NCBI GenBank assembly: GCA_003001975.1
Contig: PVUG01000001.1
Location: forward strand, 372,001 to 436,000
Reading direction: 5' to 3'
DNA from: Martelella mediterranea
Lineage (GTDB): Bacteria; Pseudomonadota; Alphaproteobacteria; Rhizobiales; Rhizobiaceae
Length of the DNA: 64,000 nt
The notes under the pieces are model-generated. The model worked only from the letters and a program-made list of their open reading frames with translations, made no database searches and was not told the DNA's origin. Made by a program: the position numbers and the translations under genes. Position 1 is the first letter of the stretch, and each line of letters opens with the position of its first letter. This document shows, piece after piece, positions 1 to 64,000 of this stretch.

Positions 1-1863
1 CAGCACGTCGCGCGATTTCGGGCCGGCAACCACGAGAACGCCCATTTCCAGCGTCAGCGGGCGCAGCGTGACCGAACCGTCATCCGGCGCAAGCTTTGCC
101 AGAAGATCATGGTCATGACTTTCCAGCCCCGCGCCGGAAACCAAATAGAAGCGATCCGGCGCCCATTCATAAAGGGTGAATTCCGCCCTCACCCCGCCCT
201 TGGTTCCCAGCAGATGGCAAAGCGCGATACGGCCGCGTTTCTTCGGCACGGCATTGGCGAAGATGCTGTCGAGGAAGGCGCGCGCGCCGGGCCCGGACAC
301 TTCCATCTTGGCGAACGGCGTCATGTCGAGCACGCCGACCTTTTCGTGAACGTGCTTCACCTCATTGCCGACATGCTCGAAATAGTTCGAACGGCGGAAC
401 GACCATTTTTCGACGATCCGGCCGTCATCGAGCGGCGGCGCGTGATTGTGGCTGGTGATCACATCGGCACCGACGCCAAGTTCGCTCTCGTCCAGCGCAT
501 AACCCTCCGGCGCATACCAGTTGGCGCGCTCCCAGCCGTAGATGGAACCGAACACGCCGCCAAGCGCCTTCAGCCGCGAATAGACCGGCGATGTCTTCAG
601 CGGACGGGCGGCTGAACGCTCTTCATCGGGATAATGCGTGGTGAAGACATTGGCATAGGCTTCCTCGTTCTTGGCAATCAGATAACCTTCGGTCGCATAG
701 GGGCCGAAACGGCGCGGATCGACGCCGGCAAGATCGACGGTCGGCTCGCCATCGACGATCCATTCGGCAAGCTGCCAACCGGCCCCGCCGGCCGCGGTAA
801 TGCCGAAGGAATGCCCCTCGTTCAGCCAGAAATTCTTCAACCCCGGCGCAGGCCCGACAATCGGGTTGCCGTCCGGCGTATAGGCAATCGCGCCGTTATA
901 GACCTTCTTGATGCCGACCTCGGCAAAGGCGGGCACGCGGGCAAAGGCGGTTTCGATATGCGGCATCAGCCGGTCCAGATCTTCCTGGAACAGCTCGTAT
1001 TCGCTGTCATCGGACGGCCCGTTGACATAACAGACCGGCGCACCAACTTCATATGGCCCGAGGATCAGGCCGCCCGCTTCCTCGCGCATGTACCAGGCGC
1101 TGTCGGATTCGCGCAAAACGCCCATTTCCGGCAGGCCTTGCTTCTTGCGTTCCAGAATGGCCGGGTGCGGCTCGGTCACGATATACTGATGCTCGACCGG
1201 AATGACGGGAATGTTGAGGCCGACCATTTCGCCGGTGCGGCGCGCAAAATTACCGGTACAGGAAATGACGTGATCGGCGGTAAACGCTTCCTTGTCGGTC
1301 TCCACATGCCAGGTGCCGTCAGCATTCTGGCGAATTTCGGTCACGGTGGTGTTGCGCAGGATGCGGCCGCCATTGTCGCGCGCGCCCTTTGCAAAAGCCT
1401 GGGTCAGATCGGCAGGCTGGATATAGCCGTCATCGGGATGCTGGATCGCGCCGAGAATGCCGTCGGTCTCGCACAGCGGCCAGACTTCCTTGACCTCTTC
1501 CGGCGTCAGAAATTTGAAATCGACGCCGATGGTTTCGGCAATCCCGGAGTAATAAAGATATTCGTCCATCCGGTCCTTGGTCATCGCCAGACGGATGTTC
1601 GACACCTTCGAGAACCCGACATTCAGCCCGGTTTCTTCTTCAAGAGCGGTATAGAGATCAACCGAATACTTGTGCAGCTGGCCGACCGAATAGCTCATGT
1701 TGAACAGCGGCAACAGACCGGCGGCGTGCCATGTCGAACCGGAGGTCAGTTCCTTGCGTTCGATCAGGACGGCATCGTCCCAGCCCTTCTTTGCCAGATG
1801 ATAAAGCGTCGATACGCCGACGACACCGCCGCCGATCACCAGAGCCCTTGTCTTCGTTGTCAT
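1..1863 (-). CDS. FAD-dependent oxidoreductase with GcvT domain, dimethylglycine/sarcosine dehydrogenase-like (3' end outside window)
   Basis: The reverse strand reads without a stop from an ATG at 1863 to the window edge, giving 621 codons of a protein usually about 810-850 residues long, so the C-terminus is missing. The N-terminus MTTKTRALVIGGGVVGVST is a Rossmann dinucleotide fold, followed by a GSTWHAAGL stretch typical of the DMGDH/sarcosine dehydrogenase family. Mid-protein there is an NPIVGPAPGL and NEGHSFGITAAGGAG FAD-binding end, and near the window edge a GcvT/aminomethyltransferase domain begins (VVAGPKSRDVL). Such enzymes oxidatively demethylate N-methylated glycines and pass the one-carbon unit to tetrahydrofolate. 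A GAGGCGG ribosome site lies just upstream of the start. The exact substrate cannot be told from the sequence. Confidence 0.85.
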   Translation of the reverse strand, partial: MTTKTRALVIGGGVVGVSTLYHLAKKGWDDAVLIERKELTSGSTWHAAGLLPLFNMSYSVGQLHKYSVDLYTALEEETGLNVGFSKVSNIRLAMTKDRMDEYLYYSGIAETIGVDFKFLTPEEVKEVWPLCETDGILGAIQHPDDGYIQPADLTQAFAKGARDNGGRILRNTTVTEIRQNADGTWHVETDKEAFTADHVISCTGNFARRTGEMVGLNIPVIPVEHQYIVTEPHPAILERKKQGLPEMGVLRESDSAWYMREEAGGLILGPYEVGAPVCYVNGPSDDSEYELFQEDLDRLMPHIETAFARVPAFAEVGIKKVYNGAIAYTPDGNPIVGPAPGLKNFWLNEGHSFGITAAGGAGWQLAEWIVDGEPTVDLAGVDPRRFGPYATEGYLIAKNEEAYANVFTTHYPDEERSAARPLKTSPVYSRLKALGGVFGSIYGWERANWYAPEGYALDESELGVGADVITSHNHAPPLDDGRIVEKWSFRRSNYFEHVGNEVKHVHEKVGVLDMTPFAKMEVSGPGARAFLDSIFANAVPKKRGRIALCHLLGTKGGVRAEFTLYEWAPDRFYLVSGAGLESHDHDLLAKLAPDDGSVTLRPLTLEMGVLVVAGPKSRDVL

Positions 1864-2000
1864 CCGTTCCGCCTCTTGAAACCTTGATTGACCACCCGCG
1901 CGCCGGGCATTGCCTTATGAGACTATGCAACGGGCGGAAGACCGGAAACAGCCCGTTTGCGACATGCAGTCTTGCGGGCGCGACGCGGCCGATTTTGGGC

Positions 2001-4586
2001 TCAGCGCTCGCCGCCGTCATCATTGCCGGCGTCGGGATGATCGAACATCGGTTTTGAGACAGCCTGCGGTTCCGACGTGCCGGTGGTTTCATCCTTTTTC
2101 CTGTGCTTGCGGATGGAGTCCGCCAGTTCGTCGCGGCGCTCCTTTTGCGGAATGATATGCAGGTCGCGCTGCGGATAGGGAATGGTGATGCCCTCGTCCC
2201 TGAAGCGCTCGAAGATCGCCACACGGATATCGTTGCGCACGGCAATGCCGTTGAACACGTCCGCCAGATAGACGCGCACCTCGAAATCAAGCGTCGATTC
2301 GCCGAACCCCATGAAGATCACCATCGGCTCCGGGTTCTGCAGCACCAGCGGATGCGAAGTGCCGATTTCCATCAAGATATCCATCACCTTGCGCGGATCG
2401 CTGTCATAGGAAACCCCGACGGCCACTTCCGAGCGGCCCATCTGGTTATGGTGCATCCAGTTGCCGACGGAGGCGTTGATCAGTTCGGAATTCGGAACGA
2501 TGATCGACTGGCGCTGAAAGGTTTCGATTTCGGTGGCCCGCACGGAAATGCGCTTGACGAACCCTTCCGCAGATCCGGAAACGATCCAGTCTCCCACCTT
2601 GAACGGCCGTTCGACCAGCAGGATCAGGCCGGAGACGAAATTCGAAACGATGGTCTGCAGGCCAAAACCGATACCGATGGACAGCGCCGAAGCCACCAGC
2701 GCCAGACTGGAAAGATTGACCCCGGCGGCCGAAATCGCCAGCAGGCCGGCCAGCGCGACGCCCAGATAGCTGATCCCGGTCTTGACCGAATTTCTGACGC
2801 CTGAATCGGCACGCGAACGCAAAAGCACATTATTGTCGAACCAGCCCTGGAACCAGCGCGTCAGCAGAAAGCCGCCAACGAAAAGCAGGACCCCGATCAG
2901 GATGCCGCCGAGGGAGATCGTGATCGAGCCGACGGTGACGGAGGTGAGATTGTCGGCGGCCCAAAGCCGCATCTCCTCGTAACGTACGCCCCAGGACAGA
3001 AAGATCAGCGGGATGCCGATAACAAAGGTCAGCGCGTAAATTAGAAGACCGCCCAGAAGCGAAAGCTGATCGGCCCGGACCGCGGACAGCTGAAAGCGCT
3101 CGACGAAGCGCTTGCCGAAACTGGTTCGGGCGATGCTGCCGGCCTGCGAGACCGCCTGCCCCACCAGAATACCGATATACATGGTGATCAGCACGGCGCC
3201 GGTCAGCACCACCTGTTTTGCGGCAAAACGCGCGAGCGCGACATAGCCGATCAGGGCGCACAACACCACGAGCAGCCCGACGATCCGCGACAGAAAGGCA
3301 ATCGCGGAAGGAAACAGAAGGGCAAGCGTACGGGTGCGCTTTGTCTCTTCTCCCGCCGGCGTTCGCACACGGATGAACGACATCGCCACCAGAATGCAGC
3401 CGATCAACACGGAAGAGACCAGACTGCGCAGAACATCGACCTGAACGCCCACATCCAGTGTGTCGTTCAGCACACCGATCAGGATATCGATCCAGTTGAT
3501 GAAGGCCATCGCGGTAAAGGCCAGCACCAGATTGCGCGCGGCGGCATTGCCGATCGGCATCAGCCGCCATTGCGGCCGGCCGGGCGTCAGCACGTTGCGC
3601 GACAGCAGGAACACGAAAAAGATGATCGCCCCGGAAATATAGGCCTGAAGCACAAAGCGCTGCACATCTGGCAGAAATATCCCCATGCCGGCAAACAGAA
3701 CATAGGAAACCGTCAGGAACGCCAGCATGGCGAGACAGGGAACGACCGTCGTTCCGAACGCGGCCAGCAGCCGGATCACATAATCCGGCTCCTCCATCTG
3801 CAGGTTCAGCCGGGTGCGCTCCACAAGGTTGGAGGAAACCCGATAGGCAAAAAACGCAGCCAGGATCGAAAGCAGGTTGGCGAGGATGAACGGAACGCGT
3901 TTGGACTGCCAGATATAGCGCAGCCAGCCGGCATAGGCGTCCTGGAAGGTTGCAAACTGCTGCTGCCAGAGGACATTGAAATCGGTGGCAAACAGGCTCG
4001 ACAGTTCGGTATGCTTGAACAGCGCGCGGGCAAATTGCTCACGCCGCGTCTGGGAAATCGCGTCGGAGGTTTCTTCGGCCGAATCCGCCAGCTTTCTCAC
4101 CCGGTCGGCAAGCGCGTTGATCTCTGAGCGTTTGGCCAGAAGCTGATTGCGTTCGCGCGTCGTCACCTCCGGCTCGGGGCTTTCGCCCGGCCCCGGTGCG
4201 TTGCCGAGTTCGCTCAGTTGCGAACGGACCTCGTCGAGCCGCGACTGGATCGTGCCTTCCGCCTTCGACAGATCGCTCTGGAGCTGATCGGCTTGCACCT
4301 GAAGCTTGGAAAGTTCATCATCGCTGTTGTCGCCCTGAACCTTGTCGGAAACGCCAGAAAGCGTGCTGGCATAATCATCCAGCGTCGTCCCCATTTCAGT
4401 GACAAAAGGATCGCTCGGCTGGTCGACCGCGTCATTCGGCTTTTGTCCGGACCCTTCTGCCTGCGCAGAATCAGCCGGCGTCTCCGCCGCCTGCTGGGCA
4501 AGAACAGGCGAGCCGGCCAAAAGACAGAACAGCGCCGCCATCACCATGGCAAGCCTGAAAACACCCCTCCCCTGCGTAAGCTGCAT
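2001..4586 (-). CDS. Large MscS-family mechanosensitive channel with periplasmic coiled-coil domain
   Basis: This 861-residue protein starts at the ATG at 4586, which is followed by a clear signal peptide (MQLTQGRGVF... VLAQQ). A GAGGGA lies 12 bases upstream. An in-frame ATG 18 codons earlier adds a non-signal leader and is less likely. Residues of about 40-190 are charged and heptad-rich (periplasmic coiled coil, as in DUF3772-type channels). Many hydrophobic helices follow, and then the conserved MscS pore and beta domain around residues 650-720, with IGIGFGLQTIVSNFVSG and ERPFKVGDWI. The C-terminal tail is hydrophilic. Channels of this class open under membrane tension and release solutes on osmotic downshift. 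It stands alone between genes of unrelated function. Confidence 0.9.
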   Translation of the reverse strand: MQLTQGRGVFRLAMVMAALFCLLAGSPVLAQQAAETPADSAQAEGSGQKPNDAVDQPSDPFVTEMGTTLDDYASTLSGVSDKVQGDNSDDELSKLQVQADQLQSDLSKAEGTIQSRLDEVRSQLSELGNAPGPGESPEPEVTTRERNQLLAKRSEINALADRVRKLADSAEETSDAISQTRREQFARALFKHTELSSLFATDFNVLWQQQFATFQDAYAGWLRYIWQSKRVPFILANLLSILAAFFAYRVSSNLVERTRLNLQMEEPDYVIRLLAAFGTTVVPCLAMLAFLTVSYVLFAGMGIFLPDVQRFVLQAYISGAIIFFVFLLSRNVLTPGRPQWRLMPIGNAAARNLVLAFTAMAFINWIDILIGVLNDTLDVGVQVDVLRSLVSSVLIGCILVAMSFIRVRTPAGEETKRTRTLALLFPSAIAFLSRIVGLLVVLCALIGYVALARFAAKQVVLTGAVLITMYIGILVGQAVSQAGSIARTSFGKRFVERFQLSAVRADQLSLLGGLLIYALTFVIGIPLIFLSWGVRYEEMRLWAADNLTSVTVGSITISLGGILIGVLLFVGGFLLTRWFQGWFDNNVLLRSRADSGVRNSVKTGISYLGVALAGLLAISAAGVNLSSLALVASALSIGIGFGLQTIVSNFVSGLILLVERPFKVGDWIVSGSAEGFVKRISVRATEIETFQRQSIIVPNSELINASVGNWMHHNQMGRSEVAVGVSYDSDPRKVMDILMEIGTSHPLVLQNPEPMVIFMGFGESTLDFEVRVYLADVFNGIAVRNDIRVAIFERFRDEGITIPYPQRDLHIIPQKERRDELADSIRKHRKKDETTGTSEPQAVSKPMFDHPDAGNDDGGER

Positions 4587-4668
4587 CAAATGATCTAGTC
4601 CCTCGTTTGAAAATGTCGAAAACGCGCCTTTGAATTCCAAAGCGCGTCAATTTCATGACAAAGCAGCT

Positions 4669-5250
4669 CTACTTCTGTCCCCATCCGGTATTCTCGTCAT
4701 CCGTAAGATAGGCAAGCTCGGCCCGGGTCGAACGCCGTTTCAGGATCGGATTGCGGTGCGGAAAGCGGCCAAAGCGGGCAATCACATCCCGGTGACTTTC
4801 GGCATAGGAGGAGAAGTTATCATCGCCAAGCGTCGCAAACAGCGCCACCGAACGGTCCTGGTCGGCAAGATTTTCGGAATGTTCGAACGGCATGAAAAAG
4901 AACGCACGTCGATCGGCGTCAACCTTTTCATGCGCGCCGGAGGCCACCGCAAGCTTGGCCTCCCTCAGCGCCAGCATATCGGTGGCAAAGGCCATCGGCG
5001 TTGCCCGGTAGATATTGCGGGGAAACTGGTCGAGCACGATCACGGCGGCCAGATGGGCCTGCGGGCTTGCCCGCCAGACGGCACCGACATCGCGCGCCAG
5101 CGCCCGGTGCGTCGAAAAGAAGCGGCAGAGGATGGTATGGTCGAGCGCCGCCACATCATCCGGCTGAAACCAGTCCTCCTGCGTCAATTCCTCAAACCAG
5201 AAGGAAAGCACCTGTTCGGGGCTTGAAACGGTTTCGACAAATTCATTCAT
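4669..5250 (-). CDS. DUF924 family protein
   Basis: A 193-residue soluble protein of the DUF924 family, recognised by VLSFWFEELTQEDWF near the start, VIVLDQFPRNIYR in the middle and FFFMPFEHSE later. Its structure is expected to be all-helical and TPR-like. No biochemical role is established for the family. The start at 5250 is chosen because an AGGAAACCA ribosome site precedes it and the DUF924 core begins within ten residues. An upstream in-frame start at 5334 would add 28 residues of poor similarity. The AI-2E-type permease gene is divergent, with about 115 bases between the two starts. Confidence 0.85.
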   Translation of the reverse strand: MNEFVETVSSPEQVLSFWFEELTQEDWFQPDDVAALDHTILCRFFSTHRALARDVGAVWRASPQAHLAAVIVLDQFPRNIYRATPMAFATDMLALREAKLAVASGAHEKVDADRRAFFFMPFEHSENLADQDRSVALFATLGDDNFSSYAESHRDVIARFGRFPHRNPILKRRSTRAELAYLTDDENTGWGQK

Positions 5251-5366
5251 TGGTTTCCTACCCCGACACAATCGCATGTTGGCGCGCACACGGTGCTTGC
5301 GCATGACTGGCGGGAACGATACATTTTCAGTCACATCCGCTCAAGCAAGACATTTAAGAGACATGA

Positions 5367-6452
5367 ATGCCTGAAACTGGGCCAACGGGCTCTCGGCGCG
5401 GCGTCACCGTCGTCACATCCCTGATTTTTGTCATTCTGCTGCTCATCGGCGTCCGTTGGGCGGGCGGTTTCCTGAAACCTGTTGCCCTGGCGCTGTTCAT
5501 CATCGCCGTGACATGGCCGATCAAGAACGCGCTTCAGAAAGTGGTGCCACAGCTTCTGGCGCTCGCGATCACGGTTGTCAGCACCATCGTGGTGTTCGTC
5601 ATCTTCGCGACCCTGGTGATCTGGGGTTTCAGCCGCATGGCCACCTCTTTCATCGATGCCGCCTGGCAGCTTCAGGCCGCCTATCAGGATGCCGTGGCCT
5701 GGCTCGGCGGCAAGGGCTTTTCCGTCGCAAGCTCGCTCAACGATATCTTCAATGTCGGGCTGATCGCCCGCACCGTCCGTCAGGTCACCGGACAGGCAAG
5801 CACAACACTCAGTTTCTGGCTCGTGGTTCTCGCCTATGTGGTTCTGGGGCTGACCGAGGTGGACAAGCTGCGCGACAAGCTGGGGACATTACGCAAGCCC
5901 GAAGTCGCCTCGGCGGCCATCCGGATTGCCGACGCCACGGCAAAGAAATTCGGCCGCTACATGCTGGTCAGAACCGAAATGAGCGCCATTACCGGCGTTC
6001 TGTTCTGGGGAGCGGCAACCCTGACCGGGCTCGACTTTCCGGTGGAATGGGGCGTCATTGCCTTCGCGCTCAATTATATTCCGTTCATCGGCTCCGTCGT
6101 CGCCACCGTGTTTCCCTCGCTTTACGGCATCATCCAGTTTGAAAACTGGGAAACGGCGCTTGCGCTCTTCGTCTGCCTCAATCTCGTACAGTTCACCATC
6201 GGCAATTACGTCGAACCGATGGTTTCCGGGTCGGCGCTATCGATATCGCCGTTCGTCGTGGTGTTTTCGATCTTCTTCTGGACGTTCATGTGGGGGCTTT
6301 TCGGCACGTTTCTCGGCGTCCCGATCACCATCGCCCTGCTGACCGTGTGCGAGCATGTGCCATCGCTTCGCTGGGTGGCGGAAATTCTCGGCGGCAAGCG
6401 ACACCCAAAAGAGCTTGCCACCGAGACAAACGCGACCGGCAACCAAGCCTGA
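5367..6452 (+). CDS. AI-2E family transporter (permease, TqsA/YdiK-like)
   Basis: This 361-residue polytopic membrane protein has paired hydrophobic helices at residues 15-60 and 65-90 and a C-terminal bundle from about 200 onward. It includes LNYIPFIGSVVATVFP and GNYVEPMVSG, the signature stretches of the AI-2E exporter/PurR-like permease superfamily. Members include autoinducer-2 exporters and Na+/H+ antiporters, so the substrate here is open. The ATG at 5367 follows an AAGAG. The gene ends two bases before the convergent flavoprotein gene. Confidence 0.9.
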   Translation: MPETGPTGSRRGVTVVTSLIFVILLLIGVRWAGGFLKPVALALFIIAVTWPIKNALQKVVPQLLALAITVVSTIVVFVIFATLVIWGFSRMATSFIDAAWQLQAAYQDAVAWLGGKGFSVASSLNDIFNVGLIARTVRQVTGQASTTLSFWLVVLAYVVLGLTEVDKLRDKLGTLRKPEVASAAIRIADATAKKFGRYMLVRTEMSAITGVLFWGAATLTGLDFPVEWGVIAFALNYIPFIGSVVATVFPSLYGIIQFENWETALALFVCLNLVQFTIGNYVEPMVSGSALSISPFVVVFSIFFWTFMWGLFGTFLGVPITIALLTVCEHVPSLRWVAEILGGKRHPKELATETNATGNQA

Positions 6453-6454
6453 TT

Positions 6455-7066
6455 TCACCACATCGTCTTGGCGGCGCGGCCTGGCCATTCACGGTCGTAG
6501 GTTTCCGCATCGAACGGCTCGGCACTGGCCTGCCGCGTCATCTCGCCGGCGCTTGGCAGCGACGCCGCATCAATAAAGCGGCTGGCATCCCACAGGCGCG
6601 AACGCACCAGCGCCCGCGCGCACTGAAAATAAACCTCGTTGATCGTCACCACGATCACCGAGCGGGGATGGCGCCCGCCCATCTCGAAACTCTCGACGAC
6701 GGCCGGCTCGTCGGTCACGATCGCCTGACCATTGATGCGCAGCGCATTGTTGGACCCGGGAATGAGAAACATCAGCGCCACACGCGAGTCGCGGACGATA
6801 TTGACAAGTGAGTCGATACGGTTGTTGCCCCGCCAGTCGGGCAGCATCACCGTCTTGTCGTCGGTGATCCGCACCACGGCGCCGTCATCGCCGCGCGGCG
6901 AGCAGTCAAGCCCTTCCGGCCCCACCGTCGACAGCGCCAGAAACGGAGAGGCCTCGATCACCTGCCGGTAAGCTGCCGTAAGCTTCGCCGTCACCTTTGC
7001 CAGCGATGTCTGCCCAGGTTCGCCGTATATTTCACGAAGCGCTTCAACTGTCTCGATTTTCTTCAT
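6455..7066 (-). CDS. Pyridoxamine 5'-phosphate oxidase-family FMN flavoprotein (MSMEG_1061-like)
   Basis: A 203-residue protein of the split-barrel PNPOx-like flavoprotein fold. Diagnostic segments are [19 protein letters not shown], followed by [14 protein letters not shown] and VALMFLIPG, as in the 'MSMEG_1061 family FMN-dependent PPOX-type' proteins. Such proteins bind FMN (some relatives bind F420) and reduce small molecules, with unknown physiological substrates. The stop lies two bases from the stop of the convergent AI-2E permease. The DUF971 gene lies immediately upstream on the same strand with a 10-base gap, so the two are probably co-transcribed. Confidence 0.85.
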
Positions 7067-7076
7067 CTTGCCTTAC

Positions 7077-7448
7077 TCAACGTGGCCGCTCCGCCCTGTC
7101 GCGGGTCATGCCCTTTTCATCCAGTTCGCGCTCATAGTCGGCGAACAGCCTGTCACCATCCTCGCCAAGCTCGCGAAGATAGGACCATGTGTAGATACCA
7201 CTGTCGTGCATGTCATCAAAGCCAATGCGCACGGCATAATTGCCTGCCGCCTCGACCGTCATGATTTCGACATTGCGCTTGCCCGGCACGGTGACGGCCT
7301 GCCCGGGACCGTGCCCTTTCACCTCGGCCGAGGGCGAAAGCACACGCAACATTTCAGACGGAAGCGCATATCGCGCACCATCGTCAAAGGTTATGGTCAG
7401 AACGCGCCTGTCTTTGGAAACGCGCAGTTCGGTTGGTGTCATTGTCAT
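7077..7448 (-). CDS. DUF971 (gamma-butyrobetaine hydroxylase-like N-terminal domain) protein
   Basis: A 123-residue protein with the DUF971 fold: [21 protein letters not shown] at the start and a [20 protein letters not shown] motif toward the end. DUF971 corresponds to the zinc-binding N-terminal domain of gamma-butyrobetaine hydroxylase and also occurs in Fe-S-related proteins such as ApbC/Mrp fusions. As a free-standing domain its function is not established. Starts at 7448 and 7466 are both possible and neither has a strong ribosome site. It is divergent from moaA, with about 110 bases between the starts. Confidence 0.85.
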
Positions 7449-7556
7449 TTTGAAATCCGATGGCATCGAGGGAAGTTTTTCACGCCGAAGTGTTTTGACC
7501 CTGTCTTGACGCTTGCCAGGTCACATTCCATTTATTGTGACGAGGAGAACGCAAAA

Positions 7557-8612
7557 TTGACTATTTTGACCGCTGAAAGCAAGGGCGATACCGGCCGCTT
7601 CCATCAAAAGCCCGCACCGATGGTTGACCCGTTCGGTCGGGCGATTACCTATCTGCGTGTTTCGGTGACGGATCGCTGCGATTTCCGTTGCACCTATTGC
7701 ATGGCGGAACACATGACCTTTCTGCCGAAACGCGACCTCCTCACGCTGGAAGAACTCGAACGTCTGTGTAACGCCTTCATCGACAAGGGCGTGCGCAAAC
7801 TGCGGCTGACCGGCGGCGAACCGCTGATGCGCAAGAATGTGATGCAACTGATCGAAAATCTCGGACAGCGTATTCCCGAAGGCGCACTCGACGAACTGAC
7901 GCTGACGACCAACGGCTCGCAGCTTTCCCGTTTCGCAGACGGGCTTTATGCCGCCGGTGTGCGGCGGATCAATGTTTCGCTCGACACGCTCGATGCGCAG
8001 AAATTCCACGAGATCACCCGCTGGGGCGATTTCAACAAGGTCATGGCCGGGCTCGAAGCGGCCCGCAAGGCCGGCCTCAAGGTCAAGCTCAATGCCGTGG
8101 CGCTTGCCGGGTTCAACGAGCATGAAATACCGGAACTCATGCGTTTCGCCCATGGCGAGGGCATGGATCTGACGCTGATCGAGGCGATGCCGCTTGGCGA
8201 GGTCGATACCGACCGCTCCGCCCAGTATCTGCCGCTTTCAAAGGTGCGCCGCGACCTCGAACAGCAGTTTACCTTAAGCGATATACCAATGACCACCGGC
8301 GGCCCCGCCCGCTTCGTCAATGTGGCGGAAACCGGCGGCAAGCTCGGCTTCATCACCCCGCTGTCGCATAATTTCTGCGCGTCCTGCAATCGCGTGCGGC
8401 TGACCTGCACCGGCATGCTCTACCTCTGTCTCGGGCATGACGACAATGCCGATTTCCGCAAGGTGCTGCGCGACAATCCCGATGATGATGCGGTGCTCTA
8501 CCGCGCGATCGACCGGGCGATTGCCCGCAAGCCCGAAGAGCATAAATTCGAACTGGACAGCACCAAATCCCGCGTTGCAGTGGCCCGCCACATGAGCATG
8601 ACCGGCGGCTGA
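7557..8612 (+). CDS. moaA: GTP 3',8-cyclase MoaA (molybdenum cofactor biosynthesis)
   Basis: A radical-SAM enzyme that, together with MoaC, converts GTP to cyclic pyranopterin monophosphate in Moco synthesis. The N-terminal cluster motif CDFRCTYC (C41, C45, C48) follows YLRVSVTDR. The second [4Fe-4S] site is [14 protein letters not shown] plus a downstream Cys. The protein ends in the functionally important Gly-Gly (SMTGG). The start is called at TTG 7557 because a consensus GAGGAG sits nine bases upstream, giving 351 residues, which is the family length. The first downstream ATG (7620) lacks a comparable site. The reading frame stays open about 490 bases further upstream but overlaps DUF971 and is not coding. 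mobA follows 1 kb downstream. Confidence 0.95.
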
Positions 8613-8691
8613 ACAGTCAATCACGACTGACACAGATCACTTCCCCGACCCGTTATTCATCTATAAGAACAAGAACACGATAACGGGATGA

Positions 8692-9654
8692 ATGATGCGC
8701 ACCTCCTCCAATATAACCGGCGCCGTCTGCATGATCGCGGCGATGGCGGGCTTTGCCCTCAACGACGCGACGGCCAAACTGCTGACCGAAGAAATCGGCG
8801 TCGGCCAGATCATGTTTTTCAGGGGCCTCATCATCACGGCCTTTGCCATGCTGATTGCCTGGCGCAGCCGGGTGCTGAAAAACATCGGCGCGGTGTTCGA
8901 TTTCCGGGTGCTCGTGCGCAGCGTCTGCGAACTCGTCGCCGCCCTTGCCTTTCTGCAGGCGTTGAAGGCGATGCCGCTCGCCAATGCCGCCGCCATCCTC
9001 CAGTGCCTGCCGCTTGCCGTCACGCTCGGCGCGGCCCTGTTCATGTCGGAACCGGTCGGCTGGCGTCGCTGGAGCGCGATCGCCGTCGGCTTCATCGGCG
9101 TGCTGATCATCATCAGACCCGGCCCCGGCGGTTTTGAAGAGGGCGCCGTTTTCGCCATCATCGCCATGCTTGCCGCATCCGCCCGCGACCTTTTGACCAA
9201 GACCATCCGCTCGGACATACCGGCGATCGTCATCACCCTGGCGACGGCCATTTTCCTGACGCTCGGCGGCGCCGTTCTCGGCACGGTCGAACAGGACTGG
9301 AGCATGATGAGCTGGCCGATCCTGTTCAAGCTGATGCTGGCCGCCGCCTTCCTGCTGTCCGGCTATCAGTTCGTGGTGTTTGCCGTGCGCCTTGCCGATA
9401 TCTCCTATATCGCGCCGTTCCGCTATGCCGGCCTGTTGTGGGCAACGTTGCTCGGCATGATCATCTTCAGCACCTACCCGGACATCAACGTCCTCGGCGG
9501 CGGTCTGATCATCGTGGCCGCCGGCCTCTATTCCTTCTACCGCGAGCGCAAGAAAGGGCTGGAACCACTGGCTGCGACCGACCAGCCGGTCGTCTCCGAA
9601 GGCGGCGGCCCGATCGTCAAGGCGGAAGAGGACATGCTGAAGGATAAGTCGTGA
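8692..9654 (+). CDS. DMT-superfamily (EamA) transporter
   Basis: This 320-residue protein has ten predicted hydrophobic helices arranged as two EamA repeats, beginning ITGAVCMIAAMAGFALNDATAK, with the second repeat opening near FAIIAMLAASARDLLTK. EamA proteins are exporters or importers of small metabolites, and the substrate is not predictable. The start is at one of two adjacent in-frame ATGs (8692 or 8695). The stop codon overlaps the start region of mobA, so the two genes are translationally coupled. Whether the exporter has any connection with molybdenum metabolism is unknown. Confidence 0.9.
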   Translation: MMRTSSNITGAVCMIAAMAGFALNDATAKLLTEEIGVGQIMFFRGLIITAFAMLIAWRSRVLKNIGAVFDFRVLVRSVCELVAALAFLQALKAMPLANAAAILQCLPLAVTLGAALFMSEPVGWRRWSAIAVGFIGVLIIIRPGPGGFEEGAVFAIIAMLAASARDLLTKTIRSDIPAIVITLATAIFLTLGGAVLGTVEQDWSMMSWPILFKLMLAAAFLLSGYQFVVFAVRLADISYIAPFRYAGLLWATLLGMIIFSTYPDINVLGGGLIIVAAGLYSFYRERKKGLEPLAATDQPVVSEGGGPIVKAEEDMLKDKS

Positions 9655-10286
9655 TGTCCCCGGTCCTGCCCCCCGCCGTCATTCTCGCCGGTGGCGCATC
9701 GCAGCGCATGGGCACCGACAAGGCAATGCTGGAGCTTGACGGCGAAACCCTTCTGGCCCGGGCGCATCGGCAGATTGCGCTCCAGGCCTCGCCCGTACTC
9801 GTCAGCCGCCATGGCGCGGATATGCCGGCCCCGCCCGGCGTCCTCGCCGTCCACGACATCGGAACAGACCACGAGGGACCGCTTGCCGGTATTCTCGCCG
9901 CACTCGACCACCTGACAAGGAACGCCTGTCCGGCAACGCACATGATTTCGGTCGCCGTCGACACGCCGTTTTTTCCCGCAGACCTCGTTGCGCGGCTCAC
10001 TGAAGCGCGCCCTGCCGAAAACGAGATCGTGCTGGCACAGTCGGAAGGGCGGGTTCACCCGGTCTTCGCGCTGTGGCCGCTTGCCCTCCACGACGATCTG
10101 ACACGCTGGTTTGCCACCGGCAGCAACCGGCGCCTGATGGATTTTGTCAAAGCCCATCCGCACCGGACCGTCGAATTTTCAACGGTTGCCACGCCGGAAG
10201 GCGATTTCGATCCGTTTTTCAACATCAACACACCGCAGGATCTCGACACCGCCCGGCAGATGGCAAAACTGACCGGAAACGCCTGA
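9654..10286 (+). CDS. mobA: Molybdenum cofactor guanylyltransferase MobA
   Basis: A 210-residue nucleotidyltransferase that transfers GMP from GTP to molybdopterin-Mo, forming the MGD cofactor used by the DMSO-reductase family. The N-terminus carries the signature VILAGGASQRMGTDKAMLEL, followed by ARAHRQI. Further motifs are DHEGPLAGILAAL and SVAVDTPFFP, with NINTPQDL near the C-terminus. ATG 9654 overlaps the last base of the DMT transporter stop. A GTG at 9651 would give a four-base GTGA overlap and one more residue. With moaA nearby this is a small Moco cluster; no other Moco gene is in the window. Confidence 0.93.
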   Translation: MSPVLPPAVILAGGASQRMGTDKAMLELDGETLLARAHRQIALQASPVLVSRHGADMPAPPGVLAVHDIGTDHEGPLAGILAALDHLTRNACPATHMISVAVDTPFFPADLVARLTEARPAENEIVLAQSEGRVHPVFALWPLALHDDLTRWFATGSNRRLMDFVKAHPHRTVEFSTVATPEGDFDPFFNINTPQDLDTARQMAKLTGNA

Positions 10287-10349
10287 TCGCGGTTGCACCG
10301 CCCCCGATCCCGGCATAGAGCATGAGCGATATTCAACGGGGCAACCGCA

Positions 10350-11171
10350 ATGGCACGCAAGATCGACGAGGAAAAACTGGCCAAGGCCTATAACCGGGCG
10401 CTTTCGCTCGAAAAGGCGGGCAAACAGGCCGAAGCGGCGGACGCTTACCGCGAGGTCCTGAAGATCGACCCGGAGGATCACGGCGGCGCGGCGGTGCGGC
10501 TTGCCGCCATCGGCTTCGGCGAAGCGCCGAAAAAGGCGCCCGACGCCTATGTCGAAACGCTGTTCGACCAGCACGCCGAGGATTTCGAGGATATTCTGGT
10601 TGACCAGCTCGGCTATTGCGTGCCGATGATCATCCGCCAGCGGTTCCAGGCGCTTGGCCTCGGCCCGTTCGAGCGGATGCTCGATCTGGGCTGCGGCACG
10701 GGGCTTGGCGCCAGCGCGCTGCGCGATATGGCCGGCGAGATCACCGGGCTCGACATTTCCGAAAACATGGTGGAAATCGCCTATGAGAAGGAGCTTTACG
10801 ACACGTTGTTCGTTGCCGAGGTCGAAGCGTTTCTGCACGATGACGGCGAGGAGGAATTCGACCTGATCACCGCCGCCGACGTGCTGCCCTATCTCGGCAC
10901 GCTGGATGCCTTCTTCTCCGGGGCGGCCAAAAGCATGGCCGGCGGCGGCATTCTGGCGTTTTCCGCCGAAACCCTGCCCGACGAGACCCTGAAAGGCCGT
11001 GATTATATGGTCGGCCCGCATCACCGGTTCGGCCACAGCCTCGTCTATCTGACCGCAGGGCTGGAAAAGGCGGGCTTCAGAATGGTCGACGCCACCGATA
11101 TCAATGTCCGCTTTGAAAACGGCCAGCCGACACCGGGCTATCTGATTATCGCGCGCTATCTCGACGCGTGA
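10350..11171 (+). CDS. Class I SAM-dependent methyltransferase with N-terminal TPR-like repeat
   Basis: A 273-residue protein. Residues 1-55 form a tetratricopeptide-like helix pair (YNRALSLEKAGKQAEAADAY ending VLKIDPED). The rest is a Rossmann methyltransferase with MLDLGCGTGLGA (motif I), ITGLDISENMVEIA (motif II) and FDLITAADVLPYLG (motif IV). This TPR plus methyltransferase arrangement recurs in alphaproteobacteria, with unknown acceptors. The gene lies downstream of mobA after a 63-base gap. Its 3' end overlaps the convergent yidD gene by 16 bases. Confidence 0.88.
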   Translation: MARKIDEEKLAKAYNRALSLEKAGKQAEAADAYREVLKIDPEDHGGAAVRLAAIGFGEAPKKAPDAYVETLFDQHAEDFEDILVDQLGYCVPMIIRQRFQALGLGPFERMLDLGCGTGLGASALRDMAGEITGLDISENMVEIAYEKELYDTLFVAEVEAFLHDDGEEEFDLITAADVLPYLGTLDAFFSGAAKSMAGGGILAFSAETLPDETLKGRDYMVGPHHRFGHSLVYLTAGLEKAGFRMVDATDINVRFENGQPTPGYLIIARYLDA

Positions 11172-11512
11172 GAACGCCGCCCGGCCTGAAAATACCGCCA
11201 CGGCGTATACCAGTGCCAGTCGGCATCCAGCCTTTCGGGCACCGGATCAAAACCGTCCGTGCCGCCCGGCCCGCAGCGTCCGACCCGAAAGAGCGTCAGG
11301 AAGCCGCCCGCCCAGAGCCCGTGCCGCGCGACCGCCTCGTAGCCATATTCCGAGCAGGTCGGCAAATGGCGGCAGGATTGGCCGATCAGGCTTGAAAATG
11401 TCAGCTGATAGAAGCGGATGAGGACGAGACCCAGCAGGCGGCCGGGCGTCTTGCGAAACGGCCCCTGCCAGTTGCGCGACGCCGTCTTCGCGCCGCCACG
11501 GGTTTCACACAT
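11156..11512 (-). CDS. yidD: Membrane protein insertion efficiency factor YidD
   Basis: A 118-residue YidD (haemolysin alpha/DUF37) protein. The core reads IRFYQLTFSSLIGQSCRHLPTCSEYGYEAVARHG, here cited in outline: conserved Y, the C-R-x-x-P-T-C-S-x-Y motif, then GRCGPGGTDGFDPVP. Members help the YidC insertase place inner-membrane proteins and are membrane-associated through an N-terminal amphipathic helix. The start overlaps the stop of the upstream IscU-like gene by eight bases, which indicates translational coupling. The same gene pairing is seen in other rhizobial genomes. Confidence 0.93.
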   Translation of the reverse strand: MCETRGGAKTASRNWQGPFRKTPGRLLGLVLIRFYQLTFSSLIGQSCRHLPTCSEYGYEAVARHGLWAGGFLTLFRVGRCGPGGTDGFDPVPERLDADWHWYTPWRYFQAGRRSHASR

Positions 11513-11966
11513 CCTGCCCGGCGTCCTCTTTTTCGTCGTGTGAAATGCCGTCCAGCGTATCGAGCGCCTTCACCAGCGCCTCGAAGGTCAGCATCACCGA
11601 TGCGTGGCGGGCCGGATAGTCCTTCACCGGCAGGAGACTGCGCATTTCCGCAAATCGTCCGTCGGGACCGTCCCCGCCCTCTTTCAGCATTGCGCGCATC
11701 TGGCTGCGGGCCTGCCGGATTTCGTCCGGCGTCGCCCCGATCACGGTTCCGGCCATGATCGCGGAGGATGCCTGCCCCAGAGCGCAGGCCTTTACCTCAT
11801 GGGAAAAGTCGCTGACCTTGCCGCCGGACATCCGCACATAGACCGTCAGCCGCGATCCGCACAGCCTGGAATGGGCAGACGCGCTGGCATCGGCATTTTC
11901 CAGCACGCCCAGCCGGGTCACATTGCCGGCGTGGCTCAAGATGCGTGCGGAATAGATATCGTCCAT
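11505..11966 (-). CDS. Iron-sulfur cluster scaffold, IscU/NifU-like
   Basis: A 153-residue protein of the IscU/NifU N-terminal family. Two of the three expected ligand cysteines are visible, in SRLCGSRLTVYV and VKACALGQASSAIMAG. At the usual third position (R-x-K-C-A) this protein reads PARHASVML, so the third Cys is absent. The protein may therefore bind a cluster differently or have another role. The start at ATG 11966 is preceded by GGAAAG and gives the family length; an upstream in-frame ATG at 12143 would run into the hisI promoter and is rejected. yidD is coupled downstream and hisI is divergent. Confidence 0.85.
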   Translation of the reverse strand: MDDIYSARILSHAGNVTRLGVLENADASASAHSRLCGSRLTVYVRMSGGKVSDFSHEVKACALGQASSAIMAGTVIGATPDEIRQARSQMRAMLKEGGDGPDGRFAEMRSLLPVKDYPARHASVMLTFEALVKALDTLDGISHDEKEDAGQDV

Positions 11967-12127
11967 TTTCTGCTTTCCGTGATGCCTGACCTTCAAACCG
12001 GCCGGAACTGAATGATTACAGGAGAACATGGGATTTCGGCAAGGCCGGGGCAAGTCCTGGCAATGGTGAGGCGATTGCCAACGGTCCCCGACCGGGCTAT
12101 CAACACCCGGCAACGACAGGAAAGAGC

Positions 12128-12574
12128 ATGCTGAATTTCGCAAAGCCGCCGCAGGACAAGGCCCTGCTTGACGAGGCCACCGATTTCACCCCCCGTTTCG
12201 ACGACAAGGGGCTGATCACGGCCGTGGTCACCGATGCCCGCGACAATACGGTGCTGATGCTTGCCCATATGAACGCCGAAGCGCTGTCGCTGACGATCGA
12301 GACCGGTTTTGCGCATTATTACAGCCGCTCGCGCAACGCGATCTGGAAGAAGGGCGAAACCTCCGGCAACCTGCAGAAGGTGGAACAGGTGCTGACCGAT
12401 TGCGATCAGGATGCCATCCTGCTCAAGGTTTCCATGTCCGGCCATGATGCGGCCTGCCACACCGGCCGCCGCTCCTGCTTTTATCGCGCGGTGAGCGCTA
12501 GCGACGGCACGGCCGTGCTTGAGATGATCGACGACCACAAGGCCTTCGACCCGAAGACGGTTTACGGCAAATAG
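12128..12574 (+). CDS. hisI: Phosphoribosyl-AMP cyclohydrolase HisI
   Basis: A 148-residue enzyme that hydrolyses the adenine ring of phosphoribosyl-AMP, the third step of histidine synthesis. The family signatures are all present: [12 protein letters not shown], the core ARG-rich [26 protein letters not shown], and the zinc/magnesium Cys pair in [10 protein letters not shown]. It is a monofunctional enzyme without a fused HisE. It is divergent from the IscU-like gene, with a 161-base shared upstream region. No other his gene is nearby. Confidence 0.95.
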
Positions 12575-12600
12575 GCCTGCCGCATTGGCGCCGTTCCGGC

Positions 12601-13035
12601 TCAACCGGCGATATAGGACTTGATGTGCTCGGCTTCCTGCTCGACCTCGCGGATGCGTGACTTGACCACGTCGCCGATCGAGATGATGCCGGCAAGGCGT
12701 CCGTCGACTTCCACCGGCACGTGACGGAAATGCCGTTTGGTCATCACTTCCATCAACTCGTTGACGCTGGTGCCCTCGTCACAGCGGTGGACATTGTCGG
12801 TCATTTCCTGGGAGACCGGCGCGGCCAGCGCACGTGCGCCATGCTTGCCGACGCATGCGGCCAGATCGCGCTCGGTAAAGATACCGGCAATCCTGTTGTC
12901 CTCGTCCACAATCACCACCGCACCGATACGGTTTTGATGGAGAATGACCGCCATTTCCGAAATCGGGGTTTTGGCCGGCGCGGTCACGACCGCCCTGCCT
13001 TTTTCATCCAGTATCATTCTGACAGTGATCGCCAT
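12601..13035 (-). CDS. Tandem CBS-domain protein
   Basis: A 144-residue protein made of two CBS repeats: AVILHQNRIGAVVIVDEDNR followed by IAGIFTERDL (first repeat), and MTKRHFRHVPVEVDGRLAG followed by IISIGDVVK (second). CBS pairs bind adenosine nucleotides and act as energy or redox sensors. Stand-alone pairs of this kind are often stationary-phase or stress proteins. The start at ATG 13035 has a perfect AGGAGG five bases upstream, so a longer in-frame start at 13128 is rejected. The gene is convergent with hisI (26 bases between stops). Confidence 0.92.
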   Translation of the reverse strand: MAITVRMILDEKGRAVVTAPAKTPISEMAVILHQNRIGAVVIVDEDNRIAGIFTERDLAACVGKHGARALAAPVSQEMTDNVHRCDEGTSVNELMEVMTKRHFRHVPVEVDGRLAGIISIGDVVKSRIREVEQEAEHIKSYIAG

Positions 13036-13158
13036 AAAAACCTCCTCGTTTCCGGCCCGCATGCACGCGCCCGCCTCCACACGAACCATGCATTTGAGCA
13101 TGGTGCATGAGGTTTTGGGCGATTGCAAGAAAACCGTGTCTGGAGGATTTATGCGGTG

Positions 13159-13887
13159 CTAGAAAACAAGCGTGCGCGGGGTCTTAACGTCAAACAGGGG
13201 AAAGGCCAGAAATCCGAACAGGAAACCGCCGACATGGGCCTGCCAGGCGATGCTGGCCGCACTGATGCCCACAAAGCTGACGCCGACGGCAACCAGCAGA
13301 TTGCCCACAAGCCAGACCAGCACGAAGGCCCGCGCCGTCGGATCGGCAAAGACCTCGCCGATCGAAAGCCGCCGGCCAAGATGGGCCTGCGGCAGAAAAC
13401 GGCCACCGGCAAAGACGAAGCGACAGGCCGCCCCCATATAGGCCGAAACCACACCGGAAGCGCCGATCAGCACCGAAACGGCGCCCCAGTCGGTGGCGGC
13501 GAAGAAAAACGCCGAGGCCACAGCGCTCGTCAGCCACAGGATCAGGAAGCGCACGGCGCCGATCCTGCGGGCAACCGGCGCGCCGAAAATCGCCAGCCAG
13601 ATCGCATTGAAGATGATGTGGCTCCAGCCGCCATGCAGCAGAGAATAGGTCAGCGTCGACCACAGCCAGGAAAGCCCCTGCTCGCCAAGCGGATGCACGT
13701 AACGGGCGGGCAGGAACCCGAATTCCTGCCAGATCATCAGGTTGGTCGCGTAGCCGAGAGCAAATTCCTGGATCAGAAAGATCGCAAACAGCACGCCAAG
13801 CGCTGCCAGAACGACCGGCGGAAGGTTGATCGGCGGCTCGCGCCTCTGGGGCCTGAAGGGGGCGCCGCCGGTCTGCGGTGTGCGCAT
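13159..13887 (-). CDS. Rhomboid-family intramembrane serine protease
   Basis: A 242-residue membrane protein with about six transmembrane helices. All rhomboid landmarks are visible: the HGGWSHIIFNAIWL loop and helix, the catalytic serine in the GASGVVSAYMGA helix, and the catalytic histidine in AWQAHVGGFLFGFLAF. It should cleave transmembrane substrates within the bilayer; the substrates are unknown. The start at ATG 13887 follows AGGAGT with a seven-base spacer. An in-frame alternative at 13998 adds a non-conserved leader. Confidence 0.92.
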   Translation of the reverse strand: MRTPQTGGAPFRPQRREPPINLPPVVLAALGVLFAIFLIQEFALGYATNLMIWQEFGFLPARYVHPLGEQGLSWLWSTLTYSLLHGGWSHIIFNAIWLAIFGAPVARRIGAVRFLILWLTSAVASAFFFAATDWGAVSVLIGASGVVSAYMGAACRFVFAGGRFLPQAHLGRRLSIGEVFADPTARAFVLVWLVGNLLVAVGVSFVGISAASIAWQAHVGGFLFGFLAFPLFDVKTPRTLVF

Positions 13888-14161
13888 GGGTCGTACTCCT
13901 GTTCGGGTTCTGATTATCCGATCGAAAGATGTTTGAAAAGCGCCGACGAAACTGGCAGAAGAGACACCCAGCGCCATCCGCCACGCGGTTTGAGGCATCG
14001 GCCATTGGAAAACCCGCCGGGGCCAAGGAAACTTAAACGAATATTAACCGCAATTTGATCAGTATCCGGTTCAGCCTAGCAAAGGATGAATGCGGCCGTT
14101 ATCATGCCGCCACGGCTTCGCCAGGAACCAACAACCGCCAGATTTCGCAAGAGTTTTTCGA

Positions 14162-15613
14162 ATGCAGAGACAGGCAACACGCCGCTTCCGTTCAAGCCGG
14201 TTATCCAGGGCAGCGATGATCTTCGCAGCCTTCATGGCCATCATCACCGGTGTTCCCGTAAACGACGCCCGCGCGGATTCGAACGACGCGGCCATCGTGA
14301 TCGATGCGCATACCGGAAAAGTGCTCTACAGCGAGGCCCCGGATGCGCCGCGCTATCCGGCATCGCTGACCAAGATGATGACGCTCTACATGCTGTTCGA
14401 AGCCATGGATGAGGGCCGCGTCACGCTGAATACCGAAATTCCGTTTTCGAAAAACGCCGCTGCCGAACCGCCGACCAAACTCGGCATCCCCGCCGGCCGC
14501 AGCGTCACGGTCAAAACCGCGATCTATGCGCTCATTACCCGTTCGGCCAATGATGTCGCCACCGCTGTCGGTGAATATCTCGGCGGATCGGAAACCAACT
14601 TCGCGAAGATGATGACCAACAAGGCGCATGCTCTGGGCATGACGCGCACCACCTATCGCAATGCCCACGGCCTGCCGAACAGCGCGCAGAAGACCACGGC
14701 CCGCGATCAGGCCCGCCTCGGCATCGCCCTGCGTCAGCATTTTCCGCAGTATTACCACTATTTCAGCACCCGCAGCTTCAAATACGGCAAGAGCACGATC
14801 GGCAACCACAACCACCTGCTCGGCAAGATCAAGGGCCTTGATGGCATCAAGACCGGCTATACCAATGCTTCCGGCTTCAACATCGCCACGTCCGTGATTT
14901 CCGGCAACCGGTCGATTGCAGCCGTTGTCATGGGTGGCGCGACGGCGGCAAGCCGTGACCAATGGGCGACCCGTCTGATCAATACCTACCTGCCGAAAGC
15001 CTCCAATGGCCGCGGCGGCAATTTCGTGATTGCCCGTTCCGGCAGCATGGTGTTCCCGAAAACCGGGCCCATCCCCTATCCGCGCCCGGCAGCCGAAGGC
15101 GGTGTGGCACTGGCTTATGCGGCCAATGACAATGCCAACCCGGCAGCTGCAGCCGGCCTGACCGGCGTCCAGGCCGAACTGGTCTCCAACGTGCCGGTTC
15201 CCAGCGCACGCCGCCCGGCCGACAATGATGAGGGCCTGAGCGTCGAAGACGTGCTGCAGACCGCCGATGATATGGCCGATGCCGTTGGCGACGCGATCAT
15301 TCCCGCAGCCCAGGCCTCCGAAAGCGCGCCTGACACTTCGATCAAGACAAGCTCGATCCAGAAGCCGCGCGGCTGGGTGGTTCAGGTCGGCACGGCGGCA
15401 ACGGCCGAAGGCGCCCGCGATCTGCTTACCCGCACGAAGGGCAAGGCCGACGGCGCGCTCGACAGGTCCGATCCTTTCGCGCTTGCCTACAACAATGGCG
15501 GCCAGGAAATCTACCGCGCCCGCTTCGGCGGCTTCCCCGATCAGGAAGAAGCGGTAAAGGCCTGCCGCGCATTGAAGCGCAACGGCGTGAGCTGCTGGGC
15601 AAGCCTGCAGTAG
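14162..15613 (+). CDS. D-alanyl-D-alanine carboxypeptidase (class A low-mass PBP) with C-terminal SPOR domain
   Basis: This 483-residue exported enzyme trims the terminal D-Ala from peptidoglycan pentapeptides. A signal peptide (MQRQATRRFR... DARADS) is followed by the penicillin-binding motifs SLTK (active Ser about residue 68), SAN and KTG (GIKTGYTN). A Pro/Ala-rich linker leads to a C-terminal SPOR domain (GWVVQVGTAATAEGA... RARFGGFPDQEEAVKAC). SPOR domains bind denuded glycan and direct proteins to the division septum, so the enzyme is probably septal. An in-frame ATG at 14090 with AAGGA upstream would add 24 residues ahead of the signal peptide and is a second possible start. Confidence 0.93.
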   Translation: MQRQATRRFRSSRLSRAAMIFAAFMAIITGVPVNDARADSNDAAIVIDAHTGKVLYSEAPDAPRYPASLTKMMTLYMLFEAMDEGRVTLNTEIPFSKNAAAEPPTKLGIPAGRSVTVKTAIYALITRSANDVATAVGEYLGGSETNFAKMMTNKAHALGMTRTTYRNAHGLPNSAQKTTARDQARLGIALRQHFPQYYHYFSTRSFKYGKSTIGNHNHLLGKIKGLDGIKTGYTNASGFNIATSVISGNRSIAAVVMGGATAASRDQWATRLINTYLPKASNGRGGNFVIARSGSMVFPKTGPIPYPRPAAEGGVALAYAANDNANPAAAAGLTGVQAELVSNVPVPSARRPADNDEGLSVEDVLQTADDMADAVGDAIIPAAQASESAPDTSIKTSSIQKPRGWVVQVGTAATAEGARDLLTRTKGKADGALDRSDPFALAYNNGGQEIYRARFGGFPDQEEAVKACRALKRNGVSCWASLQ

Positions 15614-15662
15614 TCTTCAGCCTGAAACAGGCGCGCATCGGCGCGCACCCGAGATGAACAAC

Positions 15663-15695
15663 AAAACGCCGGTCCGCATTGCGGGCCGGCGTTTT
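15663..15695 (+). terminator. Rho-independent terminator after the carboxypeptidase gene
   Basis: Ten-base perfect arms AAAACGCCGG (15663-15672) and CCGGCGTTTT (15686-15695) form a GC-rich hairpin ending in a short T run, 50 bases after the stop of the D,D-carboxypeptidase. Confidence 0.8.
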
Positions 15696-15821
15696 CCGTA
15701 AAGGGTTTCGAAAGATTTAGCCGCTAGTTTTCTCGGTAAGGTTTCGGAAAGCAAGAATGACGATCGCCTCCGATGCCACACAAAAACCCTCTGTCTGTTC
15801 TGCGTAGCTAAGGGGATTGAA

Positions 15822-16091
15822 GTGAACAGGAAACAGCGTTCCGGCATGATGTCAGGCAATATCGAACTCTCAACCGCGCGCCGCAGCGGCTTCAACCCGC
15901 TTCACGAGGCCGCCCAGAAACTTGCCGAATATGCCCGCTTTCAGGGCCGCTACAAAGCCAAGGAACTCGTCGGCCTGCTGACCAGCCAGGGTGACCGCGC
16001 GGCCCGCGCCATGCAGCCCGAGGCCCGGATCCACCTCTATATACAGAGCAGGCAGCAAGGCCACGCTCCGATCAGCCTCAGACTGCGCTGA
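15822..16091 (+). CDS. Small basic protein of unknown function
   Basis: An 89-residue, strongly basic, soluble protein beginning at GTG 15822, which has AAGGGG six bases upstream. The middle section (HEAAQKLAEYARFQGRYKAK) is predicted helical, and the C-terminus (LYIQSRQQGHAPISLRLR) is arginine-rich. I do not recognise the family. A good ribosome site, its own terminator 28 bases downstream and codon use like the neighbours suggest a real gene. It could be a DNA- or RNA-associated protein, but nothing proves it. Confidence 0.6.
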   Translation: MNRKQRSGMMSGNIELSTARRSGFNPLHEAAQKLAEYARFQGRYKAKELVGLLTSQGDRAARAMQPEARIHLYIQSRQQGHAPISLRLR

Positions 16092-16119
16092 CCGTACCGA
16101 ATAAATCCTGAGCATCAAA

Positions 16120-16141
16120 AAAGGCGCCTTCCGGCGCCTTT
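16120..16141 (+). terminator. Terminator hairpin, first of two near-identical copies
   Basis: Arms AAAGGCGCC (16120-16128) and GGCGCCTTT (16133-16141) with a TTCC loop lie 28 bases after the small basic-protein gene. The A-rich side makes it usable from both directions. The flanking AGCATCAAAAAAGGCGCC is repeated at 16272 before the second hairpin. Confidence 0.7.
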
Positions 16142-16179
16142 AGTCTATCGACAAGCAAGCCCATCCCCTCCTCTGCGTC

Positions 16180-16202
16180 ATCCTCCGGCTAGACCGGAGG
16201 AT
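16180..16202. repeat. Short intergenic palindrome (REP-like)
   Basis: Nine-base perfect arms ATCCTCCGG (16180-16188) and CCGGAGGAT (16194-16202) surround a CTAGA loop, preceded by GCGTC and followed by CCAGGG. Palindromes of this form are dispersed in many alphaproteobacterial genomes. Only one copy is in the window, so its repeat status is inferred. Confidence 0.5.
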
Positions 16203-16278
16203 CCAGGGCGACACGGCATGCGCTTGAAACGTGTCTTTGCGCTCAGGCATCTGACGCGTCTTGGGCCATTCAGCATCA

Positions 16279-16304
16279 AAAAAGGCGCCTTGCGGCGCCT
16301 TTTT
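16279..16304 (-). terminator. Terminator hairpin, second copy, for the first OmpA-like gene
   Basis: GGCGCC arms (16284-16289 and 16294-16299) around TTGC are flanked by A and T runs, 20 bases beyond the stop of the reverse-strand OmpA lipoprotein gene. The A run becomes a U run on that transcript. It duplicates the hairpin at 16120. Confidence 0.8.
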
Positions 16305-16324
16305 CATTTCCTGAACCGAAGACC

Positions 16325-16975
16325 TTACATCTTGACGGCGGAGATCTGTACCTCGACGCGGCGGTTCTGGGCACGGCCCTGCGGCGTCGCATTGGAGGCG
16401 ATCGGGTTGGATTCGCCGAACCCGACGGCGGAGATGCGATTCCCGCCGACACCGGACTGGATCAGATAATTGCCGACGCTGTTGGCACGCTCCTGCGAGA
16501 GCCTCTGGTTATATTCGGCCGAACCGGTCGAATCCGTATAACCGTTAATGTTGATCGCGGTGCGGTCATACTTGCGCAGCACGGTCGAAACGGCATTCAG
16601 CGTGCTGTAGAAATTCGGCGCGATATCATACTGGTCCGTCTGGAAGGTGACGTTTGACGGCATGATCAGCGTCAGGCGGTCGCCATTGCGCACGACGGAA
16701 ACGCCAGTGCCGGCAAGAGCGCGACGGAACTCGGCTTCCTGATTGTCCATGTAGGCGCCGATGCCGCCGCCGGCAATTGCGCCGATGGCGCCGCCGATTG
16801 CAGCCCCCTTGGCATCACCGCCGACAGCAAGGCCTGCCAGCGCACCAAGAGCGCCGCCTGCAAGCGCACCGGTACCGGTGTTGTTGTTGACGGTCTGACC
16901 CGAATACGGGTCCGTGGTGGTGCAGCCGGCCAGAAACGCAACGCTCACGGCAGCGATGGTCAGTTTTTTCAGCAT
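16325..16975 (-). CDS. OmpA-family lipoprotein with glycine-zipper segment
   Basis: A 216-residue outer-membrane lipoprotein. Residues 1-18 are a lipoprotein signal peptide (VSVAFLAGC, lipid Cys 18). Residues 33-75 are a Gly/Ala-rich glycine zipper (GALAGGALGALAGLAVGG and onward). The C-terminal half is an OmpA peptidoglycan-binding domain, with the hallmark INGYTDSTGSAEYNQRLSQ, RANSV and GRAQNRRVEV. It should tether the outer membrane to the cell wall. The ATG at 16975 has GAGGGA upstream; an in-frame TTG four codons earlier is discounted. The next gene upstream is a paralogue in the same orientation. Confidence 0.93.
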   Translation of the reverse strand: MLKKLTIAAVSVAFLAGCTTTDPYSGQTVNNNTGTGALAGGALGALAGLAVGGDAKGAAIGGAIGAIAGGGIGAYMDNQEAEFRRALAGTGVSVVRNGDRLTLIMPSNVTFQTDQYDIAPNFYSTLNAVSTVLRKYDRTAININGYTDSTGSAEYNQRLSQERANSVGNYLIQSGVGGNRISAVGFGESNPIASNATPQGRAQNRRVEVQISAVKM

Positions 16976-17060
16976 GATGTCCCTCAATATGAAGCTTCAA
17001 ATACTTTCAAGCCGTCTCATTACGGCAATGATATGGCGCAACCGCCATTTGGATATAACA

Positions 17061-17087
17061 ATGGTCCGTCGTCAGGCGCCGGACCAT
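17061..17087 (-). terminator. Possible transcription stop or spacer hairpin between the two OmpA genes
   Basis: Eight-base perfect arms ATGGTCCG (17061-17068) and CGGACCAT (17080-17087) lie 28 bases past the stop of the upstream OmpA paralogue. There is no T run, so it may be an attenuating or mRNA-stabilising hairpin rather than a true terminator. Confidence 0.4.
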
Positions 17088-17114
17088 CCTGTCTATAGGC
17101 TTTGCCCGTGGCTG

Positions 17115-17714
17115 TCAGTTGGTTGCCGCAGCCGTGGCACCGGTGGCACCGGCCGCCGGCGGCGGCGCAATCCTGATTTCGACACGGCGGTTCTGGGCGC
17201 GCCCGTCGGCGGTATCGTTGGTGGCAACGGGATCAGCCTTGCCATATCCCACCGGCATGATGCGCTGCGGGCTGACGCCGCGCTGGATCAGAGCACCGGC
17301 AACGGCGTTGGCGCGCTGCTGCGAAAGCTTGAGATTGTAGGCGTCCGAACCGGTTGAATCGGTATAGCCGTTCACGTCGATATCGGTGGCATTATACTTC
17401 TGCAGCAGGCCTGCGATCACGGCGAGCGACGGTGCGAATTCCGGCACGACTTCGGCACTGTCGGTGGCAAATGTGATGCTCGACTGGAACACCAGGGCAA
17501 TATATTTGGGCGTGCGGACGATGGTGACGCCGGTGCCTTCAAGCTTCTGGCGCATTTCCGCTTCCTGGCGGTCCATATAGTCACCCGGATCGCTGACGGA
17601 AATGTTGGTGACCGACACTTCGTCGGCGCCCGGGTTCACGCTGTTCTGCGTATTGGCCGCGCAACTTGCGAGCAATGCCGTTGCGATAACGGCGGTGATT
17701 GCCTTGGCTGACAT
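17115..17714 (-). CDS. OmpA-family lipoprotein, paralogue of the adjacent gene
   Basis: A 199-residue outer-membrane lipoprotein with lipobox ALLASC (Cys 18). The following DYMDRQEAEMRQKLEGTGVTIVR closely parallels the YMDNQEAEFRRALAGTGVSVVR stretch of its neighbour, quoted here only as the shared Y-M-D-x-Q-E-A-E and GTGV features. An OmpA domain follows with VNGYTDSTGSDAYNLKLSQQ and GRAQNRRVEI. Unlike the neighbour it has no glycine zipper. The start at ATG 17714 has AAGGGGGAAAC upstream. The pair presumably arose by tandem duplication followed by gain or loss of the zipper. The tail is Ala/Thr/Pro-rich. Confidence 0.92.
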   Translation of the reverse strand: MSAKAITAVIATALLASCAANTQNSVNPGADEVSVTNISVSDPGDYMDRQEAEMRQKLEGTGVTIVRTPKYIALVFQSSITFATDSAEVVPEFAPSLAVIAGLLQKYNATDIDVNGYTDSTGSDAYNLKLSQQRANAVAGALIQRGVSPQRIMPVGYGKADPVATNDTADGRAQNRRVEIRIAPPPAAGATGATAAATN

Positions 17715-17938
17715 GTTTCCCCCTTCGAGACGATCGGAATCGTCGTTGCAGATCATTGCGATAAGCGCCATAAAAACAGTATCGGACCTGACTTAGCAAG
17801 TTTTTCCGTTCAACGACAGGTCGAATACACGGGTCCCTCTCCGGCATCTTTCACGGTTAACCGGCAACATCCGCACTTCACATTGGCGGCGCGGGCGCGA
17901 AAACCACGAAAGCAACGGTTTCACCCAAACGCCTGCCG

Positions 17939-20900
17939 CTAATGGCTGATCGACGCGGCGTCATGCATCTCCGCATTGAGGCGCCGTTCCTCGTCGGCCT
18001 TCGGTTTGGAAAACCGCGCAAGCAGGAAATAGGCCACCGGCGTGACGTAAAGCGTGACGATGGTGGCAAGACCGAGCCCGCCGACGATCACCCAGCCAAG
18101 CGCGATGCGCGCTTCCGCCCCCGCACCGGATGCCAGCACCAGCGGAATGCCGCCGAGCACGGTGGAGATCATCGTCATCATCACCGGCCGCAGGCGCAGC
18201 ATGGTGGCATGCTCGATGGCATCGCGCACGCTTTCGCCGCGGTCGCGCAGCTGATTGGCGAATTCGACGATCAGAATGCCGTTCTTCGCCATCACCCCGA
18301 TCAACAGCACCAGACCGATCTGCGAATAGATGTTGAGGCTGGTATCGGTCAGCAGCATGGCAATGAAGGCGCAACCAATGCCGAAGGGCACGGTTGCAAG
18401 AATGATCAGCGCGCTCCACACGCTCTCGAACTGGGCGGCCAGAACCAGAAAGACGATGATGAGCGCAAAGCCGAACACCATCTCCATGCCCGATGCGTTT
18501 TCATCGAGCGCTGCGGCCTCCGCCTGCGCCTCGACGTGGGCGCCCGGCGGCAACAGCGGTTCGGCCAGTTCCAGCAGCCGCTGATAGGCATCGCCCAGCG
18601 CCACGCCGGGTGCGAGGCTCGACGACAGCGAGACGGCGGCCTGCTGCTGCTCGCGTTCCAGCGTCGGGGCAATCGACTTTTCCTCCAGCGTGGCAATGGT
18701 CGACAGCGGCACGATGCGGCCATCGCCGGTACGCAGGAAAATATTCCTCAAATCGCCGGGATCGTCGACCTTCCTGGTATCGGCGCGAAGCTGGACATCA
18801 TAGGATTCCCCGTCGATGAACACCTCCCCGACGGACCGGCCGTCGAGCATCGCCATCAGCGCCTGCGAAAGACCGCCGATATCGATACCGAGATCGGCCG
18901 CGCGCCGCCGGTCGAGGGTGAGCGAAAGCTGCGCCTGGGTCGCGTCTTCGGAAAGCCGCGGCGCGTCAAACATCGGATCGGTTTCCATGGCTTCAACCAG
19001 CGCCGTCGCCGCCTCGCTCAACCGCGCGTGGCTGGAGCCGACAAGGGCCACGGAAAGCCCGTTGCCGGCACCGCGAATATTGAGCGAATTCGGCTGGAAG
19101 GCGAAGGCCTGCACGGCCGGAATGCTGCCCGCTGCCGCATTCACATCCCGGGCAATCTGATCCTGCGTGCGGTCGCGGTCAGCCCAGGGCGCCAGCGACA
19201 TCACCACGAAGCCGCTGTTTGTGTTGTTGCCAAAACCCGAAATCGAGAAGATGCTTTCAATCTCGCCGCTCTCAATCAGCGGCTGAAGCTTCTCCTCGAC
19301 CTGCTGGATGCGGTCTCGCGTATAATCAAGACTGACGCCCTGCGAGGCGGAAACCCGCATCATCAGCATCGACCGGTCTTCGCGCGGCAACAGTTCCGTG
19401 GTCAGATTGGCATAGGCAAGATAGGCCCCGAAGATCAAAAGTGCTGCAAGCGACAGCAGCACCAGCGGCGCGGCCAGCACCCAGCGCAGCGTGACGGCAT
19501 AGACACGGGCAAACAGCATGCCCAGCCGTGCGATTGGCCCCGGTCTGGTATCCTTGTGCTGCACCAGAATGCGCGAAGCCAGCATCGGGCAGAGCGTCAA
19601 CGCCACGAAAGACGACAGCATCACCGCGAAGGCGAGCACGAATCCGAACTCTCGAAACAGACCGCCCGCCTGCCCCGGCAGAAACGAAAGCGGCACGAAA
19701 ACGGCGGCCAGCGTTGCCGTGGTGGTGATGACGGCGAAGAACACCTGCCGGGTGCCGAGAACCGCTGCTGCGCGCGGGCCCATGCCGCCAGCGCGCAGGC
19801 GCACGATGTTTTCCAGCACCACGATCGCATCGTCGACCACCATGCCGGTCGCCAGCACGATGGCCAGCAGGGTGAGGATATTGACGGAAAAGCCGGCGAC
19901 ATAAATGGCGGCCAGCGTGCCCACCAGCGCCACCGGCAGGGTGATTGCCGGAATGATGGTCGCGCGCCAGTCGCGCAGGAAAACATAGATGATGGCAACC
20001 ACGATCAAGGCCGCAAGCAGCAGCGAACGAACGACCTCCTCGATCGAGCCGGAGATGAACACGGCATCGTCGCTCGAAACCCGGATGGTGGTGCCTTCGG
20101 GCAGATTGGGCGCGATCTCGGCAACGACCCGGTGCACACCTTCGGAAATTTCCAGCGTATTCGACTTGGCCTGCCGGATGATCCCCAGACCGATGCCCGG
20201 CTGCCCGTTATAGCGCAGCGCCGTTGCGGCGGTGTCGGGGCCGAAGACGACGGTGGCGACATCGCCGAGATGAACATTTTCGGCCACTCGGATATCGGCA
20301 AATTCCTGCGGCGTGGTGACATCCGCGGTGGCGCGCACGCCAAGCGCCTGGGTGGTGCTGGTCAGCGACCCGGCCGGCACATCCCAGGAAATATCGGACA
20401 GCGCAGCCGTCAGGTCCGTCACCGAAAGACCGCGGCTTGCAAGCGCTGCCTGATTGATATCGATACGGAAGATCTTTTCCCGTTCGCCATAGACAGCGAC
20501 ATCGGCCACACCGGGGACGGCGGCAAAGCGGTCCTCGATCTCGTCTTCGACCAGCACCGTCAGGTCGTCAATGTCGAGCGTGGACGAGGTGATTGCCAGC
20601 CGCACCACCGGCTGGGAGTCTGAATCCGCCTTGACGATGCGCGGCTCGTCGGCATCGTCCGGCAATTGCCCCTCGACTCGGCCGACGGCATCGCGCACAT
20701 CCATCGACGCGACATTGATATCCGTGTCCTTGCTGAATTCCAGCGTCACCCGGCTCGAACCGGTGTTGGAGCGCGACGACATCGACTGCAGACCGGGCAC
20801 ACGCGCAACCGCGCCTTCGATGACATTGGTCACCTCGCGGTCGACCGTCTCGGGCGCTGCGCCTGAAAAATTGGTGCGCACGGTAATCACCGGCTGGTCG

Positions 20901-21136
20901 ACATCGGGCAGTTCGCGCACCTCGACGCCGAAAAAGGCTGCAAGGCCGGCCACCAGGATCAGTGCGTTGAACACCGCCGCGAGAATCGGACGGCGCACGA
21001 AAAGCGCGGTAAAGCCATGCTCGCTCTCATGCTCGGCAATCGCCTTTGCCGCCTCGCTGCGCGCATCGTCAGCCTCGGGAACGGTGTTTTTTTCGTCGGA
21101 GGGGAGATTGTCGTTTTCGCGGTCGTTGTCGCTCAT
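17939..21136 (-). CDS. RND-family efflux pump, inner-membrane subunit
   Basis: A 1065-residue AcrB/MdtB-type proton-driven exporter. The first transmembrane helix (RRPILAAVFNALILVAG) is preceded by an unusual acidic, hydrophilic extension of about 40 residues. Periplasmic porter domains follow. Helix 4 contains the proton-relay pair in GMVVDDAIVVLEN (Asp 435 and Asp 436). A second porter domain and six C-terminal helices complete the protein (GVMAKNGILIVEFANQLRD in helix 10). The start overlaps the stop of the adaptor gene by four bases (ATGA). No outer-membrane factor gene is adjacent. Substrates could be drugs, detergents or metals and are not predictable. Confidence 0.95.
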   Translation of the reverse strand: MSDNDRENDNLPSDEKNTVPEADDARSEAAKAIAEHESEHGFTALFVRRPILAAVFNALILVAGLAAFFGVEVRELPDVDQPVITVRTNFSGAAPETVDREVTNVIEGAVARVPGLQSMSSRSNTGSSRVTLEFSKDTDINVASMDVRDAVGRVEGQLPDDADEPRIVKADSDSQPVVRLAITSSTLDIDDLTVLVEDEIEDRFAAVPGVADVAVYGEREKIFRIDINQAALASRGLSVTDLTAALSDISWDVPAGSLTSTTQALGVRATADVTTPQEFADIRVAENVHLGDVATVVFGPDTAATALRYNGQPGIGLGIIRQAKSNTLEISEGVHRVVAEIAPNLPEGTTIRVSSDDAVFISGSIEEVVRSLLLAALIVVAIIYVFLRDWRATIIPAITLPVALVGTLAAIYVAGFSVNILTLLAIVLATGMVVDDAIVVLENIVRLRAGGMGPRAAAVLGTRQVFFAVITTTATLAAVFVPLSFLPGQAGGLFREFGFVLAFAVMLSSFVALTLCPMLASRILVQHKDTRPGPIARLGMLFARVYAVTLRWVLAAPLVLLSLAALLIFGAYLAYANLTTELLPREDRSMLMMRVSASQGVSLDYTRDRIQQVEEKLQPLIESGEIESIFSISGFGNNTNSGFVVMSLAPWADRDRTQDQIARDVNAAAGSIPAVQAFAFQPNSLNIRGAGNGLSVALVGSSHARLSEAATALVEAMETDPMFDAPRLSEDATQAQLSLTLDRRRAADLGIDIGGLSQALMAMLDGRSVGEVFIDGESYDVQLRADTRKVDDPGDLRNIFLRTGDGRIVPLSTIATLEEKSIAPTLEREQQQAAVSLSSSLAPGVALGDAYQRLLELAEPLLPPGAHVEAQAEAAALDENASGMEMVFGFALIIVFLVLAAQFESVWSALIILATVPFGIGCAFIAMLLTDTSLNIYSQIGLVLLIGVMAKNGILIVEFANQLRDRGESVRDAIEHATMLRLRPVMMTMISTVLGGIPLVLASGAGAEARIALGWVIVGGLGLATIVTLYVTPVAYFLLARFSKPKADEERRLNAEMHDAASISH

Positions 21137-22269
21137 GACGCCGTCTCCGCCACGCCGCCGGCACCGGCACCATTGGCAATATCGCTCACGGAAGCGCCTT
21201 CCCGCAGGCGCTGGATACCCTCGATGATCACCAGATCGTTTTCGTCGAGCACGGCATCGACCAGCACCACATCGGGATCACGCTGGATGATGCGCACACG
21301 GGTCTTGGTCGATTGCCCGTCGACAAGCTGCCAGACATAGGCGCCGTTGGAATCCCACTGGATCGCCAGCGGATCGACGGCCGGATAGACATCGCCGGGA
21401 AACCGCATCGATACATCGAAGGACATGCCGGCGCGCAGGGCATCGTCGTCATTGTCGAGCCGCGCGCGCACCATGAAGGTCCGGCTTGCCGCATCGATAC
21501 GGTTGTCGACGGCCTGCACCTCGCCCTCGAACACCTGCTGCGGCGCCGAGACCAGGCTGGCCTCGACCGGCGCGCCGGACCGGACGGCAGTGGCAAAACG
21601 CTCCGGCACCGGGAAATCGACAAGGATCGAGGAGCGATCGTCGATGGTGACGATTTCCGAAGACGTGGTGACATAATCGCCGACATTCACCCCGACAATG
21701 CCGGCCACGCCATCGATGGGCGCGACGATACGGCGGCGTGACAGCGCCAGTTCGGCCGATTTGAGGTCGAGTTCGGCCGACCGCTGATCGATCTCGGCAT
21801 TATAGACTTCCAGATCGGAAATCGCCGACTTGATACGGCGGTTGACCTCGGCCTGACGGGTTGCGCTTTCAAGCGCCACCTGCGCCAGATCGCGGGCCAG
21901 CACCTGTTCGCGATCATCGAGAACAGCAATGGTATCGCCCTGCTCGACCGTATCGCCGGAGGTTATCAGCAGTTCGGTGATGGTGCCGGATTCCTCGGGC
22001 AGCACGGTCACCGAACGGATCGCCTCACCGCTGCCGATGGCCGTCAGTTCATCATTGACGGTTCCCGTTGTCACCGGGGCGGACACCACCTGTATGCCGC
22101 CGCGCGAAAACCCGCCGGCCGGACGACCGCCGCCACCGCCGGCTGCCGGCGCATCCAGAATGCCGTAGGACACCAGCACGGCCCGCCCGCCGGGCGCCAG
22201 AAAAAGCCAGGCTGCAGACCCGATTGCCAGAACACACACACTGACAGCAACCTGTTTGTAGAAACGCAT
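21133..22269 (-). CDS. RND efflux periplasmic adaptor (membrane fusion protein)
   Basis: This 378-residue adaptor has an N-terminal membrane anchor (MRFYKQVAVSVCVLAIG), a Gly-rich linker, and a first lipoyl half (VLPEESGTITELLITSGDTV then QGDTIAVLDD). An alpha-helical hairpin of heptads follows (about residues 135-185). The second lipoyl half is IVAPIDGVAGIVGVNVGDYV, and a beta-barrel leads to the C-terminus. It bridges the RND pump to an outer-membrane channel. The start at ATG 22269 is preceded by GGGGA. An in-frame start at 22374 adds 35 residues without an anchor. First gene of a two-gene operon; the divergent neighbour is the UvrD/PcrA helicase. Confidence 0.93.
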   Translation of the reverse strand: MRFYKQVAVSVCVLAIGSAAWLFLAPGGRAVLVSYGILDAPAAGGGGGRPAGGFSRGGIQVVSAPVTTGTVNDELTAIGSGEAIRSVTVLPEESGTITELLITSGDTVEQGDTIAVLDDREQVLARDLAQVALESATRQAEVNRRIKSAISDLEVYNAEIDQRSAELDLKSAELALSRRRIVAPIDGVAGIVGVNVGDYVTTSSEIVTIDDRSSILVDFPVPERFATAVRSGAPVEASLVSAPQQVFEGEVQAVDNRIDAASRTFMVRARLDNDDDALRAGMSFDVSMRFPGDVYPAVDPLAIQWDSNGAYVWQLVDGQSTKTRVRIIQRDPDVVLVDAVLDENDLVIIEGIQRLREGASVSDIANGAGAGGVAETAS

Positions 22270-22413
22270 CAATGTCCCCGGTTTGAAAAAGCCGTCGAAA
22301 ACGCCGCAGCGGAAAATATGGCTGGAAGTATCCAGATCACCCGACGCACTGCAAGCTGTGGAATGAAACCTCACAGAATTGTAATGTTCAACGGTGTGAT
22401 TTGTCTGATTTTA

Positions 22414-22429
22414 CACGTTTTTGGACGTG
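22414..22429. promoter_or_regulatory. Inverted repeat in the efflux/helicase divergent promoter region
   Basis: CACGT (22414-22418) and ACGTG (22425-22429) form a small dyad within the 243-base AT-richer spacer between the adaptor and helicase genes. It is a possible operator for efflux control. No regulator gene is adjacent, so the assignment is weak. Confidence 0.25.
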
Positions 22430-22512
22430 GAAATGCGGTCGAGCTGTGCATATTTTGTTCTCAGTTCAGCGTGCACCTTCACCTTTGCGTTTCAACTCAC
22501 TAGATTGACGCC

Positions 22513-24963
22513 ATGATTCAGGGCCACGACGACATACCGTTTTTCGATGATGACGATGAACCGCGCAAACCGGAGGGCAACGCCGCGCCGGCGCAGCAGG
22601 GTGGGCTTGCCGCCCGCGCCATGGCGGCACGGCGCGCACCGGCGCCACCGGATTATCTCAACGGCCTGAACCCCGAGCAGCGCGACGCTGTCGAGACCAT
22701 TGACGGTCCGCTTCTGGTGCTGGCCGGTGCGGGAACAGGCAAGACCCGGGTGCTGACCACACGGATTGCCCATATTCTCGCATCCGGACGGGCCTATCCC
22801 AGCCAGATTCTGGCCGTGACCTTCACCAACAAGGCCGCGCGCGAGATGAAGGAGCGCATCGGCATTCTCGTCGGCGGCGCGGTTGAAGGCATGCCCTGGC
22901 TCGGCACGTTCCACTCCATCGGCGTCAAGCTCTTGCGCCGCCATGCCGAACTTGTCGGGCTGAGGTCAGACTTCACCATTCTCGACACCGACGATGTCAT
23001 CCGCCTGATCAAGCAGCTTATCCAGGCCGAGGGGCTGGATGACAAGCGCTGGCCCGCGCGGCAGTTCTCCGCGATGATCGATGGCTGGAAGAACAAGGGA
23101 CTGACACCGGAGCTTATCCCGGAAGGTGACGCCCGCGCCTTTGCCAATGGCCGCGGCCGCCAGCTTTATCAGGCTTATCAGGACCGGCTGAAGACGCTGA
23201 ATGCCTGCGATTTCGGCGATCTTCTGCTGCACCCGATCCGGCTTTTCCGCGAGAACCCGGATATCCTGAAGGAATATCACCGCCGCTTCCGCTACATTCT
23301 GGTGGACGAGTATCAGGACACCAATACTGCGCAATATATGTGGCTCAGGCTTCTGGCCCAGCGCCCCGGCGATGATGACGGTCCGGTCAACATCTGCTGC
23401 GTCGGTGACGACGACCAGTCGATCTATGGCTGGCGCGGCGCCGAAGTCGACAATATCCTGCGTTTCGAGAAGGATTTTCGCGGCGCCAAGGTCGTGCGGC
23501 TGGAGCGCAATTATCGCTCCACCGCCCATATTCTGGGAGCTGCCGGCAAGCTGATCGCGCATAATGACGGGCGGCTCGGCAAGACCCTTTTCACCGAACG
23601 TTCCGATCCGGATGATGACAAGGTTCAGGTCCATGCCGCCTGGGATTCCGAAGAGGAAGCCCGCGCCATCGGCGAAGAAATCGAGCAGCTGCAGCGCAAT
23701 GGCGAACTCTTGAACGACATGGCCATTCTGGTGCGCGCCTCCTTCCAGATGCGCGAATTCGAGGACCGGTTTGTCACGCTCGGCCTCAATTACCGGGTCA
23801 TCGGCGGCCCGCGCTTTTACGAAAGGCTTGAAATCCGCGACGCGATGGCGTTTTTCCGGCTCACCTGCCAGCCCGCCGACGATCTGGCGCTGGAGCGGAT
23901 CATCAACACGCCGAAGCGCGGCCTGGGCGATGCCAGCGTGCGCAAGATCCACGACTACGCCCGCGCCCGCAATATCCCCATGCTGGCCGCCGCCCGCGAG
24001 ATGATCGATACCGACGAACTGAAGCCGAAGCCGCGCAAGGCGCTGTTCGATGTGGTCACCCAGTTCACCCGCTGGCAGGAACTTCTCGAGACCACGCCGC
24101 ATACCGAGCTTGCAGAAATCATTCTGGAGGAGAGCGGCTATACCGAGATGTGGCAGAACGACCGTTCGGCGGAAGCCCCCGGCAGGCTTGAAAACCTGAA
24201 GGAGCTGATCCGCTCCATGGACGGGTTTGAAAGCATGCGCGGTTTTCTCGAACATGTCTCGCTGGTGATGGATGCCGACCAGAACGAGGACATGGACGCG
24301 GTCTCGATCATGACGCTGCATTCGGCCAAGGGACTGGAATTCAAGACCGTGTTCCTGCCCGGCTGGGAGGAAGGCCTGTTTCCCCACCAGCGCGCGCTGG
24401 ATGAAAGCGGCCGCGCGGGCCTCGAAGAGGAACGCCGTCTCGCCTATGTCGGGCTGACGCGGGCGAAACGCATTTGCCACATCTGGTTCGTCTCGAACCG
24501 GCGCATCCATGGGCTGTGGCAATCGACCATGCCGTCGCGTTTTCTCGATGAACTGCCCGAAGACCATGTGGAGGTCGGCGAAACGGAAGTGTCCTACGGC
24601 GGCTATGGCCAGTCGCGCTTCGACCGGGCCCAGCCGTTTTCCAACACCTATGCCACTCCCGGCTGGAAACGCGCGCAGGAACACCGCACCGATGCCACCC
24701 GGGACAACTGGGGCACGCGCTCTGGTCATGCCGTCGAGCGCATCGGATATGGCGAAAGCGGGCCGCGCGGGCGCACGATCGAGGGCGAGCTCGTTGCCCG
24801 CAGCAGCGAAGAAACGCCGTCGCGTTTTTCGGTCGGCGACCGCGTTTTCCATATGAAGTTCGGCAATGGAAACATCGCGGCGATCGAAGGCAACAAGCTG
24901 ACCATCGACTTCGACAAGGCCGGTCAGAAACGGGTTCTCGACGGCTTTGTCAAACCGGCCTGA
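22513..24963 (+). CDS. ATP-dependent DNA helicase, UvrD/PcrA family
   Basis: An 816-residue superfamily 1A 3'-5' helicase. After an acidic low-complexity leader (residues 8-20) come the Q-motif (LNPEQRDAV) and Walker A, AGAGTGKT (71-78). TFTNKAAREM (Ia), LVDEYQDTN (II), DDDQSIYGWRGA (III), RLERNYRS (IV), TLHSAKGLEF (V) and YVGLTRAK (VI) follow. The C-terminus has a Tudor-like RNA-polymerase-interaction fold (GDRVFHMKFGNGNIAAIEG), as in PcrA/UvrD. Roles include nucleotide-excision and mismatch repair and removal of RecA or stalled polymerase. Whether it should be called uvrD or pcrA cannot be decided from the sequence alone. Confidence 0.95.
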   Translation: MIQGHDDIPFFDDDDEPRKPEGNAAPAQQGGLAARAMAARRAPAPPDYLNGLNPEQRDAVETIDGPLLVLAGAGTGKTRVLTTRIAHILASGRAYPSQILAVTFTNKAAREMKERIGILVGGAVEGMPWLGTFHSIGVKLLRRHAELVGLRSDFTILDTDDVIRLIKQLIQAEGLDDKRWPARQFSAMIDGWKNKGLTPELIPEGDARAFANGRGRQLYQAYQDRLKTLNACDFGDLLLHPIRLFRENPDILKEYHRRFRYILVDEYQDTNTAQYMWLRLLAQRPGDDDGPVNICCVGDDDQSIYGWRGAEVDNILRFEKDFRGAKVVRLERNYRSTAHILGAAGKLIAHNDGRLGKTLFTERSDPDDDKVQVHAAWDSEEEARAIGEEIEQLQRNGELLNDMAILVRASFQMREFEDRFVTLGLNYRVIGGPRFYERLEIRDAMAFFRLTCQPADDLALERIINTPKRGLGDASVRKIHDYARARNIPMLAAAREMIDTDELKPKPRKALFDVVTQFTRWQELLETTPHTELAEIILEESGYTEMWQNDRSAEAPGRLENLKELIRSMDGFESMRGFLEHVSLVMDADQNEDMDAVSIMTLHSAKGLEFKTVFLPGWEEGLFPHQRALDESGRAGLEEERRLAYVGLTRAKRICHIWFVSNRRIHGLWQSTMPSRFLDELPEDHVEVGETEVSYGGYGQSRFDRAQPFSNTYATPGWKRAQEHRTDATRDNWGTRSGHAVERIGYGESGPRGRTIEGELVARSSEETPSRFSVGDRVFHMKFGNGNIAAIEGNKLTIDFDKAGQKRVLDGFVKPA

Positions 24964-25069
24964 GCACGCCCTCAAAAAGGCCCGGAGGGACACCGCATCT
25001 CCCTCCCCCTTGCAATTTTCCTAGCATAAATGCAATTTCTCTAATGTAATGTTTACCTGTTATTATGTC

Positions 25070-25083
25070 GTGTAAGCTTACAC
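25070..25083. promoter_or_regulatory. Perfect 14-bp palindrome ahead of the GGDEF/EAL gene, candidate operator
   Basis: GTGTAAGCTTACAC is a perfect 14-base dyad, 76 bases before the start codon, set in an unusually AT-rich stretch of about 100 bases. It has the form of a dimeric helix-turn-helix operator. The cognate regulator is unknown and no regulator gene is adjacent. Confidence 0.4.
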
Positions 25084-25158
25084 ATGGATTACTTTTGGTT
25101 GTTCGCCCACTGATTTATTACGCACCGCCACATCCGACCGCAAAAGGCCACCGATAAT

Positions 25159-27462
25159 ATGAAGATGGCAACACGAAAGGTGCGAAGATTCGACAAACGT
25201 GTTGCCGGTATCGCGTTGGCCGCTTTCGTGTTCGCTTCGTCTACAGCCACGCAGTTATACGCGCAGACATCGCTTCCGCCCTTCGCCGATATCTTCAGCA
25301 ACAGCCCGGTTGCGATGTTGCTGATCGACCCGATCAGCGGGGATATCCTGGCAGCAAACGATGCCGCACAGTCGCTCTATGGCTGGACATCAAAGGAATT
25401 CAGGAACCTTTCCATCTCCGAACTGAACCAGTTGCCCAGAGAAAAGATCATGGCGCTGATGGAAGAGGTAAGTCTGGACGAGCAGCATTATTTTCTGTTC
25501 CCCCATCGCTTTCAGGATGGTTCCGTCCATACGATGCGCATCTTCTCGTGGCCGATCACGGTTCAGGACCGGACAGCACTTTTGTCGATTGTCTCCGAAG
25601 CCAGGGATGTAAGAACGGGCGGTGAACCGTTGGCAGCCTATTCCTCGAACCTGGTGGAAGCCGTTCGCCGGAAATCCACGGAACTGCAACACACATCCGG
25701 CCTGCTGAACCTGACCCTGATTGCCGCAATTGCGGTGCTTTCCGGCATTATCGTCATTCTGGCCCTCGTCCTCGTGCGCGGTCGTCGGCTCGTCAACGCC
25801 CTCAGCCGTCAGCACCTTCTGCTGCGCGTGGTCATCGACGCGATACCGGACCAGATCTATTTCAAACGGCCGAACGGCACGCTGGAAGCTTGCAATCAGG
25901 CGGCAGCCGCATTCATCGGCATGCCGGCGGAAACGATCGTCGGCAAGACCGACAGGGAGATTTTCGGCCAGACCAACGACGCGCTGTTGATGCAGCAGGT
26001 CTTCAGCGACGTCAACGATGAGGGCAAGCTGATCAATCAGGGCGAGGTCACCAATCCGGCAGGCCGCAAATATACGCTTGAGATGATCAAGGCGCCCGTG
26101 ATCGATGCCCGTGGCGAACGGCTCGGATCGGTCAGCGTCTGGCGGGATGTCACCGAACGCCGGCGGACGGAAGCCCGGATCGAAATGCTCGCCTATTACG
26201 ATCCGCTGACAAAACTTGCCAACCGCACAAAGGCGCAGGAGGTTCTTGTCGGGCTGCTGGCAACCCACAGGGTCAGTCATCAGTATATGGCGATTGCCAT
26301 CTTCGACCTCGACAATTTCGCGGCCATCAACTCGATTTTCGGTCACGCGATCGGTGATGCGCTGTTGAGAACCACAGGACGACGAATGTGTGACAATATC
26401 GATCCCGGCTGCTTTACGGCGCGGCTTTCCAGCGACGAGTTCGTCGTGTTTCTGACCACGCTTGGCAGCAGCGAAGAGACAGCGCGGACAGCCGCCCACA
26501 AGAAGATCGAACGGCTGCACAGCCTTCTGTCGCGCCAGACCTTCATCAACGGCAACCAGATCACTCCGAGCACCAGTGCAGGCGCGGTTCTGGTCATGCC
26601 GAATTCGAAAGGGGCATCTGAACATTTGCGGCATGCCGATCTGGCCATGCACAACGCAAAATCGCACGGGCGCGGCAGCATCACATGGTTTCATGACGGC
26701 ATGGTCCAGGACCTTGTCGCCCGGTTCGATGTTGAAACCGCGCTGGAACAGGCGCTGCAGCATGGCGGCCTCAGGCTCTTTCTCCAGCCCAAGGTGATCG
26801 ACGGCGCACCCGGACGGCATTTCGAGGTCCTGCTGAGGCTTGATCACCCGGAGCGTGGCATTATCGAGCCGGGACGCTTTATCGACATTGCCGAGGCGAC
26901 GGGACTGATTGTTCCCATCGGCGCCTGGGTGCTGGAAGAAGCCTGCAAATTGCTGGCCGAACATGACGACCTGCATCTCGCCGTCAACGTTTCGGTACGC
27001 CAGTTTCTCAGGGAAAGCTTCATCGACGATGTTGCAGCGCTGCTCGAGACCTATCAGTTCGATCCGGAACGGCTGACGCTGGAGATGACGGAAAGCCTGA
27101 TGATCGCCAATTTCGACCTGGCCCTTTCGCAGCTCAGGAAAATCCGGGATATGAAGATCAGGCTGTCGATCGACGACTTCGGGACAGGGTATTCCGCGCT
27201 TGTCTATCTGAAACAGTTTCCACTGAACGAACTCAAGATCGACAAGACCTTCATCGCCGGCGTACCGCATGACAGCAACGACACCTCGCTGGTTGAACTG
27301 ATCATCACCATGGCGCATCATCTGGGTATCTCGATCGTGGCCGAAGGGGTGGAAACCGTTGAACAGGCAGCATGGTTGCGCGCACATGGCTGCGAGGGCC
27401 TTCAGGGGTTCCTGTTCAGCCGGCCTCAACCGGCCGACCATTATCTGACGCCGCCGCAATAA
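25159..27462 (+). CDS. Membrane-bound PAS-PAS-GGDEF-EAL protein, probably c-di-GMP phosphodiesterase
   Basis: A 767-residue sensor. The N-terminal signal or anchor (IALAAFVFASSTATQLYA) precedes a PAS domain (residues about 45-130). A transmembrane helix (LIAAIAVLSGIIVILALVLV, about 188-207) leads to a second PAS (about 225-335), GGDEF (about 345-500) and EAL (about 530-760). The GGDEF signature is degenerate (RLSSDEFVV), so cyclase activity is doubtful. The EAL motif reads EVLLRL. The remaining catalytic residues are intact: NVSVRQF, LEMTESL, SIDDFGTGYS, LKIDKTF, AEGVET and LQGFLFSRP. It most likely degrades c-di-GMP, with the GGDEF domain acting as a GTP sensor. ATG 25159 lies six bases before a second in-frame ATG. 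Confidence 0.92.
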   Translation: MKMATRKVRRFDKRVAGIALAAFVFASSTATQLYAQTSLPPFADIFSNSPVAMLLIDPISGDILAANDAAQSLYGWTSKEFRNLSISELNQLPREKIMALMEEVSLDEQHYFLFPHRFQDGSVHTMRIFSWPITVQDRTALLSIVSEARDVRTGGEPLAAYSSNLVEAVRRKSTELQHTSGLLNLTLIAAIAVLSGIIVILALVLVRGRRLVNALSRQHLLLRVVIDAIPDQIYFKRPNGTLEACNQAAAAFIGMPAETIVGKTDREIFGQTNDALLMQQVFSDVNDEGKLINQGEVTNPAGRKYTLEMIKAPVIDARGERLGSVSVWRDVTERRRTEARIEMLAYYDPLTKLANRTKAQEVLVGLLATHRVSHQYMAIAIFDLDNFAAINSIFGHAIGDALLRTTGRRMCDNIDPGCFTARLSSDEFVVFLTTLGSSEETARTAAHKKIERLHSLLSRQTFINGNQITPSTSAGAVLVMPNSKGASEHLRHADLAMHNAKSHGRGSITWFHDGMVQDLVARFDVETALEQALQHGGLRLFLQPKVIDGAPGRHFEVLLRLDHPERGIIEPGRFIDIAEATGLIVPIGAWVLEEACKLLAEHDDLHLAVNVSVRQFLRESFIDDVAALLETYQFDPERLTLEMTESLMIANFDLALSQLRKIRDMKIRLSIDDFGTGYSALVYLKQFPLNELKIDKTFIAGVPHDSNDTSLVELIITMAHHLGISIVAEGVETVEQAAWLRAHGCEGLQGFLFSRPQPADHYLTPPQ

Positions 27463-27522
27463 AACCGGCGCCGGGCCGCGCCGCGCGTCGGCAATACGCA
27501 TACCGTTTTTGGGAGAAAACAC

Positions 27523-28161
27523 ATGAAAGCGCTTCTGCTCGTCGATATCCAGAACGGCTTCTGCCCCGGCGGAAACCTCGCCGTTGCCGATGGCGATGCC
27601 GTGGTGCCGGTTGCCAACGCGCTGATCGAAACGGGCGGATATGGCGTTATTGCCGCCTCTCAGGACTGGCACCCCGAAGGACATGGTTCCTTTGCCTCCG
27701 CGCATCCGGGAAAGGAGCCCTTCACAATGGGCGAACTATCGGGAAAGCCGCAGATGATGTGGCCGGATCACTGCGTGCAGGATACCGCAGATGCCGCGTT
27801 TCACCCGGACCTCAACCTCGCCGCCATCGATTTCGTGCAGCGCAAGGGCGAAAACCCGAAGATCGATTCCTATTCGGCATTTCGCGACAATGATCACGAC
27901 GCCGTCACCGGCCTCGACGCCTATCTGAAGCAGCAGGGCGTCACCACGCTCGATATCGTCGGTCTGGCGCTTGATTTCTGCGTCAAGTTTACAGCCCTCG
28001 ATGCCCTTGAAATGCTGCCCGGCGTGACGGTGCGGTTGATCCTCGACGGCTGCCGCGGCATCAGCGAGGAGGGCGTCGAGCAGGCGCTGGCCGAAATGCG
28101 TGAGGCGGGCGTTGCGATCATCGACCTCCAGACGGCCATCGGCGGCAGCCCCGCCGTTTAA
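27523..28161 (+). CDS. pncA: Nicotinamidase (bifunctional nicotinamidase/pyrazinamidase) PncA
   Basis: A 212-residue cysteine hydrolase that deamidates nicotinamide to nicotinate in NAD salvage. The catalytic triad is visible: Asp 8 (LLLVDIQNGF), Lys 108 (VQRKGENPKIDSYSAF) and Cys 153 (GLALDFCVKFTA). The metal-binding D-x-H...H set lies in SQDWHPEGHGSFA, with the accompanying WPDHCVQ. A GGGAGAAAACAC precedes the ATG. The stop overlaps the convergent DUF2164 gene by four bases. Confidence 0.94.
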   Translation: MKALLLVDIQNGFCPGGNLAVADGDAVVPVANALIETGGYGVIAASQDWHPEGHGSFASAHPGKEPFTMGELSGKPQMMWPDHCVQDTADAAFHPDLNLAAIDFVQRKGENPKIDSYSAFRDNDHDAVTGLDAYLKQQGVTTLDIVGLALDFCVKFTALDALEMLPGVTVRLILDGCRGISEEGVEQALAEMREAGVAIIDLQTAIGGSPAV

Positions 28162-28403
28162 GCCGTCGTTTCCGGCATTTCCAGAGCGGCAATTTCATCG
28201 CCGAAACTTTCCATGCGCTTCATCAGCAGCGCTTCTGCATCGCGCAGCCCGCTGTTGTAGAACACCGGTGCGAATTCGCGCGCGATGACGTCTGCGAACA
28301 GTTCAGCCTGCAGATTGCCGATCTCGCAGTCGAATTCCGCCATACAATATTCCCGCAACCGCTCCGCCAGGGCGGCTTTTTCGCGTGCACTGAGCCTGAT
28401 CAT
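28158..28403 (-). CDS. DUF2164 family protein
   Basis: An 81-residue soluble protein matching the DUF2164 pattern: an N-terminal helix-rich LSAREKAALAERLREYCMAE, then FDCEIGNLQAELFADVIA with an EF-x-PVFYN-x-G core. Function is unknown. The family is small, acidic and widespread in proteobacteria. It ends four bases inside pncA on the opposite strand. The azlCD operon is divergent. Confidence 0.85.
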   Translation of the reverse strand: MIRLSAREKAALAERLREYCMAEFDCEIGNLQAELFADVIAREFAPVFYNSGLRDAEALLMKRMESFGDEIAALEMPETTA

Positions 28404-28561
28404 CGGGGTGTTTCCTCACGTTTGATCCCATTATCAATTCTTCTCATTTGTGCCGGCAATGCAAAGACGGTAAACGGACATAAGTCTCGTTTCCCCTCCT
28501 GCAGTTCTTCTGCCGCTCCTTTCGGGGATCAAACCCGCCATCATCAGGAGATTTTGTTCAC

Positions 28562-29263
28562 GTGTCAGAGAAGACGGAGTTCACAAGCGGCCTGAAGTCC
28601 GGCCTCATCCCTGCCCTTTCGGCAGCGCCTTTCGGCATGCTGTTCGGCGCAGTCGCCGTTGCGCAGGGCCAAAGCGTGTTTGAAACCGCGCTGATGAGCA
28701 TAACGATCTTTGCAGGCGCCAGCCAGCTTGTCGGCGTGGAGCTTTTCGGACAGCGGGTTGCGCCGTGGCTGATCATCGCCTCGATCGTCGCCGTCAATTT
28801 CCGCCATGTGCTTTATTCCGCCGCCCTGACACCGGTGATCGCGCATTTTTCACTGCCGAAAAAACTGACGGCCTTCTTCCTGATGACCGATCCGCAGTTT
28901 GCCGAAGCGCTGAAACGGCACGAACGGGAAGAACGCGTCACCTTCTCCTGGTATCTCGGCGCCGGACTTGTGCTCTATGTCCTCTGGAACATCATGACGC
29001 TGATTGGCGCGACGCTTGGCGGGCTGATCAGCGATCCCGACGCGCTTGGCCTCGACGTTCTGCTACCGATCTACTTCCTGAGCCTTGTCATCGGCTTCAG
29101 AAAGCGGCCGAACTTTCTGCCTGTGGTCGCCATCAGCGCGCTGGGCTCGATCCTGGCCTATGCCACTATCGGTTCGCCCTGGCATGTCAGCATCGGTGCT
29201 GTTGCCGGTATTCTGCTTGCCGCAATCCTGCCGCCGGGCACAAAAAAGGAGGCGGCACAATGA
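28562..29263 (+). CDS. azlC: AzlC-family branched-chain amino acid permease, large subunit
   Basis: This 233-residue membrane protein starts at GTG 28562, with AGGAG ten bases upstream. AzlC hallmarks are GLKSGLIPALSAAPFGMLFG at the N-terminus, FAGASQLVGVELF in helix 2 and AVNFRHVLYSAAL. With AzlD it forms an exporter of branched-chain amino acids (and their analogues). The stop overlaps the azlD start as ATGA, so the two are coupled. Confidence 0.93.
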   Translation: MSEKTEFTSGLKSGLIPALSAAPFGMLFGAVAVAQGQSVFETALMSITIFAGASQLVGVELFGQRVAPWLIIASIVAVNFRHVLYSAALTPVIAHFSLPKKLTAFFLMTDPQFAEALKRHEREERVTFSWYLGAGLVLYVLWNIMTLIGATLGGLISDPDALGLDVLLPIYFLSLVIGFRKRPNFLPVVAISALGSILAYATIGSPWHVSIGAVAGILLAAILPPGTKKEAAQ

Positions 29264-29577
29264 GCGACTTCACCAATGACCACATGATCCTCGTCATTCT
29301 GGGAGCGGCGGTCGCAACCTACATGACGCGGATTGCCGGCTATCTCCTGCTTTCGGTGGTCTCCGACATTCCGCCGCGCGCCGAAGCCGCGCTCAACGCC
29401 ATTCCGGCCGCCGTGCTGACGACGCTGGTGGCGCCCGCCTTTTATGCCGGCGGCTGGGAAAGCAAGCTTGCGATTGCCGCAGCCCTTGTCACAGGGCTGC
29501 GTTATGAATCACCTCTGCCGATGATCGCGGTCGGCTGGTCAATCGTGATGGTCTGCCGCTATTTCATTATCGGCTAA
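29260..29577 (+). CDS. azlD: AzlD-family branched-chain amino acid transport small subunit
   Basis: A 105-residue protein with four hydrophobic helices and the AzlD signature AVATYMTRIAGYLLL followed by AALNAIPAAVLTTLVAPAF. It starts at ATG 29260, overlapping the azlC stop by four bases, with GGAGG close upstream inside azlC. The 3' end overlaps the convergent aminopeptidase gene by 11 bases. It works as the partner subunit of AzlC. Confidence 0.92.
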   Translation: MSDFTNDHMILVILGAAVATYMTRIAGYLLLSVVSDIPPRAEAALNAIPAAVLTTLVAPAFYAGGWESKLAIAAALVTGLRYESPLPMIAVGWSIVMVCRYFIIG

Positions 29578-31402
29578 GGGGCTTCGTCGCCTGTTCAAGC
29601 CAGGTGCGTTCGCCCTCATCCGAGACAAGCGGCATCAGCTTTTCGCGGGTTTGCGCGTGATAGCCATCCAGCCAGTCGCGCTCCTCCTCCGTCAGCAATT
29701 CCGGCATGACGAGGCGGCGATCGATCGGGCACCAGGTCAGCGTTTCAAAGGAAAGCATCGGGATCTCGCCGCCTTCGACCTGTTCCGCCGCCTTCACCAG
29801 AAGCAGGTTCTCGATACGGATGCCGAAGGCGCCGGGCCGGTAATAGCCGGGCTCGTTCGACAGGATCATGCCGGGTTTGAGCTCCGGCGTGCCCAGCCGT
29901 GACAGACGCTGCGGTCCTTCGTGAACGGAGAGATAAGAGCCGACGCCATGTCCCGTGCCGTGGGCATAGTCGACACCGGCCTTCCACAGCGCAATGCGGG
30001 CCAGCGGGTCGAGATCCATGCCGCGCGTGCCGGCGGGAAAGCGGGCCGTGGAAAGCGCGATCATGCCCTTCAGCACCAGTGTGAAGAAACGCCGCTTTTC
30101 GTCATCCACGACGCCGACCGGAAGCGTGCGGGTGATATCCGTGGTCCCGTTTTGATACTGCGCGCCCGAATCGACGAGATAAAGCTCGCCCTCCCCAAGC
30201 CGGCGGTCGGTATCAGTGGTTACCCGATAATGGATGATCGCCGCATTGGGCCCCGCACCGGATATCGTGTCGAAGGAAATGTCGCGCAGCGGGTTCTGCA
30301 TACGCTCGCCGACGGAAGACCGCGCCACCTCGAGCGCCTTTGCCGCGTCGATCTCGCTGACGGTTCCGGCCGGCTGAGCGTCAAGCCAGCTAAGGAAGGT
30401 CACCATGGCCGCGCCATCCTGCAGATGGGCCTGACGCGTTCCGGTCTGCTCACCGTCATTCTTGACGGCGCGGGCGGCAACAACCGGATCGGCGGCGTCG
30501 ACAATGCGGCCGCCTGCGTCCTCGATGATCTGCAGGGCGGCATAGGGCACGCCCGAACGATCGAGCATGATGGAAAGCCCTTCGCGCGCAAGCCCCTCAA
30601 GATGGGCCGAAACGGCTGTCGGGGCCGCAAGCATAGCAAGCCCGCGAATATGCGCCTCGGCTTCCCCGGAGACTTTTTCTTCCGCCAGAAACAGCGTGGC
30701 GCTGCCATCCGCCCTTACGATTGCGCGCGACAGCGGCGCCGGGGTGTGGGCGACATCATTGCCGCGAATATTGAAAAGCCAGGCAACGGAGGTCGAATCG
30801 GCAATCAGCACCGCATCCGCCCGGTTCCTGCGGGCGGTTTCGGCAACGGCGGCAAGCTTTTCTTCCGCCGGTTTTCCGGCAAATTGCTGCGGCTGAACAG
30901 AAACCGGCGCGGATGGCAGCGCAGGCTGGACATCCCAGATGCGGTCGACCGGGTTTTCGGGAAGCAAAACGAGTTCGCCGCCAATGTCCCCGAGCGCCGC
31001 TTTTAGGCGTTCAACCTCGCTTGGCGTATGCAGCCAGGGGTCGATGCCGAGACGCATACCCTCCGGCCTGTTTTCGGTGAGCCATGCAGTGGGCGGGCAG
31101 CCTACCAGATCACCGCCGGAAATCAGCGCCGGATCTGTCTGCATTTTCAGCTGGGAGGTATAGCGACCGTCGACAAACACGATCGCGGTTTGAGCCATCA
31201 CCAGCGCCATGCCGGCAGAGCCGGTAAAACCGGTAAGCCAGGCAAGCCTTTCGGCTGAAGGCGGCACATACTCGCCCTGATATTCGTCGGTGCGCGGCAC
31301 CAGCACTGCATTGATTCCCAAGGACGGGAAAAGCGCGCGCAGGGCCTTGATGCGCGGGGCGGCCTGCTCCGGGCGGGCGGAAACGTCGTAGGACTGAAAC
31401 AT
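29567..31402 (-). CDS. Xaa-Pro aminopeptidase (aminopeptidase P, M24B)
   Basis: A 611-residue enzyme of the long, three-domain aminopeptidase P type that removes N-terminal residues ahead of proline. Two creatinase-like N-terminal domains (about 1-300) precede the pita-bread catalytic domain. Metal ligands are seen as Asp in LYLVDSGAQY, Asp in GTTDITRTLP, His in AHGTGHGVGSYLSVHEGP, Glu in LSNEPGYY and Glu in IRIENLLLV. The start at ATG 31402 is preferred over GTG 31414, though neither has a strong ribosome site. It is cytoplasmic, with no signal peptide. Confidence 0.93.
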   Translation of the reverse strand: MFQSYDVSARPEQAAPRIKALRALFPSLGINAVLVPRTDEYQGEYVPPSAERLAWLTGFTGSAGMALVMAQTAIVFVDGRYTSQLKMQTDPALISGGDLVGCPPTAWLTENRPEGMRLGIDPWLHTPSEVERLKAALGDIGGELVLLPENPVDRIWDVQPALPSAPVSVQPQQFAGKPAEEKLAAVAETARRNRADAVLIADSTSVAWLFNIRGNDVAHTPAPLSRAIVRADGSATLFLAEEKVSGEAEAHIRGLAMLAAPTAVSAHLEGLAREGLSIMLDRSGVPYAALQIIEDAGGRIVDAADPVVAARAVKNDGEQTGTRQAHLQDGAAMVTFLSWLDAQPAGTVSEIDAAKALEVARSSVGERMQNPLRDISFDTISGAGPNAAIIHYRVTTDTDRRLGEGELYLVDSGAQYQNGTTDITRTLPVGVVDDEKRRFFTLVLKGMIALSTARFPAGTRGMDLDPLARIALWKAGVDYAHGTGHGVGSYLSVHEGPQRLSRLGTPELKPGMILSNEPGYYRPGAFGIRIENLLLVKAAEQVEGGEIPMLSFETLTWCPIDRRLVMPELLTEEERDWLDGYHAQTREKLMPLVSDEGERTWLEQATKPLSR

Positions 31403-31763
31403 GAAAATCACCAATCAATTCGATCGGCGCGACGATAGAGCGATTCATCCGCCATCACAACAATTGGCGTTGTGCTTCACACATGGCGCGCCGTGCCCCG
31501 GTAACAGGCATTAATGCACATTATTCGTGCACCATGACAGGCGTTTTGCCAGTTCCACAAAAGAGCATGCATTTTCTGCATGGCTCCCATTCGACTACCC
31601 ACCTGCCTGAAGCGAAAGGCACGGCCTATATTCCAGACAGTTGATTGATGAAGGCTTCGCGCCGGTGATGATCAAGGGGATCAGGACTGATAGCCGCGAA
31701 GCACAATGGACCGAAGGACGGAATGGCCGTCCGGCCCGGTCCGCCAGAAAAGGAGAATTTAAA
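31403..31763. other. Intergenic region ahead of the DUF1127 gene
   Basis: This 361-base stretch carries no convincing gene. It holds a TGCAC/GTGCA dyad at about 31506-31522, a strong two-tier hairpin next to the ribosome site (listed separately) and, presumably, divergent promoters for the aminopeptidase and the DUF1127 gene. Confidence 0.6.
31708..31742 (+). promoter_or_regulatory. Two-tier hairpin in the DUF1127 leader
   Basis: Outer arms GGACCG (31708-31713) and CGGTCC (31737-31742), and inner arms GGACGG (31716-31721) and CCGTCC (31727-31732), are perfect and nested around an AATGG loop. The structure ends nine bases before the AGGAG ribosome site (31752-31756) of the DUF1127 gene. It could stabilise the message, control translation, or be the end of a small RNA. 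Confidence 0.5.
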
Positions 31764-31931
31764 ATGGGTTTCTTCCGTACCGCTTACAAGAACATCGCTA
31801 GCGCCCGTCAGAGCCAGGCCAACCGTTTCGTCAATGCCGAACTTCTGAAGCTCGACGACGAATCCCTGAAGAAGATGGGCAAGTCGCGCGCTGAACTGCG
31901 TCGCAACGCCAACAGCTCGATGTTGTTCTAA
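31764..31931 (+). CDS. DUF1127 (YjiS-like) small protein
   Basis: A 55-residue DUF1127 protein (MGFFRTAYKNIASARQSQANRF, with LLKLDDESLKKMGKSRAELR as the family core). It starts at ATG 31764 behind AAAAGGAG. DUF1127 proteins are abundant, arginine-rich small proteins of alphaproteobacteria. Relatives have been tied to RNA maturation and turnover and to phosphate and carbon metabolism; the specific role here is unknown. A strong terminator follows, and a structured leader precedes it, so it is probably a highly expressed single-gene transcript. Confidence 0.9.
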   Translation: MGFFRTAYKNIASARQSQANRFVNAELLKLDDESLKKMGKSRAELRRNANSSMLF

Positions 31932-32026
31932 TCGAGACGATTTCCGGCGCTTTAAAAGCGTCGTGCAGACCCCGCAATCTGCTTGAGCGTCCTCCCCGCT
32001 CGCGGAGCGCCGCAGGTCAGCAAAAC

Positions 32027-32061
32027 AAGGGCCGTGCCGCAAGGCATGGCCCTTTCTTTTT
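32027..32061 (+). terminator. Rho-independent terminator of the DUF1127 transcript
   Basis: AAGGGCC (32027-32033) pairs with GGCCCTT (32048-32054); the inner stem TGCC/GGCA and a GCAA tetraloop complete the hairpin, which is followed by a TCTTTTT run. Confidence 0.88.
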
Positions 32062-32105
32062 GTTCACGAGCATTTCGGACTGAAACGCTCCGAGGTCCAA
32101 AGACC

Positions 32106-33752
32106 TCAATCCATTTCGGGAAACAGCAGTTCGACGATATAGCTCGCGTCAAAACGGGTATCGAGCATGCCGTAGGTCGAACGCCAGCCGGCAGCCAGCC
32201 GGGTTTCGAGGAACGCATCGGCAATGCGGCCCGCCCCCAGCCGGTAGAGTTCGGCGGCGCCGGCGGCCAGCGCCAGTTGCTCGATGAAAATCCGCGCGGC
32301 ACTCTCATGGCTCTTGCACAGCGCCATGGCGGCCCGCAGAAGTTCGACGATCTTGGGCCCGGACGCGCCGAGATCGCGCGCGATCACCTGAAACACGGCT
32401 TCGAACAGGTCGCTGCCATGTTCGACAACGCGCCTGAGATCGAGCGCCATCATGTTGCCCGCACCGTCATGCATGGCCAGACCCGGCGCATCGCGATAAT
32501 GTCGCGCAATCGGGCGGTCTTCGACAAAACCGTTGCCCCCCATGGCCTCCATCGCCTCGGCCACCACGGCAGGGGCGATCTTGGTGGTCCAGTATTTGGC
32601 GACCGGGGTCATCACCCTTGCATAGGCCGCCTCCTCGGCGCTGTCGCGTGCCCGGTCGAAGCTTTCGGCAAGCCGGAAGCAGAGCGCGCCCGCCGCCGCC
32701 ACATCCAGCGCCAGATCGGCCAGCACACGCATCATCAGCGGCTGGCTGGCCAGCGCACGACCGCCGACATTGCGGCCGCGTGTGGCATGAGCGGCTTCGG
32801 CCAAAGCAGCGCGCATCAGCCCCGAGGCCACTACCGCACTGTCGAGCCGCATCAGGGTCAGCATGTCGAGAACGGTTCTGAGGCCCGCATCCGGCGCGCC
32901 GAGCAGAAAACCGAAAGCATCGGAAAATTCGACCTCGGCTGCCGCATTCGAACGCAGCCCGAGCTTGTCTTTCAGCCGCTGATAGCGCAGCGCATTGGTC
33001 CGCCCCTCATCCAGAAGCCGCGGCACCAGAAAACAGCCCGGCTTGCCGTCGACATCGGCGAGCATGATGAAGGCATCGCTCATCGGCGCGGAGACGAACC
33101 ATTTGTGACCAGACAGGCGATAAACGCCCTCGCTGACGCGCACCGCCTTTGTGGAAAGCCCGCGCATATCGCTGCCGGCCTGTTTTTCTGTGATGGCCAG
33201 CCCGATGGTTGCGGCGGTCTTCTGCGCCTGCGGACGGTTGGTCGAATCATATTTGCGCGACAGGATTTTCGGCGCCCATTCCGAACGCAATTGCGGCGTG
33301 GCCGCCAGCACGGCCAGCGATGCGGATGTGGATGAAAGCGGCTCAAGATGGCCGCATTCGAGCTGGGCGGTCAGGAACAGACGCACGGCTCTCAGCTTAT
33401 GCGCCTTCGATTTCGAATCGGCATCGCGCGGCGGCTCCCACAGCGAAGAATGCAGCCCCGAGGCCATCGACCGGCGCAGCAGCGCGTGCCAGGCCGGATG
33501 GAAGGAAACCGTGTCCAGACGCTCTCCGGCAGGCCCGTGGGTTTTCAGCTGCGGCGCGCTGGCATTGGCCATCTGCGCCAGTTCCTGCGCTTCCGGCGAG
33601 GTCACGTAACGTCCGATCGTGTCGAACTCCTCACGCAGCGGTCGCGCCAGATTACGCGTCAGATCGCCCAAAAGCGGATCGGAATGAAAGGCGTTGTACC
33701 CGCTCCACGGCTTCGGCTGGTTCAACGTCCTGAAAACATCATTATCGGTCAT
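32106..33752 (-). CDS. Acyl-CoA dehydrogenase, AidB-like
   Basis: A 548-residue acyl-CoA dehydrogenase-fold flavoprotein. The length, the long N-terminal domain (LNQPKPWSGYNAF), the ITEKQAGSDMRG FAD/substrate motif and the EAMGGNGFVED segment match the AidB subgroup. AidB is induced by alkylating agents in E. coli and binds DNA through its C-terminal domain; its enzymatic substrate is uncertain. The start ATG is at 33752. It is divergent from pyrB, with about 150 bases between the starts. The alkylation link is interesting given the AlkB-like gene 10 kb away, but there is no operon relationship. Confidence 0.88.
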   Translation of the reverse strand: MTDNDVFRTLNQPKPWSGYNAFHSDPLLGDLTRNLARPLREEFDTIGRYVTSPEAQELAQMANASAPQLKTHGPAGERLDTVSFHPAWHALLRRSMASGLHSSLWEPPRDADSKSKAHKLRAVRLFLTAQLECGHLEPLSSTSASLAVLAATPQLRSEWAPKILSRKYDSTNRPQAQKTAATIGLAITEKQAGSDMRGLSTKAVRVSEGVYRLSGHKWFVSAPMSDAFIMLADVDGKPGCFLVPRLLDEGRTNALRYQRLKDKLGLRSNAAAEVEFSDAFGFLLGAPDAGLRTVLDMLTLMRLDSAVVASGLMRAALAEAAHATRGRNVGGRALASQPLMMRVLADLALDVAAAGALCFRLAESFDRARDSAEEAAYARVMTPVAKYWTTKIAPAVVAEAMEAMGGNGFVEDRPIARHYRDAPGLAMHDGAGNMMALDLRRVVEHGSDLFEAVFQVIARDLGASGPKIVELLRAAMALCKSHESAARIFIEQLALAAGAAELYRLGAGRIADAFLETRLAAGWRSTYGMLDTRFDASYIVELLFPEMD

Positions 33753-33902
33753 CGCCGTTTACGCACTTCTCTTTGAAGACAGATCACCGAGTTGGCACGC
33801 TTCGATATGATCTGTCAAAGCTTGCAGCCAGGCCGGTGAGCCATTATAGACGCCAAGACTTCAAGCGATAGACCGCACGGCCTCATACGGAGGAAAGCTT
33901 CA

Positions 33903-34844
33903 ATGGTCTTCTTTCCCCACCGCCACCTGATCGGCATCAAGGGCCTTTCGCCCGTCGATATAGGAACACTGCTCGACAAGGCCGAAGAGGCCATAGCATT
34001 CAATCGTTCCCGCGAAAAGAAAAACAGCGTTTTGCGCGGGCTTACCCAGATCAACCTGTTCTTCGAGGCCTCGACCCGCACACAGGCATCGTTCGAACTG
34101 GCCGGCAAGCGGCTGGGCGCCGATGTGATGAACATGTCGGTCGGCAATTCATCTGTGAAAAAAGGCGAAACCCTGATCGACACGGCGATGACGCTGAACG
34201 CCATGCACCCGGATGTGCTGGTGATCCGCCATGTCTCCGCCGGCGCGGCGGCCCTTCTGTCGCAAAAGGTGGCCTGCTCGGTGATCAATGCCGGCGACGG
34301 CGCGCATGAGCACCCGACCCAGGCACTGCTCGACGCGCTCACCATCCGGCAGGCGAAGGGCAGGCTCGACAATATCGTGGTGGCGATCTGCGGCGACATC
34401 CTGCACTCGCGCGTCGCCCGCTCCAACATCATTCTGCTCAACACCATGGGCGCGCGCGTGCGCGTGGTCGGCCCGGCAACGCTTCTGCCGGCCGGTATCC
34501 GCGACATGAGCGTCGAAGTCTTCGACAATATGGAAGACGGGTTGAAGGACGCCGACGTGGTGATGATGCTGCGGCTGCAGCGCGAGCGCATGTCCGGCGC
34601 CTTCGTGCCCTCGATCCGGGAATATTTCCGCTTCTGGGGGCTTGATCATGAAAAGCTCAAGGCGGCCAAGGAAGACGCGCTGGTGATGCATCCCGGCCCG
34701 ATGAACCGGGGCGTGGAAATCGCCACCGATGTCGCCGATGGCCCGCAAAGCGTGATCGAGCAACAGGTGGAAATGGGGGTTGCCGTGCGCATGGCCGTCA
34801 TGGAGACGCTGATGCTTTCGGACAACGGAGGAGCACGCGTATGA
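33903..34844 (+). CDS. pyrB: Aspartate carbamoyltransferase catalytic subunit PyrB
   Basis: A 313-residue enzyme that condenses carbamoyl phosphate with aspartate in pyrimidine synthesis. The carbamoyl-phosphate loop [19 protein letters not shown] (STRT at 57-60) is intact, as are VKKGET (80s loop), [12 protein letters not shown] and the C-terminal [12 protein letters not shown]. No pyrI regulatory gene follows. Instead pyrC overlaps the stop by four bases (ATGA), the usual rhizobial arrangement, in which the two gene products can form a complex. Confidence 0.96.
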
Positions 34845-36130
34845 AACCGCTCGTTCTGAATAACGCCCGCATCATCGACCCCTCCCGCGACCTCGATGAA
34901 ACCGGCACGATCATCGTCAAAGACGGACGCATTGTTGCCGCCGGACGCGATGCCGCCAATCAGGGAACGCCAGAGGGCGCCGAGATTGTCGATTGCGGCG
35001 GGCTGGTCGCAGCCCCCGGTCTTGTCGATGCCCATGTCTTCGTCGGCGAGCCCGGCGCCGAACACACCGAAACCATCCATTCGGCAAGCCTCGCGGCGGC
35101 TGCCGGGGGCATCACCTCGTTTGTGATGATGCCCGATACCAATCCGCCGATTGACGATGTCGCGCTGCTGGAATTCGTGCTGAAAACCGCCCGCGACAAT
35201 GCCGTGGTCAATATCTTCCCCGCTGCCGCCCTTACCAAGGGGCTTGCCGGCCTGGAAATGACCGAAATCGGCCTGTTGAAGGGTGAAGGCGCGGTGGCCT
35301 TTGCCAATGGCCGCTATTCGCTTTCCGACAACCGGGTTCTGCGCAGGGCGATGACCTATGCCCGCGCCTTCGATGCCGTTGTCTCGCTGGAACCGCGCGA
35401 CCGCTATCTGAGCGAAACCGGGGTGATGAACGAGGGGCTTTTTGCAAGCTGGCTCGGCCTTTCCGGTATTCCGCGCGAGGCCGAGATCATTCCGCTGGAA
35501 CGCGATCTGAGGCTCGCAGCCCTCACCGGCGCGCGCTACCACGCCGCCCTGATCTCGGTGCCCGAATCGGTCGAGGCAATCCGGGTTGCCCGCGAACGCG
35601 GCGCGTTTGTGTCCAGCGGCATCTCGATCAACAATCTGACGCTCAACGAAAACGACATCGGCGAATACCGCACCTTCTTCAAGCTGACGCCGCCGCTGCG
35701 CCACGAGGAAGACCGGCTGCAGATGGTCGAGGCGCTGAAGAACGGGCTGATCGATATCATCGTCTCCTCGCATGACCCGCAGGATGTCGACACCAAGCGC
35801 CTGCCGTTCTCCGATGCCGAGGACGGTGCGATCGGCCTTGAAACCATGCTGTCGGCCGCGCTTCGCCTTCATCACTCCGGCGAAGTGCCGCTGATGCGCC
35901 TGATCGATGCGATGTCGACCCGCCCGGCACGCGTGTTCGGGCTCGATGCCGGCACGCTGCAACCAGGCGCACGTGCGGATATCACGCTGATCGACCCGGA
36001 AGAACCGTGGATCGTCACGCCGGATCGGCTCGTTTCGCTTTCGAAGAACACCACGTTTGAAAACGCCCGCTTCTCCGGTCGCGCCGTGCGCACCTATGTC
36101 GGCGGAAACTGCGTCTATCAGGCGAACTAG
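34841..36130 (+). CDS. pyrC: Dihydroorotase-like protein PyrC' encoded with pyrB, metal site altered
   Basis: This 429-residue amidohydrolase-fold protein is translated from an ATG overlapping the pyrB stop. The fold is recognisable ([21 protein letters not shown] at the N-terminal metal site and [10 protein letters not shown] later). However, the diagnostic D-x-H-x-H reads D63-A-H65-V-F67, so one zinc histidine is missing, and the HxxHxS region reads YHAALIS. In pseudomonads a similar inactive DHOase is structurally required for PyrB assembly. This copy may be such a PyrC' subunit, with an active dihydroorotase elsewhere. Alternatively, these rhizobial proteins use a different metal geometry. 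Confidence 0.85.
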
Positions 36131-36167
36131 AGCACTTCCGGTGAGAACCGGATCACCGGAAATGCTC
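36130..36167. repeat. Imperfect 15-bp dyad, rhizobial intergenic repeat-like
   Basis: TTCCGGTGA (36136-36144) pairs with TCACCGGAA (36153-36161); GAGCA and TGCTC extend the stem past a single C/A mismatch. It begins at the last base of the pyrC stop codon. It may double as a transcription stop. Confidence 0.55.
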
Positions 36168-36184
36168 GATCCATTTATTTTTAC

Positions 36185-36228
36185 GCGCGTCCGGACGGAA
36201 AACCGGTATCCACTTTTGCCGGACGCGC
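36185..36228. repeat. Perfect 10-bp dyad, rhizobial intergenic repeat-like
   Basis: GCGCGTCCGG (36185-36194) and CCGGACGCGC (36219-36228) flank a spacer reading GGAAAACCGGTATCCACTTT in part, a sequence typical of dispersed rhizobial intergenic mosaic elements. Together with the dyad at 36130 it fills the pyrC-plsY gap. Confidence 0.6.
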
Positions 36229-36248
36229 TGTAGGAGAGGAAACGCGTC

Positions 36249-36866
36249 GTGGGGGAATTGTTCGCTTTCGCTCTGACACCTGTTCAGGCGCTGATCGTTC
36301 TGGTGATCGGCTATTTTCTGGGCTCCCTGCCCTTCGGCTATCTGATCACCCGGTTTTCGGGGCTCGGCGATATCCGCAAGATGGGGTCCGGCAATATCGG
36401 CGCGACCAATGTGCTGCGCACCGGCAAGCGCCATCTGGCCGCCCTCACCCTGCTGCTGGATGCGCTGAAGGCGACATTTGCCGTGATCATCTGTGCCAGG
36501 CTTTATGGCACGGATGCGGGCCTGTTGGCCGGCGCTGCCGCCTTCATCGGCCATCTGTTTCCCGTCTGGCTCGGTTTCAAGGGCGGCAAGGGCGTTGCCA
36601 CCTATATCGGCGTGCTGCTCGGCGTCGCCCCTGCCGCCGTGCTGGTCTTCGCCTTCGTCTGGCTGCTGATCGCCCGGCTTTCGCGCTACTCGTCATTGTC
36701 GGCGCTGGTGGCCACGCTTGTCATTCCGGTTGCCCTGTGGATAATGGATCAACCACAGGCTTCACTGGTCATGGCCGTTCTGACGATCATTTCATGGTGG
36801 CGGCACAAGACCAATATCGAACGCCTGATTGCGGGCACGGAAAGCAGGATCGGAGACAAGGGGTGA
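36249..36866 (+). CDS. plsY: Glycerol-3-phosphate acyltransferase PlsY
   Basis: A 205-residue integral membrane enzyme that acylates glycerol-3-phosphate with acyl-phosphate, the first step of phospholipid synthesis. Its motifs are YFLGSLPFGYLIT, MGSGNIGATNVLRTGKR (the Gly-rich loop), GHLFPVWLGFKGGKGVATYIG and WWRHKTNIERL. It starts at GTG 36249, preceded by GGAGAGGAAACG. It sits between pyrC and dprA, the conserved alphaproteobacterial order. Confidence 0.95.
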   Translation: MGELFAFALTPVQALIVLVIGYFLGSLPFGYLITRFSGLGDIRKMGSGNIGATNVLRTGKRHLAALTLLLDALKATFAVIICARLYGTDAGLLAGAAAFIGHLFPVWLGFKGGKGVATYIGVLLGVAPAAVLVFAFVWLLIARLSRYSSLSALVATLVIPVALWIMDQPQASLVMAVLTIISWWRHKTNIERLIAGTESRIGDKG

Positions 36867-36933
36867 AAAACAACGGGCTTCCCGGCGGTCATGAAAGCGC
36901 TTCAGCGCAGCGCCGAGACATGGAAGCCATCCG

Positions 36934-38058
36934 TTGAGCCCCGCCGGCATATCGCTTTCTGAAAGCCAGCGCATCGCCTGGCTCAGACTGATCAGAAGCG
37001 ACAATGTCGGCCCCGCAACCTTCCGCGAACTCATCAATCACTGCGGCAGCGCCGAAAACGCGCTCGACATGTTGCCCGAAATGGCAAAGCGCGGAGGCGC
37101 GATGAAGCGCATCCGGGTGGCAAGCCTTGCCGAGGCCGAGGCCGAGATGCAGACGGCTGAACGAAATGGCGGACGCTTTGTCGCCATTGGCGAGGCGGAT
37201 TATCCGCCCGCTCTGCGCGCCATTGACGGCGCGCCGCCGCTTCTGGCGATGTGCGGCAGCGGCGAAACCGCAACCCGGCCGACACTGGGCATTGTCGGCG
37301 CCCGCAACGCCTCCGTCGCCGGCGCCAAATTCGCGGCGATGATTGCCACGGCGGCAGCCGGTGCGGGCTATACCATTGCCTCGGGACTGGCACGTGGCAT
37401 TGACGCGGCCGCCCATCACGCAAGCCTGAAGCATGGCACGCTTGCCGCCCTTGCCGGTGGCCTTGACCACATCTACCCGAGCGAGAATACCGAACTCTAC
37501 CGCCGGATCTGCGCCGAAGGCGGCGTTGCCATCAGCGAAATGCCCTATGGCTGGGAACCGCGCGCCCGCGATTTTCCCCGGCGTAACCGGCTGATTGCGG
37601 GCTCGGCGCTTGCCGTCGTCGTGGTCGAGGCGGCGATGCGGTCCGGTTCTCTCATCACCGCGCGGCTTGCCAATGAAAGCGGCCGGCTGGTGCTCGCCGT
37701 CCCCGGCTCTCCGCTCGATCCCCGCGCCCAGGGCTGCAACGGCCTGATCAAGCAGGGGGCGATGATCATCTGCTCGCCCGATGATGTCCTGGAGGCGCTT
37801 GCGCCTCTGGCAAACATGGAACTGCCGTTTTCCGGCAATGCCGACGAGGAAAACGAACCGGAGAGCGGGCCGCCTGCCGAACCCGGCGAAGACGACCGCC
37901 TGCGCGTTGCCGAGGCGCTTGGCCCCAGCCCCTGCGAAATCGACGATCTGATCCGGTTCACCGGCGTGGAAGCGGCAACCGTTCAGCTTATCCTGCTCGA
38001 ACTGGACCTTGCCGGACGCCTTGTGCGCCACCCGGGCGGGCGGATTTCATTGAGTTGA
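36934..38058 (+). CDS. dprA: DNA-processing protein DprA
   Basis: A 374-residue DprA/Smf protein that loads RecA onto incoming single-stranded DNA. An N-terminal helix-hairpin segment (WLRLIRSDNVGPATFRELI) precedes the Rossmann core: LGIVGARNASVAGAKFA, then SGLARGIDAAAHHASL, FPRRNRLIAGSA and VVEAAMRSGSLITARLA. The C-terminal winged-helix domain (IDDLIRFTGVEAATVQLILLELDLAG) is present. The start is TTG at 36934, because no ATG or GTG lies in frame upstream; GGAAG is nearby. No competence operon is in the window. Confidence 0.92.
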   Translation: MSPAGISLSESQRIAWLRLIRSDNVGPATFRELINHCGSAENALDMLPEMAKRGGAMKRIRVASLAEAEAEMQTAERNGGRFVAIGEADYPPALRAIDGAPPLLAMCGSGETATRPTLGIVGARNASVAGAKFAAMIATAAAGAGYTIASGLARGIDAAAHHASLKHGTLAALAGGLDHIYPSENTELYRRICAEGGVAISEMPYGWEPRARDFPRRNRLIAGSALAVVVVEAAMRSGSLITARLANESGRLVLAVPGSPLDPRAQGCNGLIKQGAMIICSPDDVLEALAPLANMELPFSGNADEENEPESGPPAEPGEDDRLRVAEALGPSPCEIDDLIRFTGVEAATVQLILLELDLAGRLVRHPGGRISLS

Positions 38059-38126
38059 GTGACTGCAAATCAGACCGGCACGGCACGGCGAGGGCGAAAA
38101 ATAGTTGAAACCATAAAACGCAGCGC

Positions 38127-38327
38127 TCATTCGGACCGGGGGTCCGATATCAGTAGAGACTGAAGTTCACCCGCTTCGAGATACGCCATATCAATCAGAT
38201 AGCAAAGCATTTCAGCGCCCTCCTTGTCCGAAAGGCGTCGAAGCTGACCAAGGATCTGTTTTATATAGATAACACCCTCTTCAGTCAGCGTTTCAGAATT
38301 GTCATTTTCCGGCATTTTCACTGTCAT
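38127..38327 (-). CDS. Small acidic helical protein of unknown function
   Basis: A 66-residue acidic protein, ATG 38327 with AGGTGA six bases upstream. The central part (EEGVIYIKQILGQLRRLSDK) and the following AEMLCYLIDMAYLEAGELQ look like two amphipathic helices. I do not recognise the family. It is convergent with dprA, and its own upstream region has no other gene. The ribosome site and amphipathic pattern favour a real gene, but length alone is not proof. Confidence 0.5.
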   Translation of the reverse strand: MTVKMPENDNSETLTEEGVIYIKQILGQLRRLSDKEGAEMLCYLIDMAYLEAGELQSLLISDPRSE

Positions 38328-38825
38328 GCATTCACCTGTTTACTGGCGCTGCTGCGGCAGAACATGTACTCCCCTGCTTACCCTAGAATACCGCCTGAGA
38401 GACACATTGCAATTGTCAAAAGTATTCGCTTTTAGTTGTATTTGATTGTATTCGGCGAAAAATCCGCGCCGGGACTTGACCGGGCGGCAAACCCTGTCCA
38501 TTTCGGAAACCTTGGGAACCGGAGAAATGTCGGGTTTGCACTGCCCCCCTCTTTCAGGGTAAAGGCTGTGTTGATCGAGCCAGCGAAAACGCGAATGGCG
38601 GTTGGGCTGTGAATATCAACATACCTCTTCGCATCAGCGCCTTCCCGGCACAGACGGTGCGGCACAATGCCGACCGCACTTCCGGGCCGACCGCACTTCC
38701 GGTTCCGGCCTTCATATGCGGTGAACGGTCCGGCTGGCGCCGGAACCAACATCACCAGAACCGAATGCGCCGACATGATAGCCGGCAGCGCCTGACACGG
38801 CACAACGAGAATTGAGACGGAACAC
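38328..38825. other. Long intergenic region ahead of topA
   Basis: Nearly 500 bases with no supportable gene. The first third is AT-rich (promoter-like for the small reverse-strand gene), the last third GC-rich with a 17-base tandem duplication (listed separately). Short open frames here lack ribosome sites. A small RNA or leader cannot be excluded. Confidence 0.5.
38669..38702. repeat. Perfect tandem duplication of 17 bases
   Basis: GCCGACCGCACTTCCGG occurs twice in immediate succession (38669-38685 and 38686-38702), about 125 bases before topA. It is a recent slippage duplication or a doubled protein-binding site. Confidence 0.75.
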
Positions 38826-41492
38826 ATGGACGTAGTCGTCGTAGAGTCCCCTGCAAAGGCAAAGACAATCAACAAATACCTGGGCAAGGACTACAAGGTT
38901 CTGGCATCCTTCGGCCATGTCCGCGACCTGCCGCCGAAGGATGGCTCGGTTCTGCCTGACGACGATTTCGCCATGTCCTGGAAGGTCGACACGGCATCGG
39001 CCAAGCGGGTGAAGGACATTGCCGACGCGGTGAAGAGTGCCGACGGCCTGATCCTCGCAACCGACCCGGACAGGGAAGGTGAAGCGATCTCGTGGCATGT
39101 GCTCGATCTTCTGCAGAAGAAGAAGGTGCTGAAGGACAAGCCGGTCAAGCGCGTGGTCTTCAACGCTATCACCAAGAAGGCCGTGCTCGACGCCATGGCC
39201 CATCCGCGCGATATCGATGAAGCACTGGTGAATGCCTATCTCGCCCGCCGCGCGCTCGATTATCTCGTCGGCTTCAACCTGTCGCCGGTTCTGTGGCGCA
39301 AGCTACCGGGTGCGCGTTCGGCTGGCCGGGTTCAGTCCGTGGCGCTGCGCATCGTCTGCGATCGCGAAACCGAGATCGAGCGCTTCATCCCGGAAGAATA
39401 CTGGAACATCGTCGCCGACCTGAAGACCGAGCGCGGCGATGCCTTCGAGGCCCGCCTCGTCAAGGCCGACGGCAAGCGCGTCCAGAAGAACTCCATCAAG
39501 GACGGCGACCATGCCGGCCGTATCAAGGAACTGCTCGAAGGCGCGACCTATTCGGTGGCAAGCGTCGAGGCCAAGCCGGTGCGCCGCAATCCCGGCCCGC
39601 CCTTTACCACCTCGACCCTGCAGCAGGCCGCCTCATCGCGCCTCGGCTTTTCCGCATCGCGCACCATGCAGGTGGCCCAGCGGCTTTATGAAGGCGTCGA
39701 CATCGGCGGAGAAACGGCCGGTCTGATCACCTATATGCGTACCGACGGCGTCTCCATGGCGCCGGAAGCCGTCACCGCCGCGCGTGACGCGATCGGCGAC
39801 CAGTTCGGCCAGCGTTACCTGCCGGAAAGTGCCCGGCATTATTCGGTGAAGGCCAAGAACGCGCAGGAAGCGCATGAGGCCATCCGCCCGACCGACTTCA
39901 CCCGCACGCCGCAGTCAGTGAAGAAATATCTCGATAGCGACCAGTTCCGCCTTTACGACCTTGTCTGGAAGCGCGGCATTGCCAGCCAGATGGCATCGGC
40001 CGAAATGGAACGCACGACCGCCGAAATTACCGCTGCGAAAGGCGGCGACAGCGCCGGTCTGCGCGCCGTCGGTACCGTCGTCAAATTCGACGGTTTCCTG
40101 AAGGCCTATGCCGACAACCGCGAGGAAAAGCAGCCCTCCGACGAGGATGACGATGATGGTCGTCTGCCCGAGATCAATCAGGGCGAAAGCGCCGCCAAGG
40201 AAAAGATCCGCGCCACCCAGCATTTCACCGAGCCGCCGCCGCGCTATTCGGAAGCCTCGTTGATCAAGAAGCTTGAAGAACTGGGCATCGGCCGCCCGTC
40301 GACCTATGCCTCGACGCTGGCGACACTGCGCGACCGCGAATACATCACCATCGAAAACCGCAAGCTGACGCCCGAGGCCAAGGGCCGGCTGGTGACGGCC
40401 TTCCTCGAAAACTTCTTCAACCGCTATGTGGAATATGATTTCACAGCCGACCTGGAAGAAAAGCTCGACAAAATTTCCGACGGATCGCTGGAATGGAAGC
40501 AGGTCCTGCGCGACTTCTGGAAAGACTTTTTCGCGCAGGTCGAAGTCACCAAGGAACTGCGCGTCACCAATGTGCTGGATGCGCTGAACGAGGCGCTGGC
40601 GCCGCTGGTCTTCCCCAAGCGCGAAGACGGCTCCGACCCGCGCATCTGCCAGGTCTGCGGCACCGGCAAGCTGTCGCTGAAGCTCGGCAAATACGGCGCC
40701 TTCGTCGGCTGTTCCAACTATCCGGAATGCAACTACACCCGCCAGCTGGGCGCCGATGCGGAGGCCGAAAACGGCATCAATCCGAACGAACCGAACCAGC
40801 TCGGCGAAGACCCGGAAACCGGCGAACCGATCACGCTGCGCACTGGCCGTTTCGGGCCTTATGTCCAGCGTGGCGATGGCAAGGAAGCAAAGCGCTGCTC
40901 GCTGCCCAAGGGCTGGAAGCCGGAGGATATCGACCTTGAAAAGGCGTTGCAGCTTCTCTCGCTGCCGCGCGAGGTTGGTCCGCATCCGGAAGACGGCAAG
41001 ATGATCACCGCGGGCCTCGGGCGCTACGGCCCGTTCGTGCTGCATGACGGCACCTATGCCAATGTCGAAAGCATCGACGATGTGTTCTCCGTCGGCGTCA
41101 ACCGTGCTGTCTCGATCATCGCCGACAAGCGCGCCAATGGCGGCCGCCGCCGTTCCGCGCCCGCCGCGCTGAAATCGCTGGGCGATCACCCGGATGGCGG
41201 CGAAGTCACCGTCAATGACGGCCGCTACGGACCTTATGTGAAGTGGGGCAAGATCAACGCCACCATTCCCAAGGGCAAGGACCCGCAATCGCTGACCATG
41301 GAAGAGGCCATTCCGCTTCTGACCGCCCGCATGGAAAAGACCGGCGCGAAAAAGCCAGCCAAGAAAAAGGCCCCGGCAAAGAAACCGGCTGCCAAGAAGA
41401 CAACGACCAAGACCGCGGCAGCAAAGAAGACCACCACGAAGAAAACAGCCTCTGCAAAGAAAAAGGCTGAGGCTGAAAGCGACAACAGTTGA
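38826..41492 (+). CDS. topA: DNA topoisomerase I TopA
   Basis: An 888-residue type IA topoisomerase that relaxes negative supercoils. The TOPRIM domain (VVVESPAKAKTINKYLG and ATDPDREGEAISWHV) is followed by the strand-cleavage domain with catalytic Tyr near residue 303 in GLITYMRTDGV. One C-terminal four-Cys zinc ribbon (CQVCGTGKL and GCSNYPECNYTRQL) and several RYGPFV-type topoisomerase repeats follow. The tail, from about residue 837 on, is a Lys/Ala/Thr-rich low-complexity DNA-binding extension common in alphaproteobacteria. Its TGA overlaps the rnr start (TTGA). Confidence 0.97.
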   Translation: MDVVVVESPAKAKTINKYLGKDYKVLASFGHVRDLPPKDGSVLPDDDFAMSWKVDTASAKRVKDIADAVKSADGLILATDPDREGEAISWHVLDLLQKKKVLKDKPVKRVVFNAITKKAVLDAMAHPRDIDEALVNAYLARRALDYLVGFNLSPVLWRKLPGARSAGRVQSVALRIVCDRETEIERFIPEEYWNIVADLKTERGDAFEARLVKADGKRVQKNSIKDGDHAGRIKELLEGATYSVASVEAKPVRRNPGPPFTTSTLQQAASSRLGFSASRTMQVAQRLYEGVDIGGETAGLITYMRTDGVSMAPEAVTAARDAIGDQFGQRYLPESARHYSVKAKNAQEAHEAIRPTDFTRTPQSVKKYLDSDQFRLYDLVWKRGIASQMASAEMERTTAEITAAKGGDSAGLRAVGTVVKFDGFLKAYADNREEKQPSDEDDDDGRLPEINQGESAAKEKIRATQHFTEPPPRYSEASLIKKLEELGIGRPSTYASTLATLRDREYITIENRKLTPEAKGRLVTAFLENFFNRYVEYDFTADLEEKLDKISDGSLEWKQVLRDFWKDFFAQVEVTKELRVTNVLDALNEALAPLVFPKREDGSDPRICQVCGTGKLSLKLGKYGAFVGCSNYPECNYTRQLGADAEAENGINPNEPNQLGEDPETGEPITLRTGRFGPYVQRGDGKEAKRCSLPKGWKPEDIDLEKALQLLSLPREVGPHPEDGKMITAGLGRYGPFVLHDGTYANVESIDDVFSVGVNRAVSIIADKRANGGRRRSAPAALKSLGDHPDGGEVTVNDGRYGPYVKWGKINATIPKGKDPQSLTMEEAIPLLTARMEKTGAKKPAKKKAPAKKPAAKKTTTKTAAAKKTTTKKTASAKKKAEAESDNS

Positions 41493-43810
41493 GCCAGAAA
41501 CCGCGTCCCCGCACGAAGGACACTCAAGCGCCGAAATCCGATGCACCGATCATCCAGGGCGCTGTGCCGCCGCGCGATGTTCTGTTGAAGTTCATCGCCG
41601 ATAATCCCGAGCGCGCATCGAAACGCGAGGTTGCCAAGGCTTTCGGCATCAAGGGTGCGGCGCGCGTCGAGCTGAAGGACCTCTTGCGCGACCTTGAGGA
41701 CGAGGGCCTGCTGCAGAAAAAGCGCAAGAGCCTTGTGCGGCCGGGTGCACTGCCGCCGGTGACCGTGCTCGACATCACCACCCGCGACAAGGACGGCGAA
41801 CTGATCGGCCGGCCTGCCGAATGGCCGGAGATGGAAGGGGCGGCACCTGCCGTGCTGATCCGCCAGTCCGGCGGCGGCAAGAACAACAAGCGCAAGGTCG
41901 CCACCGCCGGTCTCGGCGACCGCATCGTCGCCAAGATTTTTCCGTCGAAATCGGATACCGGCCCGGCCTATACCGCCCGCATCATCAAGGTGATCGACAA
42001 GCGCAAGCAGGCCGCGCTGGGCGTGGTGAAGCTGCTGGATGACGGCACGGCGCGGCTGATGCCGATCGAGCGCCGCGACAATGAAATGATTCTCGATGAA
42101 CTTGCCGGCGCGAAAGACGGCGATCTGGTCGAGGTTGACGTCAAACGGTCGGGCCGCCATGGCCTGCCACGTGGCGAAGTGCTGTCCGTCGTCGGCTCCC
42201 TGACCTCGGAAAAGGCCGTGTCGATGATCGCCATCCACGCCCACGGCATTCCGCATATCTTTCCGAAAGAGGCGCTCGATGCGGCGGACGCGGCCAGGCC
42301 CGCCACCATGTCGCACCGCGAGGACTGGCGCGACCTGCCGCTGGTCACCATCGACCCGGCCGACGCCAAGGACCATGACGACGCCGTTTTCGCCGAGCTC
42401 GACACCCGGCCGGAAAACGAGGGCGGCGTGATCGTCACCGTCGCCATTGCCGACGTCTCTTATTACGTCCGCACCAAATCGGCGCTCGACCGCGAAGCGA
42501 TGAAGCGCGGCAATTCGGTCTATTTCCCGGACCGCGTGGTGCCGATGCTTCCCGAACGGATTTCCAACGATCTCTGCTCGCTGCGCGAGGGCGAGGATCG
42601 CCCGGCACTTGCCGTGCGCATGGTGTTCTCGAAGGAAGGCCGCAAGGCGGCCCACACCTTCCACCGCATCATGATGAAGAGTGCGGCCAAGCTCTCCTAC
42701 CAACAGGCACAGGCCGCCATCGAAGGCAAGACAGACGACAAGACCGGCCCGCTGCTGGAACCCGTCCTGAAGCCACTGTGGACCGCTTACGAGACCATGA
42801 AGCGCGGGCGCGACCGTCGCCAGCCGCTGGAACTCGACATGCCCGAGCGCCGTATCCTGCTGAAAGAAGACGGCACGGTCGACAAGGTGGTGGTGCCGCC
42901 GCGTCTCGATGCGCACAAGCTCATCGAGGAGATGATGATCCAGGCCAATGTCGCCGCCGCCGAAGCGCTGGAGACCAAACGCCAGAGGCTGATCTACCGC
43001 ACCCATGACGCGCCCTCGCTCGCCAAACAGGAGAGCCTGCGCGAGTTCCTCGCCACGCTGTCGATCCCGCTGGCCAAGGGCGGTAACCTGCGCGCCAATT
43101 CCTTCAACGGCATCCTCTCCAAGGCCGATAATTCGCCGCACAAGGATCTGGTCAACCAGATGGTGCTGCGCGCCCAGAGCCAGGCGGTCTATTCGCCGGA
43201 AAATATCGGCCATTTCGGCCTCAATCTGATGAAATACGCGCATTTCACCTCACCGATCCGTCGTTATGCCGACCTGATCGTCCACCGCGCGCTGGTGGCT
43301 TCGCTGCATCTGGGCGAAGGTGGGCTGACGGCGGAGGAAGAAGCTCAGCTTGACGATATCGCCGCCGAAATCTCCACCTTCGAGCGCCGCGCCATGGCCG
43401 CCGAACGCGAGACCGTCGACCGGCTGATTGCCCATCATCTGGCCGGCCGCATCGGCGAAAGCTTCGATGGCCGCGTGGCGGGCGTCACCCGCTCCGGGCT
43501 TTTCATCGCGCTGCCGGAATATGGCGCCGATGGCTTCATCCCCGCCTCCACGCTTGGCGCTGACTATTATGTCCACGATGAAGTGCGCCAGTCGCTGGTC
43601 GGCGAGCGCACCGGGCTTGGCTATCAGCTTGGCGACGATGTCGAGGTGCAGCTTGTCGAGGCGATCCCGCTGGCCGGCGCAATCCGCTTTGAAATGCTGA
43701 GCACCCCGCGCAAGATGCCGACGGCCACCCGCTCCTATCACAAGTCGAAAACCGGCCGCCCGATGCGCGGCGGCGGCGCCGGACGGCGCTCTGCACGCGG
43801 CAGGCGGTGA
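41489..43810 (+). CDS. rnr: Ribonuclease R
   Basis: A 773-residue 3'-5' exoribonuclease that degrades structured RNA and takes part in RNA quality control. A winged-helix N-terminus (KFIADNPERASKREVAKAFG) leads to cold-shock domains. The RNB catalytic domain has aspartates in IDPADAKDHDDAVFAELD, then FTSPIRRYADLIVHRAL. A C-terminal S1 domain (GRVAGVTRSGLFIALPEYGADG) and a basic tail (GRPMRGGGAGRRSARGRR) complete it. It starts at TTG 41489, whose last two bases begin the topA stop, so expression is tied to topA. Confidence 0.95.
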   Translation: MSQKPRPRTKDTQAPKSDAPIIQGAVPPRDVLLKFIADNPERASKREVAKAFGIKGAARVELKDLLRDLEDEGLLQKKRKSLVRPGALPPVTVLDITTRDKDGELIGRPAEWPEMEGAAPAVLIRQSGGGKNNKRKVATAGLGDRIVAKIFPSKSDTGPAYTARIIKVIDKRKQAALGVVKLLDDGTARLMPIERRDNEMILDELAGAKDGDLVEVDVKRSGRHGLPRGEVLSVVGSLTSEKAVSMIAIHAHGIPHIFPKEALDAADAARPATMSHREDWRDLPLVTIDPADAKDHDDAVFAELDTRPENEGGVIVTVAIADVSYYVRTKSALDREAMKRGNSVYFPDRVVPMLPERISNDLCSLREGEDRPALAVRMVFSKEGRKAAHTFHRIMMKSAAKLSYQQAQAAIEGKTDDKTGPLLEPVLKPLWTAYETMKRGRDRRQPLELDMPERRILLKEDGTVDKVVVPPRLDAHKLIEEMMIQANVAAAEALETKRQRLIYRTHDAPSLAKQESLREFLATLSIPLAKGGNLRANSFNGILSKADNSPHKDLVNQMVLRAQSQAVYSPENIGHFGLNLMKYAHFTSPIRRYADLIVHRALVASLHLGEGGLTAEEEAQLDDIAAEISTFERRAMAAERETVDRLIAHHLAGRIGESFDGRVAGVTRSGLFIALPEYGADGFIPASTLGADYYVHDEVRQSLVGERTGLGYQLGDDVEVQLVEAIPLAGAIRFEMLSTPRKMPTATRSYHKSKTGRPMRGGGAGRRSARGRR

Positions 43811-43856
43811 TTGCATTCAAACCGAATGTCTGACTAAATCGCCTCCGGGAGGCCAT

Positions 43857-44306
43857 ATGTCCGAGCAGGCGAAAGACAATCACCAGGTTTACGGCGAGAC
43901 CCCGCAAGGCGAACGCCGGTTGATGCTGGCCATCGTCAACGGCCTCAAATGCCGCTGCCCGTCCTGTGGCGAAGGCAAGCTGTTTTACAAATATCTGAAA
44001 AGCGTGGAGGTCTGCGACCGCTGCGGCACCGAAATCCACCACCACCGCGCCGACGACCTGCCCGCCTATCTGGTGATTCTCGTCCTCGGCCATTTCATGG
44101 TCGGCGGTTATATGACGGGTGCGGAACTCTTCGACCTGCCCGACTGGGTCCATCTCGCCATCTGGGTGCCGCTCACAGCCCTCACCGCCTTCCTGATCAT
44201 TCAACCCATGAAAGGCGCCGTCATCGGCCTGCAATGGGCACTGAAAATGCACGGGTTTGATGGCAAGGGGAAGGAAGAAGCCGTGGATTATTCGGAAGGG
44301 GGCTGA
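43857..44306 (+). CDS. DUF983 membrane protein
   Basis: A 149-residue protein with an N-terminal zinc-ribbon-like set (CRCPSCGEGKLF and CDRCGTEI), two transmembrane helices (LVILVLGHFMVGGY and WVHLAIWVPLTALTAFLII) and an acidic C-terminus, as in DUF983. The family commonly follows rnr in alphaproteobacteria and has no assigned function. The last 126 bases of this gene are repeated, with mostly synonymous differences, at 44949-45071 on the far side of the AlkB-like gene. Confidence 0.92.
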   Translation: MSEQAKDNHQVYGETPQGERRLMLAIVNGLKCRCPSCGEGKLFYKYLKSVEVCDRCGTEIHHHRADDLPAYLVILVLGHFMVGGYMTGAELFDLPDWVHLAIWVPLTALTAFLIIQPMKGAVIGLQWALKMHGFDGKGKEEAVDYSEGG

Positions 44307-44317
44307 TTCCTGAGGCG

Positions 44318-44914
44318 ATGAAAGACCTGACGGGAATTGCATCAGAAAATTTGCCTTCGGAAGCCGTTTTCCTGCCGGCATTCGTCCGGCCTGACGAGGA
44401 GGCGGCTTTGGTTCATGCGCTTGATGCGCTGGACTGGAGTGTCGAACTCAAACGCCGCGTACAGCATTTTGGTTATCGTTATGATTATCGTGCGCGTACG
44501 GTCACATCCGATGCCTATATCGGCCCCCTGCCACCATGGCTGGAAAAGCTTGGGAAACGACTGTACGCCGCCGGATTCTTTGAAACGCCGCCCGATCAGG
44601 TCATTGCAAACGAATATCTGCCGGGTCAGGGAATCAGCGCGCATGTCGACTGCCCGCCTTGTTTCGGCGATACAATCGTTTCCGTCAGCCTGCTTTCACA
44701 ATGCGAGATGATCTTCCGTCAACAGCATGGAAATGACCGGTGCTCGCTCATTCTTGAGCCCCGCTCCGCTCTGGTTCTCCGCGGTCCGGCCCGCTACGAC
44801 TGGTCGCATGAAATTCCCGCACGCAAAAGCGATCTGATTGGCGGCGCAAGAATAGCCAGAGAGCGCAGGATTTCGCTCACCTTTCGCAAGGTTATCCATA
44901 CAGGGTCAGCTTGA
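44318..44914 (+). CDS. AlkB-like Fe(II)/2-oxoglutarate-dependent dioxygenase
   Basis: A 198-residue AlkB-family enzyme of the class that oxidatively removes alkyl groups from nucleic acid bases. Iron ligands are visible as H109-x-D111 in QGISAHVDCPPCF and H164 in YDWSHEIP. The 2-oxoglutarate-binding arginines are in RRISLTFR (R184 and R190). The NEYLPGQGISAHVD and PRSALVLRGPARYDWSH segments are typical of the short bacterial AlkB homologues. The gene starts 12 bases after DUF983 and is flanked by a second DUF983 3' end. Its codon use looks less GC-rich than the neighbours. All this suggests acquisition by recombination. Confidence 0.88.
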   Translation: MKDLTGIASENLPSEAVFLPAFVRPDEEAALVHALDALDWSVELKRRVQHFGYRYDYRARTVTSDAYIGPLPPWLEKLGKRLYAAGFFETPPDQVIANEYLPGQGISAHVDCPPCFGDTIVSVSLLSQCEMIFRQQHGNDRCSLILEPRSALVLRGPARYDWSHEIPARKSDLIGGARIARERRISLTFRKVIHTGSA

Positions 44915-44948
44915 AAGCAAAGTTCGCGGTCTGACCGGCTGGGTCCTT

Positions 44949-45071
44949 CTCACCGCCTTCCTGATCATCCAACCCATGAAAGGCGCCGTCATCGGTCTGC
45001 AATGGGCGCTGAAAATGCACGGCTTCGATGGCAAGGGGAAGGAAGAAGCGGTGGATTATTCCGAGCGGTGA
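44949..45071 (+). pseudogene. 3' remnant of a second DUF983 allele
   Basis: This 123-base segment, read in the DUF983 frame, gives LTAFLIIQPMKGAVIGLQWA and onward to a stop at 45069-45071, with no start codon. Against 44181-44306 it shows 9 substitutions and a one-codon deletion; 8 of the substitutions are synonymous third positions. Upstream (44931-44948) similarity fades. The pattern indicates that the fragment was diverging under selection in another lineage before it was placed here. Confidence 0.85.
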
Positions 45072-45117
45072 ACGCTCATCTTTGCGAAAAGGCTGGCGAT
45101 CTGCACCCGGCAGCGCC

Positions 45118-45435
45118 TTATCCCTCCGACATCTTCATCACCACAATCCCCGAGATGATCAGCACCGCTGCGATCAGCCTTCCGGGCGTTATAGCCTCGC
45201 CAAGAACAGCCACGCCGACGGCAAAGGCGCCGATGGCACCGATGCCGGTCCAGATCGTGTAGGCCGTGCCGAGCGGAAGCGTGCGCATGGAGATCGACAG
45301 CAGGATGAAGCTGGCCGCTGCGGCAAGGAAGGTGACGAGCGTGGGGGTGAGAAGGGTAAAGCCCGCCGACTTTTTCATGGAAAAAGCCCAGACGACTTCG
45401 AGAACACCGGCGATTGCGAGAATGAACCAGGCCAT
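45118..45435 (-). CDS. gdx: Guanidinium exporter Gdx (SugE-type small multidrug resistance protein)
   Basis: A 105-residue SMR-family protein with four helices: MAWFILAIAGVLEVVWAFSM, then a second (LVTFLAAAASFILLSISM), and a third with the SugE/Gdx signature GTAYTIWTGIGAIGAFAVGV, then LIAAVLIISGIVVMK. Gdx proteins export guanidinium in exchange for protons as antiparallel dimers. The subtype call is reinforced by the guanidine-II riboswitch in the leader. ATG 45435 is preceded by AAGGTGG, which can pair with CCAC next to the riboswitch. Confidence 0.92.
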   Translation of the reverse strand: MAWFILAIAGVLEVVWAFSMKKSAGFTLLTPTLVTFLAAAASFILLSISMRTLPLGTAYTIWTGIGAIGAFAVGVAVLGEAITPGRLIAAVLIISGIVVMKMSEG

Positions 45436-45461
45436 GACGGGTCCACCTTCTTTGATCAAGA

Positions 45462-45512
45462 GTGGCCGGGCCGTCCCGGATGGATATCGAAAGGCGCGGG
45501 TCGTCCCGCGCC
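45462..45512 (-). promoter_or_regulatory. Guanidine-II (mini-ykkC) riboswitch controlling gdx
   Basis: On the reverse strand, two hairpins carry the diagnostic ACGR loops: GGCGCGGG-ACGA-CCCGCGCC (45512-45493) and CCGGG-ACGG-CCCGG (45479-45466), separated by 13 bases. The second is followed at once by CCAC (45465-45462), complementary to the GGTGG ribosome site at 45447-45443, so ligand binding could free the site. The class is known to sense guanidine and to precede SugE/Gdx genes. The loops, order, spacing and downstream gene all agree. Confidence 0.88.
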
Positions 45513-45570
45513 GGCGATGATCTAGAGCATTTCAGCCTGAAAAGAAAGCGTTCTACGGAAAGGTCGGGCT

Positions 45571-46479
45571 TCAGTCGGCAAGACAGACCTTGTGCTTGCC
45601 GGTGCGCTTGGCCGTGTAGAGGGCGGCATCGGCGCGGGCGTAAAGTTCGGACTGGTCTTCGTCGCAAATCGCAGGCGCAATACCGGCGGAGAAGGAATAG
45701 CGAAATTCCGGATGCACCGGCAAGGGCCTGTGCGTGCTCACCTCCCGCAGCATTGCCTCGACCACGCCCATCGCCGCCAGTGGCGTCATGCGCGGCAGGA
45801 CAAGGCCGAACTCCTCACCGCCGAGCCGGCCGAAGCAATCGGTGCGGCGAACACTCGCCGAAATCTTCTGGGCGAAGTCGATCAGAAGCTGATCGCCGAC
45901 GGAATGGCCAAAGCGATCATTGATCTGCTTGAAATTATCGACATCGAGAATGGCGAAACATCCGGTCGGCATTTCAGGCGATCCGCCCGCGCGCGTCATC
46001 ATCTCCGAAAGACGCTCCATCACAAAGCGGCGATTGGCAATGCCGGTCAGGTCATCGGTCAGCGAGGTCCTGAGCGCGAGGTCGCGCTCCTGGCGCAGGC
46101 TCCGTCCCTGGGTGCGCAGTTCGGTGATATCGTTGGCAAGACACATCATCCAGCCATCCTCGTCCACCGTTTCGGTCATCCACAGCCAGCGACCGTCATG
46201 GACATCGGTCTCGAAGGCCCGAAACGGCACCTTGCCGCGCCGCGACAGCGTGCACTTGAGCCATAATTCGAAATCGGGGCTGGAGATCACCGTGCCGCGC
46301 CGGGCATGAAAATTGCGGCGCATCAATGTCGGCCAGTCCGGATATTCATCCGGCCCGACGAAGAACACCTCTCGGTAGTGCCGGTTTGCCAGGATCAACC
46401 GGTCGTGCTCGTCAAAGACGGCGAAAAACGCGTCAGCAATCTCCATCAGGCGGAGAAACTTTTTCAGCTTGCCGTCCAT
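45571..46479 (-). CDS. PAS-GGDEF diguanylate cyclase
   Basis: A 302-residue cytosolic protein. A PAS-like sensory domain (EIADAFFAVFDEHDRLILAN to CLANDITELRT, about 10-125) leads through a short coiled linker into a GGDEF domain (about 140-300). The active site is intact: LTDDLTGIANRRF, FAILDVDNFKQIND, RFGHSVGDQLL and FGRLGGEEFGLV. It should make c-di-GMP. The usual inhibitory RxxD site upstream of GGEEF reads SVRRTDCFGRL (R-R-T-D), so product inhibition is possible. ATG 46479 is taken as the start; GTG 46494 is an alternative. Confidence 0.93.
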   Translation of the reverse strand: MDGKLKKFLRLMEIADAFFAVFDEHDRLILANRHYREVFFVGPDEYPDWPTLMRRNFHARRGTVISSPDFELWLKCTLSRRGKVPFRAFETDVHDGRWLWMTETVDEDGWMMCLANDITELRTQGRSLRQERDLALRTSLTDDLTGIANRRFVMERLSEMMTRAGGSPEMPTGCFAILDVDNFKQINDRFGHSVGDQLLIDFAQKISASVRRTDCFGRLGGEEFGLVLPRMTPLAAMGVVEAMLREVSTHRPLPVHPEFRYSFSAGIAPAICDEDQSELYARADAALYTAKRTGKHKVCLAD

Positions 46480-46674
46480 GTCTGTAATGCACACCCTGTT
46501 CGAGATAGCCTTACCGGTGTGGAACCGGCCACAGATCTATACCTAGCCTCTCGGTGTCTGGCGCGCCACCGCCGGAAACGTGTATTGGCGGGCAGCGCAA
46601 GACTTGCTTCGTGAACGCGGCAAAAACAAGTCAACCATGATTGCCAACACGGTTTGCGCCAGTCTCTGTTCAGC

Positions 46675-47346
46675 TCAATTCATTCCAAGCCAAACGACAT
46701 GACGCGCGCCGCGCTTCTTCGCATTGGCGCGCACCGAAACCGCTTCGGTGGCAAAGCCGCTTTTCTTCATCCGGGCCGTAAACCTGTCGTCAGGGTGCGC
46801 TGACCAGACGGCAAGCACGCCGGCCTTCTTCAACGCCGATTTCGCGGCGGCAAGGCCGGAGAGGCTGTAGAGCCGGTCGTTGGATGAGCGGGTCAGGCCA
46901 TCGGGGCCATTGTCGACGTCGAGCAGGATGGCATCGAAGGCGCCCTTGGAGCGGGCGATCAGTGCGGTGACATCACCGGTGACAACCTCCACGCGCGGAT
47001 CGTCGAGCGCGCCCTTGAAGACATCGGCCATCTGCCCCCTCGCCCAGGCCACGACGGCGGGCACCAGCTCGGCCACAACGATGCGCGCATCCGCCGGCAA
47101 CACCGCAAGGGCGGCGCGCAGGGTGAACCCCATGCCAAGCCCGCCGATGAGCACAGCGGGAGCCTTGCGGCCGGCAATTCGTTCGGCCGCCAGTTCGGCC
47201 AGCGCCTCTTCCGAGCCGTAAAGACGGCTGTTCATCAGTTCGTTGGAGCCGAGCATGATGGAAAATTCGGCTCCGCGCTGTTTCAACCGCAATGTCGCCG
47301 CCTCGCCCGGTATTGCGGCGCTGTCGAGTTCGATCCATGGAATCAT
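46675..47346 (-). CDS. Spermidine synthase-like SAM-binding protein
   Basis: A 223-residue Rossmann-fold protein resembling the polyamine synthase / SpeE-like group: MNSRLYGSEEALAELA (substrate side), VLIGGLGMGFTLRAAL (nucleotide loop), IVVAELVPAVVAWARG, and FDAILLDVDNGPD (catalytic D-x-D region). Small orphan versions of this kind are common and mostly uncharacterised; they may be methyltransferases rather than polyamine synthases. ATG 47346 is preceded by GGAAAA. The gene has no obvious operon partner. Confidence 0.85.
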   Translation of the reverse strand: MIPWIELDSAAIPGEAATLRLKQRGAEFSIMLGSNELMNSRLYGSEEALAELAAERIAGRKAPAVLIGGLGMGFTLRAALAVLPADARIVVAELVPAVVAWARGQMADVFKGALDDPRVEVVTGDVTALIARSKGAFDAILLDVDNGPDGLTRSSNDRLYSLSGLAAAKSALKKAGVLAVWSAHPDDRFTARMKKSGFATEAVSVRANAKKRGARHVVWLGMN

Positions 47347-47740
47347 CGGCTTTTCCGTCCGTTCGTCTTCACCCGCTTCATAACGCATTCAGCCATTTCG
47401 CCAAGCCATCGGCCTGAAAGAGACCTGAAACAGGTGCCAAACGCGGCCAGGGAATGTGTCCCGGCGGCCGTTTTCGCGGCAACAGAAAACCGTCCATGCG
47501 CCCAAAATGCCACCCTACAGGCCGGCAACAGCCAAAGACGCGCATTTCCGGCACGCTTCTCCTTGACTTTTGCTTCCAGATTCGTAGTGTCCGGCCAGAT
47601 TTTGCCGCGGACGGTTAACCGGCCCGGCGGGAATGTGAGGCGTCCCGAGCGGGCGCTTCCTGATTTTTAGGAAAAATTCCGGGCGTACCGGTTCCGCTTT
47701 TCCCTTGTCGGAGGCGGATTGCTCTTGAAGGCGGAATAAA

Positions 47741-47908
47741 ATGGCAAAGGCAACAACGATCAAGATCAAGCTTCTGTCGACGGCAGACACCGGCTTTTTC
47801 TACGTTACCAAGAAGAACAGCCGCACGATGACGGAAAAGATGGTCAAGACCAAATATGATCCGATCGCGCGCAAGCACGTCGAATTCAAGGAAGCCAAGA
47901 TCAAGTAA
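47741..47908 (+). CDS. rpmG: 50S ribosomal protein L33
   Basis: A 55-residue ribosomal protein starting at ATG 47741: [40 protein letters not shown], and [15 protein letters not shown]. It lacks the CxxC pairs, so it is the zinc-free form. It is basic throughout and binds near the ribosomal E site. A terminator follows 25 bases after the stop. Confidence 0.96.
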
Positions 47909-47932
47909 GATCAGGCACATCCTGTTTATGTG

Positions 47933-47965
47933 AAAAGGCCCGGCTCTTTGGAACCGGGCTTTTTT
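47933..47965 (+). terminator. Rho-independent terminator of rpmG
   Basis: GCCCGG (47938-47943) pairs with CCGGGC (47954-47959), extended by A/T pairs on both sides, then a T run. The A-rich left side could also end the convergent MFS fragment transcript. Confidence 0.88.
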
Positions 47966-47966
47966 G

Positions 47967-48422
47967 TTATGCGCCGGCGCGTTTCAGCAGACGGCGACGC
48001 AGGCTGACCATCAGCAAGGCCAGCGCAAGGCTCAAAATGCCCATGGCCGCAATCTGCGCAGGATAATAGACCCCGGCATCGATAAGATATCCTGTGCACC
48101 CCGGACCGACGGCGGTGGAAAACACCACTGCGGCAATCACCACCGCGCGAATGCTGCCGAGGTGCCGGGCGCCGTAAAGCTCCGGCCAAAGCGCGCCGTT
48201 CAGCGTGCCGGATGCGCCCATGGAGCAGCCGATCAGCGGCATGAAGACATAAGGCGTCCACGCCGCGCCGGAAAACCCCATGATCAGGCAGGCAAGCGCG
48301 ATCGGCAACAGCATGGAAAGTCCTGATAGGGCAAGGTCGGGCCGAACCGGAGGCAGCACCTCCCTCCCGGCCTGGCATACCGGGGCCCGACGCCAAAACG
48401 CGGTAAGCTGAACGTCTTTCAC
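47967..48422 (-). pseudogene. C-terminal remnant of an MFS transporter
   Basis: The reverse-strand frame encodes the last four helices of a major-facilitator protein: LSMLLPIALACLIMGFSGAA, WTPYVFMPLIGCSMG, ALWPELYGARHLGS, VVIAAVVFSTAVGPGCTGYL and ILSLALALLMVSLRRRLL. A full MFS protein is about 400 residues, so the first eight helices are gone. The open frame starts directly after the stop codon of the antiporter gene, and recognisable similarity begins only around 48360. No ribosome site lies near the 5' end. The tail remains free of stops. Confidence 0.75.
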
Positions 48423-48455
48423 GTTAGCGAGCCGGGCTGCCGAGGTAAAGCGACC

Positions 48456-49913
48456 TCAGGCCTGTTTGTCGCTTTCACTGTTCCCTGAAGCACTGCTTTC
48501 CTCGGCCTTTTCCTGGGCCGCCGCCTGTTGTTTTCCAGCCTTTGCCGCCTTGCGCTCCGCCTTCTTCCGGCGGCGTTCGCGCCGGGCATGGCTGAGCGCG
48601 ATGAGGCGGGCGCGCAGGCCGGCCACGCCCCGGCCGATGAATGCACGTCCACGATCGACCTCGCGCAGCTCCTGGGCATAGGCGACCGCAAGCGCATTGC
48701 GATAGCTTTCAAGCCCTTCGCTGTAGGTGGCCTCGAGACGCCGCATGACCGAGACCCAGACGGGCGATACGAGCAGCGAAATCGCCGTCATCGCAATCAC
48801 GAGGCGATAGAGGTCTTCGCCAAGCGCGCCGGCGGCAAGGCCCGCTGCGGCCAGTACAAAGGAAAATTCGCCAACCTGCGCCATCGACAGCCCGGCAATC
48901 AGCGCGGTTTGCGCCGAAGAGCCGGTCCAGCGCAAAAACATCACGTTGAGCACCGATTTGGCGGCAACGACACCGATGGCCGCCAGCAGAACGGTCAAAA
49001 GATTGTCCCAGATAAAGCCGAGATCGATCAGAAGGCCGATGGACAGGAAGAAGATTACCAGCAGCACGCTCTGGATCGGCTCGACGACGGGAATGACGCG
49101 GCTTCGAAGGGTGGAATTGCCCACGCAGATGCCGGCAATAAAGGCGCCATAAGCCGGCGACAGCCCGGCCACGCCCGATATGGCGGCAGCCGAAAAGCAG
49201 AGCGCCAGCGCGCCGAGTGCCAGAAGCTCGACCTTGTCCTCCACCTTTTCCGCATAGGGAATCCTGAGCTTTCCGAACCGTCCGAAATACCACAGAAACC
49301 CCGCCATGATGCCGACGGCAACCACGACGCGGACCGTGGTCGACACCACGTCGAACCCCTGGCCGCCAAAGCTCGACGCAAAAATCAGCATCGGCACCAC
49401 CGCAATATCCTGGGCGATCAGAACACCAACGGCGATACGCCCGGCATCGCCCCTGAGCGCGCCCATTTCATCCAGCATCTTCATCGCCACCACGGTCGAT
49501 GACATTGCAATGACGAAGCTGAGAATCACGATTTCGCGGGTGGTGGCATCAAGCAGGACACCGATGACCACAGCCAGAAGCGCTGCACTTGCCAATTGCC
49601 CGACGACAACGAGCAATGCCTGCCTGAGCGAAACAACGAAGGCCTTGATCGACAATTCCATGCCGATGAAGAACAGCAGCACGACAACGCCCATTTCTCC
49701 GAGGAATGCGACGCTGTCATTATTGGCGATCAGCCCCATGCCGGTGGGGCCGAGCAGAATGCCCGCGAGAATGAAACCGACGAGCGGCGGCTGCCGGAGC
49801 CACAGGAAGCCAAGGCCGGCCAACGCCGCAACCGCGATAACCAGCGCAACGGCGGCGAAATCACCGCCATGCGAGCTTCCCTGCGCAACCGCCTCATGAA
49901 CAATCTGTTCCAT
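48456..49913 (-). CDS. CPA2-family monovalent cation:proton antiporter (KefB-like, no TrkA-N)
   Basis: This 485-residue membrane protein has about 13 helices (GFLWLRQPPLVGFILAGILLGP, FFIGMELSIKAF, IAMSSTVVAMKMLDE) and the CPA2 core ASLIAQDIAVVP-like segment VGVLIAQDIAVVPMLIF. It exchanges K+ or Na+ for protons. The cytoplasmic tail lacks a KTN/TrkA-N nucleotide domain and instead ends in a Lys/Arg/Ala-rich and then Glu/Ser-rich stretch (residues about 440-485). The start is at ATG 49913. Its stop directly abuts the MFS remnant frame. Confidence 0.92.
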   Translation of the reverse strand: MEQIVHEAVAQGSSHGGDFAAVALVIAVAALAGLGFLWLRQPPLVGFILAGILLGPTGMGLIANNDSVAFLGEMGVVVLLFFIGMELSIKAFVVSLRQALLVVVGQLASAALLAVVIGVLLDATTREIVILSFVIAMSSTVVAMKMLDEMGALRGDAGRIAVGVLIAQDIAVVPMLIFASSFGGQGFDVVSTTVRVVVAVGIMAGFLWYFGRFGKLRIPYAEKVEDKVELLALGALALCFSAAAISGVAGLSPAYGAFIAGICVGNSTLRSRVIPVVEPIQSVLLVIFFLSIGLLIDLGFIWDNLLTVLLAAIGVVAAKSVLNVMFLRWTGSSAQTALIAGLSMAQVGEFSFVLAAAGLAAGALGEDLYRLVIAMTAISLLVSPVWVSVMRRLEATYSEGLESYRNALAVAYAQELREVDRGRAFIGRGVAGLRARLIALSHARRERRRKKAERKAAKAGKQQAAAQEKAEESSASGNSESDKQA

Positions 49914-50224
49914 CTGCGCCCTTTCCTTCCAGTCGCCGCAAAGACTGTTTCAACTCAGTCCCTTGTCCACAGAATAAGGATCATCGCATCAAAAGCTCAA
50001 CCAAACCCTTCCAAAACGGCCGCCCTGTGCGGGATGTATCGTTTCCCAATAAAATTCAGAGACTTGACGGATAGCATTTCAACATCCCGCAGCCGCTGGC
50101 ACAGTTGCAGCAAGGAAGGCCGCCCGGCCTTGAGGGATGGAGGTATTGCGCAGCGCAGCAACGATTTCTCTTTGCCAGCCGTGAAATTCGTCATATATTG
50201 TTAACGATAAATGGAGGAGACGAC
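49914..50224. other. Intergenic region between the antiporter and the 25-residue gene
   Basis: 311 bases without a supportable gene apart from the flanking starts. A GC-rich palindrome AAGGCCG-CC-CGGCCTT is at 50116-50131. The last 45 bases are AT-rich and end in a strong GGAGGAG ribosome site. No other structure is clear. Confidence 0.5.
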
Positions 50225-50302
50225 ATGAGTTTATCACGTTCCCTGCATACCCTTCTGATCGGAGCAGCATTCGTTTTTGTAACGGTTATGCTCTTCGTCT
50301 AA
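50225..50302 (+). CDS. 25-residue single-helix membrane protein
   Basis: ATG 50225 follows GGAGGAG with a six-base spacer. The product reads MSLSRSLHTLLIGAAFVFVT then VMLFV: a short basic N-terminus and one transmembrane helix. The ribosome site is the best in the vicinity, and the coding frame stops cleanly. Such microproteins often modulate membrane complexes, but nothing identifies a partner. It is below the size normally annotated. Confidence 0.6.
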   Translation: MSLSRSLHTLLIGAAFVFVTVMLFV

Positions 50303-50500
50303 ACCAGACAGAAGCGCCCGGACGCTATCTTTGCCAAGGCATTGCCGGAGGGAACCGGCTGCCATAGTTTTGCGTTGTTATGGTCCTATATGCAGTTTGC
50401 GCGTGACAGGGGCATCATGATGGTGCGGTCATCGCAAAACGGCTTGTTTCCGTTTCCTGTTGTAGAGACGGATGTGAGACCAATTGGCACGGAGAACACC

Positions 50501-50815
50501 ATGTTTGAACACAAGACTTCCCCGAGCGACCTGCTCGACCGCCTGCGTTTTTCTCAGCAGACACCTGTGGAACGCGCAGGATCAGTGGTGCGCGGTGAGG
50601 TCAATGCCCTGAGCAAAACCGCCCGGCAACATCCCGCGGCAAGCGGATCGGCCCTTGCGCTGGTCGGGCTTGTGGCCTTCGGTCTCGGCTTTCTGGCCGG
50701 CAATGCCAGCAGTGAAGCACCGGCCCCGCGCAAGCGGATTTTCCGCAGCAGACGCAGATCCGGCAAGCCTTTCTCCAGCAAGCGCAGTTCGTTCTTTTTC
50801 GATCGCAAACGCTGA
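50501..50815 (+). CDS. Small membrane protein of unknown function, basic tail
   Basis: A 104-residue protein from ATG 50501 (GGAGA eight bases upstream). An N-terminal polar half (MFEHKTSPSDLLDRLRFSQQ) leads to one transmembrane helix (ASGSALALVGLVAFGLGFLA) and a strongly basic Arg/Lys/Ser-rich tail (RKRIFRSRRRSGKPFSSKRS). The layout resembles DUF883- or YtxH-like small membrane proteins, though I cannot assign a family. In-frame starts further upstream add non-conserved residues. Confidence 0.7.
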   Translation: MFEHKTSPSDLLDRLRFSQQTPVERAGSVVRGEVNALSKTARQHPAASGSALALVGLVAFGLGFLAGNASSEAPAPRKRIFRSRRRSGKPFSSKRSSFFFDRKR

Positions 50816-50906
50816 AGCCGCGCTGGCATGAATGAGCAGGCGATGTGAAAACATCGCGTCACCGCTCCGGCGCAATGCGGGCGGCAAGACCAGTCCGGTC
50901 TCCGCG

Positions 50907-51716
50907 TTACTGCCAGTGTTCGTCGATCCAGGGGGTCGAACGAACATGTTTGTAAATCCGTTTCCACGGCGCGTTCACCGGCCATTTGCCGATGGCCGCC
51001 TCGTCGGGATCCGGTTTTCCGGTGAAGGCGACGATCCTGGTGTTATCCGGCAGCGGCGGCGTCCGGAAGAAATTCAGCGGCCATGCGGGAAGCAGCGTGT
51101 GTTTGAAACTGACACACCACTCGCGCGGCCAGAACGCCATTTCATCGACAACATCGGAAATATAGACCTGTTCGATCCCGTATTTTTTCCGGATTGCGAT
51201 ACCGTTCTTTTCGAAATCATCGAAAATATGGGTATTTTTTCCTACATGCCAGCGGAAGACAGAGGTATTGCCGATCCCCTGCCCCAGTTGCGTCCAGTTT
51301 TCGCAGACGCAAAACGTACCGGGACGAAAATCGAATATCGCATCGAGATCGCCGGTGATCACTATATCGAGGTCGAGAAACAGGACATCGCCGGCGAGAT
51401 CGGCAAGCGGGGCCTGCCACAGCGAAAGCTTGCGCCAGGGCGTGAAGGCAATGTCATCTTCAATCCGGATCGAAGGCAGCGGGAACGTGTCCACCTCCGC
51501 GTCAACCTCCGTCGCGTCATCAGTAAAGCAGACCAGTCGGGTCGGCCGTTTCGTATGGCGCTTTATCATCGACCAGAGCCGGTTCACATAAAGTGCGGGA
51601 TAGCGCGTTCCCCATTTCATACATACGATGGTCTGCAACAGGCTTGATCCTATCAAATTCTGCGGAACATCGATTGCCCGGTTGAGGGTGGCCACGGCCG
51701 GACACTCGAATGCCAA
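50907..51716 (-). CDS. Glycosyltransferase family protein (DxD type)
   Basis: A 269-residue nucleotide-sugar glycosyltransferase of GT-A fold. TIVCMKWGTRYPALYVNRLW opens the sugar-nucleotide site, LFLDLDIVITGDLDAIF holds the D-x-D metal motif, and IGNTSVFRWHVGKN resembles the acceptor loop. Proteins of this kind modify lipopolysaccharide or exopolysaccharide in rhizobia. It is the reverse-strand partner of the GT4 gene at 52038, with an AT-rich spacer between. No signal peptide is visible, so it is cytoplasmic or membrane-associated. An internal in-frame Met at residue 33 is another possible start. Confidence 0.85.
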   Translation of the reverse strand: MAFECPAVATLNRAIDVPQNLIGSSLLQTIVCMKWGTRYPALYVNRLWSMIKRHTKRPTRLVCFTDDATEVDAEVDTFPLPSIRIEDDIAFTPWRKLSLWQAPLADLAGDVLFLDLDIVITGDLDAIFDFRPGTFCVCENWTQLGQGIGNTSVFRWHVGKNTHIFDDFEKNGIAIRKKYGIEQVYISDVVDEMAFWPREWCVSFKHTLLPAWPLNFFRTPPLPDNTRIVAFTGKPDPDEAAIGKWPVNAPWKRIYKHVRSTPWIDEHWQ

Positions 51717-52037
51717 CGTTTTCCTACGGCGATTATCCGTCTCTTTGTCTATGAATTAAGCTGCGGCAAGCGCAACTCCATCGGAGGGCGATAATATGAA
51801 AAACTGAACACAGGCGTCCATTACATCAATTCGTAAATTCTGAAAAAGAACTTTTTAATTAAAAGCACGTAATGGTGGAAAAAACGGCTCGTCGCCTTAT
51901 CCACCACGCCCCACACGGCGAAAAGATACCCTGATGCCGTTTTCCGGTCTATACCGAAACCCGGCAAAAGGCATGACGGGCCGGGGCTTTATCACATCAT
52001 CGCATCGCCTGCCTGCACAATCTCCGGGGAAATATCC
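51717..52037. other. AT-rich intergenic region between two glycosyltransferases
   Basis: 321 bases, no gene. There is an AT-only 12-base palindrome TTTTAATTAAAA near 51853-51864 and a hairpin with seven-base arms TGGTGGA (51873-51879) and TCCACCA (51900-51906). It is a divergent promoter region. The low GC contrasts with the flanks. Confidence 0.55.
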
Positions 52038-53180
52038 ATGACAGACCGATCACCGCGCATTCTGCAGCTTCTTCCCGCACTCGGCGATGGCGGGGTTGAA
52101 CGCGGAACGCTGGAGATGGCAGCTTATCTTTCCCGCAAGGGCATAAAACATTATGTGGCAAGCGCGGGCGGACCTTTGCTGGCGCCGCTGACGGAAACCG
52201 GCGCCCATCACTTTGACCTCGCGGTCGGGCGGAAATCGCCGTTTGCCATCAACGCCAATGCCAGCCGGCTGGCGCGGCTGATCGATGAACACGAAATCGA
52301 CATCGTGCATGCCCGCAGTCGTGCGCCGGCCTGGGTTGGCTGGCTTGCCGCGGCACGGGCCAAGCAAAAGCCACACTTCCTGACGACGTTTCACGGCGTC
52401 TACAGCCACGGCAACCGTTTCAAGCGCGCCTATGCCGGCGTGATGCTGAAGGGGCCGCTGGTAGTGGCCAATTCGGCCTTTATCCGCGATCACATCATTG
52501 CGGTCTACGGTTTCCCGGCAGACAGGATCATCGTGGCGCCGCGCGGTGTGGATACTGCCGTTTTTGATCCCGATGCGATCACGGCCGATGAAATCGTCCA
52601 GGTGCGGTCCGAACTTGGCGCGCAAACCGACGAACCGCTGATCGCAATCGTCGGGCGCATCACCGACTGGAAGGGGCACCGCTATCTTGTCGAAGCCCTC
52701 GCCCTTGCCAGAAACAAAGATTTCCATCTGGCAATCATCGGCTCGGGAAGCGCAAGCGTGATTGCGGAACTGGAGGCGCAGATTGCCGAGCAGGGTCTTG
52801 CCGACCGGGTGACGATCACCGGCAGCCGGCGCGACATTCCCGCCGTGATGGCCGCAGCCGATATCGCGGTTTCCGCATCCACACGACCGGAGGCTTTCGG
52901 CAGAGTCGCGATCGAGGCGCAGGTGATGGCGACACCGGTGATTGCCACCAGCCATGGCGGCAGCCTTGAAACGGTGATTGACGGCAAGACCGGCTATCTC
53001 GTTCCGCCGGCAAGCGCAAAGGGCTTTGCCGATGCGATCGACATCGCCCTTTCAGACCGTGAGGCGCTGGCGGCGATGGGCCGCACCGCGCGCGCCCATG
53101 TGCTTGCCAATTTCACGGTTGAAACCATGCTCGAGAAGGAATTCTCCGCCTATGAAAGGCTGCTTGCGGAAGACAGATAG
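52038..53180 (+). CDS. Glycosyltransferase family 4 (lipopolysaccharide or polysaccharide synthesis)
   Basis: A 380-residue GT-B glycosyltransferase. The N-terminal domain begins ILQLLPALGDGGVERGTLEM. The C-terminal nucleotide-sugar domain carries IAIVGRITDWKGHRYLVEAL and the EX7E element in STRPEAFGRVAIEAQ, as in GT4 enzymes. It transfers a sugar from a nucleotide or dolichol-like donor to an envelope glycan. The closest described relatives by eye are rhizobial LPS core transferases of the LpcC type. It is convergent with the lrp gene, six bases apart. Confidence 0.9.
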   Translation: MTDRSPRILQLLPALGDGGVERGTLEMAAYLSRKGIKHYVASAGGPLLAPLTETGAHHFDLAVGRKSPFAINANASRLARLIDEHEIDIVHARSRAPAWVGWLAAARAKQKPHFLTTFHGVYSHGNRFKRAYAGVMLKGPLVVANSAFIRDHIIAVYGFPADRIIVAPRGVDTAVFDPDAITADEIVQVRSELGAQTDEPLIAIVGRITDWKGHRYLVEALALARNKDFHLAIIGSGSASVIAELEAQIAEQGLADRVTITGSRRDIPAVMAAADIAVSASTRPEAFGRVAIEAQVMATPVIATSHGGSLETVIDGKTGYLVPPASAKGFADAIDIALSDREALAAMGRTARAHVLANFTVETMLEKEFSAYERLLAEDR

Positions 53181-53186
53181 CCGCCG

Positions 53187-53651
53187 TCAGATGGCGACCA
53201 GCCCTTCCTTTTTCACCTGCCGGATGGTCAGCATGGTGCGGACCGTGTCGACATGCATGTTGGTGGTCAGCACCTCGATCACGAAATCCTGAAACTGCAT
53301 CAGGTTTTCCGAAACGCAATGCAGCAGGAAATCTGTTTCCCCGGAGGTCATCCATGCCTGGCGCACGATCGGCCAGTCTTCGGTCGCCGTGGAAAACGCC
53401 TTCAGTTCGGCCTCGGACTGGTGCTTCAGCCCGACCATGCAAAAGGCAACGAGATCATAGCCCAGCCGCGGCGCGTTCAGCATGGCGTTATAGCCTTCGA
53501 TAATGCCGGCTTCCTCAAGCCGGCGCACCCGCCGAAGGCAGGGCGGCGCGGAAATGCCGACCCGCTCGGCCAGTTCGACATTGGTCATCCGGCCGTCGCG
53601 CTGCAGCTCGCGCAGGATCTTGAGATCGACGGAATCGAGGTCGGCGCGCAT
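53187..53651 (-). CDS. Lrp/AsnC-family transcriptional regulator
   Basis: A 154-residue regulator with an N-terminal winged helix (LDSVDLKILRELQRDGRMTN then VELAERVGISAPPCLRRVRRLE) and a C-terminal RAM ligand domain (GSGETDFLLHCV-like TSGETDFLLHCVSENLMQF). Lrp proteins sense amino acids. The ATG at 53651 has AGGAG six bases upstream; a start at 53702 would lack a ribosome site. It is divergent from trxB, and in rhizobia an lrp-trxB-lsrB order is typical. Confidence 0.92.
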   Translation of the reverse strand: MRADLDSVDLKILRELQRDGRMTNVELAERVGISAPPCLRRVRRLEEAGIIEGYNAMLNAPRLGYDLVAFCMVGLKHQSEAELKAFSTATEDWPIVRQAWMTSGETDFLLHCVSENLMQFQDFVIEVLTTNMHVDTVRTMLTIRQVKKEGLVAI

Positions 53652-53871
53652 AAATTTCTCCTGAAGCGGATTCGGGACGCGTTTGGGGCTCAGAGCGAGC
53701 AATATTATTACAACACTCCGCAGGAATCTTTCAACAGACGGAAATGGTCTGTTGGTAGCTATCCCATGGCCTTGAAACTGACGCCCGTCCAGCCATAAAT
53801 GAGCCAGAACACTGAATTGCGCCGGCGCGCCATCATTTCCCGCTTGCCGGGATGCGCTGAAAGGATTTGAT

Positions 53872-54849
53872 ATGCCAGACCATCACACACAGGTTCTGAT
53901 CATCGGTTCCGGCCCGGCCGGCTATACCGCCGCGATCTATGCCGCACGCGCGATGATGAAGCCGGTGCTGATTGCCGGCCTTGAACAGGGCGGCCAGCTG
54001 ACGATCACCACCGATGTCGAAAATTATCCCGGTTTTGCCGATCCGATCCAGGGCCCCTGGCTGATGGAACAGATGCTGGCCCAGGCGGAAAATGTCGGCA
54101 CGGAAATCGTCAACGATCTGGTCTCCAGCCTCGACCTGAGCAAGCGCCCGTTCACGGCGACCACCGATTCGGGCGAAGTCTGGACAGCAGATACGGTGAT
54201 TCTCGCCACCGGCGCACAGGCCAAGTGGCTCGGCCTTGAAAGCGAACAGACCTTCAACGGCGGCGGCGTTTCCGCCTGCGCCACCTGCGATGGCTTTTTC
54301 TATCGGGGCAAGGATGTGATCGTGGTCGGCGGCGGCAATTCCGCTGTCGAAGAGGCGCTGTACCTTGCCAATATCGCCAAGACCGTGACGCTGGTGCACC
54401 GGCGTGACGAATTCCGCGCGGAAAAGATCCTGCAGCAGCGGCTGTTCGCGCTGGATAACGTCAAGGTCATCTGGAACCACGCTGTCGAGGAAATTGTCGG
54501 CACCAGCGCCGTACCGCCGCTGCCGCCGTCCGTCACCGGCGTGCGACTGAAAGATGTCAGGTCCGGCGAAAAGACCACGATTGACGCCGATGGCGTTTTC
54601 ATCGCCATCGGGCACGCACCGCAGGTCGATCTGATCCGCGACCAGCTCAAGCTGAAACCGAACGGTTACCTTTGGACCGAGCCGGGCACGACGAAAACCA
54701 GCATCGAGGGCGTTTACGGCGCAGGCGATGTGACGGATGACAATTACCGGCAGGCCGTGACAGCGGCGGGCATGGGATGTATGGCCGCACTTGAAGCGGA
54801 ACGCTTCCTGACCGAGCAGAAAACCGGTACACTGGCTGCCGCGGAGTAA
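53872..54849 (+). CDS. trxB: Thioredoxin reductase TrxB
   Basis: A 325-residue NADPH-dependent flavoenzyme that reduces thioredoxin. An N-terminal FAD site (VLIIGSGPAGYTAAIYAARA), the redox-active dithiol CATC in SACATCDGFF, an NADPH site (VIVVGGGNSAVEEALYLAN) and a C-terminal FAD loop (GVYGAGDVTDDNYRQAV) are all intact. ATG 53872 with GAAAGGA upstream. It runs into lsrB after five bases, so the two are one operon, consistent with the redox-related role of LsrB. Confidence 0.96.
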   Translation: MPDHHTQVLIIGSGPAGYTAAIYAARAMMKPVLIAGLEQGGQLTITTDVENYPGFADPIQGPWLMEQMLAQAENVGTEIVNDLVSSLDLSKRPFTATTDSGEVWTADTVILATGAQAKWLGLESEQTFNGGGVSACATCDGFFYRGKDVIVVGGGNSAVEEALYLANIAKTVTLVHRRDEFRAEKILQQRLFALDNVKVIWNHAVEEIVGTSAVPPLPPSVTGVRLKDVRSGEKTTIDADGVFIAIGHAPQVDLIRDQLKLKPNGYLWTEPGTTKTSIEGVYGAGDVTDDNYRQAVTAAGMGCMAALEAERFLTEQKTGTLAAAE

Positions 54850-54854
54850 AGTTT

Positions 54855-55766
54855 ATGAAAAGCACGAGCATGCCTCTGGATTGGGACAAGCTGCGCATCT
54901 TCCATGCGGCAGCAGAGGCGGGCTCGTTCACCCATGCGGCAGACAAGCTCCATCTGTCCCAGTCGGCCATCAGCCGTCAGGTCAGCGCCCTTGAACAGGA
55001 TGTCGGCGTGAAGCTGTTTCATCGTCACGCCCGCGGCCTGATTCTGACCGAACAGGGCGAACTGCTTTACCGCACGGCCCATGATGTGCTGCTGAAGCTC
55101 GAAGGCGTGCGCTCGCGGCTGACGGAAACCAAGGAAAAGCCGTCCGGCAAGCTCAGGGTGACGACCACCGTCGGCCTTGGCCAGGGCTGGCTGACCGACA
55201 AGGTCCAGGAATTCCTGCAGCTTTATCCCGACATGCAGATCCAGCTTATCCTCGACAATGAGGAGCTGGACGTGAACATGCGCCACGCCGATTGCGCGAT
55301 CCGGCTGCGACAGCCGCAACAGCCGGACCTGATCCAGCGCAAGCTGTTCACGGTGCACATGCATGTCTATGCCTCGCCGTCCTACATCAACCGCCATGGC
55401 GAGCCGCAATCGATCGAGGATCTCGACAATCACCGAATCATCACCTTCGGTGAACCGGCGCCAGCCTATCTTCTCGATGTGAACTGGCTGGAAATCGCCG
55501 GGCGTTCGTCCGATAATCCGCGTCCGGCGCATCTGCAGATCAATTCGCTGACCTCGATCAAGCGGGCCGCCCTGCTGGGAATCGGCATCGTCATGCTGCC
55601 GGACTATATCGTCGGGCGCGATCCCGGCCTGCTGCAGCTCGTCACCCACGCAGACGTCCCCAGCTTCGACACCTATTTCTGCTATCCGGACGAGCTGAAG
55701 AATTCGGCCAAGCTGAAAGTGTTCCGTGACTTCATCGTCACCAAGTCGCGCAACTGGAGCTTCTAG
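54855..55766 (+). CDS. lsrB: LysR-family regulator LsrB/VtlR
   Basis: A 303-residue LysR regulator: helix-turn-helix in LDWDKLRIFHAAAEAGSFTH and AADKLHLSQSAISRQVSALE, then a substrate-binding-like effector domain. Sequence, the position directly after trxB and the tandem AbcR-type RNA genes downstream match LsrB of Sinorhizobium (oxidative stress, symbiosis) and VtlR of Brucella (activator of abcR2). The start at 54855 has GGAG upstream. A second in-frame ATG at 54870 gives the N-terminus MPLDWDKL seen in relatives. Confidence 0.92.
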   Translation: MKSTSMPLDWDKLRIFHAAAEAGSFTHAADKLHLSQSAISRQVSALEQDVGVKLFHRHARGLILTEQGELLYRTAHDVLLKLEGVRSRLTETKEKPSGKLRVTTTVGLGQGWLTDKVQEFLQLYPDMQIQLILDNEELDVNMRHADCAIRLRQPQQPDLIQRKLFTVHMHVYASPSYINRHGEPQSIEDLDNHRIITFGEPAPAYLLDVNWLEIAGRSSDNPRPAHLQINSLTSIKRAALLGIGIVMLPDYIVGRDPGLLQLVTHADVPSFDTYFCYPDELKNSAKLKVFRDFIVTKSRNWSF

Positions 55767-55987
55767 AGCGCATCTGCAGCCCTGCTCCGGGACCAAGGCG
55801 ATTCGTCTCCGACAGCCGAAACATTTTTTCCGCTTCCGATCAGCCATCGCTGCGTCGGCGGTGACGAATGCGTCCTTGGCGTGCACAACCTTCAGGCACC
55901 GCGTAAAAACAGCCAAAACAAGCCTATTTTTTATGCTGTTTTTGAAGTTGCTTCGTATTAGTCAATTTTGGCTGCAAATTTCGCTTC

Positions 55988-56006
55988 CTGCATGGCAGCC
56001 ATGCAG
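55988..56006. promoter_or_regulatory. 19-bp perfect palindrome upstream of the first AbcR-type RNA
   Basis: CTGCATGGC-A-GCCATGCAG is a perfect dyad ending ten bases before the -35 of the first small-RNA promoter, centred near -54. That is a normal place for a LysR-type activator, and LsrB/VtlR is the adjacent gene. It could otherwise be an lsrB transcript hairpin. Binding is inferred. Confidence 0.5.
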
Positions 56007-56015
56007 AAAATCGCC

Positions 56016-56044
56016 TTGTGAAATGCCTAATTCAGGGGCATATC
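56016..56044 (+). promoter_or_regulatory. Promoter of the first AbcR-type RNA
   Basis: -35 TTGTGA (56016-56021) and -10 CATATC (56039-56044) are separated by 17 bases, giving a start near 56051. The second promoter has the same -10 and spacing exactly 200 bases downstream. Confidence 0.75.
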
Positions 56045-56050
56045 GCACAC

Positions 56051-56168
56051 AGCTGATGCAGTTGGCGCCCAATTTCTCCCTGGTGCACCGCAACAGCTGT
56101 TCCCCTCTGGAGGTTTTGAGAGACCTTCTAACTCAAAGGGCCCCGTTTTTCGGTGGCCCTCTTTTTTT
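56051..56168 (+). ncRNA. AbcR-type trans-acting small RNA, first copy
   Basis: An unannotated RNA of about 118 nt inferred from a promoter, a conserved core and a terminator. The core CAGCTGTTCCCCTCTGGAGG and the following TTTT (56094-56117) is identical to the second copy. The single-stranded CCCCTC can pair with ribosome sites, as in AbcR RNAs that repress ABC-transporter mRNAs with Hfq. The terminator arms are AGGGCC (56137-56142) and GGCCCT (56155-56160) plus a T run. Its place directly after the lsrB/vtlR gene is the known rhizobial location. The 5' end is approximate. Confidence 0.85.
56137..56168 (+). terminator. Terminator of the first AbcR-type RNA
   Basis: AGGGCCCCG pairs with CGG and GGCCCT around a TTTTT loop, then CTTTTTTT. 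Confidence 0.88.
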
Positions 56169-56215
56169 GCCTGCAGATCTTTGATCTTTTTTTTCGCATT
56201 GGGCGATGAAAACTA

Positions 56216-56244
56216 TTGCAACGCGCACAAAAAAGAACCATATC
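56216..56244 (+). promoter_or_regulatory. Promoter of the second AbcR-type RNA
   Basis: -35 TTGCAA (56216-56221), 17-base spacer and -10 CATATC (56239-56244), giving a start near 56251. AGCTGATGC follows, as in the first copy. Upstream is TCGCATTGGGCGA (56194-56206), which has LysR-type T-N11-A symmetry but is not the first copy's palindrome. Confidence 0.7.
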
Positions 56245-56250
56245 CAGAAT

Positions 56251-56359
56251 TAGCTGATGCGTACGGCGTGACTGTTGAGTCTCGCTGCAGCAGCTGTTCC
56301 CCTCTGGAGGTTTTACCTTCACACCTAACAGGGCCCCGTTTTGGAGGCCCTTTTTTTTG
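56251..56359 (+). ncRNA. AbcR-type trans-acting small RNA, second copy
   Basis: A second RNA of about 108 nt in tandem with the first. It shares AGCTGATGC at the 5' end, the 24-base core (56291-56314) with the anti-Shine-Dalgarno CCCCTC, and an AGGGCC/GGCCCT terminator (56330-56351) with a T run. The regions between these blocks differ, so the two probably have overlapping but distinct targets. As in Sinorhizobium and Agrobacterium, two copies follow each other on one strand. The 5' end is approximate. Confidence 0.85.
56330..56358 (+). terminator. Terminator of the second AbcR-type RNA
   Basis: AGGGCC (56330-56335) and GGCCCT (56346-56351) with a GTTTT-containing loop and eight Ts. Confidence 0.88.
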
Positions 56360-56575
56360 CCTTGCATCCGGCCGGCAACCTGCAGCATGCGACAGGCATT
56401 GCTCTTCGTATACGTTTTCTTGTCGTTTTGTACTTTAGAACTGCAAGACCTTCCGGCGAGGACTGCGGAGGGTTGGCGGGCCGTTCCGGCGCAATTGCGA
56501 AATTGCGTAAATATCCGGCGCAGGTTACACACAGACAGGTTCGAGGTTTCGTGGCCCGAGACGGAGAGGAATTGC

Positions 56576-57691
56576 ATGGCCAATCTTTTTGACCCCATCA
56601 CGATCGGCGACGTCACACTCGAAAACCGGATCATCATGGCGCCGCTGATGCGCAACCGGTCCCCGGAAGCCGTTCCCAACGAACTGAATGTCGAATATTA
56701 CCGGCAGCGCGCCACGGCAGGCCTGATCATTTCCGAGGCCACGGCGGTTACCGAACAGGGTCAGGGCTACTCAAACGCGCCGGGCATCTACAGCGATGCC
56801 GCCATAGAGGGCTGGCGCCATGTGACAACGGCGGTCCACGAAACCGGCGGCAAGATCTTCTGTCAGCTCGTGCATGTCGGCCGGGTTTCCCACAAATCCT
56901 TGCAGCCGTTCGGTGATCCGCCCGTCGCGCCGTCGGCCATACAGGCCCGGGCAAAATCCTTCGTCGTCTATTCCGACGGCACCACCGATTTCATCGAAAC
57001 CTCTATGCCGCGTCAACTCAAGCCCTATGAGATCTCCGGCATCATCGAGGACTATCGAAGAGCCGCCGCCCGCGCCATGGAGGCCGGCTTTGACGGTGTC
57101 GAGATCCACGGCGCCAATGGCTACCTGGTCGACCAGTTTCTGCGCTCAAGCAGCAATCAGCGCACCGATCTTTACGGCGGGCCGCTGGAAAACCGCGCCC
57201 GCTTCATGTTCGACATCGTCGGCTGTATCTCGCGCGAGATCGGGCCCGGACGCACGGCCATCCGGTTGTCGCCGGTCGCGCCGTCCAACGACATGCACGA
57301 TGACCGGCCGCAGGCGCTGTTCAATTATATCGCAAGCCAGCTGAGCGCCTATGATCTCGCCTATGTCCACATCGTCGAGGGGGCGACAGGCGGGGACCGC
57401 AATTACCAGCAGGGCCCGGAGCCATTCAACTACGAGGAAATGCGCGAGACCTATTACCGGACCGACGGCTCCGGCGCATGGATGGTCAACAACGGCTATG
57501 ATCGGCAACTGGCCATCGACGCACTGGAAAAGGAGCGCGCCGACCTGATCTGTTTCGGCCGGCCCTTCGTCGCCAATCCCGATCTTGTGCGCCGCCTGCG
57601 GATCAATGCGCAGCTTAATGCGTTGGATCAAAGGACACTGTTCGGCGGCGATGCAAAAGGGTACACCGATTACCCCGCGCTCGGCAGCTGA
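56576..57691 (+). CDS. Old Yellow Enzyme-family alkene reductase
   Basis: A 371-residue FMN-dependent ene-reductase. It opens with LFDPITIGDVTLENRIIMAP, and contains CQLVHVGRVSH, the substrate site in EIHGANGYLVDQFLRSSSNQ followed by RTDLYGGPLENRARF, and the FMN-phosphate end DLICFGRPFVANPDLV. It reduces activated C=C bonds with NAD(P)H; relatives include NemA and XenB (N-ethylmaleimide and nitroester reductases). ATG 56576 has GAGAGGA upstream. An in-frame frame extending to 56357 has no support and lies in the AbcR terminator region. Confidence 0.93.
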   Translation: MANLFDPITIGDVTLENRIIMAPLMRNRSPEAVPNELNVEYYRQRATAGLIISEATAVTEQGQGYSNAPGIYSDAAIEGWRHVTTAVHETGGKIFCQLVHVGRVSHKSLQPFGDPPVAPSAIQARAKSFVVYSDGTTDFIETSMPRQLKPYEISGIIEDYRRAAARAMEAGFDGVEIHGANGYLVDQFLRSSSNQRTDLYGGPLENRARFMFDIVGCISREIGPGRTAIRLSPVAPSNDMHDDRPQALFNYIASQLSAYDLAYVHIVEGATGGDRNYQQGPEPFNYEEMRETYYRTDGSGAWMVNNGYDRQLAIDALEKERADLICFGRPFVANPDLVRRLRINAQLNALDQRTLFGGDAKGYTDYPALGS

Positions 57692-57725
57692 CGCCTCGAC
57701 GCTGTAATACGGGATCGTTTTGACA

Positions 57726-58817
57726 ATGCTGAAATTTCTGCGCGGTGAAACCCTGCTTCTGCAGGCTGTCCCGGTTGCCCTGCTTGCCTATCTGTTCGAG
57801 CACGCGATCATGGAAGCCGGGCAGGCTTTCGCGCTGCTGGCCGCGGCCGTGCTGATCGTCTCGATTGCCTGCGCCTCGATGCGAGTTGCCCATCATGCGG
57901 AAATCCTCGCCGCCAAGGCGGGCGAGCCCTATGGCACGATGATCCTGACGCTCTCGGCTGTCGTGGTCGAAGTCCTGATTCTGGTGGTCATGATGCAGCA
58001 GAGCCAGCAGCCGACGCTGGTGCGCGATACGATCTATTCCGCCGTGATGCTCGATATCAACGGCATTCTCGGTCTGGCAGCGCTGCTGGGCGGGCTGAAG
58101 CATGGCGAGCAGCCCTATAATGACGATTCAGGCCGCACCTATGCGGTGATGATCCTGACGGCCATGGGCATATCGATGATCGTGCCCGATTTCGTGCCTC
58201 AGGAAAGCTGGCACTATTATTCCGCCTTCACCATCATCGCCATGCTGGCGCTCTACGCGGTGTTTTTGAAGATGCAGGTCGGTCAGCACAGCTATTTCTT
58301 CTCCTACCGTTACCCGAAGATGCGGGCGGGGGCTGAAAAGAGCGCGGAAGAAGAAGAGCACGGGCCGACGGCCCTTTCGGTCGGCGTGATCCTTGCCGGC
58401 GTGGCGCTGATCGGCCTTCTGGCGGAATTCATGTCCGCATTTCTGTCCGACGGGCTTGAGGGCACCGGCGCGCCGCTGGCGCTGACGGCCATTCTGGTCG
58501 CCAGCATCGCCGCCGGTCCGGAAATCCTGACGGCGCTCAGGGCCGCACTGAAGAACCGGATGCAGGCCGTGGTCAACATCGCGCTCGGCGCCTCGCTGTC
58601 GACCGTGATCCTGACCGTTCCGGTGGTTGAGGCGATTGCGCTTTTCACCGGCCAGCCCTTCACCATGGCCATGACCCCGGTTCAGATCACCATGGTCGCG
58701 ATCACACTGGTCGCAGCCGCCATCAATGTCAGTGACGGCGAGACCAACGCCATCGAGGGCATGACCCATTTCGTGCTGTTTGCAACCTTCATCATGCTCT
58801 CCTTTCTCGGGCTTTGA
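57726..58817 (+). CDS. Ca2+/H+ antiporter (CaCA/ChaA family)
   Basis: A 363-residue cation:proton antiporter with about eleven helices arranged as two alpha repeats. The first carries KAGEPYGTMILTLSAVVVEV. The second is degenerate, with an ILVASIAAGPEILTALRAAL segment. It exports Ca2+ (or Na+/K+, as in ChaA) in exchange for H+. The start is taken at ATG 57726; TTG 57720 in frame adds two residues. It lies 34 bases after the OYE gene and may be co-transcribed. Confidence 0.92.
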   Translation: MLKFLRGETLLLQAVPVALLAYLFEHAIMEAGQAFALLAAAVLIVSIACASMRVAHHAEILAAKAGEPYGTMILTLSAVVVEVLILVVMMQQSQQPTLVRDTIYSAVMLDINGILGLAALLGGLKHGEQPYNDDSGRTYAVMILTAMGISMIVPDFVPQESWHYYSAFTIIAMLALYAVFLKMQVGQHSYFFSYRYPKMRAGAEKSAEEEEHGPTALSVGVILAGVALIGLLAEFMSAFLSDGLEGTGAPLALTAILVASIAAGPEILTALRAALKNRMQAVVNIALGASLSTVILTVPVVEAIALFTGQPFTMAMTPVQITMVAITLVAAAINVSDGETNAIEGMTHFVLFATFIMLSFLGL

Positions 58818-58822
58818 CCGGT

Positions 58823-59848
58823 TCAGGCGGCCTCCGGTTCTCTCTCGGATTGCCCGGCAGGCGCGCGAACACCCAGATCATCGAGCGCTGCGGCAACAGC
58901 TTCGTCGATCGGCGTGCGCGGTTCATGCCCCAGAACAGCAACCAGCCTGTCGTTCTTCATGTGCAGCGGTGTCCGCCACAGATAGCGCACTTCGGCGACC
59001 TCCCGCATCAGCGGCATGAAGGGCGCAAGCAGCGGCACCATGAACCAAGAAAACGGCCGCACGGGCAGTTTCGGATTGCCGGATACCTTGCGAATGGCGT
59101 CAATCAGGCCTGATCCGTCCGCATCCCAATAGCCTTCGAACTGAAAGCTTGCAAAAGCCGGCAGGCTGCCGGCACGCGCATCAAGCGCGGCGAAGGTTTC
59201 GCCAAGGTCCGGCAGATAGGCCCATTGATGGCCGACGCCGGGGGTGCCCAGCCGCGTCACCGATTTGAGCGGCTTGCCCGGTTTCACCATCTGCCCGAAC
59301 CAGCTGTTGGCGACATTGGCCCCGCCGAAAAAGTCCCCTGCCCTGACGAGAATGACCTGCGTGCCGTTCCAGGCCGCCTCGCGCAGCCGCTCTTCCACCG
59401 CAACACGGATCTGCCCCTTGCGGGTGGTCGGGTTCTGCGGGCTGTCCTCGACCGGTTCCGGCAGCGCATCGGGGCCGAAATTATAGACGGTGCCCGGAAA
59501 CAGAATGCGCGCATGGTGGGCGCTTGCCGCCGTGATGGTATTGTCGAGCATGGGCAAGACCAGCTTTTGCCAGTTCTGATAGCCCGGCGGATTGACGCCA
59601 TGAAAGATCAGGGTCGCGCCTTCTGCGGCCGCCATCACATCCTTCAGCGACATGGCATCGCCGCTGACCCACTCATAGGCCGGATACTTTTCGCGCTGCT
59701 TTTCCGGGTGGCGGTGCATGGCGCGGATGCGGTAGCCGCGCGCATGAAGCGAGCGGGCGACAGCGCCGCCAACGCCGCCGCTAGCCCCCAGAATGAGAGC
59801 GAGCGGGCGTATCTTCAGCGCATTTCCTGTATTCGTCTCGGTCATCAT
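58823..59848 (-). CDS. NAD(P)-dependent epimerase/reductase (atypical SDR)
   Basis: A 341-residue extended short-chain dehydrogenase with Rossmann motif ALILGASGGVGGAVARSLHA. The expected YxxxK is not obvious, so it is an atypical SDR. The substrate is unknown; DUF-type relatives are nucleotide-diphosphate-sugar epimerase-like. Starts at 59848 and 59845 are both near an AAAGGAC site. It ends with an Arg/Glu-rich tail and faces the CaxA gene convergently at a five-base gap. It is divergent from a LysR gene that probably controls it. Confidence 0.85.
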   Translation of the reverse strand: MMTETNTGNALKIRPLALILGASGGVGGAVARSLHARGYRIRAMHRHPEKQREKYPAYEWVSGDAMSLKDVMAAAEGATLIFHGVNPPGYQNWQKLVLPMLDNTITAASAHHARILFPGTVYNFGPDALPEPVEDSPQNPTTRKGQIRVAVEERLREAAWNGTQVILVRAGDFFGGANVANSWFGQMVKPGKPLKSVTRLGTPGVGHQWAYLPDLGETFAALDARAGSLPAFASFQFEGYWDADGSGLIDAIRKVSGNPKLPVRPFSWFMVPLLAPFMPLMREVAEVRYLWRTPLHMKNDRLVAVLGHEPRTPIDEAVAAALDDLGVRAPAGQSEREPEAA

Positions 59849-59915
59849 CTTTGTCCTTTGCCTGAAACCTGCCGGCAGTATCGGAAAAGAGCGATCCAAA
59901 CGGAATTGTATAAAT

Positions 59916-59934
59916 ATGTATCTTTGATATACAT
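59916..59934. promoter_or_regulatory. LysR-type binding site between the SDR and LysR genes
   Basis: ATGTAT (59916-59921) and ATACAT (59929-59934) form a dyad separated by CTTTGAT. It has LysR-box form with T-N11-A symmetry, 7 to 25 bases before the LysR start, in an AT-rich 92-base spacer. Autoregulation and control of the divergent SDR are inferred. Confidence 0.55.
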
Positions 59935-59940
59935 TTATTT

Positions 59941-60831
59941 ATGGAAAGAACGAATTGGGACTATTACCGCACCCTGCTGGCCGTGCTCGATACCGGGTCG
60001 CTTTCGGCTGCCGCACGGCATCTCGGCCTGACCCAGCCGACCGTCGGCCGGCATATCGAAGCGCTTGAGGCGGAGGCCGGCCAGCAATTATTCACCCGCT
60101 CGCAGCGCGGGCTGGAGCCGACCGACACCGCGCTTTCGATGCGGCATCTGGCCGAGGCCATGGCCGCTGCGGCCGATGCCATCCGGCGCACCGCATCGGA
60201 AAGCCGCACGGCCGTTGCCGGCAGTGTACGGATCAGCGCCAGCGATGTCATCGCCGTTGAGGTTCTGCCGGAAATTCTCGCTCCGGTGATGGCCGGACAC
60301 GCCGCCCTCGATATCGAGGTTTCCGTTTCCGATGCCGTGGAAGACCTCCTGAACCGGCAGGCCGATATCGCGCTTCGCATGGTCAAGCCGACGCAGGAGG
60401 CGCTTCTGGTGCGCCATATCGGCGAGATCCCGATCGGCTGTTTTGCCCGTGATGATGTGATCGCCCGCCACGGCACACCGCAAAAACCGGAGGACATCAC
60501 GAACCTGCCCACCATCGGCTACGACCGCGAACTGGTCTATATCCGCGAAGCGATGAAAGCCCTGGGCGACATCCCCCTGCCGGCATTCGATTTCCGCTCC
60601 GACAGCAATCTCGCCCAATTGTCCGCGATCCGCTCCGGCTGCGGCTTCGGCTTCTGCCAGGTGCCGCTCGGCCGCCGCGATCCGCGTCTTGTCGAGGTGG
60701 TCAGGGGGCAGATCCCGCTCAGCCTGCCGCTATGGGTGGTCATGCACGAGGACCTGCGCCACTCGCCGCGCTGCCGGGTGGTTTTCGATGCTCTGGTAAC
60801 GGGCCTCAAAGCCTATATCGCCTCTGCTTAA
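59941..60831 (+). CDS. LysR-family transcriptional regulator
   Basis: A 296-residue LysR protein with an N-terminal helix-turn-helix (YYRTLLAVLDTGSLSAAARH and LGLTQPTVGRHIEALEAEAG) and an effector domain from about 90. It is divergent from an SDR gene and shares a dyad-containing intergenic region with it, the classical LysR arrangement. The effector is unknown. The stop overlaps the convergent ion-channel gene by four bases. Confidence 0.92.
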   Translation: MERTNWDYYRTLLAVLDTGSLSAAARHLGLTQPTVGRHIEALEAEAGQQLFTRSQRGLEPTDTALSMRHLAEAMAAAADAIRRTASESRTAVAGSVRISASDVIAVEVLPEILAPVMAGHAALDIEVSVSDAVEDLLNRQADIALRMVKPTQEALLVRHIGEIPIGCFARDDVIARHGTPQKPEDITNLPTIGYDRELVYIREAMKALGDIPLPAFDFRSDSNLAQLSAIRSGCGFGFCQVPLGRRDPRLVEVVRGQIPLSLPLWVVMHEDLRHSPRCRVVFDALVTGLKAYIASA

Positions 60832-61970
60832 CGCCCGTCGGACGGCAGGTAACGCTCCACCAGAAGGTGCCATTGTTCGCTGGAAAGCGTCGACAGGATC
60901 GCGATATTGAGCGCCTCGCGCTCCGGATCGTTTTCCGGCATGATCAGACCGTAATTCTGCTGCGAAAACGAAAGCGCGGTCAGATACAGCCCCGAATAAT
61001 TGCGCAAGCCCCACTGCAACGCGGCGCGGTCGTAGACGAACGCGTCGATCTCGCCCTTTTCAAGCGCATCCAAACCGGCGGCTATATCGGTATAATCGCT
61101 TGCCGAAACCTGCAGGACGTCAAGCTCATAGGCAGCGGCGGAGTTGCCGACCGTGCCGACCTTAAGACCGGCAAGATCGCCGACGCCCTCGATGGCGCTG
61201 GTGCTGATGGAGGATGTCAGCCCGGCGGCAAGCTGGGCGGTGGTGATCGCTGTCAGGATCAGGGCCGCAAACATCCAGAACATGGCCAGAAGCCGGCCAA
61301 GAAAGGTCGTCGGCGCCTTGTCACCATACCCGACCGTGGTCATGGTCACCGTCGCCCACCAGAACCCGGAAAAAACCCCGCGCGCCGGGCGCGGCTCGAA
61401 CTGCTCCGGATTGGCGCGCCGCTCCAGAAGCCAGATCAGCGCACCGATGACGAACACCGGGCCGGTCAGCAGGCCAAGCATGTAGAGAAAGGCCCGGGAC
61501 GTCAGCAATTCCAGCATGAAGCGCGGGCCCAGGCGGTCGACGATCCGCAGCGCCACACCGACGCTGCTGCTGTAATAGGGTTGGGAAAAATCGATCACCG
61601 CCTCGTCGGCGGCATTGACCGGCACGGCGCCGATCGCAATATCCAGCGTCCCGTCCGCAACTTGGGAAACCATGTCGCCGGGCGCGGTTTCAACAAAACG
61701 ATAGTCCCGATGCAGCGCACGGCCGAGCATGGTCATCATGTCGACCCCGAGCCCGTACCACGAACCGTCCCGATCCTTCATCACGAAAGGCGGCACGCTG
61801 TGGATACCGACCGTCATTGCGGTCTTCTCGGATGCCGGAGCGGCGGCGGTATCACCTGCATCCTGCGCCCGCGCCTGAACAGCAAACAGCGCAAACAGGA
61901 AAAGGGCAACGAAACAAAAGACACGCCCGTTGCCGGACATGCCGGTCGAATGAAAAAAACTGCGTCGCAT
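60828..61970 (-). CDS. Prokaryotic glutamate-receptor-like (GluR0-type) potassium channel
   Basis: A 380-residue protein with signal peptide (1-36), a first periplasmic binding lobe (TVGIHSVPPFVMKDRDGS to about 145), a transmembrane helix (LLTGPVFVIGALIWLLERR, about 168-186), a pore helix and K+ filter TVGYGD (212-217), a second transmembrane helix (LLAMFWMFAALILTAITTAQ, about 227-246) and a second lobe (LKVGTVGNSAAAYELDVLQV to the end). This S1-M1-P-M2-S2 order is that of GluR0, the bacterial ionotropic glutamate receptor. It should gate K+ in response to a periplasmic ligand, perhaps an amino acid. ATG 61970 has GGGG upstream. Confidence 0.88.
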   Translation of the reverse strand: MRRSFFHSTGMSGNGRVFCFVALFLFALFAVQARAQDAGDTAAAPASEKTAMTVGIHSVPPFVMKDRDGSWYGLGVDMMTMLGRALHRDYRFVETAPGDMVSQVADGTLDIAIGAVPVNAADEAVIDFSQPYYSSSVGVALRIVDRLGPRFMLELLTSRAFLYMLGLLTGPVFVIGALIWLLERRANPEQFEPRPARGVFSGFWWATVTMTTVGYGDKAPTTFLGRLLAMFWMFAALILTAITTAQLAAGLTSSISTSAIEGVGDLAGLKVGTVGNSAAAYELDVLQVSASDYTDIAAGLDALEKGEIDAFVYDRAALQWGLRNYSGLYLTALSFSQQNYGLIMPENDPEREALNIAILSTLSSEQWHLLVERYLPSDGR

Positions 61971-62119
61971 GATACCCCGGCTCAAGCTTGAACAACCACG
62001 GCTATAACCGCATTGACGCCGCATGTTAAGCGCGTATCGCGCTCAAAACAGAGCCCGGACGATGCCTTCGAGCCGGCGAAACCGGCGCGCACCAGAGGAT
62101 AGCAGGGACGTGCATAAAA

Positions 62120-62144
62120 AAGGCGCGCCCGAAGCGCGCCTTTC
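62120..62144 (-). terminator. Rho-independent terminator of aatA
   Basis: AAAGGCGCGC (62120-62129) and GCGCGCCTTT (62135-62144) form a perfect ten-base stem with an A/T run, 26 bases past the aatA stop on the reverse strand. Confidence 0.88.
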
Positions 62145-62169
62145 AAACATGTCTGTTTCAAACGGGCCT

Positions 62170-63697
<1,528 letters not shown>

Positions 63698-64000
63698 ATG
63701 TTGACGACCAAGAGAGTGCTGAAAGCGATCTCGGCACGATCACAATCGTGGAAACGCGGGCTTTATGCCATCGCAGCGCTCGGCATGCCGGCACTGATGG
63801 CAATGGCGCCCACGCAGGCGGCTGCACAGAATTCGCTCGACACCGCGCCCCTGGTGGCCGTTGATCCGGCGTCTGACTTCTTTGCCGAATACCTGCCGTT
63901 TTCGGGGTCCGGCACCAACAGCTTTCAGGACATCTTCAACCATGTGGTCGCCCGCGACCTCATGATCGGGCTGATGCTGGCCATCGCTGTCGCAATGGTG
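63698..64000 (+). CDS. Exported or membrane protein of unknown family (3' end outside window)
   Basis: 101 codons from ATG 63698, which has AAGGAG seven bases upstream. A basic leader and hydrophobic stretch (GLYAIAALGMPALMAMAPTQ) end in AAAQNS, a signal-peptidase-like site. A short polar segment (DFFAEYLPFSGSGTNSFQDI) then leads into a new hydrophobic helix (LMIGLMLAIAVAMV) at the window edge. It is exported or membrane-bound. I do not recognise it. Confidence 0.75.
   Translation, partial: MLTTKRVLKAISARSQSWKRGLYAIAALGMPALMAMAPTQAAAQNSLDTAPLVAVDPASDFFAEYLPFSGSGTNSFQDIFNHVVARDLMIGLMLAIAVAMV

Follow-up and report, generated by a model that had tools for sequence, protein, structure and literature searches.

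The abcR locus of Martelella: a first small RNA very probably activated by LsrB and a second most likely under a different input

In Sinorhizobium meliloti, AbcR1 and AbcR2 (alpha-r15) are encoded in tandem beside lsrB, between lsrB and SMc01226, and their published role is the silencing of transporter and metabolic mRNAs (PMC3712013, PMC8844928). They are independent transcription units with anti-Shine-Dalgarno motifs, and one of the two promoters, PabcR1, carries at -61 to -49 the LsrB/VtlR box, published as GCAT-N3-TG-N3-T (PMC8844928, PMC7486931). Without this predicted motif the reporter activity of PabcR1 was cut more than 22-fold, and LsrB shifted the promoter, while the activity of PabcR2, which is of the RpoH1 type, was LsrB-independent (PMC8844928). 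In Agrobacterium tumefaciens, abcR1 is activated by VtlR, which bound its promoter PabcR1; unlabelled PabcR2 gave no competition for VtlR, and AbcR2 is reported to lack the M1 motif (PMC7486931). In Brucella, VtlR activates abcR2, and its regulon is given as AbcR2 plus three DUF1127 genes; the regulator is encoded by a thioredoxin reductase gene (trxB in the case of Brucella melitensis vtlR), with the AbcR RNA downstream (PMC12595884). An ar15 RNA beside lsrB is an ordinary arrangement that was already known, and what a preliminary description of the present DNA had stated (AbcR pairs by the LsrB/VtlR gene in Sinorhizobium and Agrobacterium, and activation of abcR2 by VtlR in Brucella) agrees with these papers. 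For Martelella, a search of open-licence PubMed Central for the genus together with AbcR found no paper, and PMC10469942 mentions none of AbcR, VtlR and LsrB.

The window, i.e. the whole analysed stretch of 64,000 nucleotides of Martelella mediterranea DNA, carries on its + strand, in this order, trxB, a LysR-type gene and two ar15 RNAs:

53872..54849 (+): trxB, thioredoxin-disulfide reductase, 5' neighbour of lsrB (TIGR01292, 402 bits, cut-off 343.45)
54855..55766 (+): lsrB/vtlR, LysR-type regulator of 303 aa (HTH_1 and LysR_substrate), open reading frame
56051..56168 (+): AbcR1-like sRNA, ar15 copy 1, T run included (RF02345 at 56051-56165, 89.9 bits, E 3e-17)
56252..56359 (+): AbcR2-like sRNA, ar15 copy 2, T run included (RF02345 at 56252-56356, 81.0 bits, E 5.3e-15)

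The claim that a tandem pair of AbcR-family RNAs lies downstream of lsrB/vtlR is borne out by the matches to Rfam ar15 (RF02345, the AbcR family; gathering cut-off 40) and by the neighbouring genes. The covariance-model check that had been proposed for it gave a full-length match for both copies (positions 1-112 of 112), and no third copy was found in a search across the whole genome (4.63 Mb in 46 contigs). The product of the LysR-type gene matches Pfam PF00126 and PF03466 above their cut-offs, and none of the 25 NCBIfam families among the matches listed (of 54) reached its cut-off; its assignment to LsrB/VtlR is made by architecture and neighbours, with the LysR architecture, trxB upstream and ar15 downstream all present. 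It is 95-99% identical to eight Martelella-group homologues, i.e. 99% to those of Martelella radicis, M. lutilitoris and a Marinicella sp. W31 record, and 95-98% to five more Martelella records. The Marinicella record is counted within the Martelella group, which with the window comprises nine loci. The gene 3' of the sRNA pair belongs to the Oxidored_FMN family, whereas that of S. meliloti is of the ArsR type. In the window, lsrB and the first sRNA are farther apart than in many other lsrB loci, and the interval contains an imperfect 17-nt inverted repeat (82% complementary, 55905-55943).

By comparison with the systems described above, it is very likely that copy 1 of this locus is activated by LsrB and that copy 2 is under a different input. 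The two RNAs themselves are alike in most respects. They share the 5' sequence AGCTGATGC (from 56051 and 56252), of which the preliminary start at 56051 stands, while the one at 56251 is shifted by the model to 56252 (an offset of 201). An identical core of 24 bases had likewise been claimed, and the longest exact common stretch is indeed 24 nt (56094-56117 and 56291-56314). Within this core both RNAs hold the CCCCTC that had been read as an anti-ribosome-site sequence, and both end, as had been described, in a terminator of the AGGGCC type (in the folds, an AGGGCC...GGCCCT hairpin followed by a T run). A generic terminator scan at the locus returned 0 terminators. The motifs of the two RNAs are the following:

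56076..56080 (+): first-loop CUCCC of copy 1 (here called M1), unpaired in the fold
56102..56107 (+): CCCCUC anti-Shine-Dalgarno motif of copy 1, unpaired in the fold, inside the 24-nt core
56299..56304 (+): CCCCUC anti-Shine-Dalgarno motif of copy 2, unpaired in the fold, inside the 24-nt core

The predicted folds contain three hairpins each, with the terminator last (copy 1: -42.1 kcal/mol, z -2.64; copy 2: -41.6 kcal/mol, z -3.45). Copy 1 has CUCCC in loop 1 and CCCCUC in the stretch that joins the first two hairpins, so that its RNA would expose both motifs and would end at its own terminator; loop 1 of copy 2 differs. Copy 1 thus has both anti-Shine-Dalgarno motifs and copy 2 only CCCCUC, and this difference extends to the genus, where the first loop contains CUCCC in copy 1 of 12 genomes out of 13 and in copy 2 of none. 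We take CUCCC to be the published M1, an assignment made from its position in the loop.

Copy 2 could be regarded as a decaying duplicate without function, given that it lacks CUCCC and that its first loop has diverged, the mean column identity over nine sequences being 87% for copy 2 versus 95% for copy 1. This is highly improbable, however, as conservation in the genus covers the core, the second hairpin and the promoter block, and as the nine copy-2 sequences show two-sided changes at 5 of the 32 predicted pairs, even though 7 of the 32 are broken or gapped somewhere. Tandem copies are moreover present in all 13 genus genomes, 201-203 nt apart.

For copy 1, the palindrome upstream of the core promoter points to LsrB/VtlR:

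55990..56004 (no strand): predicted LsrB/VtlR box GCATGGCAGCCATGC, a 15-bp palindrome at -61 to -47 of copy 1
56016..56044 (+): copy 1 core promoter, called from conservation, TTGTGA-17-CATATC, its -35 region overlapped by TTG-N9-TAA

The interval of the preliminary description began at 55988, which is the first base of the extended palindrome, although the description did not mention the box itself. Compared with the published 13-mer, the copy 1 box is exact on the - strand (-59 to -47) and has one mismatch on the + strand (-61), an A for T at base 8; the A at this position on the + strand is a difference from Agrobacterium tumefaciens, and the base varies within the genus. Among 81 first copies (window included), GCATnnCWGnnATGC is found at -61 with 0 mismatches in 76 and with 1 in 5, its centre being T in 69 and A in 12, whereas the 13-mer fits the forward strand of 66, the reverse strand of 12 and neither strand of 3. 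Since the 15-mer fits 76 of 81 exactly and the 13-mer depends on the strand, the box is more aptly written as a palindrome in which the central A/T is free. None of PMC7486931, PMC8844928, PMC12595884, PMC10746234 and PMC11975290 uses the word palindrome in its main text. PMC8844928 does mention the general T-N11-A motif ahead of the core promoter, and with TGCA-N6-GCAT, described in PMC10746234 for another LsrB-bound promoter, a near-palindromic reading of the LsrB site is already in print. In all 13 genus genomes the box of copy 1 has 0 mismatches. The exact palindrome matches the genome twice, at the abcR1 box and once inside longer open reading frames, while a second strict palindrome pattern gave two further matches genome-wide, versus 2 for its reversed control. 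By analogy with the relatives, LsrB/VtlR, encoded just upstream, would bind the palindrome at 55990-56004 and, once bound, would activate transcription of copy 1 from approximately 56051.

The core promoters of the two copies do resemble each other, as had been noticed: the same -10, CATATC, is read at 56039-56044 and 56239-56244, and TTGTGA (56016-56021) and TTGCAA (56216-56221) each precede it by the same 17 bases. Both sets of hexamers are weak matches to the consensus, and a generic sigma-70 scan returned 0 promoters at the locus; the promoter calls rest on conservation rather than on a consensus match, with an NATA hexamer beginning at -12 in all 81 copy-1 promoters. The exact offset of 200 bp between the promoters holds for the two -10s of the window, but not as a meaningful feature. 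It is found in 2 of the nine Martelella-group loci, the others lying within 196-202, and it reaches 253 over the 56 measurable of 58 multi-copy loci, which rules out a functional role for the exact distance and makes the 200 bp a coincidence.

What found no support is the claim that the promoters share one architecture and that the neighbouring gene probably activates both, since only copy 1 is boxed. Nothing nearer to the palindrome than 5 mismatches lies between -66 and -56 of copy 2 in any of the 13 genus genomes, and its promoter region differs in kind:

56188..56244 (+): promoter region of copy 2 with GATGAAAACTATTGCAACGCGCACAAAAAAGAACCATATC, no LsrB box and not of the CTTGAA type, from sequence comparison

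A block G(A/C)TGAAAACTRTTGCA...GCGCACAAAAAAGAACCATAT precedes copy 2 in all 13 genus genomes (56188-56238 in the window), and a 28-nt stretch of it was found nowhere else in the genome at up to 3 mismatches. As copy 2 lacks both the box and CUCCC, the core hexamers are common to the two promoters and the control probably is not. Copy 2 (from approximately 56252) would accordingly be expressed from its own promoter and most likely be driven by an input other than LsrB, which is the same split as in Agrobacterium tumefaciens.

How far copy 2 departs from other second copies can be judged from 72 fetched loci outside the Martelella group, in which the box was allowed up to 2 mismatches. Box and CUCCC are each present in all 72 first copies, and the 50 second copies comprise 41 with the box, 6 that fit a loose CTTGAA-type pattern and 3 with neither, CUCCC being present in 47. 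TTG-N9-YAA is found in none of the 9 boxless second copies, in 39 of the 42 boxed second or third copies and in 40 of the 72 first copies. In the genus, TTG-N9-(C/T)AA lies over the -35 of both copies in 13 of 13 genomes, with the CAA form in copy 2, and LsrB may thus influence copy 2 through this dyad. With the proximal TTG-N9-YAA present, the distal box absent and a conserved block of its own, Martelella copy 2 therefore forms a separate class.

These counts bear on the possibility that both copies are activated by LsrB, copy 2 via its proximal TTG-N9-CAA or via a site in common with copy 1. The dyad in every genus genome, its frequency in boxed copies elsewhere and the full box in most second copies of the other loci speak for it; on the other side are the boxless copy 2 throughout the genus, the predicted terminator between the copies, and the behaviour of both PabcR2 promoters described above, in Agrobacterium (PMC7486931) and in S. 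meliloti (PMC8844928), so that joint activation seems unlikely. Transcription of copy 2 by the heat-shock sigma factor RpoH, as published for S. meliloti AbcR2 and RpoH1 (PMC8844928), is in turn distinctly unlikely. Copy 2 of Martelella does contain CCATAT, and CTTGAA-N13..17-C(C/T)(C/T)AT fits the 6 second copies mentioned, but it fits none of the 9 in the Martelella group, and the -35 is (A/G)TTGCA(A/T) rather than CTTGAA in 13 of 13 genus genomes. In contrast to S. meliloti, then, the second promoter of Martelella is neither of the LsrB-box nor of the CTTGAA type, and its RNA is without CUCCC. Tentatively, copy 2 could have been rewired in Martelella, having neither box nor CUCCC and a conserved block that would be read by a regulator other than LsrB and RpoH, with one ancestral control split between two inputs; this is plausible, if somewhat short of probable. 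That copy 2 lost its box rather than never had one is something we infer, because the tree of copies is too short to order the duplication.

In that tree, which covers 29 of the 81 loci, the first copies of Martelella fall into one group and the second copies into another (100/100), and both positions are therefore old within the genus. A search among relatives gave an ar15 match at E <=0.001 in 35 of 61 genomes (own included), 27 of the 61 being over the family cut-off, and with stricter filters two matches in each of the 13 genus genomes. In the LsrB search, the best 80 of 577 relatives were taken as loci, and in all 80 of these ar15 lies downstream of lsrB on the same strand (two copies in 57, one in 22, three in one), from which the pair appears to be a standard feature; with the window added there are 81 loci, 58 with two copies. 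As seven of the eight Martelella-group loci come from the same assemblies as seven of the genus genomes, the counts over nine loci and over thirteen genomes overlap and are not to be summed. At the Brucella locus only abcR2 is named in the portions of PMC12595884 drawn on here, versus two tandem copies in Martelella. A well-studied regulator-sRNA module is thereby extended to Martelella and the known picture of the family is unchanged, although it is suggested that the two sister RNAs have come to be controlled differently in different lineages. The locus of Metarhizobium album (L109, 3615-4147) has three tandem ar15 copies, with an LsrB-type box at each.

The sharper, palindromic box also points, by sequence alone, to co-targets of LsrB/VtlR among DUF1127 genes, which are VtlR targets in Brucella (PMC12595884). 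The box GCATRGSGGCNTT lies 111-117 nt before the start used in 4 of the 8 DUF1127 matches of the genome, versus the three DUF1127 genes of Brucella:

C4:249557, C4:249919, C6:200309 and C23:9110 (own genome, G000): four boxed DUF1127 genes (loci L118-L121, L126-L128, L133)

At these four sites and at abcR1, the ATAT of the -10 begins 50 nt after the start of the box. At a further DUF1127 locus (L122), the published 13-mer occurs without mismatch at -140 when the reverse strand is read, and at two others (L123 and L124, minus strand) no GCAT-N3-NG-N3-T was found within 300 nt upstream of the DUF1127 match. A combined box-to--10 pattern was built from abcR1 and the four DUF1127 sites, so that its five hits in the own genome arise by construction and a test is offered only by the other 12 genomes of the genus. 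In these it matched 73 distinct sites, of which 11 belong to ar15 copy 1 (invariably at -61), none to copy 2, 30 lie within 250 nt upstream of a same-strand DUF1127 match (0.013 expected, taking 59.5 Mb in all) and 32 lie at neither, among which G003:C1:149060 is the abcR1 palindrome on the other strand and G008:C48:33 a contig end. The 30 correspond to 30 boxed of 84 DUF1127 matches and, the 12 genomes being related, are not 30 independent events. The twelfth genome (G002), without a matched site at copy 1, has the exact box there with a -10 of CATACC, which the pattern excluded.

As for the targets of the RNAs themselves, copy 1, together with Hfq, would by analogy with relatives most likely pair with the ribosome-binding sites of mRNAs for transport and metabolism and lower their translation. 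Target prediction was mostly negative. It compared 30 SBP_bac_5 genes with 46 control genes of the window, with the strength of the Shine-Dalgarno sequence, rather than annotation, deciding the start codons and the length of the open reading frame deciding the control genes. Duplex energies did not differ between the two sets (p 0.13 for M1 and 0.56 for M2), and the two strings used as controls, the copy-2 loop and a scrambled M1, formed somewhat better duplexes with the control genes (one-sided p 0.99 for either). GGGAG, to which CUCCC is complementary, occurs near the start of 8 of the 30 SBP_bac_5 genes and of 0 of the 46 controls (Fisher p 0.0003, one of six motifs), which is suggestive at most. 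GGAG and GAGG are each enriched as well (17 of 30 versus 13 of 46, p 0.013), and the GGGAG signal is therefore partly that of a stronger ribosome site in general.

Elsewhere in the window, a Guanidine-II (mini-ykkC) riboswitch was found on the - strand at 45466-45512 (48.3 bits, E 1.7e-06), directly followed by an open reading frame of 113 aa (45118-45459, - strand) whose product presumably resembles transporters of the small multidrug-resistance family.
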